Shown piece after piece: positions 1 through 64,000 of a stretch of DNA of 64,000 nucleotides. The notes beneath the pieces were generated by a model, which was not told where the DNA came from, did no database searches, and was given only the letters and a program-made list of their open reading frames with translations. Position numbers and translations under genes: made by a program. The stretch is from Hymenobacter cellulosilyticus (GTDB taxonomy: Bacteria; Bacteroidota; Bacteroidia; Cytophagales; Hymenobacteraceae): contig NZ_CP095046.1 in NCBI RefSeq assembly GCF_022919215.1, forward strand, positions 1,292,501 through 1,356,500, in the 5' to 3' direction. The first letter of the stretch is position 1. Each line of letters begins with the position of its first letter.

Positions 1-1
1 T

Positions 2-262
2 CTCACTAAGGAAATTGAATTTCTGACGCCTTACCTAGCTACCCTGGAGGCAGGTGACGAGAAGACCAAACGCGAAAAAGAGTTGCGCAGGGCCTCCGCC
101 CGGCGCGGGGAATTGCTCAGCCGCCAGGCCGCACAAGGGGCAGTGGCCCTACTGGAGCGCCAGCTGGAGCAGACCGAAACCACAGTCCGGCTTGAGGCCG
201 TTGCTGCCTACGAAACCAAGGTGCGCCAGCGCAAGGACGAGTTGCTGGCCGCGCAAGGGTAG
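2..262 (+). CDS. C-terminal fragment of a coiled-coil protein (5' end outside window)
   Basis: The frame that ends at the TAG at 260-262 is open back to the left edge and gives 86 residues. They are rich in Glu, Lys, Arg, Gln and Leu with a heptad-like pattern (for example LLERQLEQTETTVRLEA), so the fragment is probably a long helix or coiled coil. No catalytic motif is visible and the family cannot be named. It is followed 16 bases later by a strong hairpin terminator, which supports this frame and strand as the real gene end. Confidence 0.6.
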   Translation, partial: LTKEIEFLTPYLATLEAGDEKTKREKELRRASARRGELLSRQAAQGAVALLERQLEQTETTVRLEAVAAYETKVRQRKDELLAAQG

Positions 263-277
263 ACCAGGCATAGCTCA

Positions 278-324
278 ACACAAAACAGCCCGCCCGGAGT
301 GCTCCGGGGCGGGCTGTTTTGTGT
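278..324 (+). terminator. Rho-independent terminator
   Basis: A 17-bp perfect stem (ACACAAAACAGCCCGCC and its complement) closes on a short loop, and the right arm carries the TTTT run. It sits 16 bases after the stop codon of the first gene. A/T-flanked arms on both sides could make it work in both directions. Confidence 0.85.
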
Positions 325-724
325 GTAGTAGCCCGTAGGGGCCGGGGAGTGAAAAACCTGCTCCGAAGAGGCGCTGCCGAGCCGGAAGGCCGCGCCGCAA
401 AGTAGATTTCCCTTGTTGTGGCACAGAAGGGTTTAGTAAGCCGTCAACGGAGGGCGTTGGTAACGCGCCGGGCTGCTGCCAAACGCAAACCACGTAGAGG
501 AGAGCTTAATAGCTAATAAATGCTATATTTAATCAGCTACTCGTCAGGGGTAGTCGGTTGGGTGGCTTCCGGGCGGTGGCGCTGCTGAGCCGACGTATCC
601 TGCGCCGGCCTGGCTGGCGGCTGGTGGTGCTCCGAAGCACCCTTCGGCAAGCCCGGGCCGAGAGAGTTGGCCGGTAAGCTGTGTTTGGAAAGACGCGAAA
701 GAATGTAAACCCCCGTCCTGGCGT
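325..724. other. Intergenic region, no gene seen
   Basis: 400 bases with no convincing gene. Around 505-535 there is an AT-rich patch in an otherwise GC-rich stretch, a possible promoter region for the membrane protein gene at 725. The reading frames here show no recognisable protein. Confidence 0.5.
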
Positions 725-1710
725 ATGTTGCAGAACCTGTTTCGCCTGCTGGGCCGCTTATATAGTCTACTCTGGACCTGCATCTTCGTAGCTCTGCTAA
801 GCGTAGCCGCAGTGCTGACCTGGCACTTCTACCAGCAGGAGCATCTCGAAAGCCAGCTGCGCGCCGCTGGACAGCCCGTGACGGTGCAGGTAGAGCAGGT
901 AGAGCGGGAGCCCCGGGCCTTGTGGGACGGGCTGGGCAACTTCGCCTACCTGAGCTTCCGCTACCAGGGCCGGCCCTACGAAACCCGCTTCGTGAACGAC
1001 ACGCTCTGGCTATCGGAAGGCGACCGGGTAACCTTGCTCTACCACCCTGAGCTCGACGTGTTCGGGCAGGCCCCGCCGCAGCAGGTTTCCAGCCCCGACC
1101 GGGTCGTGTCGCGCCTGATTCGGTGGACGCCCGTGGCCGACTTTACCCAGGAAAGCAAGGCCCTGGTCCTCTTTGTGTTGGTGGTAATGGCCCTGTTCTT
1201 CGTCGGGAGTGGGCTGCTGGCTTCGCTCACGGGCCTGGCCATTATCCGGACCCTGGCCCGGGGGTGCTGGTAATTTGCCTGGGGACAGGAGTTGTCTTCT
1301 TCACGTACAGCGCCGTGCAGTACTATAGGTATGCCGACCAACTTCAGCGCAACGGGCAAGCAATGGAAGTGACGGTGATTGATACGGACCGGGTTTCGCA
1401 CGGTAAGCGCACCAGCTGGTACACCTATGAGGCAACCTTCTGGTTCAAAAATCAGGGGCGGGTCATACCCATCGAAAAAGCCGACTACGAACGCCTCAAG
1501 ACCCCGAATTCCCGCCTGGCCGTGCGCTACAACCCTGCCCTGAACGACTTTATCCCCGCCGACTACGACCCTGGTTTTTCCGAACTGGCAGTGCCCTTGT
1601 TTCTCGGGCTGCTGCTGGTGCTGCTGCTCCGATCCGGGGAAAGCCGGCCACAGCAGGCCCGCCCGCAGGAGCCGGGAGCAGAAGCAGCGGCACAAAGGCC
1701 GATTGGGTAA
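725..1710 (+). CDS. DUF3592-like membrane protein with two repeated domains, frameshifted
   Basis: Two open frames join into one protein of about 328 residues if one G is added to the five-G run at 1260-1264, giving ...TLARGVLVICLGTGVV. Membrane segments lie near residues 17-37, 140-168, 178-192 and 285-300. Between them are two soluble segments with the same plan: a V(T/E)V start, an aromatic strand pair and an L-x-YNP or LLYHP turn. This looks like an internal duplication of a DUF3592-type domain. The function is unknown. The lesion is one of nineteen similar ones in the window and is probably a sequence error. A hydrolase lipoprotein gene follows at close spacing. Confidence 0.6.
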
Positions 1711-1773
1711 CGATATAAGTAACAGGAAGTGCTTCTTGCCATTAGCTACCGATATAACCGATATAGTCCATTT

Positions 1774-2601
1774 ATGCTCAGTCACCTGCCTGCTGTCCTG
1801 GCCGCTTTCTTCCTGATAAGCAGCTGTCAGCCCGCCTCGGAAACAGATAAGCCCGCTGCGCAAACCACTCCGGCCGGCGAGTGGATCGGTACCGGCGAAC
1901 AGCGGCTCTGGACCCAGACCTACCGCAGCGCCCAGCTCACCGACCACCCAACTTTGCTGCTGGTGCTACACGGTGATGCGCCTTTCAACCGGCCCGCTTA
2001 CCAGTATGCGCTGGCCCGCCAGGTAGCCCAGGCAAACACCAACGTGGTAGCTGTGGGCCTGCTGCGCCCGGGCTACACCGACCCAGCCGGTCACAAGTCG
2101 GCGGGGGAGCGGGGCGAGGCCACCGGCGACAACTACACGCCCGCCGTGATTGACGCCTTAGCGGCGGCCCTTACCACGCTCAAGGCCCGCTACCAAGCCG
2201 GCCGGGTCGTGGTGGCGGGCCATTCCGGGGGCGCGGCCATCACCGCCAACCTGCTGGGCCGTCATCCTGGCCTGGCCGATGCGGCCTTGCTGGCTTCCTG
2301 TCCCTGCAACGTGGCTGTCTGGCGCGCCCACATGAAGCGCCAGGTGGGCGGACCGGTCTGGGACCTGCCCACGCAAAGTGTGTCGCCGGAGCAAGTAGTA
2401 GCCCGCATTCCGGCCGCAACCCGAATAACGCTGCTCACCGGCACCGTCGATTCCATTGCGCCCCCGGCTCTGACCCAGGAATACTATGGCCGGCTACAAC
2501 GGCAAGGCATTCCGGCGAAGCTGCGGGAACTCCCCGCCCAGGGACACGAGATTTTCCTGACCAAGGACGTACAGCAGGAGATTGGTCGGCTGCTAGAGTA
2601 A
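1774..2601 (+). CDS. Alpha/beta hydrolase lipoprotein
   Basis: I chose the ATG at 1774 because it gives a clean lipoprotein signal (MLSHLPAVLAAFFLISSC) with the lipid-attached Cys at residue 18; an earlier in-frame start at 1729 would add a polar leader. Serine-hydrolase features are visible: an oxyanion-type LHGD strand, the nucleophile elbow GHSGG, an acid in GTVDSIAPP and a histidine in GHEIF. The protein is about 275 residues, normal for a compact alpha/beta hydrolase. It is probably periplasmic and membrane-anchored. The substrate cannot be read from the sequence; an esterase or peptidase is possible. Confidence 0.75.
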   Translation: MLSHLPAVLAAFFLISSCQPASETDKPAAQTTPAGEWIGTGEQRLWTQTYRSAQLTDHPTLLLVLHGDAPFNRPAYQYALARQVAQANTNVVAVGLLRPGYTDPAGHKSAGERGEATGDNYTPAVIDALAAALTTLKARYQAGRVVVAGHSGGAAITANLLGRHPGLADAALLASCPCNVAVWRAHMKRQVGGPVWDLPTQSVSPEQVVARIPAATRITLLTGTVDSIAPPALTQEYYGRLQRQGIPAKLRELPAQGHEIFLTKDVQQEIGRLLE

Positions 2602-3019
2602 GAAGAGAAGAGGTCAGACCAGACTCTATATTTAGTTAGCCCGTTAGGTAGCCGGCCGCTACCTGGGTGGCAGGATCACCGAAATAACCGAGTTCAGGAC
2701 ATTCGTAACGGCCCGCAAGGCTGCCCTATAAAGGAATGGTAGAGTATCGGAAACAGCCCGCCCTGAAGGTCATTCGGGGCGGGCTGTTGTATTTGCTAGC
2801 ACAGGGGCTCGGTCTGACTGCTCACGAATGGCAAGGCAAAAAGAACGACGTGTGGCAACGGGCTTTGTAGCAGGAGCTGCAGATAGTTACTGATTGTCGG
2901 CAGCGCCAGCTTTCGTTGATGATCTGAGTCAGGTGCGAGCATAAGCGGAGAATAATTTGCCAATTTGATTAGTTATTGCTAATTAGCTTGGGTAAAACCT
3001 TGCTCTGTATTTTCTCGCT
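2602..3019. other. Intergenic region with one terminator
   Basis: 418 bases without a supported gene. It holds the hairpin at 2752-2788. An AT-rich patch at about 2950-2990, just before the TIR gene, is the likely promoter area. I see no other structure. Confidence 0.5.
2752..2788 (+). terminator. Hairpin terminator
   Basis: A 12-bp stem (AACAGCCCGCCC and complement) with a 13-base loop. The stem is nearly the same as the one at 278-324 (AACAGCCCGCC), so the two terminators may be copies of one element. It lies 150 bases after the hydrolase stop. Confidence 0.65.
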
Positions 3020-3735
3020 ATGGAAACCGCCCGTACCAGTGTCTTCATCAGTTACAGCCACGCCGATAGTCATTGGCGTGAAATGCTGGCTATTCATCTG
3101 CATCCCCTCATGCGCGACCAGCACGTGCAAATTTGGAGCGACCGGGACATCCGCAAGGGGAGCGGTGGCAGGACCGGATTCGCCGGCAGCTTGCCCAGGC
3201 CCGAGTGGCCATCTTCCTGGTCAGCGCCGACTTTCTGGCCTCCGAATTTATTCACGCCGAAGAGCTGCCGCCCTTACTGGTGGCGGCCGAGCAGGAGGGA
3301 GCCATTTTGCTCTCCATCATTGTGCGCCCCTGCGCCTTCCAGGATTCGCCCCTGAGCAGCCTGCAGGCGGTGAATAATCCCAGCCAGCCTTTGTCGGGCA
3401 TGAGCAAAACCCAGCGGGAGCGGGTCATGCTCAGCGTCTACCAGGAATTGCGGGACGTATTCAAGCCCCCGAGTCCTCCGGCCTTGCCAGCTGCTGGCCC
3501 GGTGGGCAAGCCCGACTCAGGCACAGAGAGTAAAGCCCCGACTAAGCCCAAACGGAAAGCCGCTACCCGCCCTACTCCCCATGCTGAAGTAAACCCCGCG
3601 CCGAAGTCCATTCCTGCACCGGAGGCTGAGCCCACGGCGGAAGCGTTGCCGGCTAAAAATTCTACCCCTGCAGCCGCAAAGACGGCCGGCCAGAAAGCTG
3701 TAGTCCGGCCCCGGAAGCCCAGACCGAAAAAGTAG
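3020..3735 (+). CDS. TIR-domain protein with a Pro/Ala/Lys-rich tail, frameshifted
   Basis: Residues 5-120 form a TIR domain: the first strand VFISYSHAD, then W-x-D-R-D-I, a helix QDRIRRQLAQA, the strand VAIFLVSADFL, and a conserved acidic pair in IHAEELPPL, where TIR NADases carry their catalytic Glu. The tail (about residues 150-238) is low-complexity and rich in Pro, Ala and Lys, as if disordered or nucleic-acid binding. The frame breaks in the four-G run at 3157-3160; one added G gives IRKGERWQDRIRR, the expected TIR sequence, and a 238-residue protein. Bacterial TIR proteins often serve in NAD-depleting anti-phage defence or as toxins, but no sensor gene is visible beside it, so the role is open. 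Confidence 0.75.
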
Positions 3736-3911
3736 GCTCATGGCCGGGCGCCGACGTCCGGAGAAGCGTAGCTCGGGGAGGAAACCGCCGGTGCGTTCCG
3801 TAGTATATAGCTTATTCGTAGTATAAAGAAGGTTTGGCAGGTAACAGCCGGTTGGCCAGCCGAAAAAAGTAAACTTCCTACATTTAGGGCCTACGATAAA
3901 GAGGTATAGCT

Positions 3912-4886
3912 ATGAAGCATCTGTATCACCGGGGCTCCGAGCGGAGCTTCGCCAAACCCGACCGGTTGGCGCGGTTCAACACGATAAATACGTCGTTTGC
4001 CGATGTATCGGAGGCCGATAGTATTGAGCTGGAGTACGAGTTCGACTTCAGTGAGTCCGACTCCGTGCTGTATACCGGCAACGCCGGGCCTTTTCCGGGC
4101 CGGGTATTTTTGCTGCGCTTCTGGCGGCACGCCAAAGACGGTGTGATGCACTTGCTAGGTTATGAAAAGCAGGGCCACTGGCGCGACCCTACCCTGTGCT
4201 ACCCCAACTCCTTTGTGCGTTACTACAAGCCAAACCACCGCGAGCCACACGACCGGGAGCCGCAGGATCGGGACTCCGGTATCGACCGGCTGGCCAGCCG
4301 CCCCGTGCTGGTGGAGCTGGAGCCCGGCATGTATGAGGTGCCCAACTCCCTGGCGCGGCTGCCCATGCGCCGGGCCTCGGCTCTTACCGCTGGGGTAGTT
4401 CCTGTAAAACGAGCTGTGGCTACCAGGCAAGCAGCAGAGCCCAAAAAGCCGCCCCTGCCCAAGAGGCCGCCGTTGAATACGCCCATCCAGAAGAACATTC
4501 TCTTCGGAGGGTTTTCCACGCATTTTCGCAACCCGGCGCAGGCCGAAGAGGTCTTGGCCGGCATCGTAAAGGTGCTCAAGCAATTTCCCGAGCTGCACAT
4601 CACCTTGGAAGGCAGCATGGACGGCCCACGTGACCTGGACCCCAAGCTCCGGGGTCGGGGGCCGGCTGCGCGAGCCTATCAGAATGCCCCAAACGTGATG
4701 AAGTCGATTGGTGGGGCGGAGACGTTCAATTCCCTGGGACACTTTATGGATGCACGGGTGCAAGCCATTAAGCGGCACCTGGTTAGCAAAGGCATATCGC
4801 CCGAGCGGATTACCTGCACCCGAGGCGAAATCTACCCGGAGCAGGCCACTAAGCGTAAGGTGACGGTTATCTTCTCCAATCCTTAG
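3912..4886 (+). CDS. Protein with C-terminal OmpA-like domain, no signal peptide
   Basis: 324 residues. The first 150 are mixed and unrecognised; residues 165-195 form a basic, Pro-rich linker; the last 120 look like an OmpA/MotB-type fold (FSTHFRNPAQAEEVLAGIVKVLKQFPELHITLEGSMDG, then DARVQAIKRHLVSKGI and a final strand KVTVIF). OmpA domains usually bind peptidoglycan in the periplasm, yet no signal peptide or membrane segment is seen at the start used here. Spacing to the next gene is only 7 bases, so the two are probably co-transcribed. Confidence 0.65.
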   Translation: MKHLYHRGSERSFAKPDRLARFNTINTSFADVSEADSIELEYEFDFSESDSVLYTGNAGPFPGRVFLLRFWRHAKDGVMHLLGYEKQGHWRDPTLCYPNSFVRYYKPNHREPHDREPQDRDSGIDRLASRPVLVELEPGMYEVPNSLARLPMRRASALTAGVVPVKRAVATRQAAEPKKPPLPKRPPLNTPIQKNILFGGFSTHFRNPAQAEEVLAGIVKVLKQFPELHITLEGSMDGPRDLDPKLRGRGPAARAYQNAPNVMKSIGGAETFNSLGHFMDARVQAIKRHLVSKGISPERITCTRGEIYPEQATKRKVTVIFSNP

Positions 4887-4893
4887 CCTACGT

Positions 4894-5516
4894 ATGCGGA
4901 CTTGGATATACTCTGGGCTGCTGTGGCTGGCCCTGCCGGCCCTGGGCTATGGGCAAGGCTACACCCCGCACCAGGCCGCCGAGCAGGACGTGGTATGCTG
5001 GCAGGAAGACCGTAAGCTCATGTGGCTGGATTTTCAGGCGAAAAGCCCCCGGATATGTCCCGGGAAAGAGTTATTCCCCACACGTTCCTGGCAGCTACTA
5101 CCGAGGCTAACGCGGTAGTCTATCAGGTTCCTGTCGATGCCACCCACTTCAACGTCTTCGTCCGGGTAGAATTTGACCGGGCGGCTTCCTGGGTAAATAA
5201 AGCGCGGGAATTTGACCGGAAGCAGGCCCTGGCCCACGAGCAGCTGCATTTTGACATCACCGAGCTTACGGCCCGGAAGATGCGGCGTCTGATAGCAGCC
5301 TTCAAGAAAGCCAATAAGGACCTGGTTGGGAGCGAAATGAAAACTGAACTCGCCTGCCTCTACGCGGAGGAGTTCGAGATGAACATCCGGTATGATGAGG
5401 AAACCAACGTGCCCGAGCCGGACGCCACGCAGGCCAAATGGAATGCGCACGTCGCAAGGTATCTGCAGCAGCTAAGCGAGTTTAAGTCAACCCCCATGGA
5501 TTGTATTGTGCCGTAA
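4894..5516 (+). CDS. Secreted DUF922 family Zn-protease-like protein, frameshifted
   Basis: A signal peptide (MRTWIYSGLLWLALPALGYG) is followed by the DUF922 opening LMWLDFQAKSPP. After one C is added to the run at 5046-5050 the frame continues through TEANAVVYQV, VFVRVEFDRAASWV and the helix AHEQLHFDITE. The HEQLH is an HExxH-type zinc motif, typical of this family of putative secreted zinc-dependent proteases. The repaired length is 207 residues, normal for the family. It is probably periplasmic. It follows the OmpA-like gene by 7 bases and is closed by a strong terminator. Confidence 0.75.
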
Positions 5517-5544
5517 GAGCCCCGCTGGCTTACTCATCCATTTG

Positions 5545-5581
5545 AAAAAGGCCCTGCAGCTTGTGCTACAGGGCCTTTTTT
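5545..5581 (+). terminator. Bidirectional hairpin terminator
   Basis: A stem of about 12 bp (AAAAAGGCCCTG and complement) with a T-run on the right and an A-run on the left. It lies between convergent genes ending at 5516 (+) and 5615 (-), so it probably serves both. Confidence 0.85.
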
Positions 5582-5614
5582 GGTGTCTGGATGGCAGGTT
5601 AGTAAGATCAGCGG

Positions 5615-5998
5615 CTAGCTGTTATTGGCGTCATCGATTTTGCCGCCGTCGTTGGCCGTGCTGGGCGCCTGGCCACTGTCGTTGTAGTCCGTGCGGTCCT
5701 TGGTGGTGCTCTGGGTGTGGTGCTTGCCCTGGTTGTCGTCGCCGCCACCCGTGTTTTCAGATTCGGCGTTGGGCTCGTCGCCGCGGTGGCTGCTGCCCTT
5801 GGCGTCGCGCACTTCGGCTCCGCCGTCGTTGCCGTGGTTGCCACCATGGCGGCCGGTGGTATCATTAGGGCCGGCGGGCGTTTGGGTAGCGTCGCCCTGC
5901 TGCTGGCCGCCTACGCCGTGGGCGTTTTCGGGGCGGGCCGTGTTGGTGCCGTCGTTGGCCAGGTCGGCCTGGGTGCGGCGGTGCTCGTTCTGATCCAT
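5615..5998 (-). CDS. Hydrophilic, low-complexity (disordered) protein
   Basis: 127 residues almost wholly made of Asp, Asn, Gly, Thr, His, Gln and Ser, with no hydrophobic core, signal peptide or membrane segment. It is probably intrinsically disordered. The opposite strand is also open here, but those frames give hydrophobic Ala/Val/Trp runs that look like shadows. The minus-strand frame has an ATG, a stop next to a terminator, and the same direction as the next genes. Function unknown; small hydrophilic proteins of this kind are sometimes stress-related, which is only a guess. Confidence 0.5.
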   Translation of the reverse strand: MDQNEHRRTQADLANDGTNTARPENAHGVGGQQQGDATQTPAGPNDTTGRHGGNHGNDGGAEVRDAKGSSHRGDEPNAESENTGGGDDNQGKHHTQSTTKDRTDYNDSGQAPSTANDGGKIDDANNS

Positions 5999-6121
5999 AG
6001 CTTAGAAGGGTTAGTGGGATGCGGAAGGTTGGTATACGCTATACGGGCTGGTAGATAGGGGGTTAACGGTTGAGGTAGGCAATTGCGGTTATGGCAATGA
6101 TGGGGGAGGTAAGGTCCCGAC

Positions 6122-7498
6122 TCACGCTGGCTGGCAGGGCGCTGGCTGCGGGCTAACCGCGGCACGGGGTAGAGGAGTCAGGCCGGGCTCAGCATTGGGG
6201 GTATAAGGTTGAGGCCCGACTGGTTGGCCCCGACGCTCCACGGGCGTATAGAAGCTGGAGTGCAGAAAGCGGGCAGGGTTATCGGTGGCCAGGTGCTGCC
6301 AGGCCTTGGCACCAGTGGGGCCGGTTTGCAGCAGGTACTGAGTTAGCTCACCGGCCAGCGTTTTTTCGGGCTGCAGGCGCGACACGAGGAAGAAGTCAGT
6401 GCCAAACAGCAGACGGTCCTGGTAAGGCGAGTCGACCTGTAGGTCCTGGGCCAGGGTTTCAAACAGGATGTCCTTGGGCTGGCCCCGAAACACCGCTGTG
6501 GTGCCCTCGGCCAGGGTAAAGGCTACGTCGGTGTACACGTTCGGGTACTTGCGCATCAGCCACCGCACGCCCTGGTACCAGTTGGTTGGGGGAGCAGTTG
6601 GGGTGAGCTTTTCGGGGTTTTTCAGCTCCGCCGCTATTTCGTCGCCGCCGCCATAGTGGGCCAGACAGAGCTTGAGCTCGGGAAAGCGGGCCAGTACCAG
6701 GTCGTAGAGCCGGGGCTCGAGCAGCAGGTCGCTGAAATGGTCGTTGCGGAAGCTGAGCTTGCCGGGCTTCACGGGCAAGGGAAGGCTGTTGTCGCCGAGC
6801 TTGAAGGGCGGATTGGCGGCATGAATCTGGGGCAGTAGATCGGCCGGCAGCTGGGGCCAGCGCAGTTGGTGGGTAAGCTCGCCCTGGTAGTAGATGCCCC
6901 CGCGGGAGCAGTGCGTCAGGACCGGCACCTGGTGCAGCTGGGCGTACTCGTACACCAGATCCAGCCGCTCATCGAAGGGAAAAAAGCCCAGCGAAGGGTA
7001 GAGTTTCAGGCCGACAAAGCCCCGGCACAGCCATTTTTTTACGAAGGCCAGGTTTTGCTCGGCCGAGCCCATGCGCGGGTCGATGCACAAGAAGGGCAGG
7101 CAGGTATCGGGGTGGCGCTTGCGCACTTCCAGCAGCTGCCAAAGCTGGCTCTCGTAGTTGAGCGTGGCCTGACCGGCGCTCATGTGGTCCATGTTGAGGG
7201 CCAGCACCACAAAGCGGGTGCCCGGCGGGTAGTGGGGCAGCAATTGCTTTTCAAACAGGCTGACCTGCGACACCCCACTGCCGATGTCCAAAAAAGCCGC
7301 GTAGCGCGTGAGCAGGGGCAGTCGAAACCGTTTGCCCAGCAACCCCACGACCCGCACTAGGATAGTTGTCATCCCGGGAATGCCGAGAACAAAGCGCAGC
7401 AGGCGGCCGAGCCGCCGCCCGGTGTACGCGTCCAGAAACTGGAGCGGGGCGCAGTCCAGGTTGAAAATGTGGGCGTGGCAGTTATAGATATTACCCAT
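6122..7498 (-). CDS. Amidohydrolase-2 family metal-dependent hydrolase
   Basis: 458 residues with the TIM-barrel amidohydrolase signature: NCHAHIF at residues 6-12 (HxH metal ligands), GLKLYP (barrel strand with Lys), VLTHCS (His), LAHYGGG (His) and FGTDFF (catalytic Asp) near residue 375. No signal peptide, so probably cytoplasmic. The last 35 residues are Pro-rich and poorly conserved in type. The family hydrolyses or decarboxylates cyclic or aromatic substrates; the substrate here is unknown. The gene starts 15 bases after the stop of the membrane protein gene upstream, so the two probably form an operon. Confidence 0.8.
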   Translation of the reverse strand: MGNIYNCHAHIFNLDCAPLQFLDAYTGRRLGRLLRFVLGIPGMTTILVRVVGLLGKRFRLPLLTRYAAFLDIGSGVSQVSLFEKQLLPHYPPGTRFVVLALNMDHMSAGQATLNYESQLWQLLEVRKRHPDTCLPFLCIDPRMGSAEQNLAFVKKWLCRGFVGLKLYPSLGFFPFDERLDLVYEYAQLHQVPVLTHCSRGGIYYQGELTHQLRWPQLPADLLPQIHAANPPFKLGDNSLPLPVKPGKLSFRNDHFSDLLLEPRLYDLVLARFPELKLCLAHYGGGDEIAAELKNPEKLTPTAPPTNWYQGVRWLMRKYPNVYTDVAFTLAEGTTAVFRGQPKDILFETLAQDLQVDSPYQDRLLFGTDFFLVSRLQPEKTLAGELTQYLLQTGPTGAKAWQHLATDNPARFLHSSFYTPVERRGQPVGPQPYTPNAEPGLTPLPRAAVSPQPAPCQPA

Positions 7499-7513
7499 AA
7501 GAAATCAGGCAGA

Positions 7514-8910
7514 TCAGGTAGATTCTTTCGCGGGAGCATTGGTAGCCGTGGGCGGCCGTACTCCCTGGTTGCGCATATTGACCAGACGGTTGAGCAGCTC
7601 AAACCAGAACGGGGCCCCAATGCTAAGCGCCGCGGCCGTGAGCAGCCAGCCCAGAGCCGTAAGCCAGAAGGATTGCTGCAGGTTGGGGGCGGAGGTAGTG
7701 GTCGGGGAGGAGCGTAATAGCAGGCCCGGAGTGGGCGCGGGGCGCGTAGAAGCGTGTCGCGCTGCCAAAACTGCTGCAGGATACGCACTGCCGAGGGCGC
7801 CGCCGATTTAGCCGGCTTTTGCTGGCGCTCATACCTTACCCAGTAGCTGGGGCGCAGGGTCGGAGTCGGGTTATCGAAGCCGGTTTTCTTCCGCAGCCAG
7901 CGCCAGATGTGCTGCCCAGTGGTAAGCGGCGTGTAAGCGGCCGGATAGTAGGCGTAGAATACTTTGGGCAGCTTGGTACTGTCGACCCGGGCCGCTACGG
8001 TCCACCCGATAGGGAAGCCGCGCGCCTGCAGGCCCTGGGTCAGGGAGTCGGCGTGCTGAACGAAGGTGCGCACCTGCTGGCCTATCCGGGTGGTATCGGC
8101 CGGCTTAGCGGTAGTAGCGGCGCTTTGCCGGGCAGCCGGAGTGGCTGCCCGCTGGCGGGCCAGCTCTTGCTGCACCACTTGGGTGGCATAGTCGGCTACT
8201 TGCCGGCGCTCGTCGGCGTGGTTCCAAAAGTAGCGGGCCACGTAGAGCGAATCCAGGTTGCAGGCTATGGCCAGCACCAAACCCAGCAAAAACAGATAAG
8301 GCCGGATTTCGCGCTTGTACCAGCCCGTGACGCGTTCCATGTAGTTGTCGTACCACACGGCCAGGCCCCGCAGAAACTCGGCAAAAATCTGGTCGTCATT
8401 GCCCTGTGGGCCAGCCGGAGTACAGCCCCGGGCGTTTAGTAGCAGGCTTTGCAGCAAGGTTTTAAAGTCACCCGGCGACACCTTGGCCAGCCCGGCTTCG
8501 AACTTCTGCAGGGGCGTGCCGGCTGGGTCGGTTACCTGGTACTCATACTCGCCGGTGGGGGCCGCAGTGCTGTCGGTACCCGACGGCTGCCGGGGTACAA
8601 ACCGGTGAATGCGGGCCTCATCAATGACCAGGTCGACAATGGCCTTGACGAATACGCTCGAGGGCACGTAGGTTGGGCTGCGGCGGGCGGTTTGGGCCAG
8701 CATATCCACGCTGGGGTGGCGGTACATCATTTCCGCCCAGTTTTTGTCGTTGCCGCTGTTGAGGGCCTTATTCAGTTGATGCCGCAGAAAACGCCCCCGC
8801 AGGTTGATGCGGCCCGCAATAAGCTCGAAGCCCGAAAGCACCACCTGGCTGAAGAACAGGTAAAGCAAAGCCAGCGAAATTGCCACTTCTATAAAGGGCA
8901 TCTGCATCAT
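7514..8910 (-). CDS. Membrane protein of unknown function, frameshifted
   Basis: The main frame begins MMQMPFIEVAISLALLYLFFSQ and is clean to about 7740. There one C must be added to the four-base run at 7739-7742 (minus-strand sense ...LLRAPAPTPG). The protein then ends at 7514 after a third membrane segment (FWLTALGWLLTAAALSIGA) and LLNRLVNMRNQG. The repaired length is 465 residues. Membrane segments lie near residues 7-30, 205-225 and 415-440, with a large soluble region between the last two. Without repair the frame runs on out of phase into the amidohydrolase gene, which is an artefact. No family is recognised. Confidence 0.65.
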
Positions 8911-9148
8911 AGTCAGGATACTTAGGGGGCTAGAGTTATTCGCCTAAATTCCGCTGCTTCACCCAGCATTTCCTCCGTGCTAGCACTGAACTTTAGCCAG
9001 CACTTCGGCCCTCATAGGCGGCTTGCTAACATCAGGTATTAGTGCTGCTAAGACCTGCCGCGGGCTTGGCATAAATTAATTGCCGCCTTAGGCAACGCTC
9101 AGCAAACGCAGGGTATCTACTCTGGCTGAACCCCAAAGCTTTACCTCT

Positions 9149-9861
9149 ATGAAAACTGCTTATCTCACACTGCTCTGCGGAGCCGCCCTGTTCGCAACCG
9201 TTACAGCCCAGGCTCAAGTGAAGCAAACCCGCCCGGTAGAACCCTTCCAGGCGGTGCATACTGGCGGCGGTATCGACGTATTTCTGACCCAGGGGCCTAC
9301 CACGGCAGTGGTCGTCGATGCGGCCAGTGAGGTGCAGCCCCACATCCTAACAACCATCAAGAATGGCACGCTGGTCGTGGGCTGGGAGCAAAACTACTCG
9401 TGGAAAAAGATGCTGCCGGGCAAAAGCACGGGTAAAGTCAGTGTCTACATCACTTGTCCTACGCTTACCTCTCTCTCAGTGAGCGGCGGCTCAGATGCCC
9501 GCGGCGAAACGCCTTTCACGGCGGATGACTTAAAACTGTCGGCCAGCGGCGGCGGCGACATCAAACTGACGGTCACCGCCAAAACCCTTACCAGCGCCGC
9601 ATCCGGGGCAGCGATATCACCGTTGCGGGCCGCACTGAGCGCCAGAAAGTATCGGCCAGCGGCGGCAGCGACTACCACGCCTTCGCCCTGCAAAGCGCCA
9701 CCGCCGAGGTGAGCGCCAGCGGCGGCAGCGACGCCGAAATACTGGTGGACGGCGAGTTGAAATCAAGCGTATCGGGCGGCAGCGGAGTGCGCTACAAAGG
9801 CAGCGCTAAGCTGGTGAGCTCCCAGTCCAGCGGGGGCAGCAGCACCAAGCCGGTCCGCTAA
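9149..9861 (+). CDS. Secreted DUF2807 (GIN domain) protein, frameshifted
   Basis: A signal peptide (MKTAYLTLLCGAALFATVTAQA) is followed by a DUF2807-type start (FQAVHTGGGIDVFLTQG) and a beta-helical stretch of repeated SASGG(S/G)D turns. One G added to the run at 9605-9608 restores SGGSDITVAG and carries the frame to the stop at 9859-9861, giving 237 residues. Such proteins are predicted to form right-handed beta-helices in the periplasm or on the surface of Bacteroidota; some are called putative auto-transporter adhesins. No partner is visible. A long perfect hairpin follows the stop. Confidence 0.75.
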
Positions 9862-9887
9862 ACCCGGCTGTTTTCTTCAACCCGGCA

Positions 9888-9935
9888 CTACCGTCAGCGC
9901 CCCGGTAGCCACAGCTACCGGGGCGCTGACGGTAG
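9888..9935 (+). terminator. 21-bp perfect inverted repeat after the DUF2807 gene
   Basis: Arms 9888-9908 and 9915-9935 are perfect 21-bp complements with a six-base loop. There is no clear T-run. It lies 27 bases after the stop codon, so it is probably a terminator or an mRNA 3'-end stabiliser. Confidence 0.65.
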
Positions 9936-10130
9936 CAGTACGCTGGGGCGAGCAGCGCGGCGCTTCAGGCGGGCTATTTTCAAGACGCTTGAAACAAAGC
10001 GCCTTAAGCGGGTGTTGCGGGGCGTAACAGAAGTTTTTTTATGGAAGCCGGCTACCAGCCGCGGGCTTTGCGTAGGAACAACCTGACGTTACTTTCCCAC
10101 CCATTCGCTACCGCGCTTTTCTCCTGCCCT

Positions 10131-10544
10131 ATGCCCCGTACGCTTACTTTTCTGGCTGGCCTTGCCATGAGCCTGACCTCCGGTGCCTGTTTGGCCCAGC
10201 AGCCCGCCACCGCCTCGACGCCTCCCGCTTCCCTCGAGTGTTCCATGGTGACCGGAGTGGTAACCGATGAAAAACAGCAACCCCTGACCGGAGCTACCGT
10301 GGTAATCGTGGGGCTTAATGATGCCTTCAGCACCAATTCGGAGGGGCAGTACATTGTGAACAGCAAAAAGCCCCTGCCCCAGTCGGCGCAGGTTCTGATC
10401 AGTGCCGGCGGTTACGAAACCCAGAAACTGGTGCTCAACAGCTGCCAGTTGCCGGCCGTGTCGCTGAAGCTGCTGCCCGGCACCCGCTTCAAGCGCGACG
10501 GCCGCATCAAAAAGACGACTTCGACGGGCAAGGTGCGGTACTAG
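10131..10544 (+). CDS. Secreted carboxypeptidase-regulatory-like (CarbopepD_reg) domain protein
   Basis: The ATG at 10131 gives a good signal peptide (MPRTLTFLAGLAMSLTSGACLAQ); a longer frame from 10041 has a polar leader. After it comes a CarbopepD_reg-type beta domain: VTGVVTDEKQQPLTGATVVIVG, then the FSTNSEGQYIV strand pair. The length is 137 residues, so this is the domain alone and not a SusC/TonB receptor. The C-terminus is basic. Probably periplasmic; function unknown. Confidence 0.7.
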   Translation: MPRTLTFLAGLAMSLTSGACLAQQPATASTPPASLECSMVTGVVTDEKQQPLTGATVVIVGLNDAFSTNSEGQYIVNSKKPLPQSAQVLISAGGYETQKLVLNSCQLPAVSLKLLPGTRFKRDGRIKKTTSTGKVRY

Positions 10545-10630
10545 GTACCCGCGGTTCTTTAAAGAAGTTGATTTCAGGCAGCAGAACTGTGCCTGTGAGG
10601 GCCGCATGTAGTGTACTCCCGCTGCCGGCC

Positions 10631-11266
10631 TCACAAAGGCGCAACCCAGCCCTCCCGCACGGCCTGCACCACCAGTCCCACCAGGGTGCGGGCTCCGGCT
10701 TTCTGCAACAGGGCCCGCCGGTGGCTTTCCACCGTGCGCACGCTCAGGCACAGCCGCTCGGCTATTTCCTGGTTGCAGTAGTCGGCCACTACCAGGCGCA
10801 GCACTTCCAGCTCCCGGCGGCTGAAGGGCGTGGGTGGGCCTGATGGAGGCATAGCCAAGCCCGGTTTCAGCGTCCAGGGGCTGGGGTGCAGCGTCTTGGT
10901 AAGCAGTTGCTGAATAGCAGCGTTGACTTCCAGCGGCGGCGCATTGTGGGCCAAGATGGTCCAGGGGCGGGGGTAAAGCAGCGGCGAAAAGCTGCCGCCC
11001 GCGGTGCTGCTAAAGCATAGCACTTGCTGCTGGCTGCGTACCGCGTACAGGCTCTCCAGTAGCAACAAAAGGGGGACGCTGGCAATGGCTTCATCCACAA
11101 CCAAGAGGGCATAGGCGCGCTGCTGCACAAAGGTGAGCAGCAGTTCCGCATCCGAAACCAGGCAGATGGTCAGGCCAGGGCAGGCTTCGCGCAGGACAGT
11201 AAGCAGGCCTTGCCGGTGCAGAGTGGCAGGAGCCGCAACAAGGGCGGCCCCGAGGTTCGACGACAT
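10631..11266 (-). CDS. LuxR/NarL-type transcriptional regulator with atypical receiver-like domain
   Basis: The C-terminal 65 residues are a LuxR-type helix-turn-helix: FSRRELEVLRLVVADYCNQEIAERLCLSVRTVESHRRALLQKAGAR. The N-terminal 120 residues resemble a response-regulator receiver in secondary structure (GLLTVLREACPGLTICLVSD, then YALLVVDEA), but I cannot place the acidic pair and phospho-Asp convincingly, so phosphorylation is uncertain. The ATG at 11266 gives MSSNLGAALVAAPATLHRQG, the usual receiver start; an upstream extension to 11353 is less likely. No histidine kinase gene is adjacent. Confidence 0.75.
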   Translation of the reverse strand: MSSNLGAALVAAPATLHRQGLLTVLREACPGLTICLVSDAELLLTFVQQRAYALLVVDEAIASVPLLLLLESLYAVRSQQQVLCFSSTAGGSFSPLLYPRPWTILAHNAPPLEVNAAIQQLLTKTLHPSPWTLKPGLAMPPSGPPTPFSRRELEVLRLVVADYCNQEIAERLCLSVRTVESHRRALLQKAGARTLVGLVVQAVREGWVAPL

Positions 11267-11483
11267 AACAGGAGTAGCGTTATAACCATGGACACAGAAT
11301 AAGCGGTTGGAGCAATAGGTAGCAGGCGTAGTAGGGCAGAGAGCAGTAGCCAAGTCGTGGTGGCTTGGCAGCGGCTAAAGTCCGCAGGATGTAGGCTATT
11401 TGCAATACCTACTTCTAGGTATATTGCGTGTTTTGTTCAGTTTTTTCTGGGTTTATTTAAAATTCAGTTGCCCGCTAAGGCAA

Positions 11484-11516
11484 CAAAAAGCCCCGGCCAC
11501 TACAAGCGCCGGGGCT
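11484..11516 (-). terminator. Hairpin terminator of the SMP-30 gene
   Basis: Stem AGCCCCGGC / GCCGGGGCT (9 bp) at 11489-11516 with a T-run on the minus strand (AACAAAA on plus). It lies 28 bases past the stop of the minus-strand gene at 11544. Confidence 0.8.
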
Positions 11517-11543
11517 GACTGTCAAGCTAGGAGCAAGCAAAGA

Positions 11544-12455
11544 CTATTGCACACCCTTTACCCGCATGGGCAAGGTGTAAATTGCTTCCGACGCCGTGAT
11601 AAACAAGGTTTTGCGGTCCTTGCCGCCGAAGCAGACGTTGGCCGTCCACTCGGCCGGAATGTCGATGTGCTCGATTTGCTTGCCGGCCGGGTTATATACC
11701 GTCACGCCCTTGCCGGTTAGGTACACGTTGCCCTGGTTGTCGATAGTCATACCGTCGGAACCTTGCTCTACAAACAGCTGCCGGTCGGTGAGCTGCCCGT
11801 TGGCCCCAATCTGGTAACGATAGGTTTTGTTGGCCTTGATGTCGGCCACGTACAGCTGTTTGCCGTCGGGCGTGCCGATAATGCCGTTGGGCTGCTCGAG
11901 CTTGTCGTCTACGGCTACGGGCTCTTTGCGGCCCTTGGCCAGGAAATACACTTTCTGACCACCAATGGCCGGGTCGGGCGCCTGGCGGGTCCAATACTCG
12001 CGCTGGTAATACGGGTCGGTGAAGTAAACGCCTTCCGTTTTGGGGTTTACCCACAGGTCGTTGGGTCCGTTGAAGCGGTGGCCCTGCACGTTGTCGAGCA
12101 CCACGGTGGCCTTGCCGTCGGGCCCAATGGACCAGAGCTGGTTGTTTTCGTCGGCGCAGGCCAGCAGGCGGCCTTTTTTGTCGAAGTATAAGCCATTGGA
12201 GCGTCCGGCCTTATCCAGGAAAACCGTCAGCTTGCCGTCGGTGCCGTACTTCCAGATCTTGTTGTTGGGCTGGTCGGTAAAGAACACGTTGCCAGCCTTA
12301 TCAACCGCCGGACCTTCGGTGAATTTAAACTGCTTGCTGACCAGCGTGGGCTGGGCCTTGTCGGCAATGATGGCGGCCGGCTGCTGGGCCACAGCCGTAA
12401 AGGTCAGGGTGGTAGCGGAGGCCGCCAGCAGGATCAGGCGGGACAAATTCTTCAT
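11544..12455 (-). CDS. Secreted SMP-30/gluconolactonase-like beta-propeller
   Basis: The ATG at 12455 gives a signal peptide (MKNLSRLILLAASATTLTFTAVAQ). The mature part (about 280 residues) is an SMP-30/gluconolactonase beta-propeller: FKFTEGPAVDKAGNVFFTD (Glu metal ligand), SNGLYFDKKGRLLACAD, FNGPNDLWV (Asn ligand), QPNGIIGTPDGKQLYVAD (Asn and Asp ligands). The ligand residues usual in the family are present. It probably hydrolyses a sugar lactone in the periplasm. The gene stands alone between other minus-strand genes and has its own terminator. Confidence 0.85.
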   Translation of the reverse strand: MKNLSRLILLAASATTLTFTAVAQQPAAIIADKAQPTLVSKQFKFTEGPAVDKAGNVFFTDQPNNKIWKYGTDGKLTVFLDKAGRSNGLYFDKKGRLLACADENNQLWSIGPDGKATVVLDNVQGHRFNGPNDLWVNPKTEGVYFTDPYYQREYWTRQAPDPAIGGQKVYFLAKGRKEPVAVDDKLEQPNGIIGTPDGKQLYVADIKANKTYRYQIGANGQLTDRQLFVEQGSDGMTIDNQGNVYLTGKGVTVYNPAGKQIEHIDIPAEWTANVCFGGKDRKTLFITASEAIYTLPMRVKGVQ

Positions 12456-12534
12456 AAAGTAAATACGGTCAGGGAAAAGGGTAGGGGCCGGATGGTAGCC
12501 GCTGCAATAGTACAAGCCTGCGGGCAAATAACGG

Positions 12535-13209
12535 TTAGCTGGCTTCTACGGCTTCGGCCTGATAAGTGACGGCGGCCTGCCGGTTGCCTTTCGTGATGGT
12601 GCCGTACTTGGTACCCAGTCCATCGAAGGCATTGTCGAAAGAGCCGCGCACGAGCAGCATTTGGTCGTCCTTGTTGGCTTTGAGCACCCGGGCTACCAGG
12701 TTCATAACCAAATCGGAGCTGGCCGAAATCAGGGCGGCGGGTGGAGCGGCTACGGCAGCGGCAGCCAGCAACGCCTGGCGGGCGGCGGCAAATTGCTCGT
12801 CTTGGCGCACGGCGTCTAAAAGGTTGCCCACGCTGCGAATGTCCTCATCGAGCTCGGTGAGCAGGATGCGGTAGTCCAGAAAAGCGGGAATCTGCTGGGC
12901 ATCGGTGCGGTAAAGCGTTACGCCGCCCTCGCCCAGGGGTAGGTGGGACCATTTCTGCACGTTCTCAAACACTTCCGAGAACAGCTGAATCGGCTCCTGC
13001 GAAATACCGTCCGTCACGACCGTGACGACCTGCACCTCGGCCCGGCCCAGCTCCCCGTGCCGCTTGATGTGCACGTCTTTCAGCGAGAGCCGCACGTTGC
13101 TCACCGAGGGCGGCAGGCGGTGGCCTTCCAGGGTGCCGGCCATTACCTCCCGGCGCAGTCCCAGGGAGGGTTCAAATACTACATCGGCTTCCAATAAGTT
13201 GATACTCAT
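12535..13209 (-). CDS. Hypothetical cytoplasmic protein
   Basis: 224 residues starting MSINLLEADVVFEPSLGLRR. The first half is predicted beta-rich (VRLSLKDVHIKRHGELGRAEVQVVTVVTDG); the second half has an Ala-rich helical region (residues 130-160) and a final KGNRQAAVTYQAEAV strand. There is no signal peptide, membrane segment or known catalytic motif. I do not recognise the family. It lies 79 bases upstream of the SMP-30 gene on the same strand. Confidence 0.6.
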   Translation of the reverse strand: MSINLLEADVVFEPSLGLRREVMAGTLEGHRLPPSVSNVRLSLKDVHIKRHGELGRAEVQVVTVVTDGISQEPIQLFSEVFENVQKWSHLPLGEGGVTLYRTDAQQIPAFLDYRILLTELDEDIRSVGNLLDAVRQDEQFAAARQALLAAAAVAAPPAALISASSDLVMNLVARVLKANKDDQMLLVRGSFDNAFDGLGTKYGTITKGNRQAAVTYQAEAVEAS

Positions 13210-13278
13210 AGCTCAAGTGGTAGAAGGTTGAGCCGTAAAGAAAGCCAGATTCTGAGAAAGGCCGCTGCGGGCCGGCAC

Positions 13279-13325
13279 AAAAACGCCCGGCTCCGGCAGA
13301 AGGGTATTCTGCCGGAGCCGGGCGT
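13279..13325 (-). terminator. 18-bp perfect-stem terminator
   Basis: Arms at 13283-13300 and 13308-13325 pair perfectly (ACGCCCGGCTCCGGCAGA and complement) around a seven-base loop. The minus strand then reads into a T-run (CAAAAA on plus). It terminates the DUF2141 gene that ends at 13346. Confidence 0.9.
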
Positions 13326-13345
13326 AAACTGATGGGCTGGGAAAG

Positions 13346-13783
13346 CTACTTTTTCATGGAGATGGTCACAACTTTGGTCGTGCCGTTGACCACGAACTTG
13401 CACTCGTCAAAATCCGGGGCGGCCAGCTTGGGACGCACGTTGTTGGAAAAGGCGTAGGGCTCGGTTGGGATGCCCATGAAGTTCTTGTCGACCAGGTCGT
13501 TGTCGTTCATGTCCTGGGTCAGGGCCACGGCCCACTCCCCGTTGGGCAGGTCGATGGGCAGGGTAATCTGCTTGCTGCCGGCTGGCTTCACGTACTTGAG
13601 CATGGTGTAGCTGCCGCGCTTCAGAAAATTCTCCTTCACATTGTAGAAGTAGAGCTTCACCGTGGCCTTGGTAGAGGGCAAATCGGTGACTACTACCTGG
13701 ACCAGGCCCGTGTTGGTAGGCGGCGTCCAGGCGCCGAGCAGGGCTGAGCCCACGGCCAGAAAGGCTACTTGGTGAATTTTCAT
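13346..13783 (-). CDS. Secreted DUF2141 family protein
   Basis: The ATG at 13783 gives a short signal peptide (MKIHQVAFLAVGSALLGAW). The mature part shows the DUF2141 plan: LVQVVVTDLPSTKATVKLYFYN, then LPNGEWAVALTQDMNDNDLVDKNFMGIPTEPYAFSNN. The DMNDNDLVDKNF core with its Asp/Asn run and the GIPTEPYAFSNN motif are typical. The length, 145 residues, is normal. Periplasmic; molecular role unknown for the family. Confidence 0.85.
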   Translation of the reverse strand: MKIHQVAFLAVGSALLGAWTPPTNTGLVQVVVTDLPSTKATVKLYFYNVKENFLKRGSYTMLKYVKPAGSKQITLPIDLPNGEWAVALTQDMNDNDLVDKNFMGIPTEPYAFSNNVRPKLAAPDFDECKFVVNGTTKVVTISMKK

Positions 13784-14044
13784 GGTTGCAAGTAGACGAA
13801 GTGAAAAGAGCGAAGAACCGGTTGGGCAGACAAAAGCCCGATGGGCAAGATCATCAACCCGCCGCACTCTGGCAACTGCCGGGCGGCTTTGTCGTGCCAG
13901 TTTAGACACAGCCTCAGCGGAATAAGTTTCGCCGGGCCCCGCCCGGCGGCTCCGGCATAGTTCGTATACTGATGCTTTTCGGCTGGGGTTCTATCTTTGG
14001 CTAACTCTGGCTGCGGGCTCATACCGCGGCCGGAAGCCTTTTGT

Positions 14045-14452
14045 ATGCAGCTGCAAACCCTGATAGACGAGCCCCGGATTTATATTGGCTATGATGAGCA
14101 AAACCAGTGGCTGTACGCCGACTGGAAAGGCGAGCATACCCAGGATTCGTCCCAGGAATGCTGCCTGCTGCTGCTGGATAGTCTGCGGGCCCGGCCCTGC
14201 GCCAAGGTGCTGAACGACAACTCCAGCATCACCCGTACCACGGTGGAGCTTACGGAGTGGGGTGCGTGGTGGCTGCAGGAAATGCGGCGGGCCGGGCTGC
14301 AGTACGTAGCCTGGGTGTTCCCGCGCGACTTTGCCGCCCGCCAGGCCACCGAAAAGGTATTGGGCTACATTACCCAGCCCACCGTCGGTGCCTTCGACGA
14401 CGTGGCCTCGGCTTACGTGTGGCTCCAGCAGCAGCCGGTACGGCCCATCTAA
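14045..14452 (+). CDS. Small soluble protein, possibly STAS/SpoIIAA-like
   Basis: 135 residues from the ATG at 14045 (MQLQTLIDEPRIYIGYDEQN). The order strand-strand-helix-strand (LYADWKGEHTQDSSQECCLLLLDSL, AKVLNDNSSITR, YVAWVFPRDFAARQA, and a C-terminal FDDVASAYVWLQQ helix) resembles STAS-like small proteins of Bacteroidota, but no motif is diagnostic. No signal peptide. It is a single gene upstream of the GH43 gene on the same strand; the link may be accidental. Confidence 0.6.
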   Translation: MQLQTLIDEPRIYIGYDEQNQWLYADWKGEHTQDSSQECCLLLLDSLRARPCAKVLNDNSSITRTTVELTEWGAWWLQEMRRAGLQYVAWVFPRDFAARQATEKVLGYITQPTVGAFDDVASAYVWLQQQPVRPI

Positions 14453-14549
14453 GGCAAGGCCGGTAAGCTTTGCGCAGAGTTACGCCGTAGAAAGACTGTT
14501 GGGCAGTTGCTGAAATGCCCGGCTGTTGTATCTACTGACTTTGCTCGTT

Positions 14550-15538
14550 ATGCCTGCTACCTACCAAAACCCCATTCTGAACGAGGATTTTCCGGACCCC
14601 ACCATCATCCGGGCCTCCGACGGCTACTACTACGCCTACGGCACCCAGACCAAATACCAGGGCCAGATCATCAACATGCAGGTGGCCCGCTCCCGCGACC
14701 TGGTGCAGTGGGAACTGCTGCCCGACGCCCTACCCCAGAAACCCCGGTGGGCCTCGGCCACGCAAAAGCTCTGGGCCCCCACGTAACTGAGCACGTGGGC
14801 CGCTACTACATGTACTACTCGGCCCTGCCCGACGGTACCGATACCTACTGCCTGGCCGTAGCCACCGCCGACGCTCCGGCCGGACCATTCACCGATATCG
14901 GCCAGCCCCTGCAATGTGGGCCGGGCTTTCTGAACATCGACCCGATGGTGTTCGACGACCCGGCTACCGGCAAGTGCCTGCTGTACTGGGGCTCGGGCTT
15001 CGGGCCGCTGCTGGTGCGCGAGCTGGCCCCCGACCGGATTTCCTTTGCGCCCGGCAGCGAGGCCCGGGAACTAGTGCACCCTATTCCCGGCGACGACCCC
15101 GAAAACTACCAGAGCCTGCTGGAAGGCAGCTGGGTGGTGCTGCGCGAAGGCTGGTACTACCTATTTTATTCCGGTAACAACTGCTGCGGCGACGCGGCCC
15201 ACTACGGCGTGATGGTGGCCCGCTCCCGCCAGGCTACCGGCCCGTTCGAAACCCTGGCCCAGGCTACGGGAGAAGGCCACAGCATTATTCTGGAAACCAA
15301 CCGCCACTGGCGCGCCCCCGGCCACAACTCCATCGTGACCGACGCAGCCGGACAGGACTGGCTGGCCTACCACGCCATCGACCCCCAGCAGCCCACCTTC
15401 GACGCCATCGACGACGCGCAGGGCTACTCCCGCCGCGTGATGCTGCTCGACCGGATAGAATATCACAACGGCTGGCCCCGGCTGGCCAGCCCGGAAGCTC
15501 CCTCACGCAGTCCGCAGCCCGCCCCCGTAACGGAGTAA
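14550..15538 (+). CDS. Glycoside hydrolase family 43 protein, frameshifted
   Basis: A five-bladed beta-propeller glycosidase of family GH43. Visible catalytic features are the general base in NEDFPDPTII near residue 12, the pKa-modulating Asp in FLNIDPMVF, and the acid Glu in QSLLEGSWVV; GHNSIV is also typical. The frame breaks in the C run at 14776-14780; one added C restores LWAPHVTEHVGRYYMYYS, the canonical GH43 sequence, giving 329 residues. No signal peptide is seen, so it may act in the cytoplasm on imported arabino- or xylo-oligosaccharides. The exact substrate is not clear from sequence. No SusC/SusD pair is nearby. Confidence 0.85.
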
Positions 15539-15670
15539 ACAGCACCGGCTGCGAATGGAGTGGCTATATTGCCCACGCAACTTGTTCGGCCCAAACCGTG
15601 ACTTTGCAACTGCCGCCTGGTTCCGGGCATCTGTTTTCCGTTTTCTCCCACTCTTATCCTTTCTACCCAC

Positions 15671-16212
15671 ATGAAAAATTTTCGCCCGCTGCTCACCCTG
15701 ACGTTGTTGCTGGTGAGCCTGCTGTCTGCTTCCGTAAGCTCGGCCCAAACCACGTCTGAGGCGCCTGCGGCCAAACCCGCTCCCGCCAGCCCCGCCGCTA
15801 CGGCTACCGGTAAGGTGGGCAGTGCCAACGTGACAATCAAATACAGCAGCCCCAGCGTAAAAGGCCGGCAGATCTATGGTGGGCTAGTGCCTTACGGCCA
15901 GGTGTGGCGCGCCGGAGCCAACGAGGCTACCACCATCGAGTTTAGCAAAGACGTAACGGTGCAGGGCAAAAAGCTGCCCGCCGGTACCTACGCCTTCTTC
16001 GTAATTCCCACCGAGAAGGACTGGACGGTTATTTTCAACAAAACCGCTAAGCAGTGGGGGCCTACAAGTACGATGAAAAGCAGGACGCCCTGCGCGTAAC
16101 TGCCACCCCGCGCAAAGCCGCTACCATGACCGAAAGCCTGGCCTACGAGGTAACCAAAACCGGCATCGTGCTGCGCTGGGAAAACCTGGAGCTGCCCGTG
16201 GCCATCAAGTAA
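15671..16212 (+). CDS. Secreted DUF2911 family protein, frameshifted
   Basis: A signal peptide ([26 protein letters not shown]) and a Pro/Ala-rich linker precede a DUF2911 domain: [38 protein letters not shown], then [23 protein letters not shown]. One G added to the run at 16056-16060 restores [15 protein letters not shown] and the ending [27 protein letters not shown]. The repaired protein has 180 residues, the usual family length. Probably periplasmic; function unknown. A perfect terminator follows. Confidence 0.85.
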
Positions 16213-16234
16213 GCTGGCTTCTTTAAAAGCAAGT

Positions 16235-16272
16235 AAAAGCCCCATCCGGACCACCGGATGGGGCTTTTTTTG
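16235..16272 (+). terminator. Bidirectional hairpin terminator
   Basis: Stem AAAAGCCCCATCCGG with its complement, a five-base loop and a run of seven T. It lies between convergent genes (stops at 16212 + and 16273 -). Confidence 0.9.
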
Positions 16273-16599
16273 TTAGAGCCAGTCGGCGGCCGGAGCGGGT
16301 TCCTGGGTTAGCCACACTTCGGTGCCGGGCGGCAACTCCAGCGAATCGGTGAGGTGGAGCAGCAAGGCTGGCTCGGGCGGAGTTGGTTGGTCGTCGGAGC
16401 TGGGGCGGGCTATTTCCTCTACGCTGGCCGTGGTAGAATACCCTTGACCGTCGGCGAATACCAGCTTGACGGCCAGGGTGGTGTATAAAGTAAAGCGACG
16501 GAGGGGCTCGGCGGCCAGGCCGGCGGGGCTGCGCACAAGCACGCCCAAGCCGGTCAGCACAAAGCTGGAATCAATGGTTAAAAGCTTTTCCAGGTTCAT
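16273..16599 (-). CDS. Hypothetical small protein
   Basis: 108 residues (MNLEKLLTIDSSFVLTGLGV). Predicted beta-rich, with RRFTLYTTLAVKLVFADGQGYSTTASVEEI and a final PPGTEVWLTQEP. No signal peptide or motif. The opening L-x-IDSSF-x-LTG-x-G resembles small beta-strand-rich proteins of Bacteroidota, but I cannot name a family. The stop is directly next to the shared terminator. Confidence 0.6.
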   Translation of the reverse strand: MNLEKLLTIDSSFVLTGLGVLVRSPAGLAAEPLRRFTLYTTLAVKLVFADGQGYSTTASVEEIARPSSDDQPTPPEPALLLHLTDSLELPPGTEVWLTQEPAPAADWL

Positions 16600-16658
16600 A
16601 GCAAGGTCGCAAAGCCGGTAGAGCTCTGTAATACCCGGCTGCCCGCCGAAAGGATACC

Positions 16659-16693
16659 AAAAAGCCCCGGCTACCAGAGCAGCCGGGCTTTTT
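16659..16693 (-). terminator. Hairpin terminator of the M61 peptidase gene
   Basis: Stem AAAAGCCCCGGCT / AGCCGGGCTTTT with one C bulged and an eight-base loop; A-run on the left gives a T-run on the minus strand. It is 23 bases past the stop at 16716. Confidence 0.8.
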
Positions 16694-16715
16694 AGCGCAC
16701 ACCAAGCCGGTGCGG

Positions 16716-18524
16716 CTACAGATTTTTCACCCAGGCTTGGCGCAGGGCCAGCTGGGCCGGCGTGGCATCGGGCAGCACCGCAAAGTTGTAGCGCTTGATC
16801 TGCTCCTGCTGAATCAGGCGGCAGCGCACTTTCTGCTCGGCGCCCCCGCGGCGAATGGTCAGCTCGTACTCTTCGCCAGCCTTGCCCTTCTGCAGCTCCT
16901 GCATGGTGGACCGCAGTGAGGTGGGCGTAATGGCGGTGCCGTTGACGGCCAGCAGGTCGTCGCCCACCGCTACGCCGCAGCTTTGCCAGGTGGCGGGCAC
17001 TTCGGTTAGCTGCACGGTATTGCTCACCAGGCGGTACGATGGATTATGCGCGCCCAAAGCCACCACTTGCTGGCCCGTGTGCAGCACCGGCGAGTAGCGG
17101 ATGCCCACTTTGGCGTAATATTCCTGCAAAGGCAAAGGTTCGGCTTGCTTCACGTAGCGGTTAAGAAAGTCGCCGATTTCGGGGTAGGTCAGCTTGGTAA
17201 ACTCCTCGAAGAAGTTTTTCTCACTGAAGGGCTTGTTGGGACCGTAGCGCTTGGTCAGCTCATTCATCACCTCCCGCAGGCCCCGCTTGCCGCCGCTGAG
17301 CTCCAGCAGGCGCAGGTCGAGCAGAGCCGCCGTCAGGGCCCCGCGCTGGTAGATATTGCCGTACTGGCTCTGGCCTTCGTCGGAAAAGGAGTTCAGGCCC
17401 AGCTTGCTTAGCGAGTAGGTCGTGTCGGTCCGGGTTTGGGCATAGGCCACTTTGCCCGACATTTCCTGCAGGTATTCCTCCAGCGTAACCAGGCCGCCGC
17501 GCAGCTTCATCATGCCCGAGGCCCACTCCGTAGTGCCCTCATACAGCCACAGGTGTTCCGAGCCGGTGGGCTGCACGAAGTTGAACTGCTCGATAATCTC
17601 GGAGTGAATGTTGAGCGGCGTCACCACGTGGAAAAACTCGTGGGCGGCAATGCTGGTAATCCCGTTGGCCGATTCGGGCGTGAGCGGGGTTTCGCGCAGC
17701 ACGTACTCCGAGCTGTAGGAATGTTCCCAGGCCCCGGCGCTCTGGTCGTCGAAGTGGTAGAGGAAGGTGTAGCGCTTCACGGGCAGCTGCACCAGAAAGG
17801 CCTGGGCCGCGCCCAGCATCTTCTGCATGTAGCCCAGCAGGGGCTCGGCCTTTACCTGGTCGGTTTTGGAAAAGCAGTACAACGCCACTTCCGCGTCGCC
17901 GAGCTTGGTGCGGGCTTCGGTGAGGCGGCCCAGCAGAAACGGCGAATCCACGGCCTGGTCGTAGTTTTTGGCCGTGTAGTAGCCCTGCTTATCAGTCGTG
18001 AGCGGCGTCCCGATTTTCCAGTCGGCCGGGTAGTTGAGCTTGATGCGCAGAGGCTTGGCCTGCCAGCCCTGCAGGTAGCCGAAAATGCCCTGGCCGTTGA
18101 GCAGGGCGTGGTCAGCTTCCAGGGAAGTGCCGCACATGCGGTACACGCGGTGCTCGGTTACGGGCGTATCCCAGGTTTCGGCAATGGTGTAGCGAATAAA
18201 GCGGGTTTTCTCGGGCTGCAGCAGCTGCCACTGGTTTACCGAGGCCTGCTTTACTTCCAGGGGCTTATTCTGGGCGTCAAAGGCTTCGAACTTGCGCACG
18301 AAGCGGCCGATGTCCATGACCTGATACGTGCCCGGGGCGGTGGCGGCAAACTGGTAGATGCTCTGCTCTTTGCGCAGCTTGGGTACTTCCAGCTGCACCT
18401 GAAACAGGTCCTGGGTTTTGGGGTCAATGTCGACGGTGTAGATTAGGGCTTTCTGGGCCTGAGTCAAGGATGTGGAAGCCGCCAAAAGGCTGCCCACCAG
18501 GGTTGCGAAGCGCAAGGCATTCAT
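16716..18524 (-). CDS. M61 family (glycyl aminopeptidase-type) metallopeptidase with PDZ domain
   Basis: 602 residues. A signal peptide (MNALRFATLVGSLLAASTSLTQA) precedes the N-terminal beta domain of the M61 family (YTVDIDPKTQDLFQVQLEVP). The zinc site HEFFHVVTP is near residue 290, followed about 35 residues on by LWLYEGTTEWASG, where the third ligand Glu and the GxTE pattern lie. The last 120 residues form a PDZ-like domain (SCGVAVGDDLLAVNGTAI). The architecture matches the family. Probably a periplasmic peptidase releasing small N-terminal residues. Confidence 0.9.
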   Translation of the reverse strand: MNALRFATLVGSLLAASTSLTQAQKALIYTVDIDPKTQDLFQVQLEVPKLRKEQSIYQFAATAPGTYQVMDIGRFVRKFEAFDAQNKPLEVKQASVNQWQLLQPEKTRFIRYTIAETWDTPVTEHRVYRMCGTSLEADHALLNGQGIFGYLQGWQAKPLRIKLNYPADWKIGTPLTTDKQGYYTAKNYDQAVDSPFLLGRLTEARTKLGDAEVALYCFSKTDQVKAEPLLGYMQKMLGAAQAFLVQLPVKRYTFLYHFDDQSAGAWEHSYSSEYVLRETPLTPESANGITSIAAHEFFHVVTPLNIHSEIIEQFNFVQPTGSEHLWLYEGTTEWASGMMKLRGGLVTLEEYLQEMSGKVAYAQTRTDTTYSLSKLGLNSFSDEGQSQYGNIYQRGALTAALLDLRLLELSGGKRGLREVMNELTKRYGPNKPFSEKNFFEEFTKLTYPEIGDFLNRYVKQAEPLPLQEYYAKVGIRYSPVLHTGQQVVALGAHNPSYRLVSNTVQLTEVPATWQSCGVAVGDDLLAVNGTAITPTSLRSTMQELQKGKAGEEYELTIRRGGAEQKVRCRLIQQEQIKRYNFAVLPDATPAQLALRQAWVKNL

Positions 18525-18945
18525 AAAAAACAGGAAAGGATACTAGGCTAAGGGATGCGGAAAAGTACGGAAGTGTTGCTTCTGCTCTTGTGCCGAGTTA
18601 AAGTGTGGCGTCTAAATCAGTTCCGAACCAGGCCACCCAGACCTAATATTAAAATAGTGTAATTGAAATAAATAGGTTTTGCGAAAGCGCTGCTCTTACC
18701 ATTTCGACGACGGCTGCTGTGCTAACCAGTACAGGTCTGCCCTAACTATTCCAAGTGTGGAAAAACTATGATTTGATAATAGGATTAAAATTCTAAATAT
18801 CTGTATAAAGTAAATTATTTGACTCTGATATTGCACTTAATAAATATTATGCTTGCACTGGTTGTTGTCTTTGCAGACTTTCTTTCGTTTCATTGAGGAC
18901 CTATTGCATACGCCGCTCTATTTCCAATCTCTCACTCCAAGTGCT
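18525..18945. other. AT-rich divergent intergenic region
   Basis: 421 bases between divergent genes (M61 on minus, lectin protein on plus). Base composition drops sharply: 18640-18860 is strongly AT-rich with many A and T runs, quite unlike the surrounding coding sequence. It probably holds both promoters. I could not place a convincing Bacteroidota -33/-7 pair. Confidence 0.5.
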
Positions 18946-21131
18946 ATGCAAGCAATTTGTACTATTTCTTTTACCCGCGTTGTTGTTCGGCGCTGGCAGA
19001 AAACACTGTGGGCCGTGGCTGGCGGCTTGCTACTGTCCTCGTCCGCGCAGGCTCAGGGTACAACGCCCCCGGCCTTTCCGCGTAACGAAACCTTTAAGGG
19101 CAGTACTGCCCCCAATTTTTCCTTTGGGGGTGTGGCCCGCCTTACCGGTACCGGTGGCACCAACGACCCGGTGGGCAGCGGCTACCTGCGCCTAACTCCC
19201 GCCGAAGAGAACCAAGCGGGTTACGCCATTGACAACGTGGGCTTTCCCTCGTCGGCGGGCTTTACTATCTCCTTCGAGTTCTTTTCCTACGGCGGCACCA
19301 CGCCCGGAGCCGACGGCTTCAGCGTATTTCTGGTCGATGCCGATCAGCCCAGCACCGGCTTCCGGATCGGGGCTACGGGTGGCTCTCTCGGGTACGCCCA
19401 GAAAACCATAGCGCCGCAGGCGGATGGGGTATCCAAGGGCTATATTGGCATTGGCCTCGATGAGTTTGGCAACTACTCCAATGGTCTGGAAGGCCGCTCG
19501 GGTGGTAACACCCAACTCGACGGTAATGGCAGAGTGCCCAACGGTATTGCCATTCGCGGGGCCGGCGACGGCTCGGCTACTACCGACTATCCTTACCTGA
19601 CCGGCACCGACCCCGGCGAGCTGGATTTCTCCCTGGACGTAGGTACCCCCCGTGCCCAGGACGGCACGGCTGACTACCGCCGCGCCTTTATCGACGTGGT
19701 GCCAACGACCTCGGGCACGGTCACGACCTACCGGATTTCGGTACGGATTCAGCACGGCAACGCCATACGCACGGCCATCGAAAACTTCCAGGTGCCCACC
19801 CCGCCCCAAAACCTGCGCCTGGGCTTTTCGGGCTCCACGGGCGGCAGCACCAACATTCACGAGATTCGTAACCTGAACATCGTGCAGGTGCCTTTCGCCA
19901 ACACCGACCTGGCTACCACCGTCTACAACGCCCCGGTGACGTTGAATGTGCTCGATAACGACGTGGCTCCGGGCAGCAGCATCGATGTTACTTCCGTCGA
20001 CCTGAACCCCAGCCTCGCTGGCCTGCAAAACTCGCTGGACGTGCCCGGCAAAGGCCGCTTCGCTGTAGATGATACCGGCGTAGTGACGTTTACTCCCTCC
20101 GGCACGTTTGCTGGTACGGTGGTAGTGCCTTACACCATGCGTTCCATTCTGGGGGCAAACTACACCTCCAGCCCGGCCAACATGCGTATTACAGTGCAGG
20201 GTGCCGATGTGGTAGCCACCATCAACGGTCCGGCTTCGGCCAATCGGGGTGCCGCCGTGACTTACTCCGTATCGACCACCAACCGGGGCGGTGTTACGGC
20301 CCTGAATGTGGTGCCGCGCCTGCAACTGCCCGCCGGCTTAGCCCCGTCGGCCGTTACGGCGCCCAATGGTAGCTATGATCCAGCTACCGGCTGGGTTACT
20401 TACAACACGGTTGGCTCCATGACTTCTGGCGCAGCGGCTGTGGTCAACACGGCAGTTTACCGCGTCACCAACTCCCAACCCGCTACTACGACCACCCAGG
20501 CCGTGGCCAATTCCACTATCGTGCCCGACCCGATACCGGAAAACAACACGTCCTCGGTCAACACTGCGGTGAGTGCACCCTTGCCCGTGCAGCTTAGTGT
20601 CTTCTCGGCCAAAGCGGATAATGCCGATGCTCTTCTCGATTGGAAAACTGCTTCAGAAAAGAATAATGCCCGCTTCGAGGTGGAGCGTTCCTTCAACGCC
20701 AATGACTTTCAGCGCATCGCCTCGGTAACCGGACGTGGTACTACTACCACCGAGTCGGCCTACCAGTACCGCGACGCGCAGGTCGGCCGTGAGGGTGTCA
20801 AACTGGTGTACTACCGTCTGCGGCAGGTTGATACTGATGGCAGCGTTTCGCTCAGCCCCGTGCGTACCGTGCAGTTTGCCGCCGGCCGCCCCCTGGCTGT
20901 TGCCTTGTATCCTAACCCCAACCCCGGTACGGCCACTTTGGACCTGACGGGCCTGCCCGCCGGCGAGTGCCAGGTGCAGCTCACCGACCTTACTGGCCGG
21001 GTGCTACGCCGCTACGTAGCCATCGGGGCCGAGAAGCAGCCGCTGGATGTAACTACGCTAGCCCGGGAGCTTACATTCTGCAAGTGCAAAGCCTGACAAA
21101 GCAACTGGTATTTCCCTTCGTGCGGGAATAG
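18946..21131 (+). CDS. L-type lectin-domain surface protein with T9SS sorting domain, frameshifted near the end
   Basis: About 728 residues. A signal peptide (VVVRRWQKTLWAVAGGLLLSSSAQAQ) is followed by an L-type lectin-like domain (residues about 35-320): AGFTISFEFFSYGGTTPGADGFSVFLVD is characteristic. Then come an Ig/cadherin-like region with VYNAPVTLNVLDNDVAPGS (residues 325-420), a DUF11-like repeat (ATINGPASANRGAAVTYSVSTTNRGG) and a T9SS type A tail (LYPNPNPGTATLDL). The last 20 residues are out of frame; one G added at 21065-21067 gives LARGAYILQVQSLTKQLVF and a proper end at 21131. The domains suggest a secreted, surface-anchored sugar-binding protein. The ATG at 18946 is preferred over 18853. 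Confidence 0.85.
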
Positions 21132-21149
21132 CGTTTGCCGCTGAAAAAG

Positions 21150-21182
21150 AACAAAGCCGCTGGCACCGCCAGCGGCTTTGTT
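21150..21182 (+). terminator. Hairpin terminator
   Basis: Stem AACAAAGCCGCTGG with its complement and a five-base loop, ending in TTTGTT. It lies 19 bases after the repaired stop at 21131, which supports that stop over the earlier one at 21096. Confidence 0.85.
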
Positions 21183-21355
21183 GCGTTTAAATAGCTGGTA
21201 AAGTTCTGTCGTCACAGGAATGGGCGCACTGGCAGGTGGGGCTTTTTGGGCCCCAGACTGCACCCATCTGAAAACTCCCGGTGGTCCGGGGGCGTACCTT
21301 ACCAACCTTGTTCACTTGCGGAGTTGATTCTCCGCGCCTAGCCATTTTTAAGCGT

Positions 21356-22033
21356 ATGTGCGGCCGTTATACCTTCACTACTCCGGTTCCTGTTATTGAG
21401 GAGCGTTTCGACGCCAGCTTTCTGGAGCCCATGCCGCCCACCTATAATGCGGCCCCTTCCCAGCAGCTGCCCATCATTACCAACGCCGAGCCCGGCCGGA
21501 TTCAGCTGGTACAGTGGGGGTTGTTGCCCGGGTGGGTAAAGGACGTGAAGGCTGCGCCCAAGCCTATTAACGCCCGGGCCGAAACCTTGTCTGAAAAGCC
21601 GTCATTTCGCCAGTTGCTGCAGCGGCGGCGCTGCCTGGTGCTGGCCGACAGCTTCTACGAGTGGCAACAAACGACGCCGGCCAAAAAAGGACCTAAAACG
21701 CCCCACCGGATTCTGCTGCGCAACGAGCAGCCGTTTGCCTTTGCCGGTCTCTGGGACGAATGGGTAGACCGCTCGTCCGGGGAAGTCGTACCTACGTTTA
21801 CCATTATTACTACCGAGCCCAATGAGCTGATGGCCTCGCTGCACAACCGTATGCCGGTTATTCTGCCCGACCGGCACGCCGAGTTGGCCTGGCTCGACGA
21901 TGGGCACTCAGTGAGTGAGCACCAAACGCTGCTCCAGCCCTACTCGGCGGCCTTGATGCAGGAATATCCGGTAAGTACACTGGTAAATTCGCCGGCTAAC
22001 AACGACCCGAGCGTACTGACTCCGGCGGCCTAA
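21356..22033 (+). CDS. yedK: SOS response-associated peptidase family protein (YedK/HMCES)
   Basis: The protein begins MCGRYTF, so that after Met removal Cys2 is the catalytic N-terminal residue that forms a thiazolidine link to abasic sites in single-stranded DNA. Other family motifs are present: TYNAAPSQQLPII, QWGLLPGWV, PINARAETL, SFYEWQ (catalytic Glu) and LHNRMPVIL (catalytic His). The length is 225 residues, normal. It protects replication forks at abasic sites. The start at 21356 is fixed by the need for Cys at position 2. Its last four bases overlap the stop of the convergent small gene. Confidence 0.95.
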   Translation: MCGRYTFTTPVPVIEERFDASFLEPMPPTYNAAPSQQLPIITNAEPGRIQLVQWGLLPGWVKDVKAAPKPINARAETLSEKPSFRQLLQRRRCLVLADSFYEWQQTTPAKKGPKTPHRILLRNEQPFAFAGLWDEWVDRSSGEVVPTFTIITTEPNELMASLHNRMPVILPDRHAELAWLDDGHSVSEHQTLLQPYSAALMQEYPVSTLVNSPANNDPSVLTPAA

Positions 22034-22263
22034 GCTACTGCTGTAACAGGCGCGGGCAGTTGCAGAATGCCCAGCCGCCGCCACGCCGGCCGCGACTTCC
22101 GCCGCTTCCGCCGCTTGTTTATGTCACGGCTAAATATTCCGGTCTCAGCCGATACAGTTACAAGCGAAGTTTTGGCTGCAGTGGCTGGTGCAGCGGTTGT
22201 CATAGCGTCTGCAGCTTCAGTGCCAGCCAAAACCAGGAGCAGGAGTAAAGAAAATGTTTTCAT
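22030..22263 (-). CDS. Small secreted cationic protein, paralogue 1
   Basis: 77 residues. A signal peptide (MKTFSLLLLLVLAGTEAADA) precedes a Thr/Ala-rich linker and then a strongly basic segment (DINKRRKRRKSRPAWRR) and a short hydrophobic end. It shares start (MKTF), linker and basic tail with the next gene at 22375-22599, so the two look like tandem duplicates. The mature charge is very positive. Function unknown; a cell-envelope or nucleic-acid binding role is possible. Its stop overlaps the yedK stop by four bases, convergent. Confidence 0.55.
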   Translation of the reverse strand: MKTFSLLLLLVLAGTEAADAMTTAAPATAAKTSLVTVSAETGIFSRDINKRRKRRKSRPAWRRLGILQLPAPVTAVA

Positions 22264-22374
22264 AGGGCGTTGAGTAGAAGTGGTCGGCTAATTGGTTGCG
22301 TGATTCAAGAGTAATAGTAAATATTATATTGAATAAACACAAGTAAAAATTGTTTACTTGATAAAAGCTCAGGC

Positions 22375-22599
22375 TTAGCGACCAAAGCCAAACAGCCCAC
22401 TCCGCTTGTAGCGGCTGCGATTTACGTTGTGCCGCTTCTTGCGCTTGTATTTCTTCCGCTTGAATACACCCCAGTCAGAGGCAGTATTCGCATCGGTGTT
22501 AACGGTAGTCGTTAGGGGCAGAGCTGCAGTTGATACGCCGGCCTCAGCCTGGAGGGAAAGAGTAACGGTAGTCAGCAGGAGAGCGAAAAATGTTTTCAT
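22375..22599 (-). CDS. Small secreted cationic protein, paralogue 2
   Basis: 74 residues. A signal peptide (MKTFFALLLTTVTLSLQAEA) is followed by a Thr-rich linker with an acidic patch (NTDANTASD), then a W-G-V-F and a basic Lys/Arg-rich tail (KRKKYKRKKRHNVNRSRYKR), ending GLFGFGR. Similar in plan to its neighbour; the shared order is signal, Thr/Ala linker, (I/V)F, then KRRKRRK-type basic run. The region upstream is AT-rich and probably holds a promoter. No family recognised. Confidence 0.6.
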   Translation of the reverse strand: MKTFFALLLTTVTLSLQAEAGVSTAALPLTTTVNTDANTASDWGVFKRKKYKRKKRHNVNRSRYKRSGLFGFGR

Positions 22600-22704
22600 A
22601 GTAACTTGTATTATGGTTTGATGTTTTTGTCTTTTGCTGTTGCAATATTAGACAATCATATCAGATAGATGCAATAATGTAGCATCACATGATAATGTGA
22701 ACGC

Positions 22705-22747
22705 AAAAAAGCCCCGTTAGCCAGGATGCTTCCTGACCAACGGGGCT
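22705..22747 (-). terminator. Hairpin terminator
   Basis: Stem AGCCCCGTT / AACGGGGCT with a 20-base loop that can pair further (CAGGA/TCCTG); T-run on the minus strand (six A on plus). It serves the gene ending at 22769. Confidence 0.85.
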
Positions 22748-22768
22748 CACATGAATAGGGTAGGGGAA

Positions 22769-23140
22769 TTAGTGGCCCTGGTGCTCCTGAGCGCCTTTGT
22801 TACCCTGATTATCTTTATTGGCGGCGCTACCAGCAGCTCTTGCCTTTGGCTCCTTTACGGGCTCAGCCGAAGTGCCTTCGTCGTCGCTGGCCGTATCAGG
22901 CGTATCCATCGAGCGGTTGACGGCCACTACAGCTACGGCTGCAATAGCGGCGATACCTAGGATCAGTTGAGTAGGGGTAAAGCGCTGGGCTGCTTTCTTG
23001 AGCAGGGTGCCACCGTGTCTCAGCAAGTCATCGATATGATCATGGTCGCCCTGCACAAGCACGTGATACGCGCTTTCAAAGGTGCGGGCCAGATCTTCGG
23101 GCATAATTTTCTCCAGTTGTTCTTCGATTTGGGATTCCAT
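22769..23140 (-). CDS. Single-pass membrane protein of unknown function
   Basis: 123 residues. The N-terminal 50 residues are helical and acidic (MESQIEEQLEKIMPEDLARTFESAYHVL), followed by one membrane segment (LILGIAAIAAVAVVAV, about residues 59-74) and a disordered, charged tail (DTASDDEGTSAEPVKEPKARAAG) ending with Gly, Asn and His. There is no signal peptide; the cytoplasmic helical part suggests a regulatory or scaffold role, which is only inferred. The gene has its own terminator. Confidence 0.6.
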   Translation of the reverse strand: MESQIEEQLEKIMPEDLARTFESAYHVLVQGDHDHIDDLLRHGGTLLKKAAQRFTPTQLILGIAAIAAVAVVAVNRSMDTPDTASDDEGTSAEPVKEPKARAAGSAANKDNQGNKGAQEHQGH

Positions 23141-23443
23141 AGCGGAGGTGTAGGTGTATGGTGGAAAAGTCGGTACAGCAGTGGGCTAAGCCACCGGAAT
23201 GCCTGTACGCAAAAAGTATCGGACAGGCTACACTTTTCCGGGAGCAATTCACATTTAGCCCCTAGCAGCTCAACCATTGATACCTTCTGTCAACGGTTGA
23301 ACTGTGATGGGTTAGATGCGGATGTTTACCGGCTTGCGCCGCTCTTAGGCCGCGAGAAACTGCCCGGGGCACCTGTCCAGACTATCGTCAGCATTAGCGA
23401 CGTGCTATGGCTAGCATTCAGCATACCGTCCTACCAGACATAA
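23141..23443. other. Intergenic region, no gene seen
   Basis: About 300 bases. At 23269-23299 there are two near-identical 11-mers, TCAACCATTGA and TCAACGGTTGA, which pair with each other in inverted orientation. They might be an operator but nothing else supports it. No protein-coding frame looks real. Confidence 0.4.
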
Positions 23444-23473
23444 AAAAAGCCCCACTGTGTTAGCGGGGCTTTT
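23444..23473 (-). terminator. Hairpin terminator of the protease gene
   Basis: Stem AAAAGCCCC / GGGGCTTTT with a run of seven A on the left, which gives a T-run on the minus strand. It is 20 bases past the stop at 23493. Confidence 0.85.
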
Positions 23474-23492
23474 AATTCAAGCTGGGCTTAGC

Positions 23493-24653
23493 TTACTCGT
23501 ATACCTTCACTACGAACACGTAGTCTTGGAGCTTGCGAATTTGCTGGCGGCGCGAGGTGCCCGCCAATTGGTTGGAGCGAGGTACATTGTAGGGCTGAGC
23601 CGTACCCGCATTCGAGAGCGAATCGACCAGGCGCATCAGGTATGACGACTTGGTAGCAAAGGCGGCGCTTTGCATATCAGCTTGCCGCCCGCTGATGATA
23701 CCAATCAGGTTGCCCCGGTCGTCAAGCAGCGGTCCACCACTGTTGCCCGGGTTTACCGGAATCGAAATCTGATAAAAGGCCGTGTCGCCCTCAAAGCCGG
23801 AGCGGGCGCTCAGCGAGCCTTCCCCAAACACTACATCTTCACGAGGGTAGCCCAGGGTAAAAACTTTCTCGCCCAGGTCGGCCGTGCCGCGCTTGAAAGA
23901 GTAAGGCAGGCGGCCAAAGCCGTTGAACTTCCGGTCCTTGATGCGCAGAATGGCCAAGTCGTGGGCGACGTCCGTGAATACGGGCTCCGCGCGGTAGCGC
24001 TGCCGGTCTCGGCTCTCAATCAGCAGCGAGTCGGCGCCCTGAATTACGTGGTAGCTGGTCACCAGGTAACCATCGGCGGTGAGCGCAAAGCCCGTACCAC
24101 TGAATTTGCCCGGATTGGCTTCCGTATCCGGCTTGACTCCATCAATCTGGTTGATGGCCCGGTTCATGGCCTTCTGAGTTTGCTTGATACGCTCTACTTC
24201 ACGACGCAGCACGGTGTAGCCGTACTGGGAAGGGCGCTGGGCTGTACGCCACCATTCCAGTCCGAGCAGGGTGGCAAATACAGCCAGTACTGCTACCGAA
24301 GCGGCCACCATGGCCGTAGCCCGGTGGTTGCCCCAGAATTGGCGCAGCTTGCGCTCGACTGGTGAGATGTACACCTGGGGCATCAGGAGGTTGCCGGTTT
24401 CCAGCGTTTCGCCGTCCAAGCGCACGGCGGCTTCGGCATCCATATCAGCCTGGATGGCGTGCAGCTTACGGCGCGTGGCCAGCCGCTCTCCGTAGCCGTG
24501 CAGCGTGCTGGTTAACTGGCTAAAGTCGGCGAAATTCTGGGCAAAATCAGGATCCGCGGCCAGGCGGCGCTCCAGGTCGGCGCGCTCCATAGCCGTCAGC
24601 CCACCCGTCTGGTAGGCTTCGAATAAAGCGTAATAGTCAGCTTCCGTTTTCAT
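23493..24653 (-). CDS. Membrane-anchored trypsin-like serine protease with anti-sigma-like N-terminus
   Basis: 386 residues. The first 45 residues (YYALFEAYQTGGLTAMERADLERRLAADPDFAQN) look like the cytoplasmic part of Bacteroidota anti-sigma factors. One membrane segment lies near residues 112-132. The outer part is a Deg/S1C-type protease: His in YLVTSYHVIQG, Asp in AHDLAILRI and Ser in NPGNSGGPL. No PDZ domain follows. The gene lies 43 bases downstream of an ECF sigma factor gene on the same strand, so the two are probably one operon. A model in which the fusion senses envelope stress and controls the sigma factor is inference. Confidence 0.85.
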   Translation of the reverse strand: MKTEADYYALFEAYQTGGLTAMERADLERRLAADPDFAQNFADFSQLTSTLHGYGERLATRRKLHAIQADMDAEAAVRLDGETLETGNLLMPQVYISPVERKLRQFWGNHRATAMVAASVAVLAVFATLLGLEWWRTAQRPSQYGYTVLRREVERIKQTQKAMNRAINQIDGVKPDTEANPGKFSGTGFALTADGYLVTSYHVIQGADSLLIESRDRQRYRAEPVFTDVAHDLAILRIKDRKFNGFGRLPYSFKRGTADLGEKVFTLGYPREDVVFGEGSLSARSGFEGDTAFYQISIPVNPGNSGGPLLDDRGNLIGIISGRQADMQSAAFATKSSYLMRLVDSLSNAGTAQPYNVPRSNQLAGTSRRQQIRKLQDYVFVVKVYE

Positions 24654-24696
24654 AGTCTGGCGCAGAGTGGGTGCCCTGCTATCTGCTTGGTACCAG

Positions 24697-25284
24697 TCAA
24701 AACGATTCTTCCTCCTTGTAATGGGCGAAGAACAGCTTTTTCAGGCGCACCAGGCACTTATATTTTTGATTCTTGGCATTGTCGGCGTTGGTGTAGCCAA
24801 ACTCCGCCGTAAGCTGCTGCATAGACTTATCCAGCAGGTAAAAACCTTCTAAAAGCGAACGACAGGGTTCTCCCACTCGTTCCAGAGCCTCGCTCATGGT
24901 CGCGAAACGTTTGTCACGCTCCTCGGCCAGGACCAGATCGGCCTCGGCACCAGTTTCGAGGTAGGGTTCATGGTCGTCGAGGCGGCCGCCGAAGCGGGTT
25001 TTCTCGGCGAGGCGCTTGAGCCACAGACGGCGGCACACGGCGTAGAGGTAAGTCTTGATCTGGCAGCTTAGCTCCAGGGAGCCTTCGCGTACCTTTTCAT
25101 AAAATACCATCACGCCTTCCTGGTACACATCCTTGGCCTCGTCCTCGGTTCCGCTGTTTTGCAGAACGTAGTGCAAGACCATTGGCAGATGCAAACGGTA
25201 GAGCTGTGCCAGCGCCCGGTCGTCGCCCTGGCGGATAGCCGCCACGAACTCTTCATCGGTGTAGGAAGGAATTCCCTTACCCAT
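24697..25284 (-). CDS. ECF-type RNA polymerase sigma factor
   Basis: 195 residues with sigma-70 region 2 (FVAAIRQGDDRALAQLYRLHLPMVLHYVLQNSG, then EDEAKDVYQEGVMVFYEKV) and region 4 (LLEGFYLLDKSMQQLTAEFGYTNADNAKNQKYKCLVRLKK). The region-4 helix-turn-helix has the NADNAKNQKYKCL form seen in a Bacteroidota ECF subgroup. It starts at the ATG at 25284. It heads an operon with the anti-sigma-like protease and faces, across 135 bases, a Thr-rich lipoprotein gene. The gap contains a 9-bp inverted repeat. Confidence 0.85.
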   Translation of the reverse strand: MGKGIPSYTDEEFVAAIRQGDDRALAQLYRLHLPMVLHYVLQNSGTEDEAKDVYQEGVMVFYEKVREGSLELSCQIKTYLYAVCRRLWLKRLAEKTRFGGRLDDHEPYLETGAEADLVLAEERDKRFATMSEALERVGEPCRSLLEGFYLLDKSMQQLTAEFGYTNADNAKNQKYKCLVRLKKLFFAHYKEEESF

Positions 25285-25317
25285 TCGCTTTGTTGGTTAA
25301 TACAGTGCGGGCCCTTT

Positions 25318-25357
25318 GGTAACCCGTGAAAAATATTTTTTCTACAGTCGGGTTACC
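25318..25357. promoter_or_regulatory. Inverted GGTAACCCG boxes between sigma factor and lipoprotein genes
   Basis: GGTAACCCG at 25318-25326 and its exact complement CGGGTTACC at 25349-25357 flank a 22-base AT-rich centre. The site lies in the 135-base divergent gap. The GGTAACC core resembles the AAC-containing -35 element of many ECF promoters, and each copy points inward, toward the opposite start. This could be a paired promoter, an operator or a hairpin. Confidence 0.35.
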
Positions 25358-25419
25358 TTCTTCAAAAGACGGTATGAAGGGCGTTTTTCAGACTAAAATT
25401 TTCCAAACGTAACACCAAA

Positions 25420-25662
25420 ATGAAGAATCTCCTGAAGGTTTCTGCCCTGGCTCTCGTATTCGCTACCACGCTTGCTTCGTGCGAGTCGAAGACTGCTGAA
25501 ACCACCGAGACTACGACTGTTGAAGCTCCTGCTACGGAAGCTACCACGACCACTACGGATTCGGCTTCGACCACGACTACGTCGGCTGACACCACGGCTG
25601 CTGCTGCTCCTGCTGCTACCACCGAGGCTTCGACCACCACGACCACGACTGAGCAGAAGTAA
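25420..25662 (+). CDS. Thr-rich low-complexity lipoprotein
   Basis: 80 residues. A lipoprotein signal ends in TTLASC (Cys at residue 21). The mature part is nearly all Thr, Ala, Glu and Ser (for example ATTTTTDSASTTTT) with no fold expected. The gene is divergent from the ECF sigma factor gene. The low-complexity sequence may act as a flexible spacer at the outer membrane. Function unknown. Confidence 0.65.
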   Translation: MKNLLKVSALALVFATTLASCESKTAETTETTTVEAPATEATTTTTDSASTTTTSADTTAAAAPAATTEASTTTTTTEQK

Positions 25663-25695
25663 TTACGCGCCAGCCTTGGCTGGCTTGTAACCTGC

Positions 25696-25734
25696 AAACG
25701 GCCCGATTCTCCAGCTTGGAGGACCGGGCCGTTT
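25696..25734 (+). terminator. Hairpin terminator
   Basis: Stem AAACGGCCC / GGGCCGTTT with a 21-base loop, followed by TCTGTTTCT. It lies 34 bases after the lipoprotein stop. Confidence 0.75.
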
Positions 25735-25797
25735 CTGTTTCTCAGAGAGTTAAGAAATAATTATAATAATGAATAGATTAAATATTTAAGTATTTTA

Positions 25798-26049
25798 ATG
25801 CAATATTTGCGTCTGCATTTTTCCAAGCTATTATTATCTGCCTTGCCTGAGACATTATTGCCTAGCCATCTGCCTACGTCACTTTCCGGTATTGCAGGAA
25901 AGACCATAAACGGCACCCCACTGGAAGAAACATCTGCGCAGGAAGCTGAACTATCGGCCACACCTGCTACTGTGTTGGCCGTGGGCGAATATCTGGTCGG
26001 TGATACGGAAGATACTTTGCTAAACGGTCATCCCGATATCCGCTACTAA
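25798..26049 (+). CDS. Possible small orphan protein
   Basis: 83 residues from the ATG at 25798, in a lower-GC stretch than its neighbours. The N-terminus is hydrophobic-basic (MQYLRLHFSKLLLSALPETLL) and the rest is acidic (LEETSAQEAEL, GDTEDTLLNGHPDIRY). No family is recognised and no terminator follows before the convergent gene at 26066. It may be a real small gene or chance. Confidence 0.35.
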   Translation: MQYLRLHFSKLLLSALPETLLPSHLPTSLSGIAGKTINGTPLEETSAQEAELSATPATVLAVGEYLVGDTEDTLLNGHPDIRY

Positions 26050-26065
26050 AGCATAGAAAGGTCCG

Positions 26066-27868
26066 TTAAAGCTTTTCTTCGAGCCATAGAAACCCGGCGC
26101 TGAAAATAAACAGCGCAAAAAACCAGACAGCCGGGTACGGTTGCTGCACTACTGCCCCCGGACTAGCGGCCAGAGTGGAAGTGGCTTGAAAGCGGGCTGC
26201 TGCTTGTCGGCGCAATGCTATTTCCGGCCCCTGCCACTCCTGAGGGCCAAAGACATAGAAAGAGAAGGTAGGCTGCGAAGTCAGTCGTACCTCATGCCAG
26301 CCCGCTGAGCGGGGCCAGAATTGACCGGTTTTCCACTCTGGCAACTCCGCTTGCTGCTCTAAGGAAAGTGGAACAGCCGCAGCGGGCGGAGAACCCGAAA
26401 CTAGGGGCGACACCGCCGGAAAAGTAGCGGAGCTCAGCCGTAATTGAACTGGCTGCTCCGGGCGGGGCCAGGCAGTGAGGAGCTGCCAGCGCGCCTGCGG
26501 TGCCTCCGGACGGACGGTGGCTTGTAGTAACAGGCTCCAAAAACTGCTATACGTTGCCGCGGCTCCCTGTAAGGCCCAGGGGAAAGTCTGAGGCAATACG
26601 GAAACCGTGACCGAGCCCAGACCTGCCCGCTGCGTAGCTACCAGCGGCTGCTGTTGCTGGTTGGTTACCACCGGTCGGGCGGAGGAAGCGAGGCGAAGCG
26701 TAGCGGGCACTAGTGCCAGGACAGGTGCAGCGGCGTCGGGCCAGCGGATGGGTTGCGGACGGTCACTGGAGCTGGTGGGGCGGGGTACGGCGGTGAAGCT
26801 AGACCGGGCCGGCAACGTACGGGGCAGCGCTCCGGCATCGGCCAGCACGAGCAACCCCAGGCCCGTAGTGCGCACCGCCGCTGTTAGTGCTTGTACTTCC
26901 CCGGGGGTAAGGGAACTGAGCACGGCCGCGTCGGTCAGGACGGCATCGTATCGAGCCAGCGTAGTGCTGTTGAGGCGGCTAAGCTCATGGGCGGGCTGGT
27001 TGAGAAACTCGGTTTGGAGCAGGCCCCGGCTAATGCCCGTGCGCAGGGCTACGCGGTGCTGCTGGGCCCCAAGGTAGTTTTTCAGAAACTTAAACTCGAA
27101 GGAAGCCGTGCTGCTCAGTAAGAGCAGGCGTTGGGGGCTTGGGGCTGTTATTTGCAGGGGCACGGGCTCAGTTGCCACCACCTGACCGGCATGGCGGGCC
27201 TGAAGCCGGTACACCACTGGGCCTGTGGTCTTGGGCAGAGCGCGCAACTGGAAAGGGCCGTGGCCGGTTTTTAGCAGAACTGAATCGATAGGGCGGCCGG
27301 TGCCACGCAGGCTGACCCACACGGGTGAAGTAGAAGCCGAACCGGCCGTAAAGGTGCCCGCTACCTGCAGCCGTTGGCCAAGTTCCAGGCGGCGGCTCCA
27401 TACGGCTTGCTGAAACCCTGCGAAGGCCGGGGTACCATGCTGTACCAGCCTTAAAGAACCCAAATTAGGCAACTCCTCCAATGGCAGGCCCTGTCCTAGC
27501 ACGTGCAGACGACGAAGGCCGGGGTACTGCTCCCGCAAAAGCAGCAGGCTATGCAGGCTGGGCGTATCCGAAGCCGACGCAAAGCCCAAACGCCAGACTT
27601 TGGTAGCTGGTCCCAGCAGGCGTACTACCCGGCGCAGCGTATCCGGCTGGTACCCGGGGGTGAGTACTACGGCTTCCAGACTGGCTCCCCGCACGCTATG
27701 CCGGGGCGGATAGGCTGTAGCCCACAGGCCCAGCACGGCCAGCCAACCGGCAAGCAGGCGCAGGAACAGCCGCTGGCGGTTGGAGCGGCGTAGGGCCGCT
27801 ACCGTCAGGCCCAAAGCCAGCAGCACGCAAAGCGGTAATAACAGGTAATAAGGGGCGGATTGGAACAT
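26066..27868 (-). CDS. Membrane protein of the MoxR operon (BatA-like/GATase1-like)
   Basis: 600 residues, last gene of the seven-gene MoxR operon. Two membrane segments lie at the start (residues 8-25 and 38-52) and one near the end (PYPAVWFFALFIFSAGFLWLEEKL). The long middle part contains a Rossmann-like strand and acidic region (ARYDAVLTDAAVLSSL and TGLGLLVLADAGAL) as in glutamine-amidotransferase-like proteins, and beta-sandwich segments before it. No catalytic Cys triad is seen. It starts 13 bases after the DUF4175 gene. Probably a periplasmic component working with the AAA and vWA proteins, inferred from synteny. Confidence 0.7.
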   Translation of the reverse strand: MFQSAPYYLLLPLCVLLALGLTVAALRRSNRQRLFLRLLAGWLAVLGLWATAYPPRHSVRGASLEAVVLTPGYQPDTLRRVVRLLGPATKVWRLGFASASDTPSLHSLLLLREQYPGLRRLHVLGQGLPLEELPNLGSLRLVQHGTPAFAGFQQAVWSRRLELGQRLQVAGTFTAGSASTSPVWVSLRGTGRPIDSVLLKTGHGPFQLRALPKTTGPVVYRLQARHAGQVVATEPVPLQITAPSPQRLLLLSSTASFEFKFLKNYLGAQQHRVALRTGISRGLLQTEFLNQPAHELSRLNSTTLARYDAVLTDAAVLSSLTPGEVQALTAAVRTTGLGLLVLADAGALPRTLPARSSFTAVPRPTSSSDRPQPIRWPDAAAPVLALVPATLRLASSARPVVTNQQQQPLVATQRAGLGSVTVSVLPQTFPWALQGAAATYSSFWSLLLQATVRPEAPQARWQLLTAWPRPEQPVQLRLSSATFPAVSPLVSGSPPAAAVPLSLEQQAELPEWKTGQFWPRSAGWHEVRLTSQPTFSFYVFGPQEWQGPEIALRRQAAARFQATSTLAASPGAVVQQPYPAVWFFALFIFSAGFLWLEEKL

Positions 27869-27880
27869 AGGAAAGGCAGA

Positions 27881-30125
27881 CTACCGGCTCAGCTCCAAGA
27901 AATACCGGCGCGCCAGACGGTCGGGGCCGAGGGCGCGGCTGGGGGCCGATGGCGGCGGGGGAAGCAAGTCGGTAAGGGCTGATTCGACCGTGGCGGCACA
28001 GGACAGGCAGGGTTTAGCTCTGGCCCGGATTTCGGCGGAGAGCTGGCGCAGGTAGCGCACGGCGGCTAAGTAGCGGCCGGGGTTGCGCAGGGCGGCCTGA
28101 GCCGCTGCAGGACTGGCGCGGTCCAGCAGCACGGCCTCGGCGGGCTTGATGGCAGCACCCTGGCGCAGGGTTGAGAGCAGCCGCAGCGCTGCCTGAATTG
28201 TGGGCTGAGTGGCTGGTGCGGGCAGCTGGGCCTGGAGCCGGGGTGGCGTGGCTCCTTGCAGCTCTCCGGTCAGCCGGGTAGTCGATTCGGGTATGACGGG
28301 CGGCTCGAAGCCGGATTTGCGCACGTAAAGGCGGGTTTGCTGCTGCACTTGCTTGAGCAGGCGCAGGGCCCGGTACTCGTAGGGCAGGGCCTCAGCGGGC
28401 CGGGCCGTGCGCAGGCGCAGCTCCGCTTCCCACATCTGGCTGAGCACTCCGCGGAGCTTGGCTTTCACGGCCGGTTCCAGAAAGTCGGCTGTTTCAGAGT
28501 CGTCGTGGTGGTGCACGTAGGGGTCGAGCAGGGCTTCCGACTCGGCAAGGACCGAGGCACCGGCAGCTGGGGCGGGGTGTGTTCGTGGTCATGGCCGGCT
28601 TCTTCGCCCTCGGTGTGGGGCGCTTCGTCGGCGTGGTCGTCATCGGATTCGGCTACGGGCGGGCGGGTGGCGCTTTGGCCGAAGCTTTCCTCAAATTCCT
28701 CGCCCAAAAACTTGCCGTAGCGCAGCCGGAGTACTTTCTGGTCGTGGCCCAGGTCGTTGGCTCGGGTGGTAAAAGTGCTGGCGTCGAGCTGTTTCCTCTC
28801 GGCCAGCAGCTTCTCGGTATCAATAATCACTTGGCGCTGACTGCGGAAATAAGCTGGTACCACGTTGACGCCCATGGCCATATCCGAGCCGGAATCGTCC
28901 ACGGTTGTGTCTTCCCACTGCACCAGGTACGAGTCGGAACGGGTGCTGTGGCGGTTGTTGTCCCAGGCCTGCACGTAGAAGTATACCTCGTCGCCGTAGG
29001 TGAGGCCCAGTTCCGGTAGCTTCAGTAGGTGCGTGAGACTGGCCTGAGTAGGCTGGTTACGCAGGCTGCCGCTCAGGTCGGTGGCAACTTCCCGGAACTT
29101 CACGGCTTCGCCCTGGCCCTGCGCCACGGTGGCTACCAGGCGGGCCCGGGTCAGGCCGTAATCGTCGCTAAGCGCCACCTGCACGCTGACCTGGGGCTTT
29201 TGGCCAAACTCAACGAGGGTGTACGGTTTAGGAGTGCGAATCTGGATGCCAGGGCCCCGGTCAGGCTGCACTTCCACCGCGTAATCATCGGATACCTGGC
29301 CGGCAAAACGGATGCGGTACAGGGTGGAAGTGGTAAACACGTGCGTTATCGTAAAGGTCAGGGGCTGACCAGCTACCGGCTGAAACCGCAGCCGCCGGCC
29401 CCCGACTTCGAGCTGGGGCAGGCCCCCGGCCCGCGATACGCGCACGGTCCACTGCACGCGAGAGTTCTGCGGACAGCGAAACGAGGGCTCGGCGGCAGTA
29501 AAGCCCGGGCGGCGGGTGTAGGCGGGCGGGCAATCTGAATCCGGGTTTCGGTGATGCGCGGCGCGGCGGGCGTAGCGGCTTTGCCTGGCTGAGCCGGAAA
29601 ATGCAGGGCCACATTCGGACCCGGGGCAGCAGCTTTCAAAGTGGCCGGTGCGGGCCAGAACCGCAACCCGACCAAGGCCAGCAGAGCCGCAGCGGTGACC
29701 AGCAGCGCCGGGGTAAAGGATACAGGAAGCAGGGGGCGCTGCTGTTGCAGCTGGCTTAACTGGCTGGCTACGTGCTGCTGCTGCAGCTGCTCAAGCAAAT
29801 TCAGCTCCGTCGTTGGGCGCAACAGCAGACCGGTACTGTCTTCCAGCTCCGCAAATTCCCGGTCCAGGCGCTGAGCCGTGGCGGCCAGGGGCTGGCGCCA
29901 CATCCGCCACAGGCGCCAGGCACTAAAAGCCAGAAGGGCCAGACCCACACCGCTTAGCAACGGCATCCAAGTCGGAACACGCCTGGCCAGCCCGAACAGT
30001 AACCCGAGCAGGGCTGCCGTGGGCAGCAGCACCGTGGCCGAGCATCGTCCGTAGTGGGCCCGCCGAATCTGCCGCAGCAAGTCGGGGCCGGTGTCAGCCG
30101 TAGTATGATTCGTAACGGTACTCAT
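27881..30125 (-). CDS. DUF4175-like membrane protein of the MoxR operon, two frameshifts
   Basis: Three open frames join into one protein of about 748 residues when one base is added near 29521-29530 (restoring IARPAYTRRPGFTAAEPSF) and one C at 28569-28572 (restoring HTPPPAAGASVLAESEALLD). The N-terminus has membrane segments (VLLPTAALLGLLFGLA, LLSGVGLALLAFSAW, PALLVTAAALLALVGL). The middle is a beta-rich region with YALEVQPDRGP-like strands and LSDDYGLTRARLV, the usual DUF4175 motif. The end is helical, with His/Glu/Asp-rich linkers near residue 530. It overlaps the upstream gene by four bases (ATGA), a strong sign of translational coupling. Confidence 0.75.
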
Positions 30126-31677
30126 GTGGTAAGCCCTTTAGCAGCAAAAGTACGGGCGGCCACCAGGCGTTCCAGCAGCCAGAGCAGGGCGGCCGCCACT
30201 ACCAGCCAGAGGCGTAAATCCGTATCGGTGGGCGCGGTGCGCCGGCTGCTGATACTGGTTGTTTGGGAAGCCGCGCTATTTACAATCTGGCTTGGAGCCA
30301 ACTGGCGCTGGTCGTGCACGTTTGGTGCCATCGGGGAGGCAGGCTGCAGTAAGTCCAAAAAAAGCAAAGGCAAATCGGGGCTGTCGTCCAGCCGGCTCCA
30401 GGCCGGGTGCAGCCGGGTATACAGCTGGTAGGCCGCGCCCTTGCCCGATGGGCGGCGGCTCAGTACGGGCCGGCCGTTGGCGGCTTGCCAGAGTATGGCC
30501 GCGCCAGCCTGGTTTTGTACGGTATCCAGGCGGGTCAGCGAATAAAGGCCGGCGTGCGGCGCGACGGAAAAGCTGGTAGCCAAGGCCATGCCTGGCAGGC
30601 GGGCATCCTGCCACAGCTGAAGCCCCTGGGGAATTTGCTGCTGCCAGGTAGCGGGCACGGGCGCATCAGCCAGCCAGAAAAGCCAGTTGAGCGGGGCGCC
30701 AGCCTGGGGTAAGCGGGTAGCCACAGTCAGCTCCAGCCGCGGCGTGAGGCCCAGGGAAGCGGCGCGCAGGGCGGCAGCCAGGTAGCGGGCATCCAGGGCA
30801 TGGCCAGCATCGTGGTAAAGCCACACCCGCAGTGGCTCCGTGACTACCGGAATCCGCGCTGAATCCGCGCCCTGAACCCGGATAAAGCTGGAGTCTGCCG
30901 TCAACGTATACGTCAGTGGGGGCAAACCAGGCACGCGGGCAAGCTGGGCCGTAGCTTGCTGCGGACGGGCTAAGGTAACTGCTCTGGTATACACACCATC
31001 TTCCGTGCTGCGGCTGACGGTCAGGCGCAGACTGTCGGGCTTTGGTAGGCTGGCCCCACGCAGCCACGTAGTTTCAGCAATGGGCAGCGGCACGGTTTGC
31101 CAATGCACGGTAGCGGGCAAAGCCGGGCGGCGACCCTGAAAGTGGCGCAAAGCAGCCGACGTGTAGACATATAGCGGCCGGCCGGGAAAGGAATCGGTGG
31201 CCTGGCGCACGCGGGTCCAGAACTGGTAGCTGGCCGCCGGGGCTGGGGGTGAAGCGGGTTGCGTAGCCAGCTGCTGCCACGCTGTATCCGAAAGGCGGGG
31301 AAAGCGCGGGCCGAGCTGCCGCAGCACGAAACCCCGGCGGCGCAGCGAGTCAATAGCCGGGCGCACAGCAGCCATCGACTCGGAAGCCAGCAAGTCGGGG
31401 CTGATAAACACCTGGCCGCGGCGGGGCGGGGCGGCTGCCGCCACACGGGATTAGCCAGAGCCAAAGCCAGCACCGCTACCAGCAACAGCCGCAGCAAAAG
31501 CAGGGCTACCTGTTCCAGCTTGAGGTTGCGCAGGCGGCGGTTAGCCGCCGCGTCCAGCCACCGAATGCTGCCCACCTGCACCGTGCGCCCCGGCCGGCGG
31601 TTCCACAGGTGAATGGCTATAGGAACCGCTACGCCCAGCAACGCCAGCAAACCGGAAGGAGCAAGAAACGTGAGCAA
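30122..31677 (-). CDS. BatA N-terminal domain membrane protein, frameshifted
   Basis: The N-terminus is the BatA double-membrane region: MLTFLAPSGLLALLGVAVPIAIHLWNRRP, then LLLLRLLLVAVLALALANPVW. The start codon appears to be TTG at 31677. The frame breaks near 31421-31430 in runs of C; one added base joins VWRQPPPPRRGQVFISPDLL and gives a 518-residue protein. The rest has a vWA/GATase-like Rossmann fold and beta-sandwich repeats, and a final membrane segment (LRLWLVVAAALLWLLERLV). It overlaps the next gene by four bases. Similar proteins in Bacteroidota sit with MoxR and DUF58. Confidence 0.75.
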
Positions 31678-31746
31678 TGCGGCGAAGAATTAAAGCAAAG
31701 ATGTAAGAGTACGGCCTTCAGCAGACCGGCGGCGCAAAGACACCGG

Positions 31747-32628
31747 CTAGTGAAAGGAGGTGGCTTGGCGGCGGCGCAAAAATTCCCGCAGGGCCCCATC
31801 CAGCGGCTCGGCCGTGCTCAGCTGGAAGTAGTCGAGTCCCTGGCGGCGGGCGGTGTGGGCGGTGGTGCGCAGCCACTGCTGCAACTGTTCTTGGTAGTGG
31901 CGGCGCTGGTCTTCGGCGTTGAGCTGCAGGGTCTGGCCGGTTTCGAGGTCTTCAAAGGTTACGGCGCCCCGGTAGCTGAAGGTCAGCTCATTGCCGGCCA
32001 TCAGGTGTAGTAGCAGCACGTCGCCGGCCACCGTGCGCAGGCGGGTCAGCAGGGAGTTTATTTCGCCTTGCTCCTCGTACAGGTCGCTCACGCACACAGT
32101 CAGGGCGCGCTGCCGGCGGGCCAGCAGCGGGGCCAGCTGAGCGGCTTCGGGGAAGCGGCCCATGCCAGTCGTGTTCTGCAAGGCCTGGTAGAGGCGGGGC
32201 AATTGGCGGGCATCGGCGCGGGCGGGCAGGTGCACCAGGCCTTCGGGGTGCAAAATGCTGAGGCTCACCGCGTCGCCCTGGTTTTGCGCCAGATAAGCCA
32301 GAGCCGCCAGCAGCAGCCGACCATACTCCAGCTTGGTTAGGCCGTTGTCGTCGCGGTGGTTCATCGAGGCGCTGGCGTCCAGCAGCAGGTGCACGGTCAG
32401 GCTGGTATCCACTTCCGACTCGCGAATGTAGTATCGGTCGGAGCGGGCGGCCAGGCGCCAGTCGAGGCGGCGCAGGTCGTCGCCGGGCTGGTAGGGCCGG
32501 TACTGGCTGAACTCCATGCCTGCCCCGCGCCGCCGGCTCAGGTGCTGACCCGCCAGAAAGCCCTCGGCCGCCTGTTTGGCCGCCAGCGGCAGGTTGCGCA
32601 GCGCGTGGAGAAGTTCGGGAGTAAGCAT
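31747..32628 (-). CDS. DUF58 domain (vWA-like) protein
   Basis: 293 residues. The DUF58 signature is clear: GMEFSQYRPYQPGDDLRRLDWRLAARSDRYYIRESE near residues 37-72, then a vWA MIDAS-like VHLLLDASASM (DxSxS) near residue 88, and TVCVSDLYEE. It is the usual partner of a MoxR AAA ATPase, and probably carries its substrate or is remodelled by it. It is cytoplasmic, with no membrane segment. It lies 103 bases downstream of the moxR gene and 70 bases upstream of the BatA-like gene. Confidence 0.9.
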   Translation of the reverse strand: MLTPELLHALRNLPLAAKQAAEGFLAGQHLSRRRGAGMEFSQYRPYQPGDDLRRLDWRLAARSDRYYIRESEVDTSLTVHLLLDASASMNHRDDNGLTKLEYGRLLLAALAYLAQNQGDAVSLSILHPEGLVHLPARADARQLPRLYQALQNTTGMGRFPEAAQLAPLLARRQRALTVCVSDLYEEQGEINSLLTRLRTVAGDVLLLHLMAGNELTFSYRGAVTFEDLETGQTLQLNAEDQRRHYQEQLQQWLRTTAHTARRQGLDYFQLSTAEPLDGALREFLRRRQATSFH

Positions 32629-32730
32629 TTTTAGAGCTAAGAACTGAGCGGTTAGAACTCAGATTAGGAGGTGCGAAATAAGAATGGGGAATATGACAAC
32701 CGCTAAGTGCTACCCTCTCGGTTCTAATTT

Positions 32731-33707
32731 TTAAACCGTTACGGCGTTCAATAGCTCGGCCACGGCATCGTCGGGGTGAGGTTTTCGGCTTCGGCGTTGA
32801 AGTTGAGCAGTACGCGGTGGCGCAACACCGGCGGGGCCAGGGTGCGGATATCGTCCAGGGTGGCGGCGAAGCGGCCCTGCAGCAGGGCCCGGGCCTTGGC
32901 GCACAAAATCAGGGCTTGACCGGCCCGTGGGCCCGCGCCCCAACGGCCGTATTCCTGAATAAACTTCACCGTGGAAGTAGCCGGCCGGGTGGCGCGCACA
33001 AGGCGGTTCACGAAGTCGAGCAGCTCGGGGCTGAGGCTCACCTGGCGCACCAGCTGCTGCAACTGCCGGATGTCCTCGCCGCCTAGCACGGGCTTCACTT
33101 CGGCCCGGGCCGAGCCGGTGGTGCCGCTGAGCACGGCCAGCTCTTCCTGCTCGGTGGGGTAGCCGATGCGGATGTAGAGCAAAAACCGGTCGAGCTGAGC
33201 TTCGGGCAGCGGGTAGGTGCCGCTTTGCTCGATGGGGTTTTGCGTCGCCAGCAGGAAAAATGGCTTGGGCAAGGCGTGTTCCTGGCCGGCGTAGGTCACG
33301 TGACCTTCCTGCATGGCTTCGAGCAGAGCGGCCTGAGTTTTGGGCGGGGTCCGGTTGATTTCGTCGGCGAGTACGAGGCTGGCGAAGATGGGTCCCTGGT
33401 TGAACTTAAAGGAGCGGTGGCCCGTGCCGTGGTCTTCTTCCAGCACCTCGGTGCCTAGAATATCGGTCGGCATCAGATCCGGGGTGAACTGGATGCGGCG
33501 GAAGGGCAAATCGGTGGCCGAGGCTAAGGTGCGCACCAGCAGGGTTTTGGCCAGGCCCGGTACGCCTTCCAGCAGGGCGTGGCCGCCGGCCAGCAGCGCC
33601 ACCAGCACTTCATCCAGCACCTGCTGCTGGCCCACGATAATTTTGCCGATTTCCTCGCGCAGCGGCGGCAGCTTGGCCAGTAGGGTTCGTACGTCTTGTT
33701 CGGTCAC
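32731..33707 (-). CDS. MoxR family AAA+ ATPase, frameshifted near the end
   Basis: 325 residues after repair. AAA-3 motifs: Walker A GVPGLAKT, Walker B LVLADEINR, sensor-1 LATQNPIEQ and SGTYPLPEAQLDRF. The C-terminal lid ends LRHRVLLNFNAEAENLTP. The frame then breaks at the four-C run (32773-32776 on plus). One added C restores PDDAVAELLNAV and the stop at 32731. The start is GTG at 33707 (VTEQDVRTLL). MoxR ATPases act as chaperones for vWA-domain proteins. Confidence 0.9.
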
Positions 33708-33771
33708 GGAAAGCAGAGTAGAGAAGGGAGAGAGTGTGCCTGAAAGAAAGTGTTGCGGGGCAATGGTTGCT

Positions 33772-34563
33772 TCAAAGGGCGGCAGAAGCAGCTTCAGAAC
33801 TAACTTTTTTTAACTGAAGCCAGGCGGAAGTCCCCCGCTGCTTGCAGCTGCCCATGAAGCGGAGGTCCCTTTTTTCATAAAATGAAACTAGTGTGTTGCT
33901 GGTTTCATAGCGGCCGCTATACGGATTTATCGTGTAGAAATTCGGCTCATAAAAGTTGATGCGGGTGGTAAAACCATCCGGTGTTCCATAGCAAAAGCTG
34001 CATTCTACTTTCCAGCGGCCCTGTTGGGTTGCGCCAGTGGCATCCCCAACTATGTTGCTGGTATAGTGAAAGGTGCTGTCGGCCCGCACCACCAGCTCAA
34101 CGAAAGGCAATACTGCTTCAGCAGCAACAACCGCAGTGTCGGCTACGGTATGTCCGCTCGGTTGGGCCAGCCCACGCCGGGAGGTTGCTGCCAATCTGGT
34201 TGTGTGCGTAGAATCGGCCAGCCTGTAGGTTCCGATTACGGCAGAGCGCAAGGAATCGACTCTTTGCTGCGCTATAACTCGCTGCTCGGCCAGCCGCCTG
34301 GCTTGATAATGGGTGGCAATGCGGCTATACAACAGCCAACTACCAACGACAAAAGTCAGCACCAGCAACGGGGTGACGGCGCGGAAGCGTTGCGGCCAGG
34401 TTTCGGCTGCCCGTAGTTGCCGCCCACTCTGAAGGGCGAAGCGCGCACCCAGGAAAAAGACCACAAGCGCCGCTATTGCCCCAAGGACTGCCCCAATCAG
34501 CAGCAGCCACATGATGAATTCAAAGGCTGGAGTATCGACAAACGCCAACAGAAATGGCTGCAT
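33772..34563 (-). CDS. Hypothetical two-pass membrane protein in the MoxR operon
   Basis: 263 residues. Membrane segments lie at about residues 17-40 (MWLLLIGAVLGAIAALVVFFLG) and 66-82 (LLVLTFVVGSWLL). A basic linker is followed by an outer beta-rich domain (VELVVRADSTFHYTSNIVG, GRWKVECSFCYGTPDGFTTRINFYE) near residues 150-250. No family recognised. It lies between the DUF4159 and MoxR genes with short gaps (20 and 65 bases), so it is probably part of the operon but is not a usual member. Confidence 0.6.
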   Translation of the reverse strand: MQPFLLAFVDTPAFEFIMWLLLIGAVLGAIAALVVFFLGARFALQSGRQLRAAETWPQRFRAVTPLLVLTFVVGSWLLYSRIATHYQARRLAEQRVIAQQRVDSLRSAVIGTYRLADSTHTTRLAATSRRGLAQPSGHTVADTAVVAAEAVLPFVELVVRADSTFHYTSNIVGDATGATQQGRWKVECSFCYGTPDGFTTRINFYEPNFYTINPYSGRYETSNTLVSFYEKRDLRFMGSCKQRGTSAWLQLKKVSSEAASAAL

Positions 34564-34582
34564 AATGTGGGGCGGTTAGGAG

Positions 34583-35206
34583 TTACGCCGTCAGGGCGTA
34601 GAGCAGAATGTTTACCCCGAACTTGGTGTTGTCTTCGGCCAGGAAGCGCTTGTTGCGGAAGTCGTAGTCCCACTCGCAGCCGTAGTCCTTGTTGGAGTAC
34701 AGCACCCGCAGCTTCCCGTCGATTTCGATGCCCTTGAGGTAGTCGTGCACCAGGTCGTCGCCCCAGCCGTTGAGTTCGAAGGAAGTGGGCGGCGGGCCTT
34801 CTGGAAACTTGAAAAACTGCGAGTAGATGGGGTGGTTCTTGGCAATCTTCTTCAACGCCCCGGCCCCGAAGCACTGCCGCATCTGCTCCTCGAAGGAGCG
34901 CGCAAACAGCCCGTCGATGTCGTGGTTGCAATCATCGACGAACACGAAGCCGCCGTTGCGCACGTACTGAATGAAGTTCTTTTTCTCCTGGGCCGAAAAC
35001 TGCACCAGCCGGTGGCCCGAGAGGTAGCAGAAGGGGTAGTTGAAGATGTCGGGGCTGTCCAGGGCCACGGCTTTTTCCTTCTGATTGACGGGTACTGTGG
35101 TGTACTGAATCAGAGAATGCAGCAGATTAGCAGGCATTCTTTCGTCCACGCCGTCCCAGTCGCCGGAGCGGTACTGAAGGCGCACGAAGGTAAACGGAAC
35201 GGGCAT
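34583..35206 (-). CDS. DUF4159 domain protein
   Basis: 207 residues. The ATG at 35206 (MPVPFTFVRLQYRSGDWDGV) is preferred to a longer 5' extension. The DUF4159 fold is recognisable: FVRLQYRSGDWDG, PFCYLSGHRLVQFSAQEKKNFIQYVRNGGFVFVDDCNHDIDG, HPIYSQFF, then NGWGDDLVHDYLKGIEIDGKLRVLYSNKDYGCEWDYD. It is the first gene of the MoxR operon on this strand. DUF4159 proteins are commonly encoded with MoxR/BatA genes, and the role is unknown. Confidence 0.85.
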   Translation of the reverse strand: MPVPFTFVRLQYRSGDWDGVDERMPANLLHSLIQYTTVPVNQKEKAVALDSPDIFNYPFCYLSGHRLVQFSAQEKKNFIQYVRNGGFVFVDDCNHDIDGLFARSFEEQMRQCFGAGALKKIAKNHPIYSQFFKFPEGPPPTSFELNGWGDDLVHDYLKGIEIDGKLRVLYSNKDYGCEWDYDFRNKRFLAEDNTKFGVNILLYALTA

Positions 35207-35551
35207 GCTGCGGTAAGAAAGGCGAAGCGGCAAAAAGACAACGGGGCAAAGACACCGGACCCATCCCAAGGTGGCTTGGCGCCCCGCCGAAAGTACGCGG
35301 CGGCCTGTTCCAAACCTATCCGCAGCAGTTTCCAAGTAGAAGTTGCTTGTCCACAACTGCGCAGGAGCAACTACGTGTAAACAGCTTCCGATGAGTTACG
35401 CACCGGCCTGCTGCTTCAGGTACCGGGGCTTAAACAGCTAGCCGGATCAGCCTCAGCCGCAGCTTTCTAAAAAAATGTGCGTACGAATAGGGGTAAGACC
35501 GCCGTTAAGGCTCTTACCGTTACCAACTCACTCTTTTTCACTCCTACTGCT
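35207..35551. other. Divergent intergenic region
   Basis: 345 bases between the MoxR operon (minus) and an outer-membrane barrel gene (plus). It probably carries promoters for both. I see no clear repeats or hairpins. Confidence 0.4.
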
Positions 35552-36184
35552 ATGAAACGAATTGCGGCTTTACTTTTTTTTAGCGTCTTATTCTGGGTTC
35601 CAGCCCACGCCCAGCTCGGCGTGAAAGGCGGCATCAACGCGGCCGTGCTCCAGGGCACCGTGGGCACCAATGCCACCTACCAGACTTCCTACCACGCCGG
35701 TATTTTCTACGAAATGCAGGTGCTGGATCCAGTTCTGTCCATTCAGCCCGAGCTGCTTTACTCCCTGCAGGGCACCGAGCGGAAGTCGGACTTGGTAAAC
35801 TACCGCTCCAAGCTGCACTACCTCAACCTGCCGGTGCTGGCCAAGGTGGAAATCGGGCCGGTGTATGCCGAGGCGGGCCCGCAGGTGGGCTTTCTGCTCA
35901 AGGCCCGGGAAGATGGCGTGATGGTTATCAGCCAGGACGGCAACAACGGCGCCGTCATTGCCAGCAACGACCGTAGCTCCTGGAACGACTACAAGAAGTT
36001 TGACCTGGGCTTTGCCGTGGGTGCGGGCGTGAAGCTGCCCCTGGGCTTTGCCGTGGGGGCTCGTTTCAACGCCGGCCTCAACAACATCAACAACCTCAAG
36101 TCGGTGCAGGGCGTGAACGACCCGGAGCTCAAGAATCGGGTGTTTCAGGTGTACGCCAGCTTCCAGCTGCCCGACGGTGACTAA
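35552..36184 (+). CDS. Outer-membrane beta-barrel (PF13568-like) protein
   Basis: 210 residues. A signal peptide (MKRIAALLFFSVLFWVPAHA) is followed by a typical small barrel: LGVKGGINAAVLQG, the strand pair LSIQPELLYSLQGTE, YLNLPVLAKVEIGPVYAEAGPQVGFLLKA, and LGFAVGAGVKLPLGFAVGARFNAGLNNI. The end, FQVYASFQL, has the C-terminal aromatic strand. The YLNLPVL and AGPQVGFLL motifs are diagnostic. It is tandem with a second barrel gene, so the two may be recent duplicates. Confidence 0.85.
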   Translation: MKRIAALLFFSVLFWVPAHAQLGVKGGINAAVLQGTVGTNATYQTSYHAGIFYEMQVLDPVLSIQPELLYSLQGTERKSDLVNYRSKLHYLNLPVLAKVEIGPVYAEAGPQVGFLLKAREDGVMVISQDGNNGAVIASNDRSSWNDYKKFDLGFAVGAGVKLPLGFAVGARFNAGLNNINNLKSVQGVNDPELKNRVFQVYASFQLPDGD

Positions 36185-36250
36185 GTAGGTAGGCGGGCTT
36201 GGTTTGCCGGGAGGAATAGTCGTGCTTTACCGCGTTTTATTTCTCGCTAT

Positions 36251-36850
36251 ATGACCAAGAACGTACTTCAATTAAGCCTATGCGCGCTGGGTTTTGTGAC
36301 CCTGCCGGCCGCCGCCCAATCGGGGGAAGGCACCAAACTCGGCCTGAAAGCGGGCCTTTCGGTAGCTACCCTCGATGGAGCCATCAATGCCACCTCGAAA
36401 TTCCGCACGGACTTCGTGGCCGGGCCCGTGTTGCGACTGGCCCCCACCAAGCAGCACTTCACCCTGCAGCTCGAAGCCCTCGTCAGCGGGCAGGGCGCCG
36501 ACTTGGAGCGCTCCAACGGCACTACCGAGGCGTACAAAATCTATTATCTGAACGTGCCCGTGCTGTTGCGCCAGTACATCGGCGGCATGTTCTACGTGAA
36601 CGTAGGACCACAATTGGGCTTGCTGCTGGGCTCCAGCAAAGGCACCTACAAATCAGTGGAAGGCGGCGTAGTAGGCGGCATCGGGGTCGAAACGCCGAGC
36701 GGGTTTGTAGTAGACCTGCGCCTGAACTATGGCTTGTCCGACATCAACAACGACGAAGCCGAGCGCGCCCTGCGGAACCGGCTAGGCTTTGGTGGCCTGC
36801 ACAACCGGGTTATTCAGGGCTCGGTAGGCTATTTGTTTGGCAAGAAGTAA
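36251..36850 (+). CDS. Outer-membrane beta-barrel (PF13568-like) protein, second copy
   Basis: 199 residues. A signal peptide (MTKNVLQLSLCALGFVTLPAAAQ) precedes LGLKAGLSVATLDGAIN, HFTLQLEALVSGQGADLE, IYYLNVPVLLRQYIGGMFYVNVGPQLGLLLGS and FVVDLRLNYGLSDINN, ending VIQGSVGYLFGKK. It aligns in plan with the gene upstream (KxGxSVATL, YLNVPVL, GPQLGLLL, LSDINN vs LNNINN), so it is a paralogue. It is separated from it by 66 bases and closed by a strong terminator. Confidence 0.85.
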   Translation: MTKNVLQLSLCALGFVTLPAAAQSGEGTKLGLKAGLSVATLDGAINATSKFRTDFVAGPVLRLAPTKQHFTLQLEALVSGQGADLERSNGTTEAYKIYYLNVPVLLRQYIGGMFYVNVGPQLGLLLGSSKGTYKSVEGGVVGGIGVETPSGFVVDLRLNYGLSDINNDEAERALRNRLGFGGLHNRVIQGSVGYLFGKK

Positions 36851-36869
36851 CGTTAGTCACTAAGCTCGA

Positions 36870-36908
36870 AAAAAAGCCCCGTATTCCGCCCGGAATACGG
36901 GGCTTTTC
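36870..36908 (+). terminator. Hairpin terminator
   Basis: A near-perfect stem (AAAAGCCCCGTATTCC and complement) with a four-base loop, T-run on the right and A-run on the left. It lies between convergent genes. Confidence 0.9.
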
Positions 36909-36930
36909 TGTGGAATACAGGCTGCTAAGC

Positions 36931-37317
36931 TTACCTATTACCGGCAGATGGGGCAGTAGTGCCACGGCGGTCCACGGGTTTCAGGCAAGTTATTTCCGAA
37001 TACACAACGCCTTCTTCCGGTATTCCTTCTGGCCGACTAAGCCGATAGCCAATGCTTAGCACCTGCCCCCCGACCTGCTTGGGTAAGTAAGCCGACCAGA
37101 GCGGACCCCTGGGGTGCAGCCGCGTGCCATCGGCCAGCTCCAGGGTGGTATGCTCAGTGAGGCACATCATGGTATAGCCCGGGCAGAGGCGCACCGTGGC
37201 TTGCGTGCCGCAGCTGACTTGCTCGGGCGAAACTTCCGTTTTCTCGGAGCAGGCGTTAAGGTCAACCAGAGCTAGCAGTGCCGCAGCGTGGCATAGAGGA
37301 GTACGAAATAGACGCAT
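36931..37317 (-). CDS. Small lipoprotein
   Basis: 128 residues. The ATG at 37317 gives a lipoprotein-type signal (MRLFRTPLCHAAALLALVDLNAC) with Cys at about residue 23. The mature part is beta-rich with four Cys (CGTQATVRLC, MMCLTEHTTLELADGTRLHP, EITC), which could form two disulfides. No family recognised. It is convergent with the barrel gene upstream and shares the terminator between them. Confidence 0.6.
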   Translation of the reverse strand: MRLFRTPLCHAAALLALVDLNACSEKTEVSPEQVSCGTQATVRLCPGYTMMCLTEHTTLELADGTRLHPRGPLWSAYLPKQVGGQVLSIGYRLSRPEGIPEEGVVYSEITCLKPVDRRGTTAPSAGNR

Positions 37318-37447
37318 AGAGCAGGGGAGGAAGGAGATGAAACAATCGGGACCTACTGCCTGGAAGAGTAAGGAGCCGGGCTGGATGGTTGCAACTCGTT
37401 CCCGAAAAATTGCTAGATCGGACGGGCTATGCATATGACTAGTGCAC

Positions 37448-37482
37448 AAGAAAACCGCCTGGGTAATCCAGACGGTTTTCTT
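37448..37482 (-). terminator. Hairpin terminator of the TldE-like gene
   Basis: Stem AAGAAAACCG / CGGTTTTCTT extended by CTGG/CCAG with one mismatch. It lies about 30 bases past the stop at 37511, and the T-run is on the minus strand. Confidence 0.75.
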
Positions 37483-37510
37483 GGTGCTTCGAATGCAGCC
37501 TGCCGAGTGC

Positions 37511-38845
37511 TTACACGGCGTCGGAGAGGCTGGTGAAGGTGAAGTCCCGAATCTTCAGCGGGGGCACCATGTTGCCGCCCACGCGCTGGGGTTTACCAAT
37601 GGCTTCCAGGTTGTTGAGCATGATGATGGGGCTTTCGTTGAAGCGGAAGTTTTTCACCGGGTGCTTGATTTTGCCGTTCTCGATGTAGAAAGTTCCGTCG
37701 CGGGTCAGGCCGGTGTAGAGCAGGGTCTGCGGATCGACGGGGCGGATGTACCACAGGCGGGTTACCAAAATGCCCTTGGCCGTGCCCTTAATCATGTCTG
37801 GCACGCTCTGGGTGCCGCCTTCCATAATCCAGCCGCCGGGCGGGGGAATGTCGGGAATACCGGCTTTCTGAGCCCAGAAGCGCGAAGTGTACAGGTTTTT
37901 CACCACGCCCTTCTCAATCCAGGTCACCTTCTTCTGCGGGCGGCCGTCGTTGGCGAATATCCGGTCGGGAATGTCGAGGCTGGTCGGGTCGGAGTAGATG
38001 GTTACCCGCTCGTCGAACAGCTTTTCGCCTTTCTTGTTGCCGCCGCCTTTCTTGCTCAGGAAGCTGCGGCCTTCGTCGGCCGAGCGGGCGTCCATGGCGC
38101 TCATCAGGGCCTGCAGCAGGGAGGCGTCGGTGTTGGCTACCAGGGCGGCGGGCTCCAGAATCACGGTATACTTGCCGGGCTCAATGGCCTTGGCGTTCAT
38201 CGAGCCGGAAGCTTTGTCGGCCGCAATCTGGGTCAGACGGCCCGCATCAAACTTGCTGATGTCGTTGTAGTCGGCCGTGGCGTAGCCCGAGCCGGTGCCG
38301 TCGGGCGTGCGCACCGTTACGGAATACTCCAGGTTGGTACCAGCCTGGTAGGCTTCCAGTCCCTTGCTGTTGCGCTTGGCCACGAAGGTGGCGCTGTCGG
38401 TCAGGAAGCCGGCCGAGGAAAGCTTGCGCTTCTCGCAGAGTTGCAGGCTGGCCGCGGTTTGCTGGGCACGGTAGTCGGGCGTGATGTTGGCCGTGTTCTG
38501 GGCAAAGGCCTTGGAGCCGTCGAGGTACTGCTGAGGGCCCAACAGGGGCATGTACTCGGGGCTTTCGGGGGCCAGCTTGGCGATTTCCTCGGCCCGCTGC
38601 ACGCAGCGACGCAGGGTCGCGTCGTCAAACTCGTTGCAGCTGGCTACGCCGCTGCGCTTGCCAAACCGGGACTCAACGATAAGCTGCACGTTTTCGACGG
38701 CGCCAGCAGTGCTGATGGCGTTGCGGGCCGAGCGGACGTTGCCGCCGATCTGCCCGGTTAGCGTGGCCTCGCACTCATTGGCCGTGCTAAAACCCAGCAC
38801 CTTTTTCAGGATGGTCTGAGCCTCGTCTTTAGATAGTATTGCCAT
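37511..38845 (-). CDS. TldD/PmbA (TldE-type) protein, non-catalytic partner
   Basis: 444 residues from the ATG at 38845 (MAILSKDEAQTILKKVLGF). The TldD/PmbA plan is clear: VQLIVESRFGKRSGVASCNEFDDATL, SVTVRTPDGTGSGYATAD, IEPGKYTVILEPAALVANT, and the end GIPDIPPPGGWIMEGG, FYIENGKIKHPVKNFRFNESPI. The HExxxH zinc motif of TldD is absent, as in TldE/PmbA proteins, which pair with TldD. The partner gene lies upstream at 39355, separated by a small four-helix-bundle gene. Together TldD/E proteins cleave peptides, for example in antibiotic maturation or toxin processing. Confidence 0.9.
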   Translation of the reverse strand: MAILSKDEAQTILKKVLGFSTANECEATLTGQIGGNVRSARNAISTAGAVENVQLIVESRFGKRSGVASCNEFDDATLRRCVQRAEEIAKLAPESPEYMPLLGPQQYLDGSKAFAQNTANITPDYRAQQTAASLQLCEKRKLSSAGFLTDSATFVAKRNSKGLEAYQAGTNLEYSVTVRTPDGTGSGYATADYNDISKFDAGRLTQIAADKASGSMNAKAIEPGKYTVILEPAALVANTDASLLQALMSAMDARSADEGRSFLSKKGGGNKKGEKLFDERVTIYSDPTSLDIPDRIFANDGRPQKKVTWIEKGVVKNLYTSRFWAQKAGIPDIPPPGGWIMEGGTQSVPDMIKGTAKGILVTRLWYIRPVDPQTLLYTGLTRDGTFYIENGKIKHPVKNFRFNESPIIMLNNLEAIGKPQRVGGNMVPPLKIRDFTFTSLSDAV

Positions 38846-38850
38846 GTTGG

Positions 38851-38889
38851 TTAATGTGCTGATGTGGGAATGTGCTGATGTGCTAATGC
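38851..38889. repeat. Word repeat (AATGTGCTGATGTG type), copy 1
   Basis: The stretch repeats TTAATGTGCTGATGTGGGA and GAATGTGCTGATGTGCTAA. It is nearly identical to the one at 41131-41169. It starts six bases from the tldE start codon on the 5' side, so it lies in the leader of that gene. Confidence 0.6.
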
Positions 38890-38910
38890 TGATAGGGAAT
38901 AATGTGCTTC

Positions 38911-39288
38911 TCAGGTTGGACTTGTCCCGTTGGCTTTGCTGCTGCTGATGATTCGCGACAGTAGGCGTTGAATATCTAACAGTGTAGTAAACAAAGTAGT
39001 CGGCGGTTCGGGATAGGAGGGAGCGTGCTTGCAAAGCAGTAGCCAGTACTCCGTTTCGGCTGCTTCCTTGGCTGCCACCTTGCACTTGTGCACAAAGTCA
39101 GCCCGGCTTTCGGCGTGCTGAGCTTCGCGCACGTTGGCTCCGATAGAAGTACCACTGCGTAAGAACTGTTGCGCAATAACGAAGCGCCTGACCTGCTCCA
39201 ACTCCTGAACATAGGCCAGTACCTGTAGGGCGAAGTCAAAGGAGATGCGGACGATAGGGTTGTCGGGCACTGCCGGATCTGCCTTCAT
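38911..39288 (-). CDS. Four-helix bundle (23S rRNA IVS-type) protein
   Basis: 125 residues from the ATG at 39288, which has a good Shine-Dalgarno (GAGGAG) upstream. The four-helix bundle is plain: PIVRISFDFALQVLAYVQELEQV, FVIAQQFLRSGTSIGANVREAQHAESRADFVHKCKVAAKEAAETEYWLLLC. The GTSIGANVREA motif is characteristic of the S23/IVS family. Such proteins are common and mostly of unknown function. It sits between the two tld genes on the same strand. Confidence 0.85.
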   Translation of the reverse strand: MKADPAVPDNPIVRISFDFALQVLAYVQELEQVRRFVIAQQFLRSGTSIGANVREAQHAESRADFVHKCKVAAKEAAETEYWLLLCKHAPSYPEPPTTLFTTLLDIQRLLSRIISSSKANGTSPT

Positions 39289-39354
39289 TACTCCTCTACC
39301 CAACTGGCCGAAAAAAGCACATTATTCACATTAGCACCTGAGCACATTTAAAAC

Positions 39355-41004
39355 CTACCCGATTTTACGGGCCGTATTGATGATGTTGACGCCGTTGAAG
39401 CGGGTGGTAGCCGAGCCGTGGCTCACGGCCGACACCTGGGGCGGCTGGCCTTTGCCGTCGAAGAAGGAACCGAACAGGCGGTAGTCCGACTCGTCGCAGA
39501 TGGCCGAGCAGCTGTTCCAGAATTCCTGAGTGTTGGCCTGGTAGGCTACGTCCTCGAGCATGCCGGCAATTTTGCCTTTCTCAATGGCGTAGTACACCGT
39601 GCCGCCAAACTGGAAGTTGTAGCGCTGCTGGTCGATGGAGAACGAGCCGCGGCCGGCAATGTAGATGCCCTTGTCCACGTTCTTAATCATGTCGTCGACG
39701 CTCATCTTCTGGGTGCCGGGCTTGAGGCTGATGTTGGCCATGCGCTGGAACTGCACATCCTGCCACGACTGGGCGTAGCAGCAGCCATCCGACTCATTCT
39801 GGCCTACAATGGCCGCCTGGTCCCGGATTTTCTGGTAGTCCACCAGCATGCCTTCCTTGATGATGTCCCACTGCTTGGTTTTGACGCCTTCGTCGTCGTA
39901 GCCCACCGCGCCGAGGGAGCCGGGCTGGGTTTTGTCGGCAATGATGTTGACCAGCTTCGAGCCATAGGGCTTGTTCTGCTTTTTCCACTCCAGGGTGGCG
40001 AAAGAAGTACCGGCGTAGTTGGCCTCGTAGCCCAGCACGCGGTCCAGCTCGGTGGCGTGCCCGATGCTTTCGTGGATGGTCAGGCCCAGGTGGTTGGGGT
40101 CGAGCACGATGTCGTACTTGCCCGGCGTCACCGACTTGGCCGTGAGCTTGCCTTTGGCCTGCTGCGCAGCCAGGGCCGCATCTTCCAGAATGTCGTAGCT
40201 GTTTTTGTAGCCAATCAGGCCCGTGCCGCTGGGGCCGGCAATCTTATCGGCCGCCTTGGGCACCATGTACTCGTAGCCCAGGCCCATGGGGGCGCTCAGG
40301 CCCTCCCGGGTGCGGAATTTGCCGGTGGTGCGGTCCACAGCCGTTACGCCTATCGTGGGCCAGATGCGGTGCACATCTTGGTCGATGTAAGACCCGTCGG
40401 TGCTGGCAAAGTACTTCTGCTCGTTGATCTGGAACAGGGCCGAGTTGACGAAGTTGGCGCCGTTGTCGAGGGCTTTGGCGTTGGCGGCCAGCAGCAGCTC
40501 CACTTTCTGGGCAATCGGGACCTCGAAGGAGTTCTGTACAATCGGGGTTTTCCAGCTTACCTCGCCGTAGCCTTTCTGCGGGGCCAGGTTCACCTTCTCC
40601 TTCTGCACTTTAGAGTTTGCCTTGGCAATCTGCACGGCTAGCTGGGCGGCTTTGGCCAGGCCAGCTTCCGTTACGGTGTTGGTGGCCGCGAAGCCCCAGG
40701 TGCCGTTGGCTAGCACCCGTACGCCGGCGCCGAAGCTCTCGGCGCTGGCAATGTTCTGCACCTGCTTTTCGCGGGTGAAAATGCTTTGGTTCAGGTAGCG
40801 CCCAATCCGCACGTCGGCGTAGGTGGCGCCCGCCGATTTGGCCGCGTTTAGGGCCACGTCGGCCAGCCGCTTTTTCAGGGCGGGGTCCACGCCTTCCAGC
40901 AGCCGCTCGGGGTCAACCGGGGAGCCACCGAAACCGGGGAAACTGGGCAGGAACAGGGCGCCGGCCGCTAAGCTGGTCAGCCCGACAAAGTCGCGTCGTT
41001 TCAA
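39355..41004 (-). CDS. tldD: TldD-type metalloprotease with Tat signal
   Basis: 549 residues. It begins MKRRDFVGLTSLAAGALF, a twin-arginine (Tat) signal, so it is exported folded; the start codon is TTG at 41004. The zinc motif HESIGH (HExxxH) is in LDPNHLGLTIHESIGHATELDR, near residue 315. Downstream are GYDDEGVKTKQW, VGQNESDGCC and the C-terminal VDKGIYIAGRGSFSIDQQRYNFQFGG. This is the catalytic subunit, TldE-type partner at 37511. Export by Tat is unusual compared with cytosolic TldD of E. coli. Confidence 0.92.
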   Translation of the reverse strand: MKRRDFVGLTSLAAGALFLPSFPGFGGSPVDPERLLEGVDPALKKRLADVALNAAKSAGATYADVRIGRYLNQSIFTREKQVQNIASAESFGAGVRVLANGTWGFAATNTVTEAGLAKAAQLAVQIAKANSKVQKEKVNLAPQKGYGEVSWKTPIVQNSFEVPIAQKVELLLAANAKALDNGANFVNSALFQINEQKYFASTDGSYIDQDVHRIWPTIGVTAVDRTTGKFRTREGLSAPMGLGYEYMVPKAADKIAGPSGTGLIGYKNSYDILEDAALAAQQAKGKLTAKSVTPGKYDIVLDPNHLGLTIHESIGHATELDRVLGYEANYAGTSFATLEWKKQNKPYGSKLVNIIADKTQPGSLGAVGYDDEGVKTKQWDIIKEGMLVDYQKIRDQAAIVGQNESDGCCYAQSWQDVQFQRMANISLKPGTQKMSVDDMIKNVDKGIYIAGRGSFSIDQQRYNFQFGGTVYYAIEKGKIAGMLEDVAYQANTQEFWNSCSAICDESDYRLFGSFFDGKGQPPQVSAVSHGSATTRFNGVNIINTARKIG

Positions 41005-41130
41005 GGGGTAGAGTTTTAAATAGAAGTAGGGAAGGCAGTTTAAGCAGAAAAGCGGGGAATTTCAATTGCAATAGACCAAACCAACGCGGCGGGGCTGCAT
41101 GAAATGAAGAAAAGGTGAAGCGGGGGAAGG

Positions 41131-41169
41131 TAATGTGCGAATGTGGAGGAATGTGCTGATGTGCTAATA
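41131..41169. repeat. Word repeat (AATGTGCTGATGTG type), copy 2
   Basis: TAATGTGCGAATGTGGAGG followed by AATGTGCTGATGTGCTAATA, nearly the same as the copy at 38851-38889. A shorter, inverted relative is at 39318-39350. It lies 130 bases upstream of tldD. Confidence 0.6.
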
Positions 41170-41177
41170 CACAAGAT

Positions 41178-41337
41178 GTGTCATTGCGAGGCGCAGCCGC
41201 GGCCATCCGTCCTCTGCGCAGTACGACCTGACCTTTTACCAGAAAGCCCTGGCGTTAGCGCAACGTCAGGGCTTTTTACTTCAGGCAACTCAGCACATTT
41301 CAGAGGACTGATTGCTTCGCGTTGCTCGCAATGACAC
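41178..41337. repeat. 160-bp MITE-like element with TCATTGCGAG inverted ends
   Basis: GTGTCATTGCGAG at 41178-41190 pairs exactly with CTCGCAATGACAC at 41325-41337. Farther in, CGTCCTCTG and CAGAGGACTG also pair, so the arms reach about 38 bp with mismatches. The centre holds a terminator-like hairpin (AAAGCCCTG / CAGGGCTTT at 41243-41275). TCATTGCGAG-type inverted repeats of this kind are scattered in several bacterial groups, so this is probably a non-autonomous element. No transposase gene is inside. Confidence 0.65.
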
Positions 41338-41355
41338 GCTTTTTAACTCACTCAT

Positions 41356-42387
41356 TCACTGAATCAAGGCCAGCAAATCGGCGGCAATGCCGGGCCAGGG
41401 CTGGTTCAGGTCGATGGTAACCACGCGGATGGGGTGGCCACCGAGGGTGTAGCGGGCGGCCAGCTCGTGCTTGGCGGCGGGGTAAAGCAGGATGCCTTCC
41501 AACTGCTGGCCCTGGGCGGTGGGCTGGTTCTGCAGGTAGGCGTAGAGCTGGTAGAGGTGGGGCGAAATCAGCTTCTGCTGGTCGTAGCGCGGGCGCAGAG
41601 CCGCTTTGTAATACTTCGTGTCGAGGATGATCTTGCGGTCCGGCGCTTCGAGGGTCGTGTCAGTTATCATCACCGGCAGCAGGGCCATATCGGTGGCTTG
41701 CTCAGCCTCGGCCTGCCAAGCAATGGTTTCGGACAGCACCCGGTAGCGGCGCTGCTCGTGGCGGTAGAAGTTGCGCACGAAGGCCTCAAACAGCTGGGCC
41801 ATCAGCCGCTCGTCGCGCCGGAAATCCCGAAACCGGGTGCGGCCCGCGGCATCAGCCGTAGGCAGGGCGCTGTGGTGAATCAAGGTGCAGATGTTAAGCA
41901 GGAACGTTTCCCGGCCGCTCAGGCGCAGGCGCCGTACCCGGCGCAGCGTAAGTAAGGTACAGGCTACCGGATGAATGCTGGCCGGAAACCGCCGCCGCAC
42001 GGCCCGCACCTCCTGGCGCAGGCTGGCGGGCAGACTGCGCGTGCGGCCAAGCTGCTCGAGCACGCCCAGTAGCACCTGGTTGAAGGCCGTATCGGGGCTC
42101 AGCTCATCGTAGGCGCACACGGCCCGGCCCCGCCGCAGCAGGTCCCGGCTCAGACTGGGAGCCAGCAGCAAACGGCCCCGCAGCTCCGGCAATTGCTCTT
42201 CCCGCTCTACGTAGGCCAGCTCCAGCCCCTGGCGTAGCAGGCGGCGCGTGCCGGTGAGCAACACCTGGGTGAGGAGCTCCAGCGGCTTGTGAAACGGGGC
42301 CGCCGTGATGGCCTGCAGCTCCTCGCGCTCCGGCAGGCGGTTCCAGGCGTAGCAAAGCAGGTAGTACAGGTTGTGAATCGGAATCAT
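41356..42387 (-). CDS. mcrC: McrC-type subunit of McrBC restriction endonuclease
   Basis: 343 residues. It begins MIPIHNLYYLLCYAWNRLPE, the usual McrC start. The PD-(D/E)xK nuclease core lies in the C-terminal third: DTTLEAPDRKIILDTKYYKAAL (Asp...Asp-x-Lys), then KLISPHLYQLYAYLQN (Gln...Tyr motif). McrC cuts DNA carrying modified bases after being loaded by the GTPase McrB. The gene starts 15 bases after mcrB, on the same strand. Confidence 0.92.
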   Translation of the reverse strand: MIPIHNLYYLLCYAWNRLPEREELQAITAAPFHKPLELLTQVLLTGTRRLLRQGLELAYVEREEQLPELRGRLLLAPSLSRDLLRRGRAVCAYDELSPDTAFNQVLLGVLEQLGRTRSLPASLRQEVRAVRRRFPASIHPVACTLLTLRRVRRLRLSGRETFLLNICTLIHHSALPTADAAGRTRFRDFRRDERLMAQLFEAFVRNFYRHEQRRYRVLSETIAWQAEAEQATDMALLPVMITDTTLEAPDRKIILDTKYYKAALRPRYDQQKLISPHLYQLYAYLQNQPTAQGQQLEGILLYPAAKHELAARYTLGGHPIRVVTIDLNQPWPGIAADLLALIQ

Positions 42388-42402
42388 GCCGGATGAGCCG
42401 CC

Positions 42403-43713
42403 TCAGGGCCGCAGCAGCTTTTTGCGGTAGGCAGCGGCCTGCGTAGGCTGGTCGAGCCAGTATTCCTCGAGCAAGGGCGCAATTTCCTGGGTCAGAATGG
42501 CCGAAAGCCAGGTTGGCGCTTCCGCGGGGTCTGTCGGCGGCTGGCAAAAGTAGCTGTGCCCCAGCTGAAAGTCGGGGCCTAGCTCGGGGTCGTCGGTTAT
42601 GGTCTGGTTCAGCTCGGTCAGGCGGCTTATCAGGCGGCTAATCACGGCCGACGGTACCTGCTGGCTCGCCAGAAATTCCTGCAGCGGGGCCCCAAACTCG
42701 GGTTGCAGAGTCAGAAACGCAAAGCGGCGGCGCAGGGCGTAATCCAGGGGGGCCAACGACCGGTCGGCGGTGTTCATCGTGCCGATGACGAAGAGGTTGT
42801 CGGGCACGAAAAACCGCGCCGTTTCGGCTGGAGCGTAGGGCAGGCGCACGGCGTGCTGGGGGCCGCGCTTATCGGCTTCGAGCAATAGCAGCAGTTCACC
42901 AAAAATCCGGCTCACGTTGCCCCGGTTTATTTCGTCAATCAGCAGGAAATACGGTCGGTCGGGCTCTTGGGCCGCCCGCTGGCAGATGTCGAGCAGCACG
43001 CCCGGGGTCAGGCGAAACGTGCCTTCGGCGTCGGGCCGGAAGCCCTGGATAAAGTCTTCGTAGCTAAAGCTGGGGTGAAACTGCACCAGCTCAATGCGGG
43101 CCGCGTCGGTGCGGCCCAGCCCCAGCCAGGCCAGGCGGCGGGCCAGAAACGTTTTGCCCGTGCCCGGCGGGCCCTGCAGAATCAGGTTGCGCCGCCGCTG
43201 CAGCGCTGCCTGAGCCTGGTCCAGCATTTCAGCCGAAATAAACAGCTCCCGCAGGGCCTGTTCCCGTTCGTAAGGCAGGGCCGGCGGCAACTCGTAAGGC
43301 ACCAGGGGCTCAGCCGCGGCCGGAGCCGGTTCCGCAGCTGGTGTAGCTGGCGCCGAGTCCCGACCGTTGCCAGTGTACAGCTCCTGCATAGCTTCCTGGG
43401 CCGCCACGTCGCCGTCGTGGGGCGAGTTGGCCAGGATGGGCCGCTTGGTCGTGACCGTGAAGTCGAGGCGCTCCAGCAGGGTATTGGTAGGCGTACCGGC
43501 CAGCAGCGGCAGCGAAGCATCAGACTGTCCGCTAGCTAGCCGAAACGCCAGCTGCAGCACCGGCCGCGGTGGGTAGCGCCGGCCCTTATACACCAGGTCG
43601 TAGACCGTGCTGGGCGGCAGGGGCTGACTTTCCCGGTCAATCTGGCGCAAAGCCCGCAAGATATGGTCGCGGGTAAGCTGGGCGGGCGTAAACGAAGCGG
43701 CGGAGTCGGGCAT
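42403..43713 (-). CDS. mcrB: McrB-type AAA GTPase subunit with N-terminal specificity domain
   Basis: 436 residues from the ATG at 43713; a TTG-initiated extension to 43734 is less likely. The AAA core has Walker A QGPPGTGKTFLARRL near residue 181, Walker B YFLLIDEINRGNVSRIFGE and the McrB-diagnostic VIGTMNTADRSLAPLDYALRRRFAF. The N-terminal 90 residues contain YDLVYKGRRYPPRPVLQLAF, a small domain found in other modification-dependent restriction proteins, probably recognising modified DNA. The middle, residues 110-150, is a Pro/Ala-rich linker. Confidence 0.92.
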   Translation of the reverse strand: MPDSAASFTPAQLTRDHILRALRQIDRESQPLPPSTVYDLVYKGRRYPPRPVLQLAFRLASGQSDASLPLLAGTPTNTLLERLDFTVTTKRPILANSPHDGDVAAQEAMQELYTGNGRDSAPATPAAEPAPAAAEPLVPYELPPALPYEREQALRELFISAEMLDQAQAALQRRRNLILQGPPGTGKTFLARRLAWLGLGRTDAARIELVQFHPSFSYEDFIQGFRPDAEGTFRLTPGVLLDICQRAAQEPDRPYFLLIDEINRGNVSRIFGELLLLLEADKRGPQHAVRLPYAPAETARFFVPDNLFVIGTMNTADRSLAPLDYALRRRFAFLTLQPEFGAPLQEFLASQQVPSAVISRLISRLTELNQTITDDPELGPDFQLGHSYFCQPPTDPAEAPTWLSAILTQEIAPLLEEYWLDQPTQAAAYRKKLLRP

Positions 43714-43792
43714 CAGGTCGGAAAGTACACGCAAAACGCCAACAAAGCACGCCGGGTTCGGTAGTTGGGCTTCGCATGACCCGCCTAGTAGT

Positions 43793-43882
43793 GCAGTCAG
43801 TAGCGCGAACTTTGTAGTTCGCGTGCCTGAACGACCTAACGGCGCGGGCCACGCGAACTACAAAGTTCGCGCTACTGGCTGC
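43793..43882. repeat. 90-bp inverted repeat with 26-bp perfect core
   Basis: Arms 43798-43823 and 43852-43877 are perfect 26-bp complements containing GCGAACTTTGTAGTTCGCG; with one mismatch they extend to 43793-43823 and 43852-43882. Each arm is itself near-palindromic around ACTTTGTAGT. The element lies in the 178-base gap between mcrB and the sigma-54 activator gene. It is probably a small mobile or intergenic repeat unit. Confidence 0.7.
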
Positions 43883-43891
43883 TACAGCGGC

Positions 43892-45985
43892 TTATTCTGT
43901 CACCTGGTGCTCGCGCCGAATGCCGAGCTTCTTCATCCGGGCTTCCAGGGTCTTAGCATTGATATCCAGGATAGCGGCGGCTCCGTTGGGCCCGCTGACC
44001 CGCCCGCCGGTACGCTTCAGGGCGGCCAGAATATGGTCACGCTCCTGCTCTTTGAGGGTCTTCAGCGGCTGGTTCTGCTCTAGAAACGACAACGACGGGC
44101 CGGCCTGGGCCGCGGCGGCCGAGAAGCCCGCAAATTCCAGAAACGGCCCCTGACTCACGATGACGGACTGTTCGAGCACGTGTTCCAGCTCCCGCACGTT
44201 GCCCGGCCAGCCGTACTGCTGCATGGCCCGCAGGTCCCGCTCGCGCAGGCCGCGCACGGGCTTGCCCATTTGCTTAGTAAACCGCTCCAGAAAGTGGCGC
44301 ATCAGCGGCTCAATATCCTCGGGCCGCTCCCGCAGCGCCGGCAGCCGGATGGGAAACACGTTGAGGCGGTAATACAAATCGGCGCGGAATCGGCCAGCGG
44401 CTACTTCGTCTTCCAGCACCCGGTTGGTAGCCGCAATGACTCGCACGTCGGTGTGAATCACGCGCCGGCCCCCGATGCGCTCAAACTCCTTTTCCTGGAG
44501 CACGCGCAGCAGCTTGGCCTGCAAGTCGAGCGGCAGCTCGCCCACTTCATCCAGGAAAATGGTGCCGCCGTCGGCCAGCTCAAACTTGCCGATGCGCCGG
44601 TCGTGAGCCCCGGTAAAGGCGCCTTTCTCGTGCCCAAACAGCTCGGATTCAATCAGCTGAGCGGGCAAGGCAGCGCAGTTGAGCTTAATCAGGGCCCGTT
44701 CCTTACGCGGAGAAAGGTTGTGCAACGCCCGGGCCACCAGCTCCTTGCCGGTACCGGTTTCGCCCGTAATCAGCACCGTCGTATCAGTGGGCGCTACCTG
44801 GGCAATGCGGGTCTGAACCTGCTGCATGATGGCGCTCTGGCCCACAAAATCCTCGAACTTGGCCGTGGTGTTGATTTCGTCGATGAGGTAAGTTTTTTCC
44901 CGCTCCAGCTGGGCCCGCAACGCCTCAATCTGCTCGAAGGCGTACAGGTTTTGCATGGCCAGCGTGATTTGCGGGGCCAGGCTCATTACCAAAGCCAGGT
45001 CGTCGGCGGTGAAGGCGTCGGGGCGGCGGGCGGCTAGTACAAGGGCGGCAGCATGTTCGGCCTTGTTCCAGAGTGGCACGCCCAGCATCGAGCGGGTGCC
45101 GTTCTTTTCCATGGCATACTGCAGCATGCGGTAGCGGCGGGCGGCCAGCTCAAACTCGGGCCCAGTAAACATAACCGGCTCCGTAAAGGCCCCAATGATT
45201 TCGGCTTGCATCTGCTCCCGCTCGGGCACACCTTCCCAGCGGCTTTCATCCAGGAGCAGAAACGTACCGTCGGGCTGCTTTGAAAATTCCACGAAGCCCT
45301 GGGTGCCCGTAGCCGGCCGCCGAATCCGGACGCCGAAGTAGTCGATGGCCACAATCCGGTCAATTTCCTCGGCTACAGTCAGAAACAGAGCTGCCCGGTC
45401 TTTGCGGCTGAGCAGAGCGTTGTTCACCGTCAGCTGCAAAGACTTTTCCCGCTCGCGCCGGGCTACTTCCTCGTAGGCCATGGTATTGCTGACGGCCACG
45501 GCCACTAGGCTCCCAATCTTTTCGAGCAGCGTAAAGTCTTCGGGGGTAAATTCAGGCCGGCGCCGGGCCGCCATCGAGAGCAAGCCGATAAGCTGCCCGC
45601 CGGTACGCAGGGGCACAAACGTGGAGTAGATTATGCCGCGCTGCTGCATCAGCAAGAATGGCATAAACTCCGGGTAGTTGGGCGTAATCTCCCGGATGTC
45701 GACTACCTGTACCCGGGGGTCGCGCACAAACAGCTCGGTGGGTGACCCGGGTACCGGCGTAGGCTGAGCCATCTGCTCGGCGTAGGGCGGCACGTCGCCC
45801 ATATAGTCGCGCATAAACAGGCGCTTGAACTGATGGCCAGCATCTAGGGTCACTACGGCAATCATGTCGAACGGGAAAATCAACCGAAGCTTTTCCGTGA
45901 CAATCTGAAACAGCTTTTCCTTACTGCGGGTAGTAGCAATAGCCTCGTTCAGATACAGCAATAAGGACTCATCCTGGTTTGGCAT
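43892..45985 (-). CDS. GAF-domain sigma-54-dependent transcriptional activator
   Basis: 697 residues: two GAF-type sensory domains (residues about 15-180 and 195-350), an AAA+ domain (Walker [17 protein letters not shown], the GAFTGA loop in [34 protein letters not shown], and [11 protein letters not shown]) and a Fis-type helix-turn-helix ([17 protein letters not shown]). The GAFTGA loop implies that it acts on sigma-54 RNA polymerase. It is divergent, across 215 bases, from the TolC/EmrAB efflux genes, so it is probably their activator, responding to a small molecule. Confidence 0.9.
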
Positions 45986-46154
45986 AACAGTAAGATTTTC
46001 CTGAAATAGCAGGACTTAGTTTTAGGATTTCCTGATATATGAGGATAACAGAATAGGGGAAAGATAGTTTCTGCCGTAACGCAGCAAAAAAATAATCGTT
46101 GATTCTACGCGTATAAGGCCGTTTTTAAGGAAAATTAATGCGGTTTTAATCGGT

Positions 46155-46170
46155 TGGCACACGGTTAGGT
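46155..46170 (+). promoter_or_regulatory. Possible sigma-54 (-24/-12) promoter of the efflux genes
   Basis: TGGCACACGGTTAGGT matches the consensus TGGCACR-N4-TTGCW at all positions except two in the -12 part (TAGG for TTGC). The spacing is right, and the site is 31 bases upstream of the TolC ATG, facing it. The weak -12 element lowers confidence. Confidence 0.4.
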
Positions 46171-46200
46171 AAAGGGCGGGCACCAACAAGCTGTATTCCG

Positions 46201-47526
46201 ATGCTTTCCCGACCAACATTTGCTGCTCCGCTTTTAGCCCTTGGGCTAGCCTCGGTAGCCGGCACGGCCCACGCACAAGGGCCGATTATCGCTGATTCTC
46301 TGGCCTTAGATGGTACTATCCGGGCGGTGCTGGATGCCAACCCCGCTATTACGACCCTCGAAGAAGAAGTAAACGCGGCTACCAGCCGGGTAACCCAGAG
46401 CCGGGGCGGTTTTCTGCCCCAAGTAACGGGCACGGCCACCTATACCCGCATCGACCCGGTGGTGAAGCTGCAGATAGCGCCCGACGCGCCCGCCTTCCAG
46501 TTTCAGCCCAACAACAACTACGACGCCCACATCACCCTGCAATACGGGCTGCTGGACTTCGGCAAGAAGGACGCCACTTACAACCTGGCCGAAAGCCGCC
46601 GCATTACGGCCGTTGACAACATCAACGTGACTAAGCGCGACCTGGCTTACTCGGCGGCGCAGGTGTACTACAACATCCTGTTCGTGCGCGAGAGCATCAA
46701 GGTGCAGGACGCCCAGATTGCCTCCCTGCGCCAGCACCAGCGCGAAATGGAAAAGCGAGTGGAAGGCGGCGTCAGCACCAAGTTTGACGTGACGACCACG
46801 CAGGTGCGCATCACCCAGGCCCAAAACACCCGCATCGACCTGGAAAATCAGCTCCAGAACCAGCAGGTGCAGCTGGCCCGCCTGCTCCACAAGCCCGAGT
46901 ATACGAACGTGCCCGTGCGCGGCGCTTTCACCTACAACCCCCAGGCGGTGGACGTGAATGCGGCCTTGAACCAAGCCGTAGAAAACCGCCCCGAGGTAAA
47001 GCTGGCCCGCGACGCCGAGCAAAGCGCCAACCTCAACCTGAAGCTTATTGAGCGCAGCAACATGCCGGTGCTGGGCATCGGTGGCCAGGTAGGCGCCAAG
47101 AACGGCTACCAGCCCGAGCTTAATAAAATCCGGCCCAACACCGTGGGCGTGGTGCAGCTGAACGTGCCCATCTACGACGGTAACCGCAACAAAAACCAGC
47201 GCGTGGAAGCTCTGGCAAACATCCGCGGAGCGCAGTCGCGCATTCAGGACACCCAGGAGCAGATCCGGGCCGACGTGCGGCAGGCCGCCAACAACCTGCA
47301 GTCGAGCACGGCGCGCTACGAAAACGCCCAGGTGCAGATTGCCCAGGCTACCGACGCCCTGACCCGTGCCAAGGCCCGCTACCGCTACGACGTAGGCACC
47401 AATCTCGACGTGCTGGATGCTGAGACCTCCCTGGCTCAGGCCCGCCTGGCCCGCCTGCAGGCTATTTATAACTACACCCTGGGTCAGTACCAGCTCAAGC
47501 GCGCCACCGGCGAGCAGATTTGGTAA
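46201..47526 (+). CDS. tolC: TolC-family outer-membrane efflux channel
   Basis: 441 residues. A signal peptide (MLSRPTFAAPLLALGLASVAGTAHA) precedes two repeated coiled-coil/barrel halves: LDGTIRAVLDANPAITTLEEEVNAATSRVTQSRGGFLPQVTGTATYTR and QPNNNYDAHITLQYGLLDFG, then later EQSANLNLKLIERSNMPVLGIGG and NTVGVVQLNVPIYDG. The LDFGKK and IYDGNRNK ends of strands are typical. It is the outer-membrane part of a tripartite pump with the EmrA and EmrB genes downstream. Confidence 0.92.
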   Translation: MLSRPTFAAPLLALGLASVAGTAHAQGPIIADSLALDGTIRAVLDANPAITTLEEEVNAATSRVTQSRGGFLPQVTGTATYTRIDPVVKLQIAPDAPAFQFQPNNNYDAHITLQYGLLDFGKKDATYNLAESRRITAVDNINVTKRDLAYSAAQVYYNILFVRESIKVQDAQIASLRQHQREMEKRVEGGVSTKFDVTTTQVRITQAQNTRIDLENQLQNQQVQLARLLHKPEYTNVPVRGAFTYNPQAVDVNAALNQAVENRPEVKLARDAEQSANLNLKLIERSNMPVLGIGGQVGAKNGYQPELNKIRPNTVGVVQLNVPIYDGNRNKNQRVEALANIRGAQSRIQDTQEQIRADVRQAANNLQSSTARYENAQVQIAQATDALTRAKARYRYDVGTNLDVLDAETSLAQARLARLQAIYNYTLGQYQLKRATGEQIW

Positions 47527-47527
47527 C

Positions 47528-47632
47528 GGTGAGGTGGTGAATTGGTGAACTGGTGAGTTGTCGTGCAAGCGGCACTAACTGCACCACCAAAACCTCAAAC
47601 TCACCATTTCACCATCTCACAATTTCACCTCG
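47528..47632. repeat. GGTGA-word inverted repeat between tolC and usp
   Basis: The stretch at 47528-47558 (GGTGAGGTGGTGAATTGGTG...) and the stretch at 47604-47632 (CTCACCATTTCACCATCTC...) are complementary in style: a chain of GGTGAN or GGTGAAN words, facing each other. Similar blocks lie at 50908-50931 (direct) and 51440-51474 (inverted). The function is unknown. Confidence 0.5.
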
Positions 47633-47633
47633 T

Positions 47634-48065
47634 ATGACTCTCTCGCTCATTTTTTGCCCGATTGACTTCTCGGTGGCTACGGCGTCATTGGTGGCGTATG
47701 CGGCCACCTTGGCGGCGGGAGCGAAGGCCGAGCTGCGGCTCCTGCACGTGCTGCAGCCACAGCCGGCCCTGGCTACCGACAGCTCGGACCTGGCCCTGGC
47801 TTCCCAGATGGCCCACCACCGGGCCGCGGCCGAGCAGCTGGGTGCCCACGTGACTACCAGCCTGTTGCGCGGAGAAGCCGCCCCTGAAATCGTGGCGGCG
47901 GCCCGTCGCCACGCCGCTGATTTAATCGTAATAGGAGCACACGGCCAAACCGGGCTGACCCGCTTTCTGATGGGCAGCACCGCCGAGGCCGTGGTACGCA
48001 CGGCTCCGTGCGCTACACTGCTCGTCAACGCGCAGAGCACCGGTGAATTCCGGAAGTCTGCCTAA
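47634..48065 (+). CDS. Universal stress protein (UspA family)
   Basis: 143 residues from the ATG at 47634 (MTLSLIFCPIDFSVATASLV). The UspA fold and ATP-binding motif G-x2-G-x9-G are visible in IVIGAHGQTGLTRFLMGSTAEAVVRTAPCATLLV. A single domain; N-terminal Asp in PIDFS is typical. It sits between tolC and emrA, both on the same strand, so it may be co-expressed with the pump, which is unusual. Confidence 0.9.
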   Translation: MTLSLIFCPIDFSVATASLVAYAATLAAGAKAELRLLHVLQPQPALATDSSDLALASQMAHHRAAAEQLGAHVTTSLLRGEAAPEIVAAARRHAADLIVIGAHGQTGLTRFLMGSTAEAVVRTAPCATLLVNAQSTGEFRKSA

Positions 48066-48139
48066 CGGAACGGCCGCGCCCAGGCCGGCTTTCCAGCTTA
48101 CACACAACAAAACGAACAACTACTTACTGACCCATTTCC

Positions 48140-49243
48140 ATGGCAACTCCCGTTCAACAAGATCAGGCCACGGCACCTCACCAGACTTCAGCTCCAGTGT
48201 ATGAGCCGGAAGAGCAGGAAGGCCGCTCGAAGCGCCCTTTCATCTTTATTATTCTAGCGCTGGTATTGCTCGTTGGCGGATATTTTGGCTATCAGCGCTA
48301 CCAGTTCGGCCAGGCCCACGAGGAAACCGACGACGCCCAGGTGGAAGGCGACGTATACCCAATTCTGCCCCGCGTAGCTGGCCCCGTGCTGGAAGTAAAG
48401 GTGGAAGACAACCAGCCCGTGAAAAAGGGTGACGTCCTGGCCATTCTCGACGCGGCTGACTACCAGCAGCGCGTAAATGCCGCGGAGGCCGCCCTGGCCG
48501 CTGCTCAGGCCAACGTAACGGCTGCCCGTGCCGGCGTCGGCACGGCCTCGGCCAACGTAAGCACCGCCCAGGCTACCATCGGGGTGAGTGACGCCAACCG
48601 CTCCCGCCTCGAAAAAGACTTGAAGCGCAGCGCCTTCCTGCGTAAGGAAGACATCATTCCGCAGAGCGAATACGACGCGGTGCAGGCCAACCTGAAGTCG
48701 ACCAGCGCCCAGCGCGCCACGGCGCAGCAGCAGGTGCAGGTAGCCCGCCAGCAGGTGGCCGCCGCCCAGCAGCAGGTAGCCGTAGCCCAGGCCGTGGTGA
48801 AGCAGCGTCAGGCCGACCTCGACAACGCCAAGCTGCAGCTGAGCTACACCACCATCACGGCCCCGGCCAACGGAGTAGTAAGCAAGAAGAACGTGCAGCC
48901 CGGCCAGATTGTAAGCCCTGGCCAGCAACTCATGGGCCTGGTAGCTTCCGAGAAAACCTGGGTTATTGCCAATTTCAAGGAAACCCAGCTGGAAAACATG
49001 AAGGTAAACCAGCCCGTGACGGTTGAAGTGGATGCATACCCCAACGAGGAGTTTGTGGGCCACATCGAGTCGCTGTCGGCTGCTACCGGCGCCCGTTTTG
49101 CCCTGCTGCCCCCCGACAACGCCTCCGGTAACTTCGTGAAAGTAACCCAGCGCGTACCCGTGAAAATCGTGCTCGACAAAGCTGACCCCGAGCACCCGCT
49201 GCGCGCCGGTATGAGCGTGACGGCCACGGTAAAGGTAAAATAA
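48140..49243 (+). CDS. emrA: EmrA/HlyD-family membrane fusion protein
   Basis: 367 residues. An N-terminal cytoplasmic part (residues 1-32) is followed by one membrane segment (FIFIILALVLLVGGYFGY), a biotinyl-lipoyl half (DDAQVEGDVYPILPRVAGPVLEVKVEDNQPVKKGDVLAIL), a long alpha-helical hairpin with Gln/Ala/Val repeats (residues 120-230) and the second lipoyl half (AKLQLSYTTITAPANGVVSKKNVQPGQ). The plan is that of EmrA. It connects the EmrB transporter with TolC and starts 75 bases after the usp gene. Confidence 0.92.
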   Translation: MATPVQQDQATAPHQTSAPVYEPEEQEGRSKRPFIFIILALVLLVGGYFGYQRYQFGQAHEETDDAQVEGDVYPILPRVAGPVLEVKVEDNQPVKKGDVLAILDAADYQQRVNAAEAALAAAQANVTAARAGVGTASANVSTAQATIGVSDANRSRLEKDLKRSAFLRKEDIIPQSEYDAVQANLKSTSAQRATAQQQVQVARQQVAAAQQQVAVAQAVVKQRQADLDNAKLQLSYTTITAPANGVVSKKNVQPGQIVSPGQQLMGLVASEKTWVIANFKETQLENMKVNQPVTVEVDAYPNEEFVGHIESLSAATGARFALLPPDNASGNFVKVTQRVPVKIVLDKADPEHPLRAGMSVTATVKVK

Positions 49244-49336
49244 GTTTAGTACGGGGGCTTAGGGTGGGCGCACGGTCATCGGTGATGATCCTGCCCGCAC
49301 TAAGCCCCAGTATTTTAAACCTTAAGTACTACAACA

Positions 49337-50907
49337 TTGGAAACCGGATTTACCAAGTGGATCATCGTTATTACGGTGGTACTCTGCTGTTTGCTGGAGC
49401 TTATCGACACGAGTATCGTGAACGTGGCTTTGACCCAAATGATGGGCAACCTCTCAGCTACCCAGCAGGAAGTAACCTGGGTAATTGCCTCCTATGGCAT
49501 TGCCAACGTTATTGTGATTCCCATGACGGGCTTTTTGGCTGAGCAATTCGGCCGCCGCAACTACTACTTTGTGTCGGTGGTAATCTTCACGCTGGCTTCC
49601 ATTGCCTGCGGCCAGAGCACCAACATCTGGGAGCTGGTGGCTTTCCGCTTCATTCAGGGCATCGGGGGCGGCGCGTTGATGGCTACTTCGCAGGCCATCT
49701 TGATTGATACCTTTCCGCCCAAGCAGCTTCCGCTGGGTCAGGCCTTGTTTGGCATGGGTGTTATCATTGGCCCTACCATCGGCCCAACGCTGGGCGGCTA
49801 CATCGTGGATAACTACGACTGGCCCTGGATTTTCTACGTCAACGTGCCCGTAGGCGTAATGGCCTCCATCTTTACCATCCTGTTTATCCGGGACCCGAGC
49901 GGATCAAGAATGCCATTCCGCGGCCGTTGCGGGAAATTGACTGGGCCGGCATTTTTCTGCTGATTCTGGGCGTGGGCTCCTTGCAGCTGGTACTGGAGCA
50001 GGGCGAAACCGAAGACTGGTTTGAAAGCGCCTATATCAACAGCTTTACGGCCTTGGCTATCATTGGAATGGTGGGTTTTGTGTGGCGGGAACTCACGGCC
50101 GCGCAGCCCATCGTGGATCTGCGGGTGCTGGGCAAGAGCCGCAACCTGGCCGTCGGCGCGGTGCTCTCGTTCGTGCTGGGCTTCGGCATGTTTGCCTCGG
50201 TGTTCATCTTCCCGATTTTCACCCAGCGCATTTTGGGCTTTAGCGCGGCCCAAACGGGCTATATCCTGCTGCCTGGTGCCTTGGCTTCGGGCATGATGAT
50301 GCCCATCATCGGCAAGATGCTGCAGGCCGGCGTGCCCCAGAAATACATGATTCCGGTGGGCTTCTCTATCTTCTTCGTCTTCACCTTCTGGATGGCCAAA
50401 ATCATTTCGCCCACCGCCGGTGAGGAAGACTTCTTCTGGCCTTTGATGGTGCGCGGCCTGGGTATGGGCCTGATCTTCCTGCCCATCACGACCATGAGTC
50501 TGGCTGGTCTGAAGGGCAAGGACGCAGGCCAGGCGGCCGGTCTCACCGGTATGATTCGCCAGCTCGGCGGCTCGTTCGGAGTAGCCATCGTGGGTACCTA
50601 CCTAGAGCGTAGCATTGCCCAGAACCGCATCAGCCCGCTGGCTCATATCTCGCTCTACGACACCAACACGGTGCAGCGCATTCAGGCATTCACGGCCAAC
50701 TTTATGTCGCGCGGCTTCTCCTTTGAGCAAGCCCAGAAGCAGGCTTATGCAGCCCTGGAAGGCATTCTGATGAAGCAGGTTTCCATTATTACCTACTCTC
50801 AGGTGTTCTCCATGATTGGCCTGTTTTTCGTGGTCTGCCTGCCGCTGGTGCTGTTTATCAAGCGTGCCAAGGGCGGTGAAGCCATTGACCTAAATGCCGC
50901 TCACTAG
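49337..50907 (+). CDS. emrB: EmrB-type (DHA2) MFS drug transporter, frameshifted
   Basis: The protein starts at TTG (49337: METGFTKWIIVITVVLCCLLELIDTSIVNVALTQM). It has the MFS motif GFLAEQFGRR, motif C GVIIGPTIGPTLGGYIVDN and 14 predicted membrane segments. The frame breaks at the C run at 49894-49896; one added C restores FIRDPERIKNAIPRPLREIDWAG and gives 523 residues, normal for EmrB. It lies 93 bases after emrA. With EmrA and TolC it probably exports hydrophobic toxins using the proton gradient. Confidence 0.9.
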
Positions 50908-50931
50908 CGGTGAGATGGTGAAATGGTGAGT
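50908..50931. repeat. GGTGA-word repeat, copy near emrB end
   Basis: GGTGAGATGGTGAAATGGTG directly after the emrB stop. Its complement recurs at 51440-51474 (CTCACCACTTCAC...CTCACAATTTCACC). The two copies flank the 42-bp palindrome array in opposite orientation. Confidence 0.5.
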
Positions 50932-50960
50932 GTCGTTCTGGCAACGCTTACTCAGCTTAT

Positions 50961-50993
50961 AAAAGGCAGTCGTGCTTAGCGCGGCTGCCTTTT
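50961..50993 (+). terminator. Hairpin terminator of the efflux operon
   Basis: Stem AAAAGGCAG(T)CG / CG(G)CTGCCTTTT, with a run of T in GCTTTTTC after it. It lies 53 bases after the emrB stop. Confidence 0.8.
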
Positions 50994-51072
50994 GCTTTTT
51001 CGGGAGAGTCTGTTGTCAAGGACAGTGGAGCTGCGCGCGTTAGAAAACTGCCTGTCGACTTGTGGGCAAGCG

Positions 51073-51324
51073 CTACTCGAAGGCTAGAAAGGCCTCCGGG
51101 CAACTCGGGAGGAGCTGCATGAATTGCAAAAATGCCTCCGAGTACTCGGGACAGGCTTTCCAAACTTCAAAAATGTTTCCCGAGTACTCGGCGTGGGCTT
51201 TTCGAATTATAAAAGGCCCTCCTGAGTACTCGGGGTGGGGTGCACGATTCGCGCAAGTACTCCCTGAGTACTCGGGCCCGGCTACCTGAAATCCGTAAGC
51301 CTCTCCCGAGTACTCGGGAGGCAT
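51073..51324 (-). CDS. Possible 14-residue repeat peptide in the palindrome array
   Basis: An open frame of 83 codons from an ATG at 51324. It reads as 14-residue units: PEYSGEAYGFQVAG, PEYSGSTCANRAPH, PEYSGGPFIIRKAH, AEYSGNIFEVWKAC, PEYSEAFLQFMQLL. The plus strand (51062-51289, GTG start) gives similar units in PEYSG-x9, because the core is a palindrome. No Shine-Dalgarno or signal peptide is seen. This could be coding or a by-product of the DNA repeat. Confidence 0.3.
   Translation of the reverse strand: MPPEYSGEAYGFQVAGPEYSGSTCANRAPHPEYSGGPFIIRKAHAEYSGNIFEVWKACPEYSEAFLQFMQLLPSCPEAFLAFE
51096..51317. repeat. Phased array of 12-bp palindromes with exact 42-bp spacing
   Basis: AGTACT, at the centre of CCGAGTACTCGG or CTGAGTACTCGG, starts at 51141, 51183, 51225, 51267 and 51309: five copies, each exactly 42 bases apart. 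A degenerate copy (CCGGGCAACTCGG) lies 42 bases to the left, at 51096. An off-phase AGTACT at 51256 is 11 bases before the fourth. The 30-base spacers are only weakly alike (GGCTTT...AATT...AAAA in some). 42 bp is four helical turns and 14 codons. Both strands stay open through the array and read PEYSG in every unit. I do not recognise the element. Confidence 0.75.
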
Positions 51325-51372
51325 TTTGATCTTATTGGAACGGCACTAAAACCCTGAGTCGACCTAAAAACG

Positions 51373-51401
51373 AAGCCCCGTCGTGCGTCACGACGGGGCT
51401 T
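51373..51401 (-). terminator. 13-bp perfect-stem terminator
   Basis: AAGCCCCGTCGTG / CACGACGGGGCTT with a three-base loop. The left side carries A5 (CTAAAAACG), so the minus strand has the T-run. It is 71 bases past the stop at 51472. Confidence 0.8.
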
Positions 51402-51439
51402 TGCTATACGATTAGGAAAGAGCAAGCGCCGGGTTGACA

Positions 51440-51474
51440 ACTCACCACTTCACTAGCTCACAATTTCACCACTA
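51440..51474. repeat. GGTGA-word repeat, inverted copy
   Basis: CAACTCACCACTTCACTAGC followed by TCACAATTTCACC: the reverse complement in style of 50908-50931 and of the arm at 47528. It ends against the stop codon of the lipoprotein gene at 51472. Confidence 0.5.
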
Positions 51475-52509
51475 TTGGTACTGAATGTAGAGAGGCTTTG
51501 GGGTAAGCTGGGTCAGGACCTCGGTGGGGGTCATGATGTGGTGGGGCTTGGGGCGGGCGTCGTACTCGTAGAACAGCTTGAAGCCGGTGTACTGCACGGG
51601 CTCGGTCTGGATGTAGTCGTGGTAGGAGTCCTTTTTCAGGGTCGGCTCGCCGTGGCCGTCCATGTGCATCACCACCTGCACGCGCGGGTCGAGCTTGATG
51701 TTTTTGTAGTTGGTTACCATTTTCCGGGTGAAGCGGTGCACCGTCAGAACCTTGGGCGGGAGCTTGTTTTCGCTCACGATGCGGGCCAGGAAGTTGATGG
51801 TAAAGTTGATGTCCTTGGCGTCGAGGGTACCAATTTTCTGGTTGGGACGCACGCCGGGCATGGTCGAGAGCGAGAATTCGGGGTCGATGCCGAGGTGAAT
51901 GTCGGGCTGCTTGAGGTACTCAGTGAGTTTGGGCAGTTCGGCTTCCAGGGTGCTGTGGCCGGGCTGCACGTCCAGAAACAGGATGCAGTTATGCTCCCGG
52001 GCCCAGGAAATTACTTCCTCAATGGTGGCCTTGGAGTTCATCAGACGCCATTTGCCGTCCTTGCCGGGCGTGCCCTGGGCCGTGATGGTGACGTTGTGCA
52101 GGGCGGCCTGCACCGGAATGCTGGGGTCGGCGGCCTGCCATTCCTTCAGCACGCCTTCAAACTTGCGGAACATCTGCTCCTTGGGCTCCCGGCCCAGAAT
52201 ACCCATGCCTTTCGAGCGGATGTTGCCATAGAAAGCCACGATGCGCTTACCCGGCAGAATGGCGCCCGGCAGCTGCCCGCTTTTTCGTACGATGGAGTCG
52301 GCCTTGAGCGAGTCGCGCAGCATAGCCTGCTTTTTCAGGGCTGCGCTGTCGATTACAACGGGCTTGGTAGGCACTTCTGCGGTGGCCTTGGTGTCGGCTG
52401 TTTCCCCGTCGGAGCGGGTGCCGCAGCTGGCAAAAGCCAAAGTGAACATCAGGCCCAGGGCTGGTAGAAATGGGCGGGAAAAGCGGGTAGAAGAAGACGT
52501 GGGCGACAC
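51472..52509 (-). CDS. Lipoprotein with possible TIM-barrel domain
   Basis: 345 residues, GTG start at 52509. A lipoprotein signal ends TLAFASC (Cys at residue 29). The rest (residues 75-345) looks like a TIM barrel with strands RIVAFYGNIRSKGMG, NCILFLDVQPGHS, IHLGIDPEFS, KVLTVHRFT and RVQVVMHMDGHG, and acidic ends on several strands (LDVQPGHS, GIDPEFS). Such a fold suggests a glycosidase-like enzyme, but no family is named with certainty. The gene is alone on its strand. Confidence 0.65.
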   Translation of the reverse strand: MSPTSSSTRFSRPFLPALGLMFTLAFASCGTRSDGETADTKATAEVPTKPVVIDSAALKKQAMLRDSLKADSIVRKSGQLPGAILPGKRIVAFYGNIRSKGMGILGREPKEQMFRKFEGVLKEWQAADPSIPVQAALHNVTITAQGTPGKDGKWRLMNSKATIEEVISWAREHNCILFLDVQPGHSTLEAELPKLTEYLKQPDIHLGIDPEFSLSTMPGVRPNQKIGTLDAKDINFTINFLARIVSENKLPPKVLTVHRFTRKMVTNYKNIKLDPRVQVVMHMDGHGEPTLKKDSYHDYIQTEPVQYTGFKLFYEYDARPKPHHIMTPTEVLTQLTPKPLYIQYQ

Positions 52510-52797
52510 TGAAGCAAGGTAACGTTGAAGGCAAGACTGGTCAGCAAGTTACGGCTTTTTGCAGGGAACCCGCCCGAAAGAAATGCAGAATGCTCCACCA
52601 AGTCTACTTAGGCAGCAGCCCACAGACTATGCAAATAGCAGTTCCAGCGGGCCGAATAACGGATTAAGACGCGGGATAAACATATTTTTGAGTCTTCCTG
52701 CGGCAGGTGTAAATAGTCTTCATTTTCGTGCCGTCGGAATGAAATCTTTTAAAGGACATGGTGTTATGCAAAGGCAAATCAACCGTATCCTTCCAAC

Positions 52798-54019
52798 GTG
52801 ATTCTTAAGAAAGTTAACTTTCGTTTAGCTCGCCTGGCGTTTCTGCTATGGGCCGGTGTAAGCACGGCTTCCGGCCTGAGCTGCACCAAAGATGCCGCCA
52901 CCCCGCAGGCCGCGGCTCCCGAAACAACCCCGGCCGCTGCCCCTCATTTGGTCAGCAGCACGCTGATCGGGGAATACTCGCCTGCCGTGCTGGCCGGGCG
53001 CGTCAAGGATATCCCGCTGGTAGGGCCCTGGTAAAGTACCCGATTCGGGTGTACCGGCTAACCTATACGACCCTCGACAACAGCGGCAAAAGCATCACGG
53101 CCTCCGGGGCCCTGCTGGTGCCGGTGAGCACCCAGGCCATGCCGCTGCTGAGCTACCAGCACGGCACCATCCGACCCGACGACGAAGGCCGTGCCCCTTC
53201 TTACTACACCACGAGCAGTGAGGTATACTCGGCCGTGTCAGTGCTGGCTTCCACGGGCTACATCGTGTCGGCTCCTGACTACATTGGCTACGGCGCTTCC
53301 AAAAACTTGCCGCACCCGTACGAGCACGCCGCTTCCCTGGCCTCGGCTTCCCTGGATATGCTGCGGGCCGCCCGCGAGTTTGCGGCCAAGGAAAAGGTGG
53401 CGCTCAACAGCAAAAACTTCCTGTTGGGTTACTCTGAAGGCGGTTACGCCACCCTGGCCCTGCACAAGCTGATTGAGGAAAAAGCCGCCACCGAGTTTAC
53501 CGTCACGGCCAGTGCGCCCGGCGCGGGTGCCTACCACAAAACTGCCTTTGCCGACTACATCCTGAAGTCGAACGAGCCGCTGAACTTCCTGAGCACCTAC
53601 GTGTGGGTGCTGGATACTTACAACCGCACCTATGGCCTGAACCGGCCCATCAACTACTACGTGAACGAGCCCTGGGCCACCCAGCTCCAAACCAACCTCT
53701 ACGGCGAAGTGCCCAGCCGCGCCAGGAGCTGTTTACGGCCAAGTTCCGCCAGGGCATTCTGGAAAAAACTGACCAGCCGATGCTAGCCGCCTTCCGCGAC
53801 AACGACATCTACGACTGGCAGCCAAAGGCTCCGCTGGCTTTGTTTCACGGCACCGCCGACGACTACGTGCCGTTCTTCAACTCCCAGGATGCCTACAACG
53901 CTATGAAAGCCCGTGGCGCCACCCAGGTTACGCTGCGGCCCATTGCAGGGGGCAACCACTTCTCCTCGGCGCCCAACTATACGCTGCAGGCCTTTGCCTT
54001 CATTTCGCAGTATTACTAA
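52798..54019 (+). CDS. Alpha/beta hydrolase lipoprotein (secretory lipase-like), two frameshifts
   Basis: Three frames join into a 407-residue protein when one G is added at 53023-53025 (restoring IPLVGALVKYPIRVYRLTY) and one C at 53712-53714 (restoring GEVPQPRQELFTAKF). The start is GTG at 52798; the signal ends GLSC (lipobox-like). The hydrolase core has GYIVSAPDYIGYGAS, nucleophile elbow LLGYSEGGYATL, acid GTADDYVPF and His in GGNHFSSAPNY. The plan resembles secretory lipases and alpha/beta hydrolases of Bacteroidota. A 30-bp stem terminator follows. Confidence 0.8.
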
Positions 54020-54032
54020 AGAGTCGTAAAGC

Positions 54033-54096
54033 GCCGCCCCTAACAAAACAGCGCCACTTCCCGGCTGGGAAGTGGCGCTGTTTTGTTAGGGGCGGC
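54033..54096 (+). terminator. Long perfect hairpin (30-bp arms), bidirectional terminator
   Basis: Arms 54033-54062 and 54067-54096 are perfect 30-bp complements with a four-base loop (GGCT). They contain TAACAAAACAGCGCC and its complement. It lies 14 bases after the hydrolase stop and just before the convergent gene end at 54104. The length is well above the usual 8-15 bp for such a terminator. Confidence 0.85.
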
Positions 54097-54103
54097 ATTA
54101 GCG

Positions 54104-54460
54104 TTATTGCACGGTAGGTGTAGGAGTCAGGGCCTGCCGCGTCCAGGAACCAGCCAGGGCGGCCAATCCACCGACCAAACCGCTGAGCACGGCCGCCAGG
54201 ATGACTACGGCCCAGCCGTTGCCGCCGAGCGGGAGCAGTTGAGCAACCCGGTCGGCCAGGATGCCTTCATTCTTGACGTTGAACCACACGGCCAGCATAA
54301 ACCAGCCCATGCCCACTCCGTTGAAGCCCGCCATAAACGCCCGGCCGCCGGGCGCCGGTAGCAGGAAAGCGGCGGCAAAGCAAATGGGCGTGACAATCCA
54401 CCAGGGAAGAAAAAATTGCGCTACGGCGCATACAACGAAGATTACTAGAAATAAACGCAT
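54104..54460 (-). CDS. Multi-pass membrane protein
   Basis: 118 residues with about four membrane segments: FLVIFVVCAVAQFFLPWWIV, PICFAAAFLLP, MAGFNGVGMGWFMLAVWF and WAVVILAAVLSGLVGGLAALAG. Small, basic ends; no motif. It resembles small hypothetical membrane proteins of Bacteroidota. It ends next to the long hairpin and is followed, on its 5' side, by the penicillin acylase gene on the same strand (52 bases). Confidence 0.7.
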   Translation of the reverse strand: MRLFLVIFVVCAVAQFFLPWWIVTPICFAAAFLLPAPGGRAFMAGFNGVGMGWFMLAVWFNVKNEGILADRVAQLLPLGGNGWAVVILAAVLSGLVGGLAALAGSWTRQALTPTPTVQ

Positions 54461-54512
54461 ACCAAGTAATGGTTAAAATGGTAAACAATTGGGGTAAGAT
54501 AGAAGATATAAG

Positions 54513-56946
54513 TTACTTCTGCAGCGTCCAGGCGGCCTGCACCCGCGGGTGCTTTTCGTCGGCGGTGCGCAAAAAAACCAGCTCAGTGAGTTGCCCGGCG
54601 CTCCAGGTGTCAATCAGGTTCTCGTAGTAGGCTGAGCCCGGGTTGCCCGACTGCCCGCCGGGGTACACACCATACGCCTGCACCTGCGGGCCCAGGGCCA
54701 CCACCATCCGCCACGACGGGCCGTTGCGCTGGGAGGTGGCATTCACGATGCCAGCTCCGCCGCCCACGTTCAGATCCATGCGGCCGAAGCCGGGGAGTTG
54801 GGCCAGGTGCAGAATGTCGGTGCTTTTCTGGTTGGCCCAGCGCCAGTCGTTGCCCAGGGCGCCAAACTTGCGGGTGAGCGAGTCGGTGGCAAACTGCAAA
54901 GACTGCAGCGCCAGGGTTTCCAGGGTTTCTTTGGCCGGGGTGCGCCGGTCATCAATCCAGCGGGAGGTGGGCTCCTGCAGCAGCAGCGTATTGGTCCGGT
55001 CCCGGCTGGGGTTGCGCATTTCCAGGCCGGTAGCTTTCAGCCCGAAATCATCATCCCAGAGCCGCTTCACCAGGTTGGCGTACCACAGCTCGAAGATGCT
55101 GGGCCCGATGGCGTCGGCCTCGTAGAAGTAGTTCCAGCGGCTGAGCTCGTCGTACACCCGGCGCTCGGCTGCCGGCAACTGCCCGGATTGTACCAGGCTC
55201 AGCATCCGGGGCAGCATCAGCTGGGCGTTCAGGTTGAGGTTGTCGTTTTGGAGCAGGCGCAGGCTGTCGGGTGTTACGCGGCTCATGCTGGCCAGCCGCT
55301 CATTGATGCGGTGCCCCCGCTCGTAGCTGGCGTACTGCCAGTTGAGGTAGTAGGGGTAGTCGGGGCCGGCCGAAAACTGGTTGGCCGAGCTGACGAAGCC
55401 CCGGGCCGGGTTTTTCACGTGCGGATTCTGGGCCTGCGGAATCCAGCCCTGCCAGTCGTAGGCCGGGTCGGTGCCGTCGAGAATGAACTTGCCCTGGTTG
55501 CGCCACTTCAGCGGAAACCGCCCGTTGGGCCAGATGGCAATGTCGTTCTGGCTGCTGGCGAAAATGAAGTTCTGGGCCGGTGAGCCGTAGCTGGTCAGGG
55601 CGGCAGTGTAGTCCTGGTAGTTCTTAGCCCGGTTCAGCTTATAAAAGGCCAACACCTCGTTGTCGGCGTCGTGGGCCGTCCAGCGCATGGCGTGCCGGGT
55701 GGGTGTTTCGGTCAGAAAACTCTTTTCATCCTTGTCGTACACGATGGGGCCGTGGTGGGTGTAGAGCACCGTATCGTACCGGTCGGGCTGACCGCGCACC
55801 ACAATGTGCTCCACCTCCCGGCGCACCGGTTTCCAGCGCCCGTCGTGCCAATACTCGCGCTGGGAAGCATCCTTAAACTTGAGCTGGTAGAAGTCGAGCA
55901 CGTCGGCGGCCACGTTGGTCACGCCCCAGGCCACCTCGTTGTTGAACCCGATAATCACCGTGGGGGCGCCCGGAATCGTGACGCCGTACACATTTACCCC
56001 GGGGCTGAGAGTTGTACCTGGTACCAAATGCTGGGCAGGTTGAGCTGCAAGTGCGGGTCGTTGGCCAGAATCGGGAAGCCCGAGGCCGACTTTTTGCCGT
56101 CCACGGCGAAATTGTTGGAGCCCAGCTCTGGGTCGGGCTCATTGCGCTGGACCTTATCCGACATGGCCGCCGTGAAGGAAGGCGGCGTAGCCGGAGCCGG
56201 CAAGGGCTTGAAATCGAGTGGCGTACCAACCGGCACAATCGGGTCTTCGCGCTGCGGGTAATCGGGAAACAGGTCTTTCACCACCGCCGGACCGTACTTG
56301 TTCAGGGCGTTGGACAGACGCATATCGTCGGAGCGGCCACTCAGGTCGAAGGCCATGTACTTGAGCAGCAATGAGCTTTTTATCGGGGCCCAAGCCTCGG
56401 GGCGTAGTCCAGCAGCTTGTACTCGAACGGGTAGTCGCGCGGGCTCAGGCTCTGGATGTAGGCATTGATACCGTCGGAGTAAGCCGTGAGTACCGTGCGG
56501 GTCGTGAGGTCGGCCAGCATAGCCGCCGTCGACTTCTCGGCCCCGAACTTCAGACCCATGCGGCGGAAGAACCGGTCGGTTTCGAGCCGGGCCGGCCCCA
56601 CAATTTCCGACAGCCGCCCGGCTGCCACGTGGGTCACGAAATCCATCTGCCAGAGCCGGTCCTGGGCCGTGAGGTAGCCCTGGGCAAAGTACAGGTCGTG
56701 GTCATTCTGGGCGAAGATGTGAGGCACGCGCTTATCATCAAAGCGCACCTGCACCGGCTGCTGCAGGCCGGGCAGCGTCAGGGTGTGGGAAGAGGGAAAG
56801 CCACTGGCGGGCTCAGCATTGCGCCAGAAGCCCTGAAACGGGCTCAGAAACTTGCCGAAGGGCGGAATGTCGCCGTGCTTGGTGTTCAGCACCCAGGTCA
56901 GGGCCAGGGCAATAGCAGTAGCTAGAAAGGCTTTAATCCACTTCAT
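54513..56946 (-). CDS. Penicillin acylase family (Ntn hydrolase) protein, two frameshifts
   Basis: Three frames join when one C is added at 56399-56402 (restoring LDYAPEAWAPIKSS) and one base at 55997-56004 (restoring QLSAPGVNVYGVTIPG), giving an 811-residue precursor. The N-terminus is a membrane anchor or signal (MKWIKAFLATAIALALTWVL). The self-cleavage site and N-terminal nucleophile Ser is in LGSNNFAVDGKKSASG; the next motifs FPILANDPHLQLNLPSIWY and VIIGFNNEVAWGVTN are typical, and the Asn of NNE is the oxyanion residue. It probably acts in the periplasm on an acyl-amide; the substrate is unknown. Confidence 0.88.
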
Positions 56947-56975
56947 GGGCCGGGTGGGCGGGGCGTAGCTAAAAA

Positions 56976-57011
56976 TGAGAACTGGCCGCCGGGAGCACCC
57001 AGGCGGCCAGT
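56976..57011 (-). terminator. Hairpin terminator
   Basis: Stem ACTGGCCGCC / GGCGGCCAGT (10 bp) with an 11-base loop; on the minus strand a TCTCATTTTT run follows. It closes the barrel gene that ends at 57033. Confidence 0.8.
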
Positions 57012-57032
57012 ATAATTACTAGTTAAAAACGA

Positions 57033-57632
57033 TTATTGCGCGGCAGCGGCCGTTTTCGGGAAGAAAATCTGGAAGCCAACAGATATACCCCAGTTATTGA
57101 TGCCGGTGCCTTGCAACTGGGTACTGTTGCGGCGGTAGTACGGTTGTACTTCTAAGGCTACCATAGGTGAGATAAAATAATCGTAACCCACGCTCACACC
57201 CAGAGTGCGGTAATCACCTTTGCTTTTTCGCTCAAAGCTGTTCTGCAATTCATCAGTTGTGCGCGCCGTAAAGCCTGTAATGCCATACGACGCCTGGCCA
57301 AAAAATTTGTGCTTCTCGGCCTCTACGACGTAGTAGCGGGCAAATGGCGCTACCCGATAATCAAACACATTTGATTTCGTACTTGCGTAGTCCTTGTAGC
57401 GAAGCAGGGAGTAAGCCAGATTTACTTCCGCTCCCAGGGCTAAACGGTTCACAACAAAAAAGCCGACTGTAGGGGTAATGCCAATGGAAAATTCCTTGGC
57501 GTATCCGCCTCGGGCAGTATTGTAGGAAAGTTGGGAAAGGCTGGTCCCTACCATCAGGCTGCCTTTCTCGGTTTGAGCAAAGACAGTGGTTGCAGCGGCT
57601 AATAAGACACTGGTAGCGAATAACTTTTTCAT
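57033..57632 (-). CDS. Outer-membrane beta-barrel protein
   Basis: 199 residues from the ATG at 57632. A signal peptide (MKKLFATSVLLAAATTVFAQ) precedes strands KGSLMVGTSLSQLSYNT, FSIGITPTVGFFVVNRLALGAEVNLAYSLLRY, VAPFARYYVVEAEKHKFFGQASYGI, RTLGVSVGYDYFISPMVALEVQPYYRRN and a last strand WGISVGFQIFF. The terminal aromatic strand is typical of the OmpA-like barrels. It is probably in the outer membrane and has its own terminator; function unknown. Confidence 0.8.
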   Translation of the reverse strand: MKKLFATSVLLAAATTVFAQTEKGSLMVGTSLSQLSYNTARGGYAKEFSIGITPTVGFFVVNRLALGAEVNLAYSLLRYKDYASTKSNVFDYRVAPFARYYVVEAEKHKFFGQASYGITGFTARTTDELQNSFERKSKGDYRTLGVSVGYDYFISPMVALEVQPYYRRNSTQLQGTGINNWGISVGFQIFFPKTAAAAQ

Positions 57633-57676
57633 GAAAATGGAAGGTTGAAACAAGAGTAATGTGAGGCGAAACAAAA

Positions 57677-57704
57677 CAAAAAAGGCCACATAGCGTGGCC
57701 TTTT
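57677..57704 (-). terminator. Hairpin terminator of the rlpA gene
   Basis: Stem AAAAGGCCAC / GTGGCCTTTT with a five-base loop. It is 31 bases past the stop of the minus-strand gene at 57735. Confidence 0.85.
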
Positions 57705-57734
57705 AACTGTTTCAACGGAAAAATTATTGCGGAG

Positions 57735-58562
57735 CTACAAGTTCTCGGCCTGCCGCACCATGCCTGCAATGCCTAGCTCCTTGAGGCGTAGCTTTACGGC
57801 TTCGGCCTCGGCCTTGTCGGCAAATTGGCCCACGATAACCCGGTTGTAGGGCTTACCGTTCTGGGTGCTTTCGGCAATGGTCACGGTCAGCTTTTCGTCC
57901 AGGGCCTGAATTTTAGCTTGCACGTTCTGGGCGTTGCGCGGGTCGCCGAAGGTACCGGCCTGGACCACGAAGGTCGGCGCCGGGGCGGGCACTACTACCA
58001 CATCGGCGGCTTCGGTGGCGCCGGCCACTACGTCGGTCAGGGTCGTAACCGCAGCCAGCGTGGCTACAGCCGAGTCGGAGGCCAAGGCGGCCAGGTTTTC
58101 GGGCGCATCCGTCGGGCCCAGGGGCGTGTCGCTGGGTACTACCTCAGCCACTACCGATACGGCGCCGCGGCGCACGATGTCCAGGGGGCGGGCCGCTACC
58201 TCCGAGAGGTCCAGAATCCGCTCGTGGCGGAAAGGGCCCCGGTCGGACACCCGTACTACCACGGACTTGCCGTTGGTGGGGTTGGTTACGCGGAGCTTGG
58301 TGCCGAAGGGCAGGGTTTTATGAGCGCAGGTATACTTAAAGCGGTCAAACCGTTCGCCGTTGCTGGTCCGGTGACCCTGATGCTCGCGTCCGTACCAGGA
58401 GGCCCGGCCGCGCATCACTACGGAGCGGGAAGCCGAGGCCGAGGCCGGTTTTTCTTCTTCAAAACGCGTAGCCCGGGCTGCTTGAGGGAGGGCCGTGAAC
58501 AATGCAAAAAGCAGGGCCATCATCAAGCCGGAAACATGCAGTCGTGTCGGTATCAACTTCAT
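57735..58562 (-). CDS. rlpA: RlpA-like septal ring protein with SPOR domain
   Basis: 275 residues from the ATG at 58562. A signal peptide (MKLIPTRLHVSGLMMALLFALFTALPQA) is followed by the double-psi barrel of RlpA: GRASWYGREHQGHRTSNGERFD, YTCAHKTLPFGTKLRVTNPTNGKSVVVRVSDRGPFRHERILDLSEVAA. It has the Asp-Arg-Gly-Pro motif and a His residue typical of the family. A Thr/Val-rich linker leads to a C-terminal SPOR domain (TFVVQAGTFGDPRNAQNVQAKI...YNRVIVGQFADKAEAEAV). It probably binds denuded glycan at the division septum. Confidence 0.9.
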   Translation of the reverse strand: MKLIPTRLHVSGLMMALLFALFTALPQAARATRFEEEKPASASASRSVVMRGRASWYGREHQGHRTSNGERFDRFKYTCAHKTLPFGTKLRVTNPTNGKSVVVRVSDRGPFRHERILDLSEVAARPLDIVRRGAVSVVAEVVPSDTPLGPTDAPENLAALASDSAVATLAAVTTLTDVVAGATEAADVVVVPAPAPTFVVQAGTFGDPRNAQNVQAKIQALDEKLTVTIAESTQNGKPYNRVIVGQFADKAEAEAVKLRLKELGIAGMVRQAENL

Positions 58563-58909
58563 TCGTTTGCTGGTTGGTGAGCATAACAAAGCTAGAAGAG
58601 GATTCCATACTGCCTAACCGATTCCAACGCCATTAGTCAACCATCACCGGGCTACATTGTGTTTTTTTGACAAAATTTGCATTTAATTAATTGCCTCAAA
58701 AGGCCGAAAATCACCGATTGTGTTTCATTGAGGCGGATTTTGCACTATTAATGGAGGGTTGGCGAATGCCGTTAGAAATAAGACTATGCGCCGGTAAAAA
58801 AATTTTGGCATTCACTGCTCAGCTATCTTCGGAGCCGTGTTGCACATGTCCCGGAATTTCCCTAAGGGTGTAAGCCGGCTGGTTGCTGGCTTTTGCCGTA
58901 CTTTGCCCC
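58563..58909. other. AT-rich divergent intergenic region
   Basis: 347 bases between divergent genes (rlpA on minus, DUF72 on plus). The stretch 58655-58700 is AT-rich, with a T-run and TTGACA at 58667-58672 before TTAATTAATT, a possible promoter. No gene is supported. Confidence 0.4.
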
Positions 58910-59824
58910 ATGGATTTTGGCCGCCTTTCCGACCTGCGCTACGTTGATTTTCGCCTCCCACCCGACCACCCCGACACGGCGGCGGTGCTGGCCCGGGCGC
59001 AGGCGGCCGGGCCGGTTACGCCCCGTATATATATAGGGTGTCCGATCTGGACGAATAAGGCCTGGCTGGGCTCGTATTTTCCGGCCGGTATCAAGGACCC
59101 CGACTACCTGCACCACTACGCCCGGCAGTTCAACAGCATCGAGCTGAACACAACCCACTACCGGATTCCGGACGCGCCCACCGTGCGCAAATGGCGCGAC
59201 GCGGTGCCCGGCAGCTTCCGCTTCTGTCCCAAGCTGCCCCAAAGCATCAGCCACGAGCGGGAGCTCTACAACGCCGACGAACTGACGACGACCTTCTGCC
59301 GCTCCATCAGCGGGCTGGACGAGCGGCTGGGAATGGCGTTTTTGCAGCTGCCGCCCACCTTTGGCCCCGAGCATCTGCCCCGGCTGGAGCGTTACCTGCT
59401 CGACTTTCCCGACTACGTGCCCCTGGCTGTGGAGCTGCGCCACCCGGCCTGGTACACCAACGCGAGGCAGCGTGACGCGGTGTTTGCCATGCTCGAAGCC
59501 CTGGGCAAAACCCTGGTGCTGACCGACGTGGCCGGCCGCCGCGACGTGCTGCACCAGCGCCTGACCACCCCCGTGGCCTTTATCCGCTTCAATGGGCACG
59601 GCCTCGTTGGCAGCGACTACGAGCGCGCCACGGCCTGGGCCGAGCGGATTGCGGGCTGGCTGCAGGCCGGGCTGCACACGGTGTACTTCTTTATTCACCA
59701 GAAAGACATCATGCACTCCCCGCTCTGGGCGCAGTTTTTCATCGAGAAGCTGCACGCCCTAACCGGCTTGGAAGTACCGCCGCCGCATATTATTCCGCAG
59801 CCGGTGCAGGGGAGCTTGTTTTAA
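58910..59824 (+). CDS. DUF72 (YecE-like) family protein
   Basis: 304 residues from the ATG at 58910 (MDFGRLSDLRYVDFRLPPD). DUF72 is a TIM-barrel domain. Visible motifs: PRIYIGCPIWTNKAWLGSYFPAG, YARQFNSIELNTTHYRIPDAPTVRKW, FRFCPKLPQSISHERELYN, GMAFLQLPPTFGPEHLPRL, PLAVELRHPAWY and AFIRFNGHGL. The length and order are normal. Its biochemical function is not established. The gene stands alone. Confidence 0.92.
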   Translation: MDFGRLSDLRYVDFRLPPDHPDTAAVLARAQAAGPVTPRIYIGCPIWTNKAWLGSYFPAGIKDPDYLHHYARQFNSIELNTTHYRIPDAPTVRKWRDAVPGSFRFCPKLPQSISHERELYNADELTTTFCRSISGLDERLGMAFLQLPPTFGPEHLPRLERYLLDFPDYVPLAVELRHPAWYTNARQRDAVFAMLEALGKTLVLTDVAGRRDVLHQRLTTPVAFIRFNGHGLVGSDYERATAWAERIAGWLQAGLHTVYFFIHQKDIMHSPLWAQFFIEKLHALTGLEVPPPHIIPQPVQGSLF

Positions 59825-59936
59825 GCTTCCGCCAGCCAAGCCGGCCGCAGAATTCCTGGGGCGGCCTACCGTCCGGACTTCGTGAATTAACGTACCTTGG
59901 GCTAAGACGTTTGTTCTGCTGCCTTACCGCTGGTTT

Positions 59937-62040
59937 ATGAAGCCTTGGAGTACTCTTCGCCGGTTTGCCGCCGGCTTGTTGGTATTGTCGTGCCTGCCCG
60001 CCGCGCCGGGGTGGGCCCAAGTAGAGGAGCCGGCCGGGCATTGCCTGCTGCTGCCCATAGTGCCGGCCGAACGGGCCCGGCAGGCGGGGCTGGTGGTAGA
60101 AGGCGAGGTACTTGATGCCCGCAGCTTCTGGGATACCCGCCACCAGCGTATCTACACGGCCCATCAGATTCGGGTGTATAGCGTGCTCAAAGGCTCGGCC
60201 CCGGCCCAGCTTACTATCCTCACCGAGGGTGGCCGGGTGGAGCTGGAGGAGCAGCGCCTAACCAACACGCTACGGCTGCAGGCCGGTGAACAAGGTGTAT
60301 TTTTTCTGCGGCCAGCTACTTTTGCGGGTACCGGAGCGGCTTTCTGGGCGCCCTATGCCAGTGAGCAGGGCTTTATCCGCTACCACCTCACCGATGCTTC
60401 GGCCTCTGAGCCTTTCCGTAGCTATCCACTCATCGGCGCCGACTTCTACGACGAGCTGACGGCCGCCTTAGGGCAGCCGCGGCGGGTGCTCCAGCCTAAT
60501 CCGGCGCTGCAACAGGCCCAGTTGCGCCGCAGTCAGCCCGTGGAAGCCGCGAAGGGGCAGGCCCCGGTGATTAGCTCGTTGAGTCCAACCGCAATACCGG
60601 CCGGGGTGGAAGGCGTGCTGACCATTGGCGGCTCCGGCTTCGGTGCTTCGCAGGGCACCGGCAAGGTCGAGTTTCGCAACGCCGACGACGGGGAGTATCT
60701 TTTGTGCAGGCCCAACCCTCCGATTACCTCAGCTGGACTGATACCCAGATACGGGTACGGGTACCGTCGTATAGCTCTACGGGCAATCCGGCGGGCTCGG
60801 GCACGCTGCGCGTAACGACGGCCGGGGGCTTGCAAAGCCTAAGCGGCACCCCGCTGATTGTGCCTTACGCTGCTACCAACGTGCAGGTGCAGGGTTCCTC
60901 TACCATCTTGCGGCCTAACCACATCAATCAGAACGGGGAAGGCGGCTACACCTTCCGCTTCGAGCCGAACTTTGTTACTAATCAGCCCGCAAGAGCTGCT
61001 TTCGAGCGGGCCCTGGAAGCGGGCTGGCGCTGCCGAACCGGGGTGAACTGGACCATCGGTGCCCCACGCACCACAACTACCACGGGCTCCGACGGCGAAA
61101 ACTCAGTAGGCTTCGATAAAGGCAGCGAGCTACCCGACCGGGTGTTGGGCCGCACCACGAGCTACTACAAGGGCTGTATCAATGCCAACGGCAGCATCAG
61201 CTTCCAGGTGAGTGAAATCGACATGCAGTTCGACGACGGCGTGAACTGGCAGTATGGCCCCGCGCTGCCCAGCTTAACGCAGTTTGACTTTGAAACCGTA
61301 GTGCTGCACGAGCTGGGCCACGCCCAGCAATTAGGCCACGTGATTACGGCGGCGGCCGTCATGTATTATGGCGTAAATCAGGGCCGCTCTAACCGTACCC
61401 TGACGGCCAACGACCAGACCGGGGGCGGTTTGTGCTGCGCACCCGCAGCTTTCCGGGCGCTGGCTGCGGCCCCTCGCCCATGCTGCCGGCTCCGCTGACC
61501 AAACTAAATGTCGCGGCCGTGAGTGGGACGGGGGCCGAAATAACATGGACCACGCGGGCGGAGTGTTTTGTAAACAGCTTCGTAGTACAGCGGGCCGCCG
61601 ATACTACCGCCTGGCAGACCGTGAGCACGGTAGCCGCCGGAGTTGCCACCAACGCGTACCGCGTAGTAGATGCGCAGCCGCTGCCGGGCCTGAGTTACTA
61701 CCGTCTGCGGGTGCGCCGCCCCGATGGAAGCTTCGACAACACGGCCCCGCTGCTGGTGCAGGATAACTCCGTGAGCCGCGAGGCCCTGCAGATTTTTCCC
61801 AACCCGGTAACCGGAAGCCGGCTCCAATTCCTGTTTACCAGCCCTAGTGAGGGCAGTTTGTCCCTGTTTATCTACGATGCCGTTGGGCGCCGGTATGAGC
61901 CTCAGGGTATTACCAGCCGGGCCGGTACCAATACGCTTTCTATCAACATAGAAGCTCTGCGGCCGGGCTGGTACGTGCTGCGCTGGCGCGACGATGCCGG
62001 CAACTCGGGAGCAACCAACTTCGTGAAGCTCGGCAACTAG
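59937..62040 (+). CDS. T9SS-secreted matrixin-like metalloprotease with IPT/TIG domain, two frameshifts
   Basis: Three frames join after one G is added at 60690-60693 (restoring NADDGGVSFVQAQPSDY) and one G at 61421-61425 (restoring QTGGRFVLRTRSF), giving about 701 residues. In order: a signal peptide, a region with a YTAHQIRVYSVLKG strand, an IPT/TIG beta domain (SSLSPTAIPAGVEGVLTIGGSGFG), a metalloprotease domain with the zinc motif HELGHAQQLGH (HExxHxxxxxH), a fibronectin-like region (SYYRLRVRRPDG) and a T9SS type A tail (IFPNPVTGSRLQF). The protease probably is surface-exposed or released. Confidence 0.85.
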
Positions 62041-62052
62041 TAGGCCGGGCTT

Positions 62053-63000
62053 TTAGCGCTCCAGCAACATGGCTCCGTAGGAGTAGCCGCCGCCAAACAC
62101 GGTAATAATTACCCGCTCCCCAGCCTTGATCTGGTCTAGCTGCTCTGATAAGGCAATGGCCGCGCCGGCACAGCCCGTGTTGCCCAGCCGGTCGATGTTG
62201 GACACGGCCCGCTCCTCGGGCAGGCCCAAGGTTTGCAGCACGTTGCGGGTAATGCGCAGGTTGGCCTGGTGCGGAATCAGCCAGTCGAGGTCGGCGGTGG
62301 TCAGGCGGTTGCGTTCCAGAATCTGCTCGGTTACCCGGGCCATGTACTGGCAGGCGTGGATAAACACGTCCTTGCCGTAGGGCATGATAATTCCCTTGGC
62401 TACCGGCGTCAGGGTTACGGCTTCGTTGGCTTTGCCGATGCCGCCGGCCCCGGCCGTAATCAGGTCCCGCACGAGCAGGTCGGTGGGGGCCAGGCGCTCC
62501 TTGCTGATGAGCAGGGCCGAGGACCCGTCGCCCCAGAGGTGGCCGGCTACGGTGTCTTCTTCGTTGTTGTAGGCCGTGTTGTGCTCCGATACTACCACCA
62601 GGGCGCGGCTGGCTTTGCCCATGGCAAAGTAGCCTTCCACAATTTCAATGGCGTTGAGCAGCGACGAGCAGGCCGACGAAATACTAACTACCGGAATGTC
62701 CGTGACGCCAATGGCGCGCTGCACGGCGTGGGCCAGCGTAAAGATGGTGTCGTGGGGCGTGTAAGTAGCACCCACGATGAGGTCCACGGCGGCGGCGGGA
62801 AACAGGGGAGTGTCGGCCAGCACCCGTTCGGTGGCTTCGATGGCCATGGTGTTGGTATTTTCCCCCACGGCCGCCTTGCGCCGTTCCCGAATCCCCGTCC
62901 GTTCAATAATCCACTCGTGCGACAGGCCGTTCAAACGTGTGAAGTGCTCGTTGGTAATGACTTGGGCGGGCAGATAGGCCGCCACCTGATGAATGTACAC
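62053..63000 (-). CDS. fabH: 3-oxoacyl-ACP synthase III family protein (FabH-like)
   Basis: 315 residues, most likely starting at GTG (63000: VYIHQVAAYLPAQVITNEHF). The usual FabH start and the catalytic triad are visible: Cys in ISSACSSLLNAIEI, His in WLIPHQANLRI and Asn in LGNTGCAGAA. It makes acetoacetyl-ACP or related products with an acyl-CoA starter; non-fatty-acid ketosynthases of this type also occur. No other fatty-acid genes are adjacent, so it may be a secondary copy. Confidence 0.88.
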   Translation of the reverse strand: MYIHQVAAYLPAQVITNEHFTRLNGLSHEWIIERTGIRERRKAAVGENTNTMAIEATERVLADTPLFPAAAVDLIVGATYTPHDTIFTLAHAVQRAIGVTDIPVVSISSACSSLLNAIEIVEGYFAMGKASRALVVVSEHNTAYNNEEDTVAGHLWGDGSSALLISKERLAPTDLLVRDLITAGAGGIGKANEAVTLTPVAKGIIMPYGKDVFIHACQYMARVTEQILERNRLTTADLDWLIPHQANLRITRNVLQTLGLPEERAVSNIDRLGNTGCAGAAIALSEQLDQIKAGERVIITVFGGGYSYGAMLLER

Positions 63001-63162
63001 GGGTGGAAAAAGAAACGTAGGAAGACAGGTGAAAGAGGCCGCAAGGTACGCCAAGCAGTGCAAAAATGGACTATTTGCCGGGTAGGCGCGTACTTTGGGA
63101 AACCTCTGCGCGTTCAAACGCTTAATCGTTGGCCTGAGTTTGTAGTAGTTCCCATAAAGATT

Positions 63163-63741
63163 ATGACTTTTTCATCTGCCTTTTCGCGCTGCCTCAGCGG
63201 CGCCGTGTTGGCTGCGGCCTACCTGTTGTGTGTTCCGGCGGCGCAGGCCCAGAAATACCGGACGGCGGCGGGCTTCCGGCTGGGAGCCGGCAACTACGGC
63301 GTGACCGTGCAGCATAAAATTCTGGACAAAGTAACTCTCGAAGGCATTGGTGTGGTGGGCACCCGGGAGTTTTCGGGCACGGTGCTGGCCGAGCGGCACT
63401 TCGGCATTCTGGGGCCCAGCCTCAACTACTACCTCGGCGCCGGCGGCCACCTGGGCAACCACAAGGATGATGGCGCTTTCGGCGGCTTCGACGGCATCGT
63501 GGGGGCCGAGTACAAAGTGGCCTTTTTCCCGCTGGTGCTGTCTTTCGACTTTAAGCCCAGCGTGGAATTCAACTCGGCCGACTGGGCGCGGTTTCCTACC
63601 GCCTTTTCGGTGCGCTACGTATTCGTGAAAGAAAAGAAAACCGGCCTGTTCGACGGTATCCTGGGCGGCGACAAGGACAAGAAGAATAAGCCCCGCAAAA
63701 AGGAAAAAACGACCGAGCGCCGGGGCCTGTTCGACTTCTAA
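63163..63741 (+). CDS. Secreted small beta-barrel-like protein with basic C-terminus
   Basis: 192 residues. A signal peptide (MTFSSAFSRCLSGAVLAAAYLLCVPAAQAQ) is followed by a beta-rich domain (AAGFRLGAGNYGVTVQHKILDKVTLEGIGVV, FGILGPSLNYYLGAGGHLGNHK, VLSFDFKPSVEFNSADWARFPTAFSVRYVF) typical of small outer-membrane barrels. The last 35 residues are basic (DKDKKNKPRKKEKTTERRG). It is divergent from the fabH-like gene. Its function is unknown. Confidence 0.75.
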   Translation: MTFSSAFSRCLSGAVLAAAYLLCVPAAQAQKYRTAAGFRLGAGNYGVTVQHKILDKVTLEGIGVVGTREFSGTVLAERHFGILGPSLNYYLGAGGHLGNHKDDGAFGGFDGIVGAEYKVAFFPLVLSFDFKPSVEFNSADWARFPTAFSVRYVFVKEKKTGLFDGILGGDKDKKNKPRKKEKTTERRGLFDF

Positions 63742-63755
63742 GCCAACCCCGGCGG

Positions 63756-64000
63756 CTACAGCAGCAGCACGCTCACGATTACTGACAGCACAATGCTGGC
63801 TGTTAGCACCACGCCGTAAGTAGTCATCATTAGCAGCACCTTGGCCAGGGTTTTCGGTACCGACTGGCCAAAATTGTTGCGCAAAGCCAGGAAGAAATAC
63901 ACCGCCGGCAGTACCATCAGGGCCAGCTCCAGCCAGTCACCGCCGCTAAACCGGCTCAGAACCAGGTTCAGAATGAACAGCACGAACACGAAGCAGTGGA
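63756..64000 (-). CDS. C-terminal part of a DUF3667-like membrane protein (5' end outside window)
   Basis: The minus-strand frame is open to the right edge. It gives HCFVFVLFILNLVLSRFSGGDWLELALMVLPAVYFFLALRNNFGQSVPKTLAKVLLMMTTYGVVLTASIVLSVIVSVLLL. There are three predicted membrane segments. The HxxVFxL start and the YFFLALRxxFGQS pattern are like the C-terminal part of DUF3667 proteins in Bacteroidota. It is convergent with the barrel gene (15 bases apart). Confidence 0.7.
   Translation of the reverse strand, partial: HCFVFVLFILNLVLSRFSGGDWLELALMVLPAVYFFLALRNNFGQSVPKTLAKVLLMMTTYGVVLTASIVLSVIVSVLLL

What the first reader, a model, noticed from the sequence alone, without database searches (positions are those of the whole stretch)
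51096..51317. Five AGTACT palindromes spaced exactly 42 bp apart, with an open frame on both strands
Starts of AGTACT at 51141, 51183, 51225, 51267 and 51309 are all 42 bases apart, and a degenerate copy lies 42 bases to the left. 42 bp is four helical turns, so dimers bound at the sites would line up on one face of the DNA. It is also 14 codons, and both strands read PEYSG-x9 units without a stop. The 30-bp spacers have largely diverged while the palindromes have not, which suggests selection on the palindrome. The array lies between convergent genes with GGTGA-word repeats in opposite orientation on both sides. It could be a phased protein-binding array, a tandem repeat in decay, or a small repeat peptide.
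Basis: partly seen in the sequence, partly recalled or inferred. Interest (0 to 1): 0.85.

Follow-up and report, generated by a model that had tools for sequence, protein, structure and literature searches.

The report
42-bp palindrome arrays with partner gene
The five evenly spaced palindromes are one of many 42-base-pair palindrome arrays at the ends of genes in Hymenobacter bacteria, and most genomes rich in them also carry an unknown gene family that lies right beside such an array, which points to an apparently undescribed partnership between a protein and evenly phased DNA repeats.

Summary
In detail: five AGTACT palindromes exactly 42 bp apart plus a decayed unit. The PEYSG frame is a by-product; homologous arrays carry stops in it. 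The array belongs to a Hymenobacter family. Four other genomes keep a 42-bp array at this site with other core words (GAGTAGGC, GACAAGTC, GACCAGCC): between species the word changes, while register, dyad and linker stay. With spacing left free (30-54 bp), 98 of 177 intervals in other loci are exactly 42; a second dyad lies 21 bp from the first. Of 30 arrays, 16 lie between convergent and 12 between tandem genes (one reassigned by hand), 2 undetermined.

The lead is 'fam0', a ~230-aa helical protein family without Pfam match. All 15 full-length members examined are followed by a 41-43-bp palindrome array, each with its own word; a very distant 16th has its array on the 5' side. Of 61 genomes, 8 of 9 with the main fam0 subfamily are array-rich, against 2 of 52 without.

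Best reading: helically phased DNA sites of a gene-array module that works like REP/RAYT but is not a member. Binding or spread by fam0 is inferred, not shown.

The parts
51082..51333 (.). the array: six 42-bp units (51082, 51124, 51166, 51208, 51250, 51292), the first decayed
   Evidence: register and stacking
51098..51105 (.). core word of the decayed unit (GGGCAACT)
   Evidence: one base off in MAFFT
51140..51147 (.). core word GAGTACTC, unit 2
51182..51189 (.). core word GAGTACTC, unit 3
51224..51231 (.). core word GAGTACTC, unit 4
51266..51273 (.). core word GAGTACTC, unit 5
51308..51315 (.). core word GAGTACTC, unit 6; this unit also scores as terminator-like on the + strand
50960..50994 (+). 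terminator-like hairpin of the MFS gene, 1.5 bp off the array register
51373..51401 (-). terminator-like hairpin of the convergent gene, 8.5 bp off the register
49927..50907 (+). MFS transporter, 3' part (upstream part in another frame at 49337-49963)
51475..52509 (-). convergent 345-aa protein, no Pfam match, found in 101 of 101 Hymenobacter genomes

Best explanation
The array is a dispersed copy of a Hymenobacter-specific kind of DNA element: tandem palindromic units in a 42-bp (four-turn) register with a second dyad 21 bp (two turns) away, placed at gene 3' ends. What is kept is the geometry (dyad, 42/21 spacing, A/T-flanked linker), not the core word, which is replaced between species and sites. 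The same geometry, with a different word each time, occurs directly beside a family of ~230-aa helical proteins ('fam0'). I infer that gene plus array is a module: fam0 proteins assemble on helically phased dimer sites, and arrays of the same scaffold elsewhere, this one included, are further sites placed or maintained by that system. Shown: family, register, dyads, location, word turnover, physical and phyletic association with fam0. Inferred: DNA binding, assembly, spread by fam0, any effect on neighbouring genes.
For: Best offset 42 in 40 of 40 neighbouring unit pairs, two of them ties, at 57% mean identity. With spacing free from 30 to 54 and the core masked, 98 of 177 spacings are 42; shuffled loci flat. 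Palindromy at two centres 21 bp apart. Paired changes 202 against 121.5 in shuffles, 0 of 500. Best lag 42, 43, 83 or 84 behind 15 of 15 full-length fam0 members; palindromy autocorrelation peaks at 42.0 and 21.0 bp in both the main and the divergent subfamilies, whose words and linkers differ. Array-rich genomes: 8 of 9 with main-subfamily fam0, 2 of 52 without, p 1e-7; without model-training genomes 4 of 5 against 1 of 50. fam0 arrays stay with fam0 although the gene on the other side differs: 12 loci, 8 kinds of neighbour. No G-U excess in the dyads (p 0.64 and 0.12).
Against: Nothing shows that fam0 binds DNA: no Pfam match, no telling structural match. G011 and G003 have arrays but no fam0 hit; G025 has the gene and one weak two-unit match; a very distant member has its array on the 5' side and none 3'. 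Within one genome the dispersed arrays do not share fam0's own word. The association is not corrected for phylogeny. Period 43 in G024 and G109 and some 41/43 spacings relax the exact-phase argument. The unit resembles a terminator hairpin. Alternating word orientation did not replicate well.
Confidence: 0.45

Rival explanations
1. The array is a tandem amplification of a gene's intrinsic, bidirectional terminator hairpin and works at RNA level as serial terminators or 3'-end stabiliser; fam0 is simply another gene with such an array.
For: No array lies between divergent genes once L314 is reassigned. Units fold below dinucleotide shuffles (mean z -1.60 and -1.30; flanks -0.10). Of 11 strong terminator hairpins inside arrays 10 sit exactly in register; of 13 outside 7 lie within 2 bp of it, 1.5 expected, though five of these are one orthologous site. 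Single matches of the one-unit model look like lone terminators.
Against: Only 27 of 187 units have both an A- and a T-tract; RNAalifold finds no common structure; no G-U excess; here two terminators flank the array on both sides; it explains neither the fixed 42/21 spacing with unrelated sequences nor the tie to fam0.
Confidence: 0.25
2. A neutral or selfish minisatellite: palindromic units spread and homogenise by slippage, template switching and gene conversion; position at gene ends is where insertions are tolerated.
For: Patchy presence: H. nitidus and 12 other genomes with the same neighbours lack an array here; neighbouring units are more alike than shuffled order.
Against: Spacing kept at 57% identity between neighbouring units. 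Between orthologous arrays of G000 and G074, 7 of 13 gaps and 22 of 33 gap bases fall in the flanks, about a third of the alignment. 42/21 geometry recurs with unrelated sequences, and arrays go with one protein family.
Confidence: 0.13
3. A type III toxin-antitoxin-like pair: fam0 is the effector and the transcribed repeats its RNA partner; arrays elsewhere are orphan copies.
For: One protein gene beside a short tandem array with a unit of comparable size.
Against: Array on the 3' side in 15 of 16 members, not 5' behind a promoter and terminator; units are dyad-symmetric; no G-U excess; no match to known toxin families.
Confidence: 0.07

Closest known systems
REP/BIME elements with RAYT (TnpA-REP, Y1 HUH transposase)
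   Same: Extragenic palindromes in regularly spaced clusters, dispersed copies, protein gene beside its array, copy number going with presence of the gene (passages of PMC2817692; PMC3733652; PMC6006769)
   Different: fam0 has no match to Y1_Tnp; the window's genome has no Y1_Tnp match at all; strict 42-bp register; word exchanged freely; no GTAG/CGTC tag in the column counts
Tandem intrinsic terminators
   Same: Hairpins with A/T flanks at gene 3' ends, real terminators in register in some arrays
   Different: Three to about seven units (a 13-unit chain in L310), most without a T-tract, fixed spacing, tie to fam0
Type III toxin-antitoxin loci (ToxIN)
   Same: Protein gene beside a short tandem array (passages of PMC5086642)
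   Different: Array 3' instead of 5' in 15 of 16; dyad-symmetric units; unrelated protein; many dispersed arrays
CRISPR arrays
   Same: Short palindromic element at regular distance
   Different: Units diverged, linker is the conserved part, units reach from word to word; cas genes not searched

Membership tests
REP/BIME with RAYT | dispersed extragenic palindromes in regularly spaced clusters | tested here: met
REP/BIME with RAYT | RAYT (Y1_Tnp, PF01797) in the genome | tested here: not met
   no match in G000, G074, G091, which have arrays; 7 of 12 genomes searched have one
REP/BIME with RAYT | partner protein is a Y1 HUH transposase | tested here: not met
   fam0 has no Pfam match at 0.001 and models as all helices; in G067 and G102 a RAYT lies 5' of fam0 but is followed by a different hairpin
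REP/BIME with RAYT | GTAG or CGTC tag at the foot of the palindrome | tested here: not met
   no such tag in column counts of 187 units
Type III toxin-antitoxin | repeats 5' of the toxin gene, terminator between | tested here: not met
   3' in 15 of 16 members
Type III toxin-antitoxin | ToxN-like endoribonuclease | tested here: inconclusive
   no family match; helical model
Intrinsic terminator | hairpin followed by a T-tract | tested here: inconclusive
   hairpins yes; 70 of 187 units with at least 4 T in the tract columns
Intrinsic terminator | terminates transcription | not testable with these tools
   no RNA data
CRISPR | near-identical repeats with unique spacers | tested here: not met
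   neighbouring units 57% identical, linker conserved
Coding repeat peptide | one reading frame kept open across homologs | tested here: not met
   stops in the frame of every array of the first set; no clean frame in 187 units
Phased protein-binding array | a protein binds the units | not testable with these tools
   inference from geometry and association only

The most novel reading that the evidence does not exclude
A new kind of genetic module: a lineage-specific helical protein family whose members each own an adjacent array of palindromes phased at four and two helical turns, and which seeds arrays of the same scaffold behind other genes. The signal lies in geometry, not in sequence: words are exchanged while the 42/21-bp phasing stays. 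It would be a REP-like dispersal or chromosome-organising system that arose without an HUH transposase.
Probability: 0.35. Interest if true: 0.88.

Novelty: new variant of a known kind. Interest (0 to 1): 0.7.

Why it matters
Clusters of extragenic palindromes are common, and their spread is explained mainly through RAYT transposases (passages of PMC2817692). A second, unrelated protein family tied to palindrome arrays would be an independent case. The 42/21-bp phasing with free change of the core word makes an old question testable: whether such clusters are kept for DNA geometry (protein assembly, supercoiling between genes) or for RNA hairpins.

Tried and rejected

Errors and dropped rows. 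One search used a gap two bases too short, so its zero is void. My reading, that no RAYT locus carries units, was wrong: arrays lie in L237 and L238, and fam0 members in L236-L238. One search crashed after part of its output; done again. Of 33 loci fetched the filter kept 21; dropped were L306, L307, L321, L322, L325, L327-L329, L332-L335. L306 and L307 are arrays by eye; the other dropped ones seen in full look like lone terminators, L321 was seen only in part. Left out of the nine-array set: the degenerate G074 array at the window site, the first unit of L025 (41-bp spacing) and two half-unit-shifted words in L093. L314 came out 'divergent' through a short spurious frame; its orthologs are tandem. 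Gene orientation rests on my own codon-usage ORF caller. The one-unit search scored 150 candidates per genome out of 378 or more; the listings are cut. Three literature searches naming Hymenobacter returned no paper; only the open-access library here was searched.

Full report
1. The observation. A sixth, out-of-register copy lies at 51256 and a decayed unit to the left. The array (51082-51333) lies between two terminator-like hairpins (50960-50994, 51373-51401) of an MFS gene and a convergent 345-aa gene. The open frames on both strands are real, but PEYSG on both strands follows from the palindrome, and homologous arrays have stops in that frame.

2. A family of arrays. The same genome holds two more arrays at other convergent sites (L025, L034). 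The orthologous window site was read in the 30 best-matching of 101 genomes: 42-bp arrays in G000, G067 (H. chitinivorans), G114 (H. aquaticus), G102 (H. lucidus) and G017 (H. persicinus), a degenerate one in G074 (H. cellulosivorans). By eye, twelve others with the same MFS neighbour (L098, L101-L106, L109-L111, L116, L118) have only a short spacer; so has H. nitidus (L151). Names rest on matching coordinates or contig lengths. The core word differs by species: GAGTACTC; GAGTAGGC/GCCTACTC; GTCTAC/GTAGAC; GACAAGTC; GACCAGCC. So 'palindrome kept, spacer diverged' is reversed between species.

3. Register and symmetry. In nine arrays (49 units) the best direct offset between neighbours is 42 in 40 of 40 pairs, two of them ties, at 57% mean identity. 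Palindromy peaks at the word centre (0.53) and at a second centre 21 bp away (0.51), about 0.25 elsewhere. A one-unit model found many more arrays in twelve genomes. In 33 fetched loci, with spacing free between 30 and 54 and the core masked, 98 of 177 spacings in chains of three or more units are 42, 15 are 41 and 13 are 43; shuffled loci are flat. In the 21 arrays kept by the filter (138 units) the word dyad scores 0.53 again, the second 0.39. Alternating orientation of neighbouring words was strong in the first nine arrays (0 of 5000) but weak in the 21 (p 0.16, 0.019, 0.049), so I do not rely on it. Paired changes across arrays support the dyad: 202 cells against 121.5 shuffled, 0 of 500 (the aligned pairs include both sets); within arrays there is no such signal. 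Period 43 occurs in arrays of G024 and G109.

4. Where they sit. Of 30 arrays 16 lie between convergent genes, 11 between tandem genes, one was called divergent through a spurious ORF and is tandem by its orthologs, two are undetermined at contig ends. Conserved sites: 3-hydroxyacyl-CoA dehydrogenase 3' end next to msrA (8 genomes), pabB-like/CAT-like (5), MFS/345-aa (5), HAD/DsbA (4). Words differ between species at the same site.

5. The partner gene. Twelve array loci share one neighbour, each time with the array at its 3' end, but with eight kinds of gene on the other side (these loci were found through their arrays). This 229-aa protein ('fam0', P0001) has no Pfam match at 0.001 and nothing convincing in NCBIfam, PADLOC or PHROGs. 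Homologs with a name shown are Hymenobacter or Bacteroidota metagenome bins. A search by protein alone, blind to arrays, found 11 of 61 genomes with a match, 9 of them with the main subfamily at E below 1e-60; several also have distant paralogs. All 15 full-length members (9 main, 6 divergent) are followed by an array: the best lag among 15-119 is 42, 43, 83 or 84 in each; scores at lag 41-43 are 0.50-0.90 against 600 null windows with median 0.39, 99% at 0.50, maximum 0.57. The weakest, G077, has p 0.015 at lag 41-43 but scores 0.86 at lag 84. L387, a C-terminal frame, scores at null level; L388 is a marginal hit that I did not judge. A very distant member in G017 has an array 5' and none 3'. 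As a baseline, 4 of 127 blocks of 500 nt in the window reach 0.50, counting this array and a stretch at 48.4-48.7 kb inside a gene. The divergent members carry other words (GGTACGCGCGTACC, TAGGGAATCCTA, GGACGCGCGCGCC, AGAGAGCTCTC, GCGGACGTCCGC, GTAGGACGTCCTAC) and other linkers, yet their palindromy autocorrelation peaks at 42.0 and 21.0 bp, as in the main subfamily. The window's genome has one main member (C1:2435167-2435847) and one divergent (C1:3015903-3016580), the window being C1:1292501-1356500.

6. Phyletic link. Genomes with at least five two-unit matches: 8 of 9 with main-subfamily fam0, 2 of 52 without (p 1e-7). Without genomes that trained the model: 4 of 5 against 1 of 50 (p 7e-5). 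Exceptions: G011 and G003 have arrays and no fam0 hit; G025 has the gene and one weak match. No correction for phylogeny. In the order search 12 genomes outside the genus have weak matches; ten of these loci were scanned and none shows a clear 42-bp period.

7. DNA or RNA? For RNA: 3'-end position, A/T tracts, units folding below shuffles (mean z -1.60 and -1.30, flanks -0.10), terminator hairpins in register (10 of 11 inside arrays). For DNA: fixed 42/21-bp geometry, four and two helical turns, with free change of sequence; no G-U excess (fam0 arrays 102:73 against 1.29 background, p 0.64; tandem arrays 48:34 against 0.98, p 0.12); 117 of 187 units lack a T-tract; here the array lies between two terminators. 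I lean to DNA-level phased sites. fam0 (the window genome's own copy) models as a confident helical protein (mean pLDDT 87.8, pTM 0.62) without telling structural match, so binding is inference.

8. Comparison. It works like REP/BIME with RAYT (passages of PMC2817692, PMC3733652 and PMC6006769), but defining features fail: no Y1_Tnp match in three array-bearing genomes including the window's and no GTAG/CGTC tag in the column counts. In G067 and G102 a RAYT sits 5' of fam0, yet is followed by its own, different hairpin. Type III toxin-antitoxin fails on gene order (passages of PMC5086642). I call it a new variant of a known kind, with an open chance that it is a kind of its own.

Noticed in passing
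window 50907-50935 and 51440-51475; L103, L085, L120: GGTGA words run in sense direction behind the stop codons and are mirrored across convergent spacers, the mirrored sequence differing between loci (nearly 30 bp in L103; other words in L085). GGTGAGTTGTCGTTCTGG has 38 hits against 8 control hits in the genome.
   Followed up: partly
window 49337-50907; L025 1340-1413: The MFS gene is split over two frames and the 3' end of the pabB-like gene is out of frame compared with orthologs; possibly indel errors of this assembly.
   Followed up: no
L236, L238 (G102, G067), L344 (G077): A RAYT gene 5' of fam0 in two genomes, followed by its own hairpin TAGCGCGAACTTTGTAGTTCGCG; a similar hairpin lies beside an array in G077.
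   Followed up: partly
L172, L115: Another G+C-rich palindromic array (best self-similarity at 63 and 84 bp) behind the orthologous 345-aa gene in H. ruricola; the same kind of stretch in G060.
   Followed up: no
window 48434-48718: 42-bp self-similarity (0.58) inside a membrane-fusion-type gene, probably a coiled-coil repeat.
   Followed up: no
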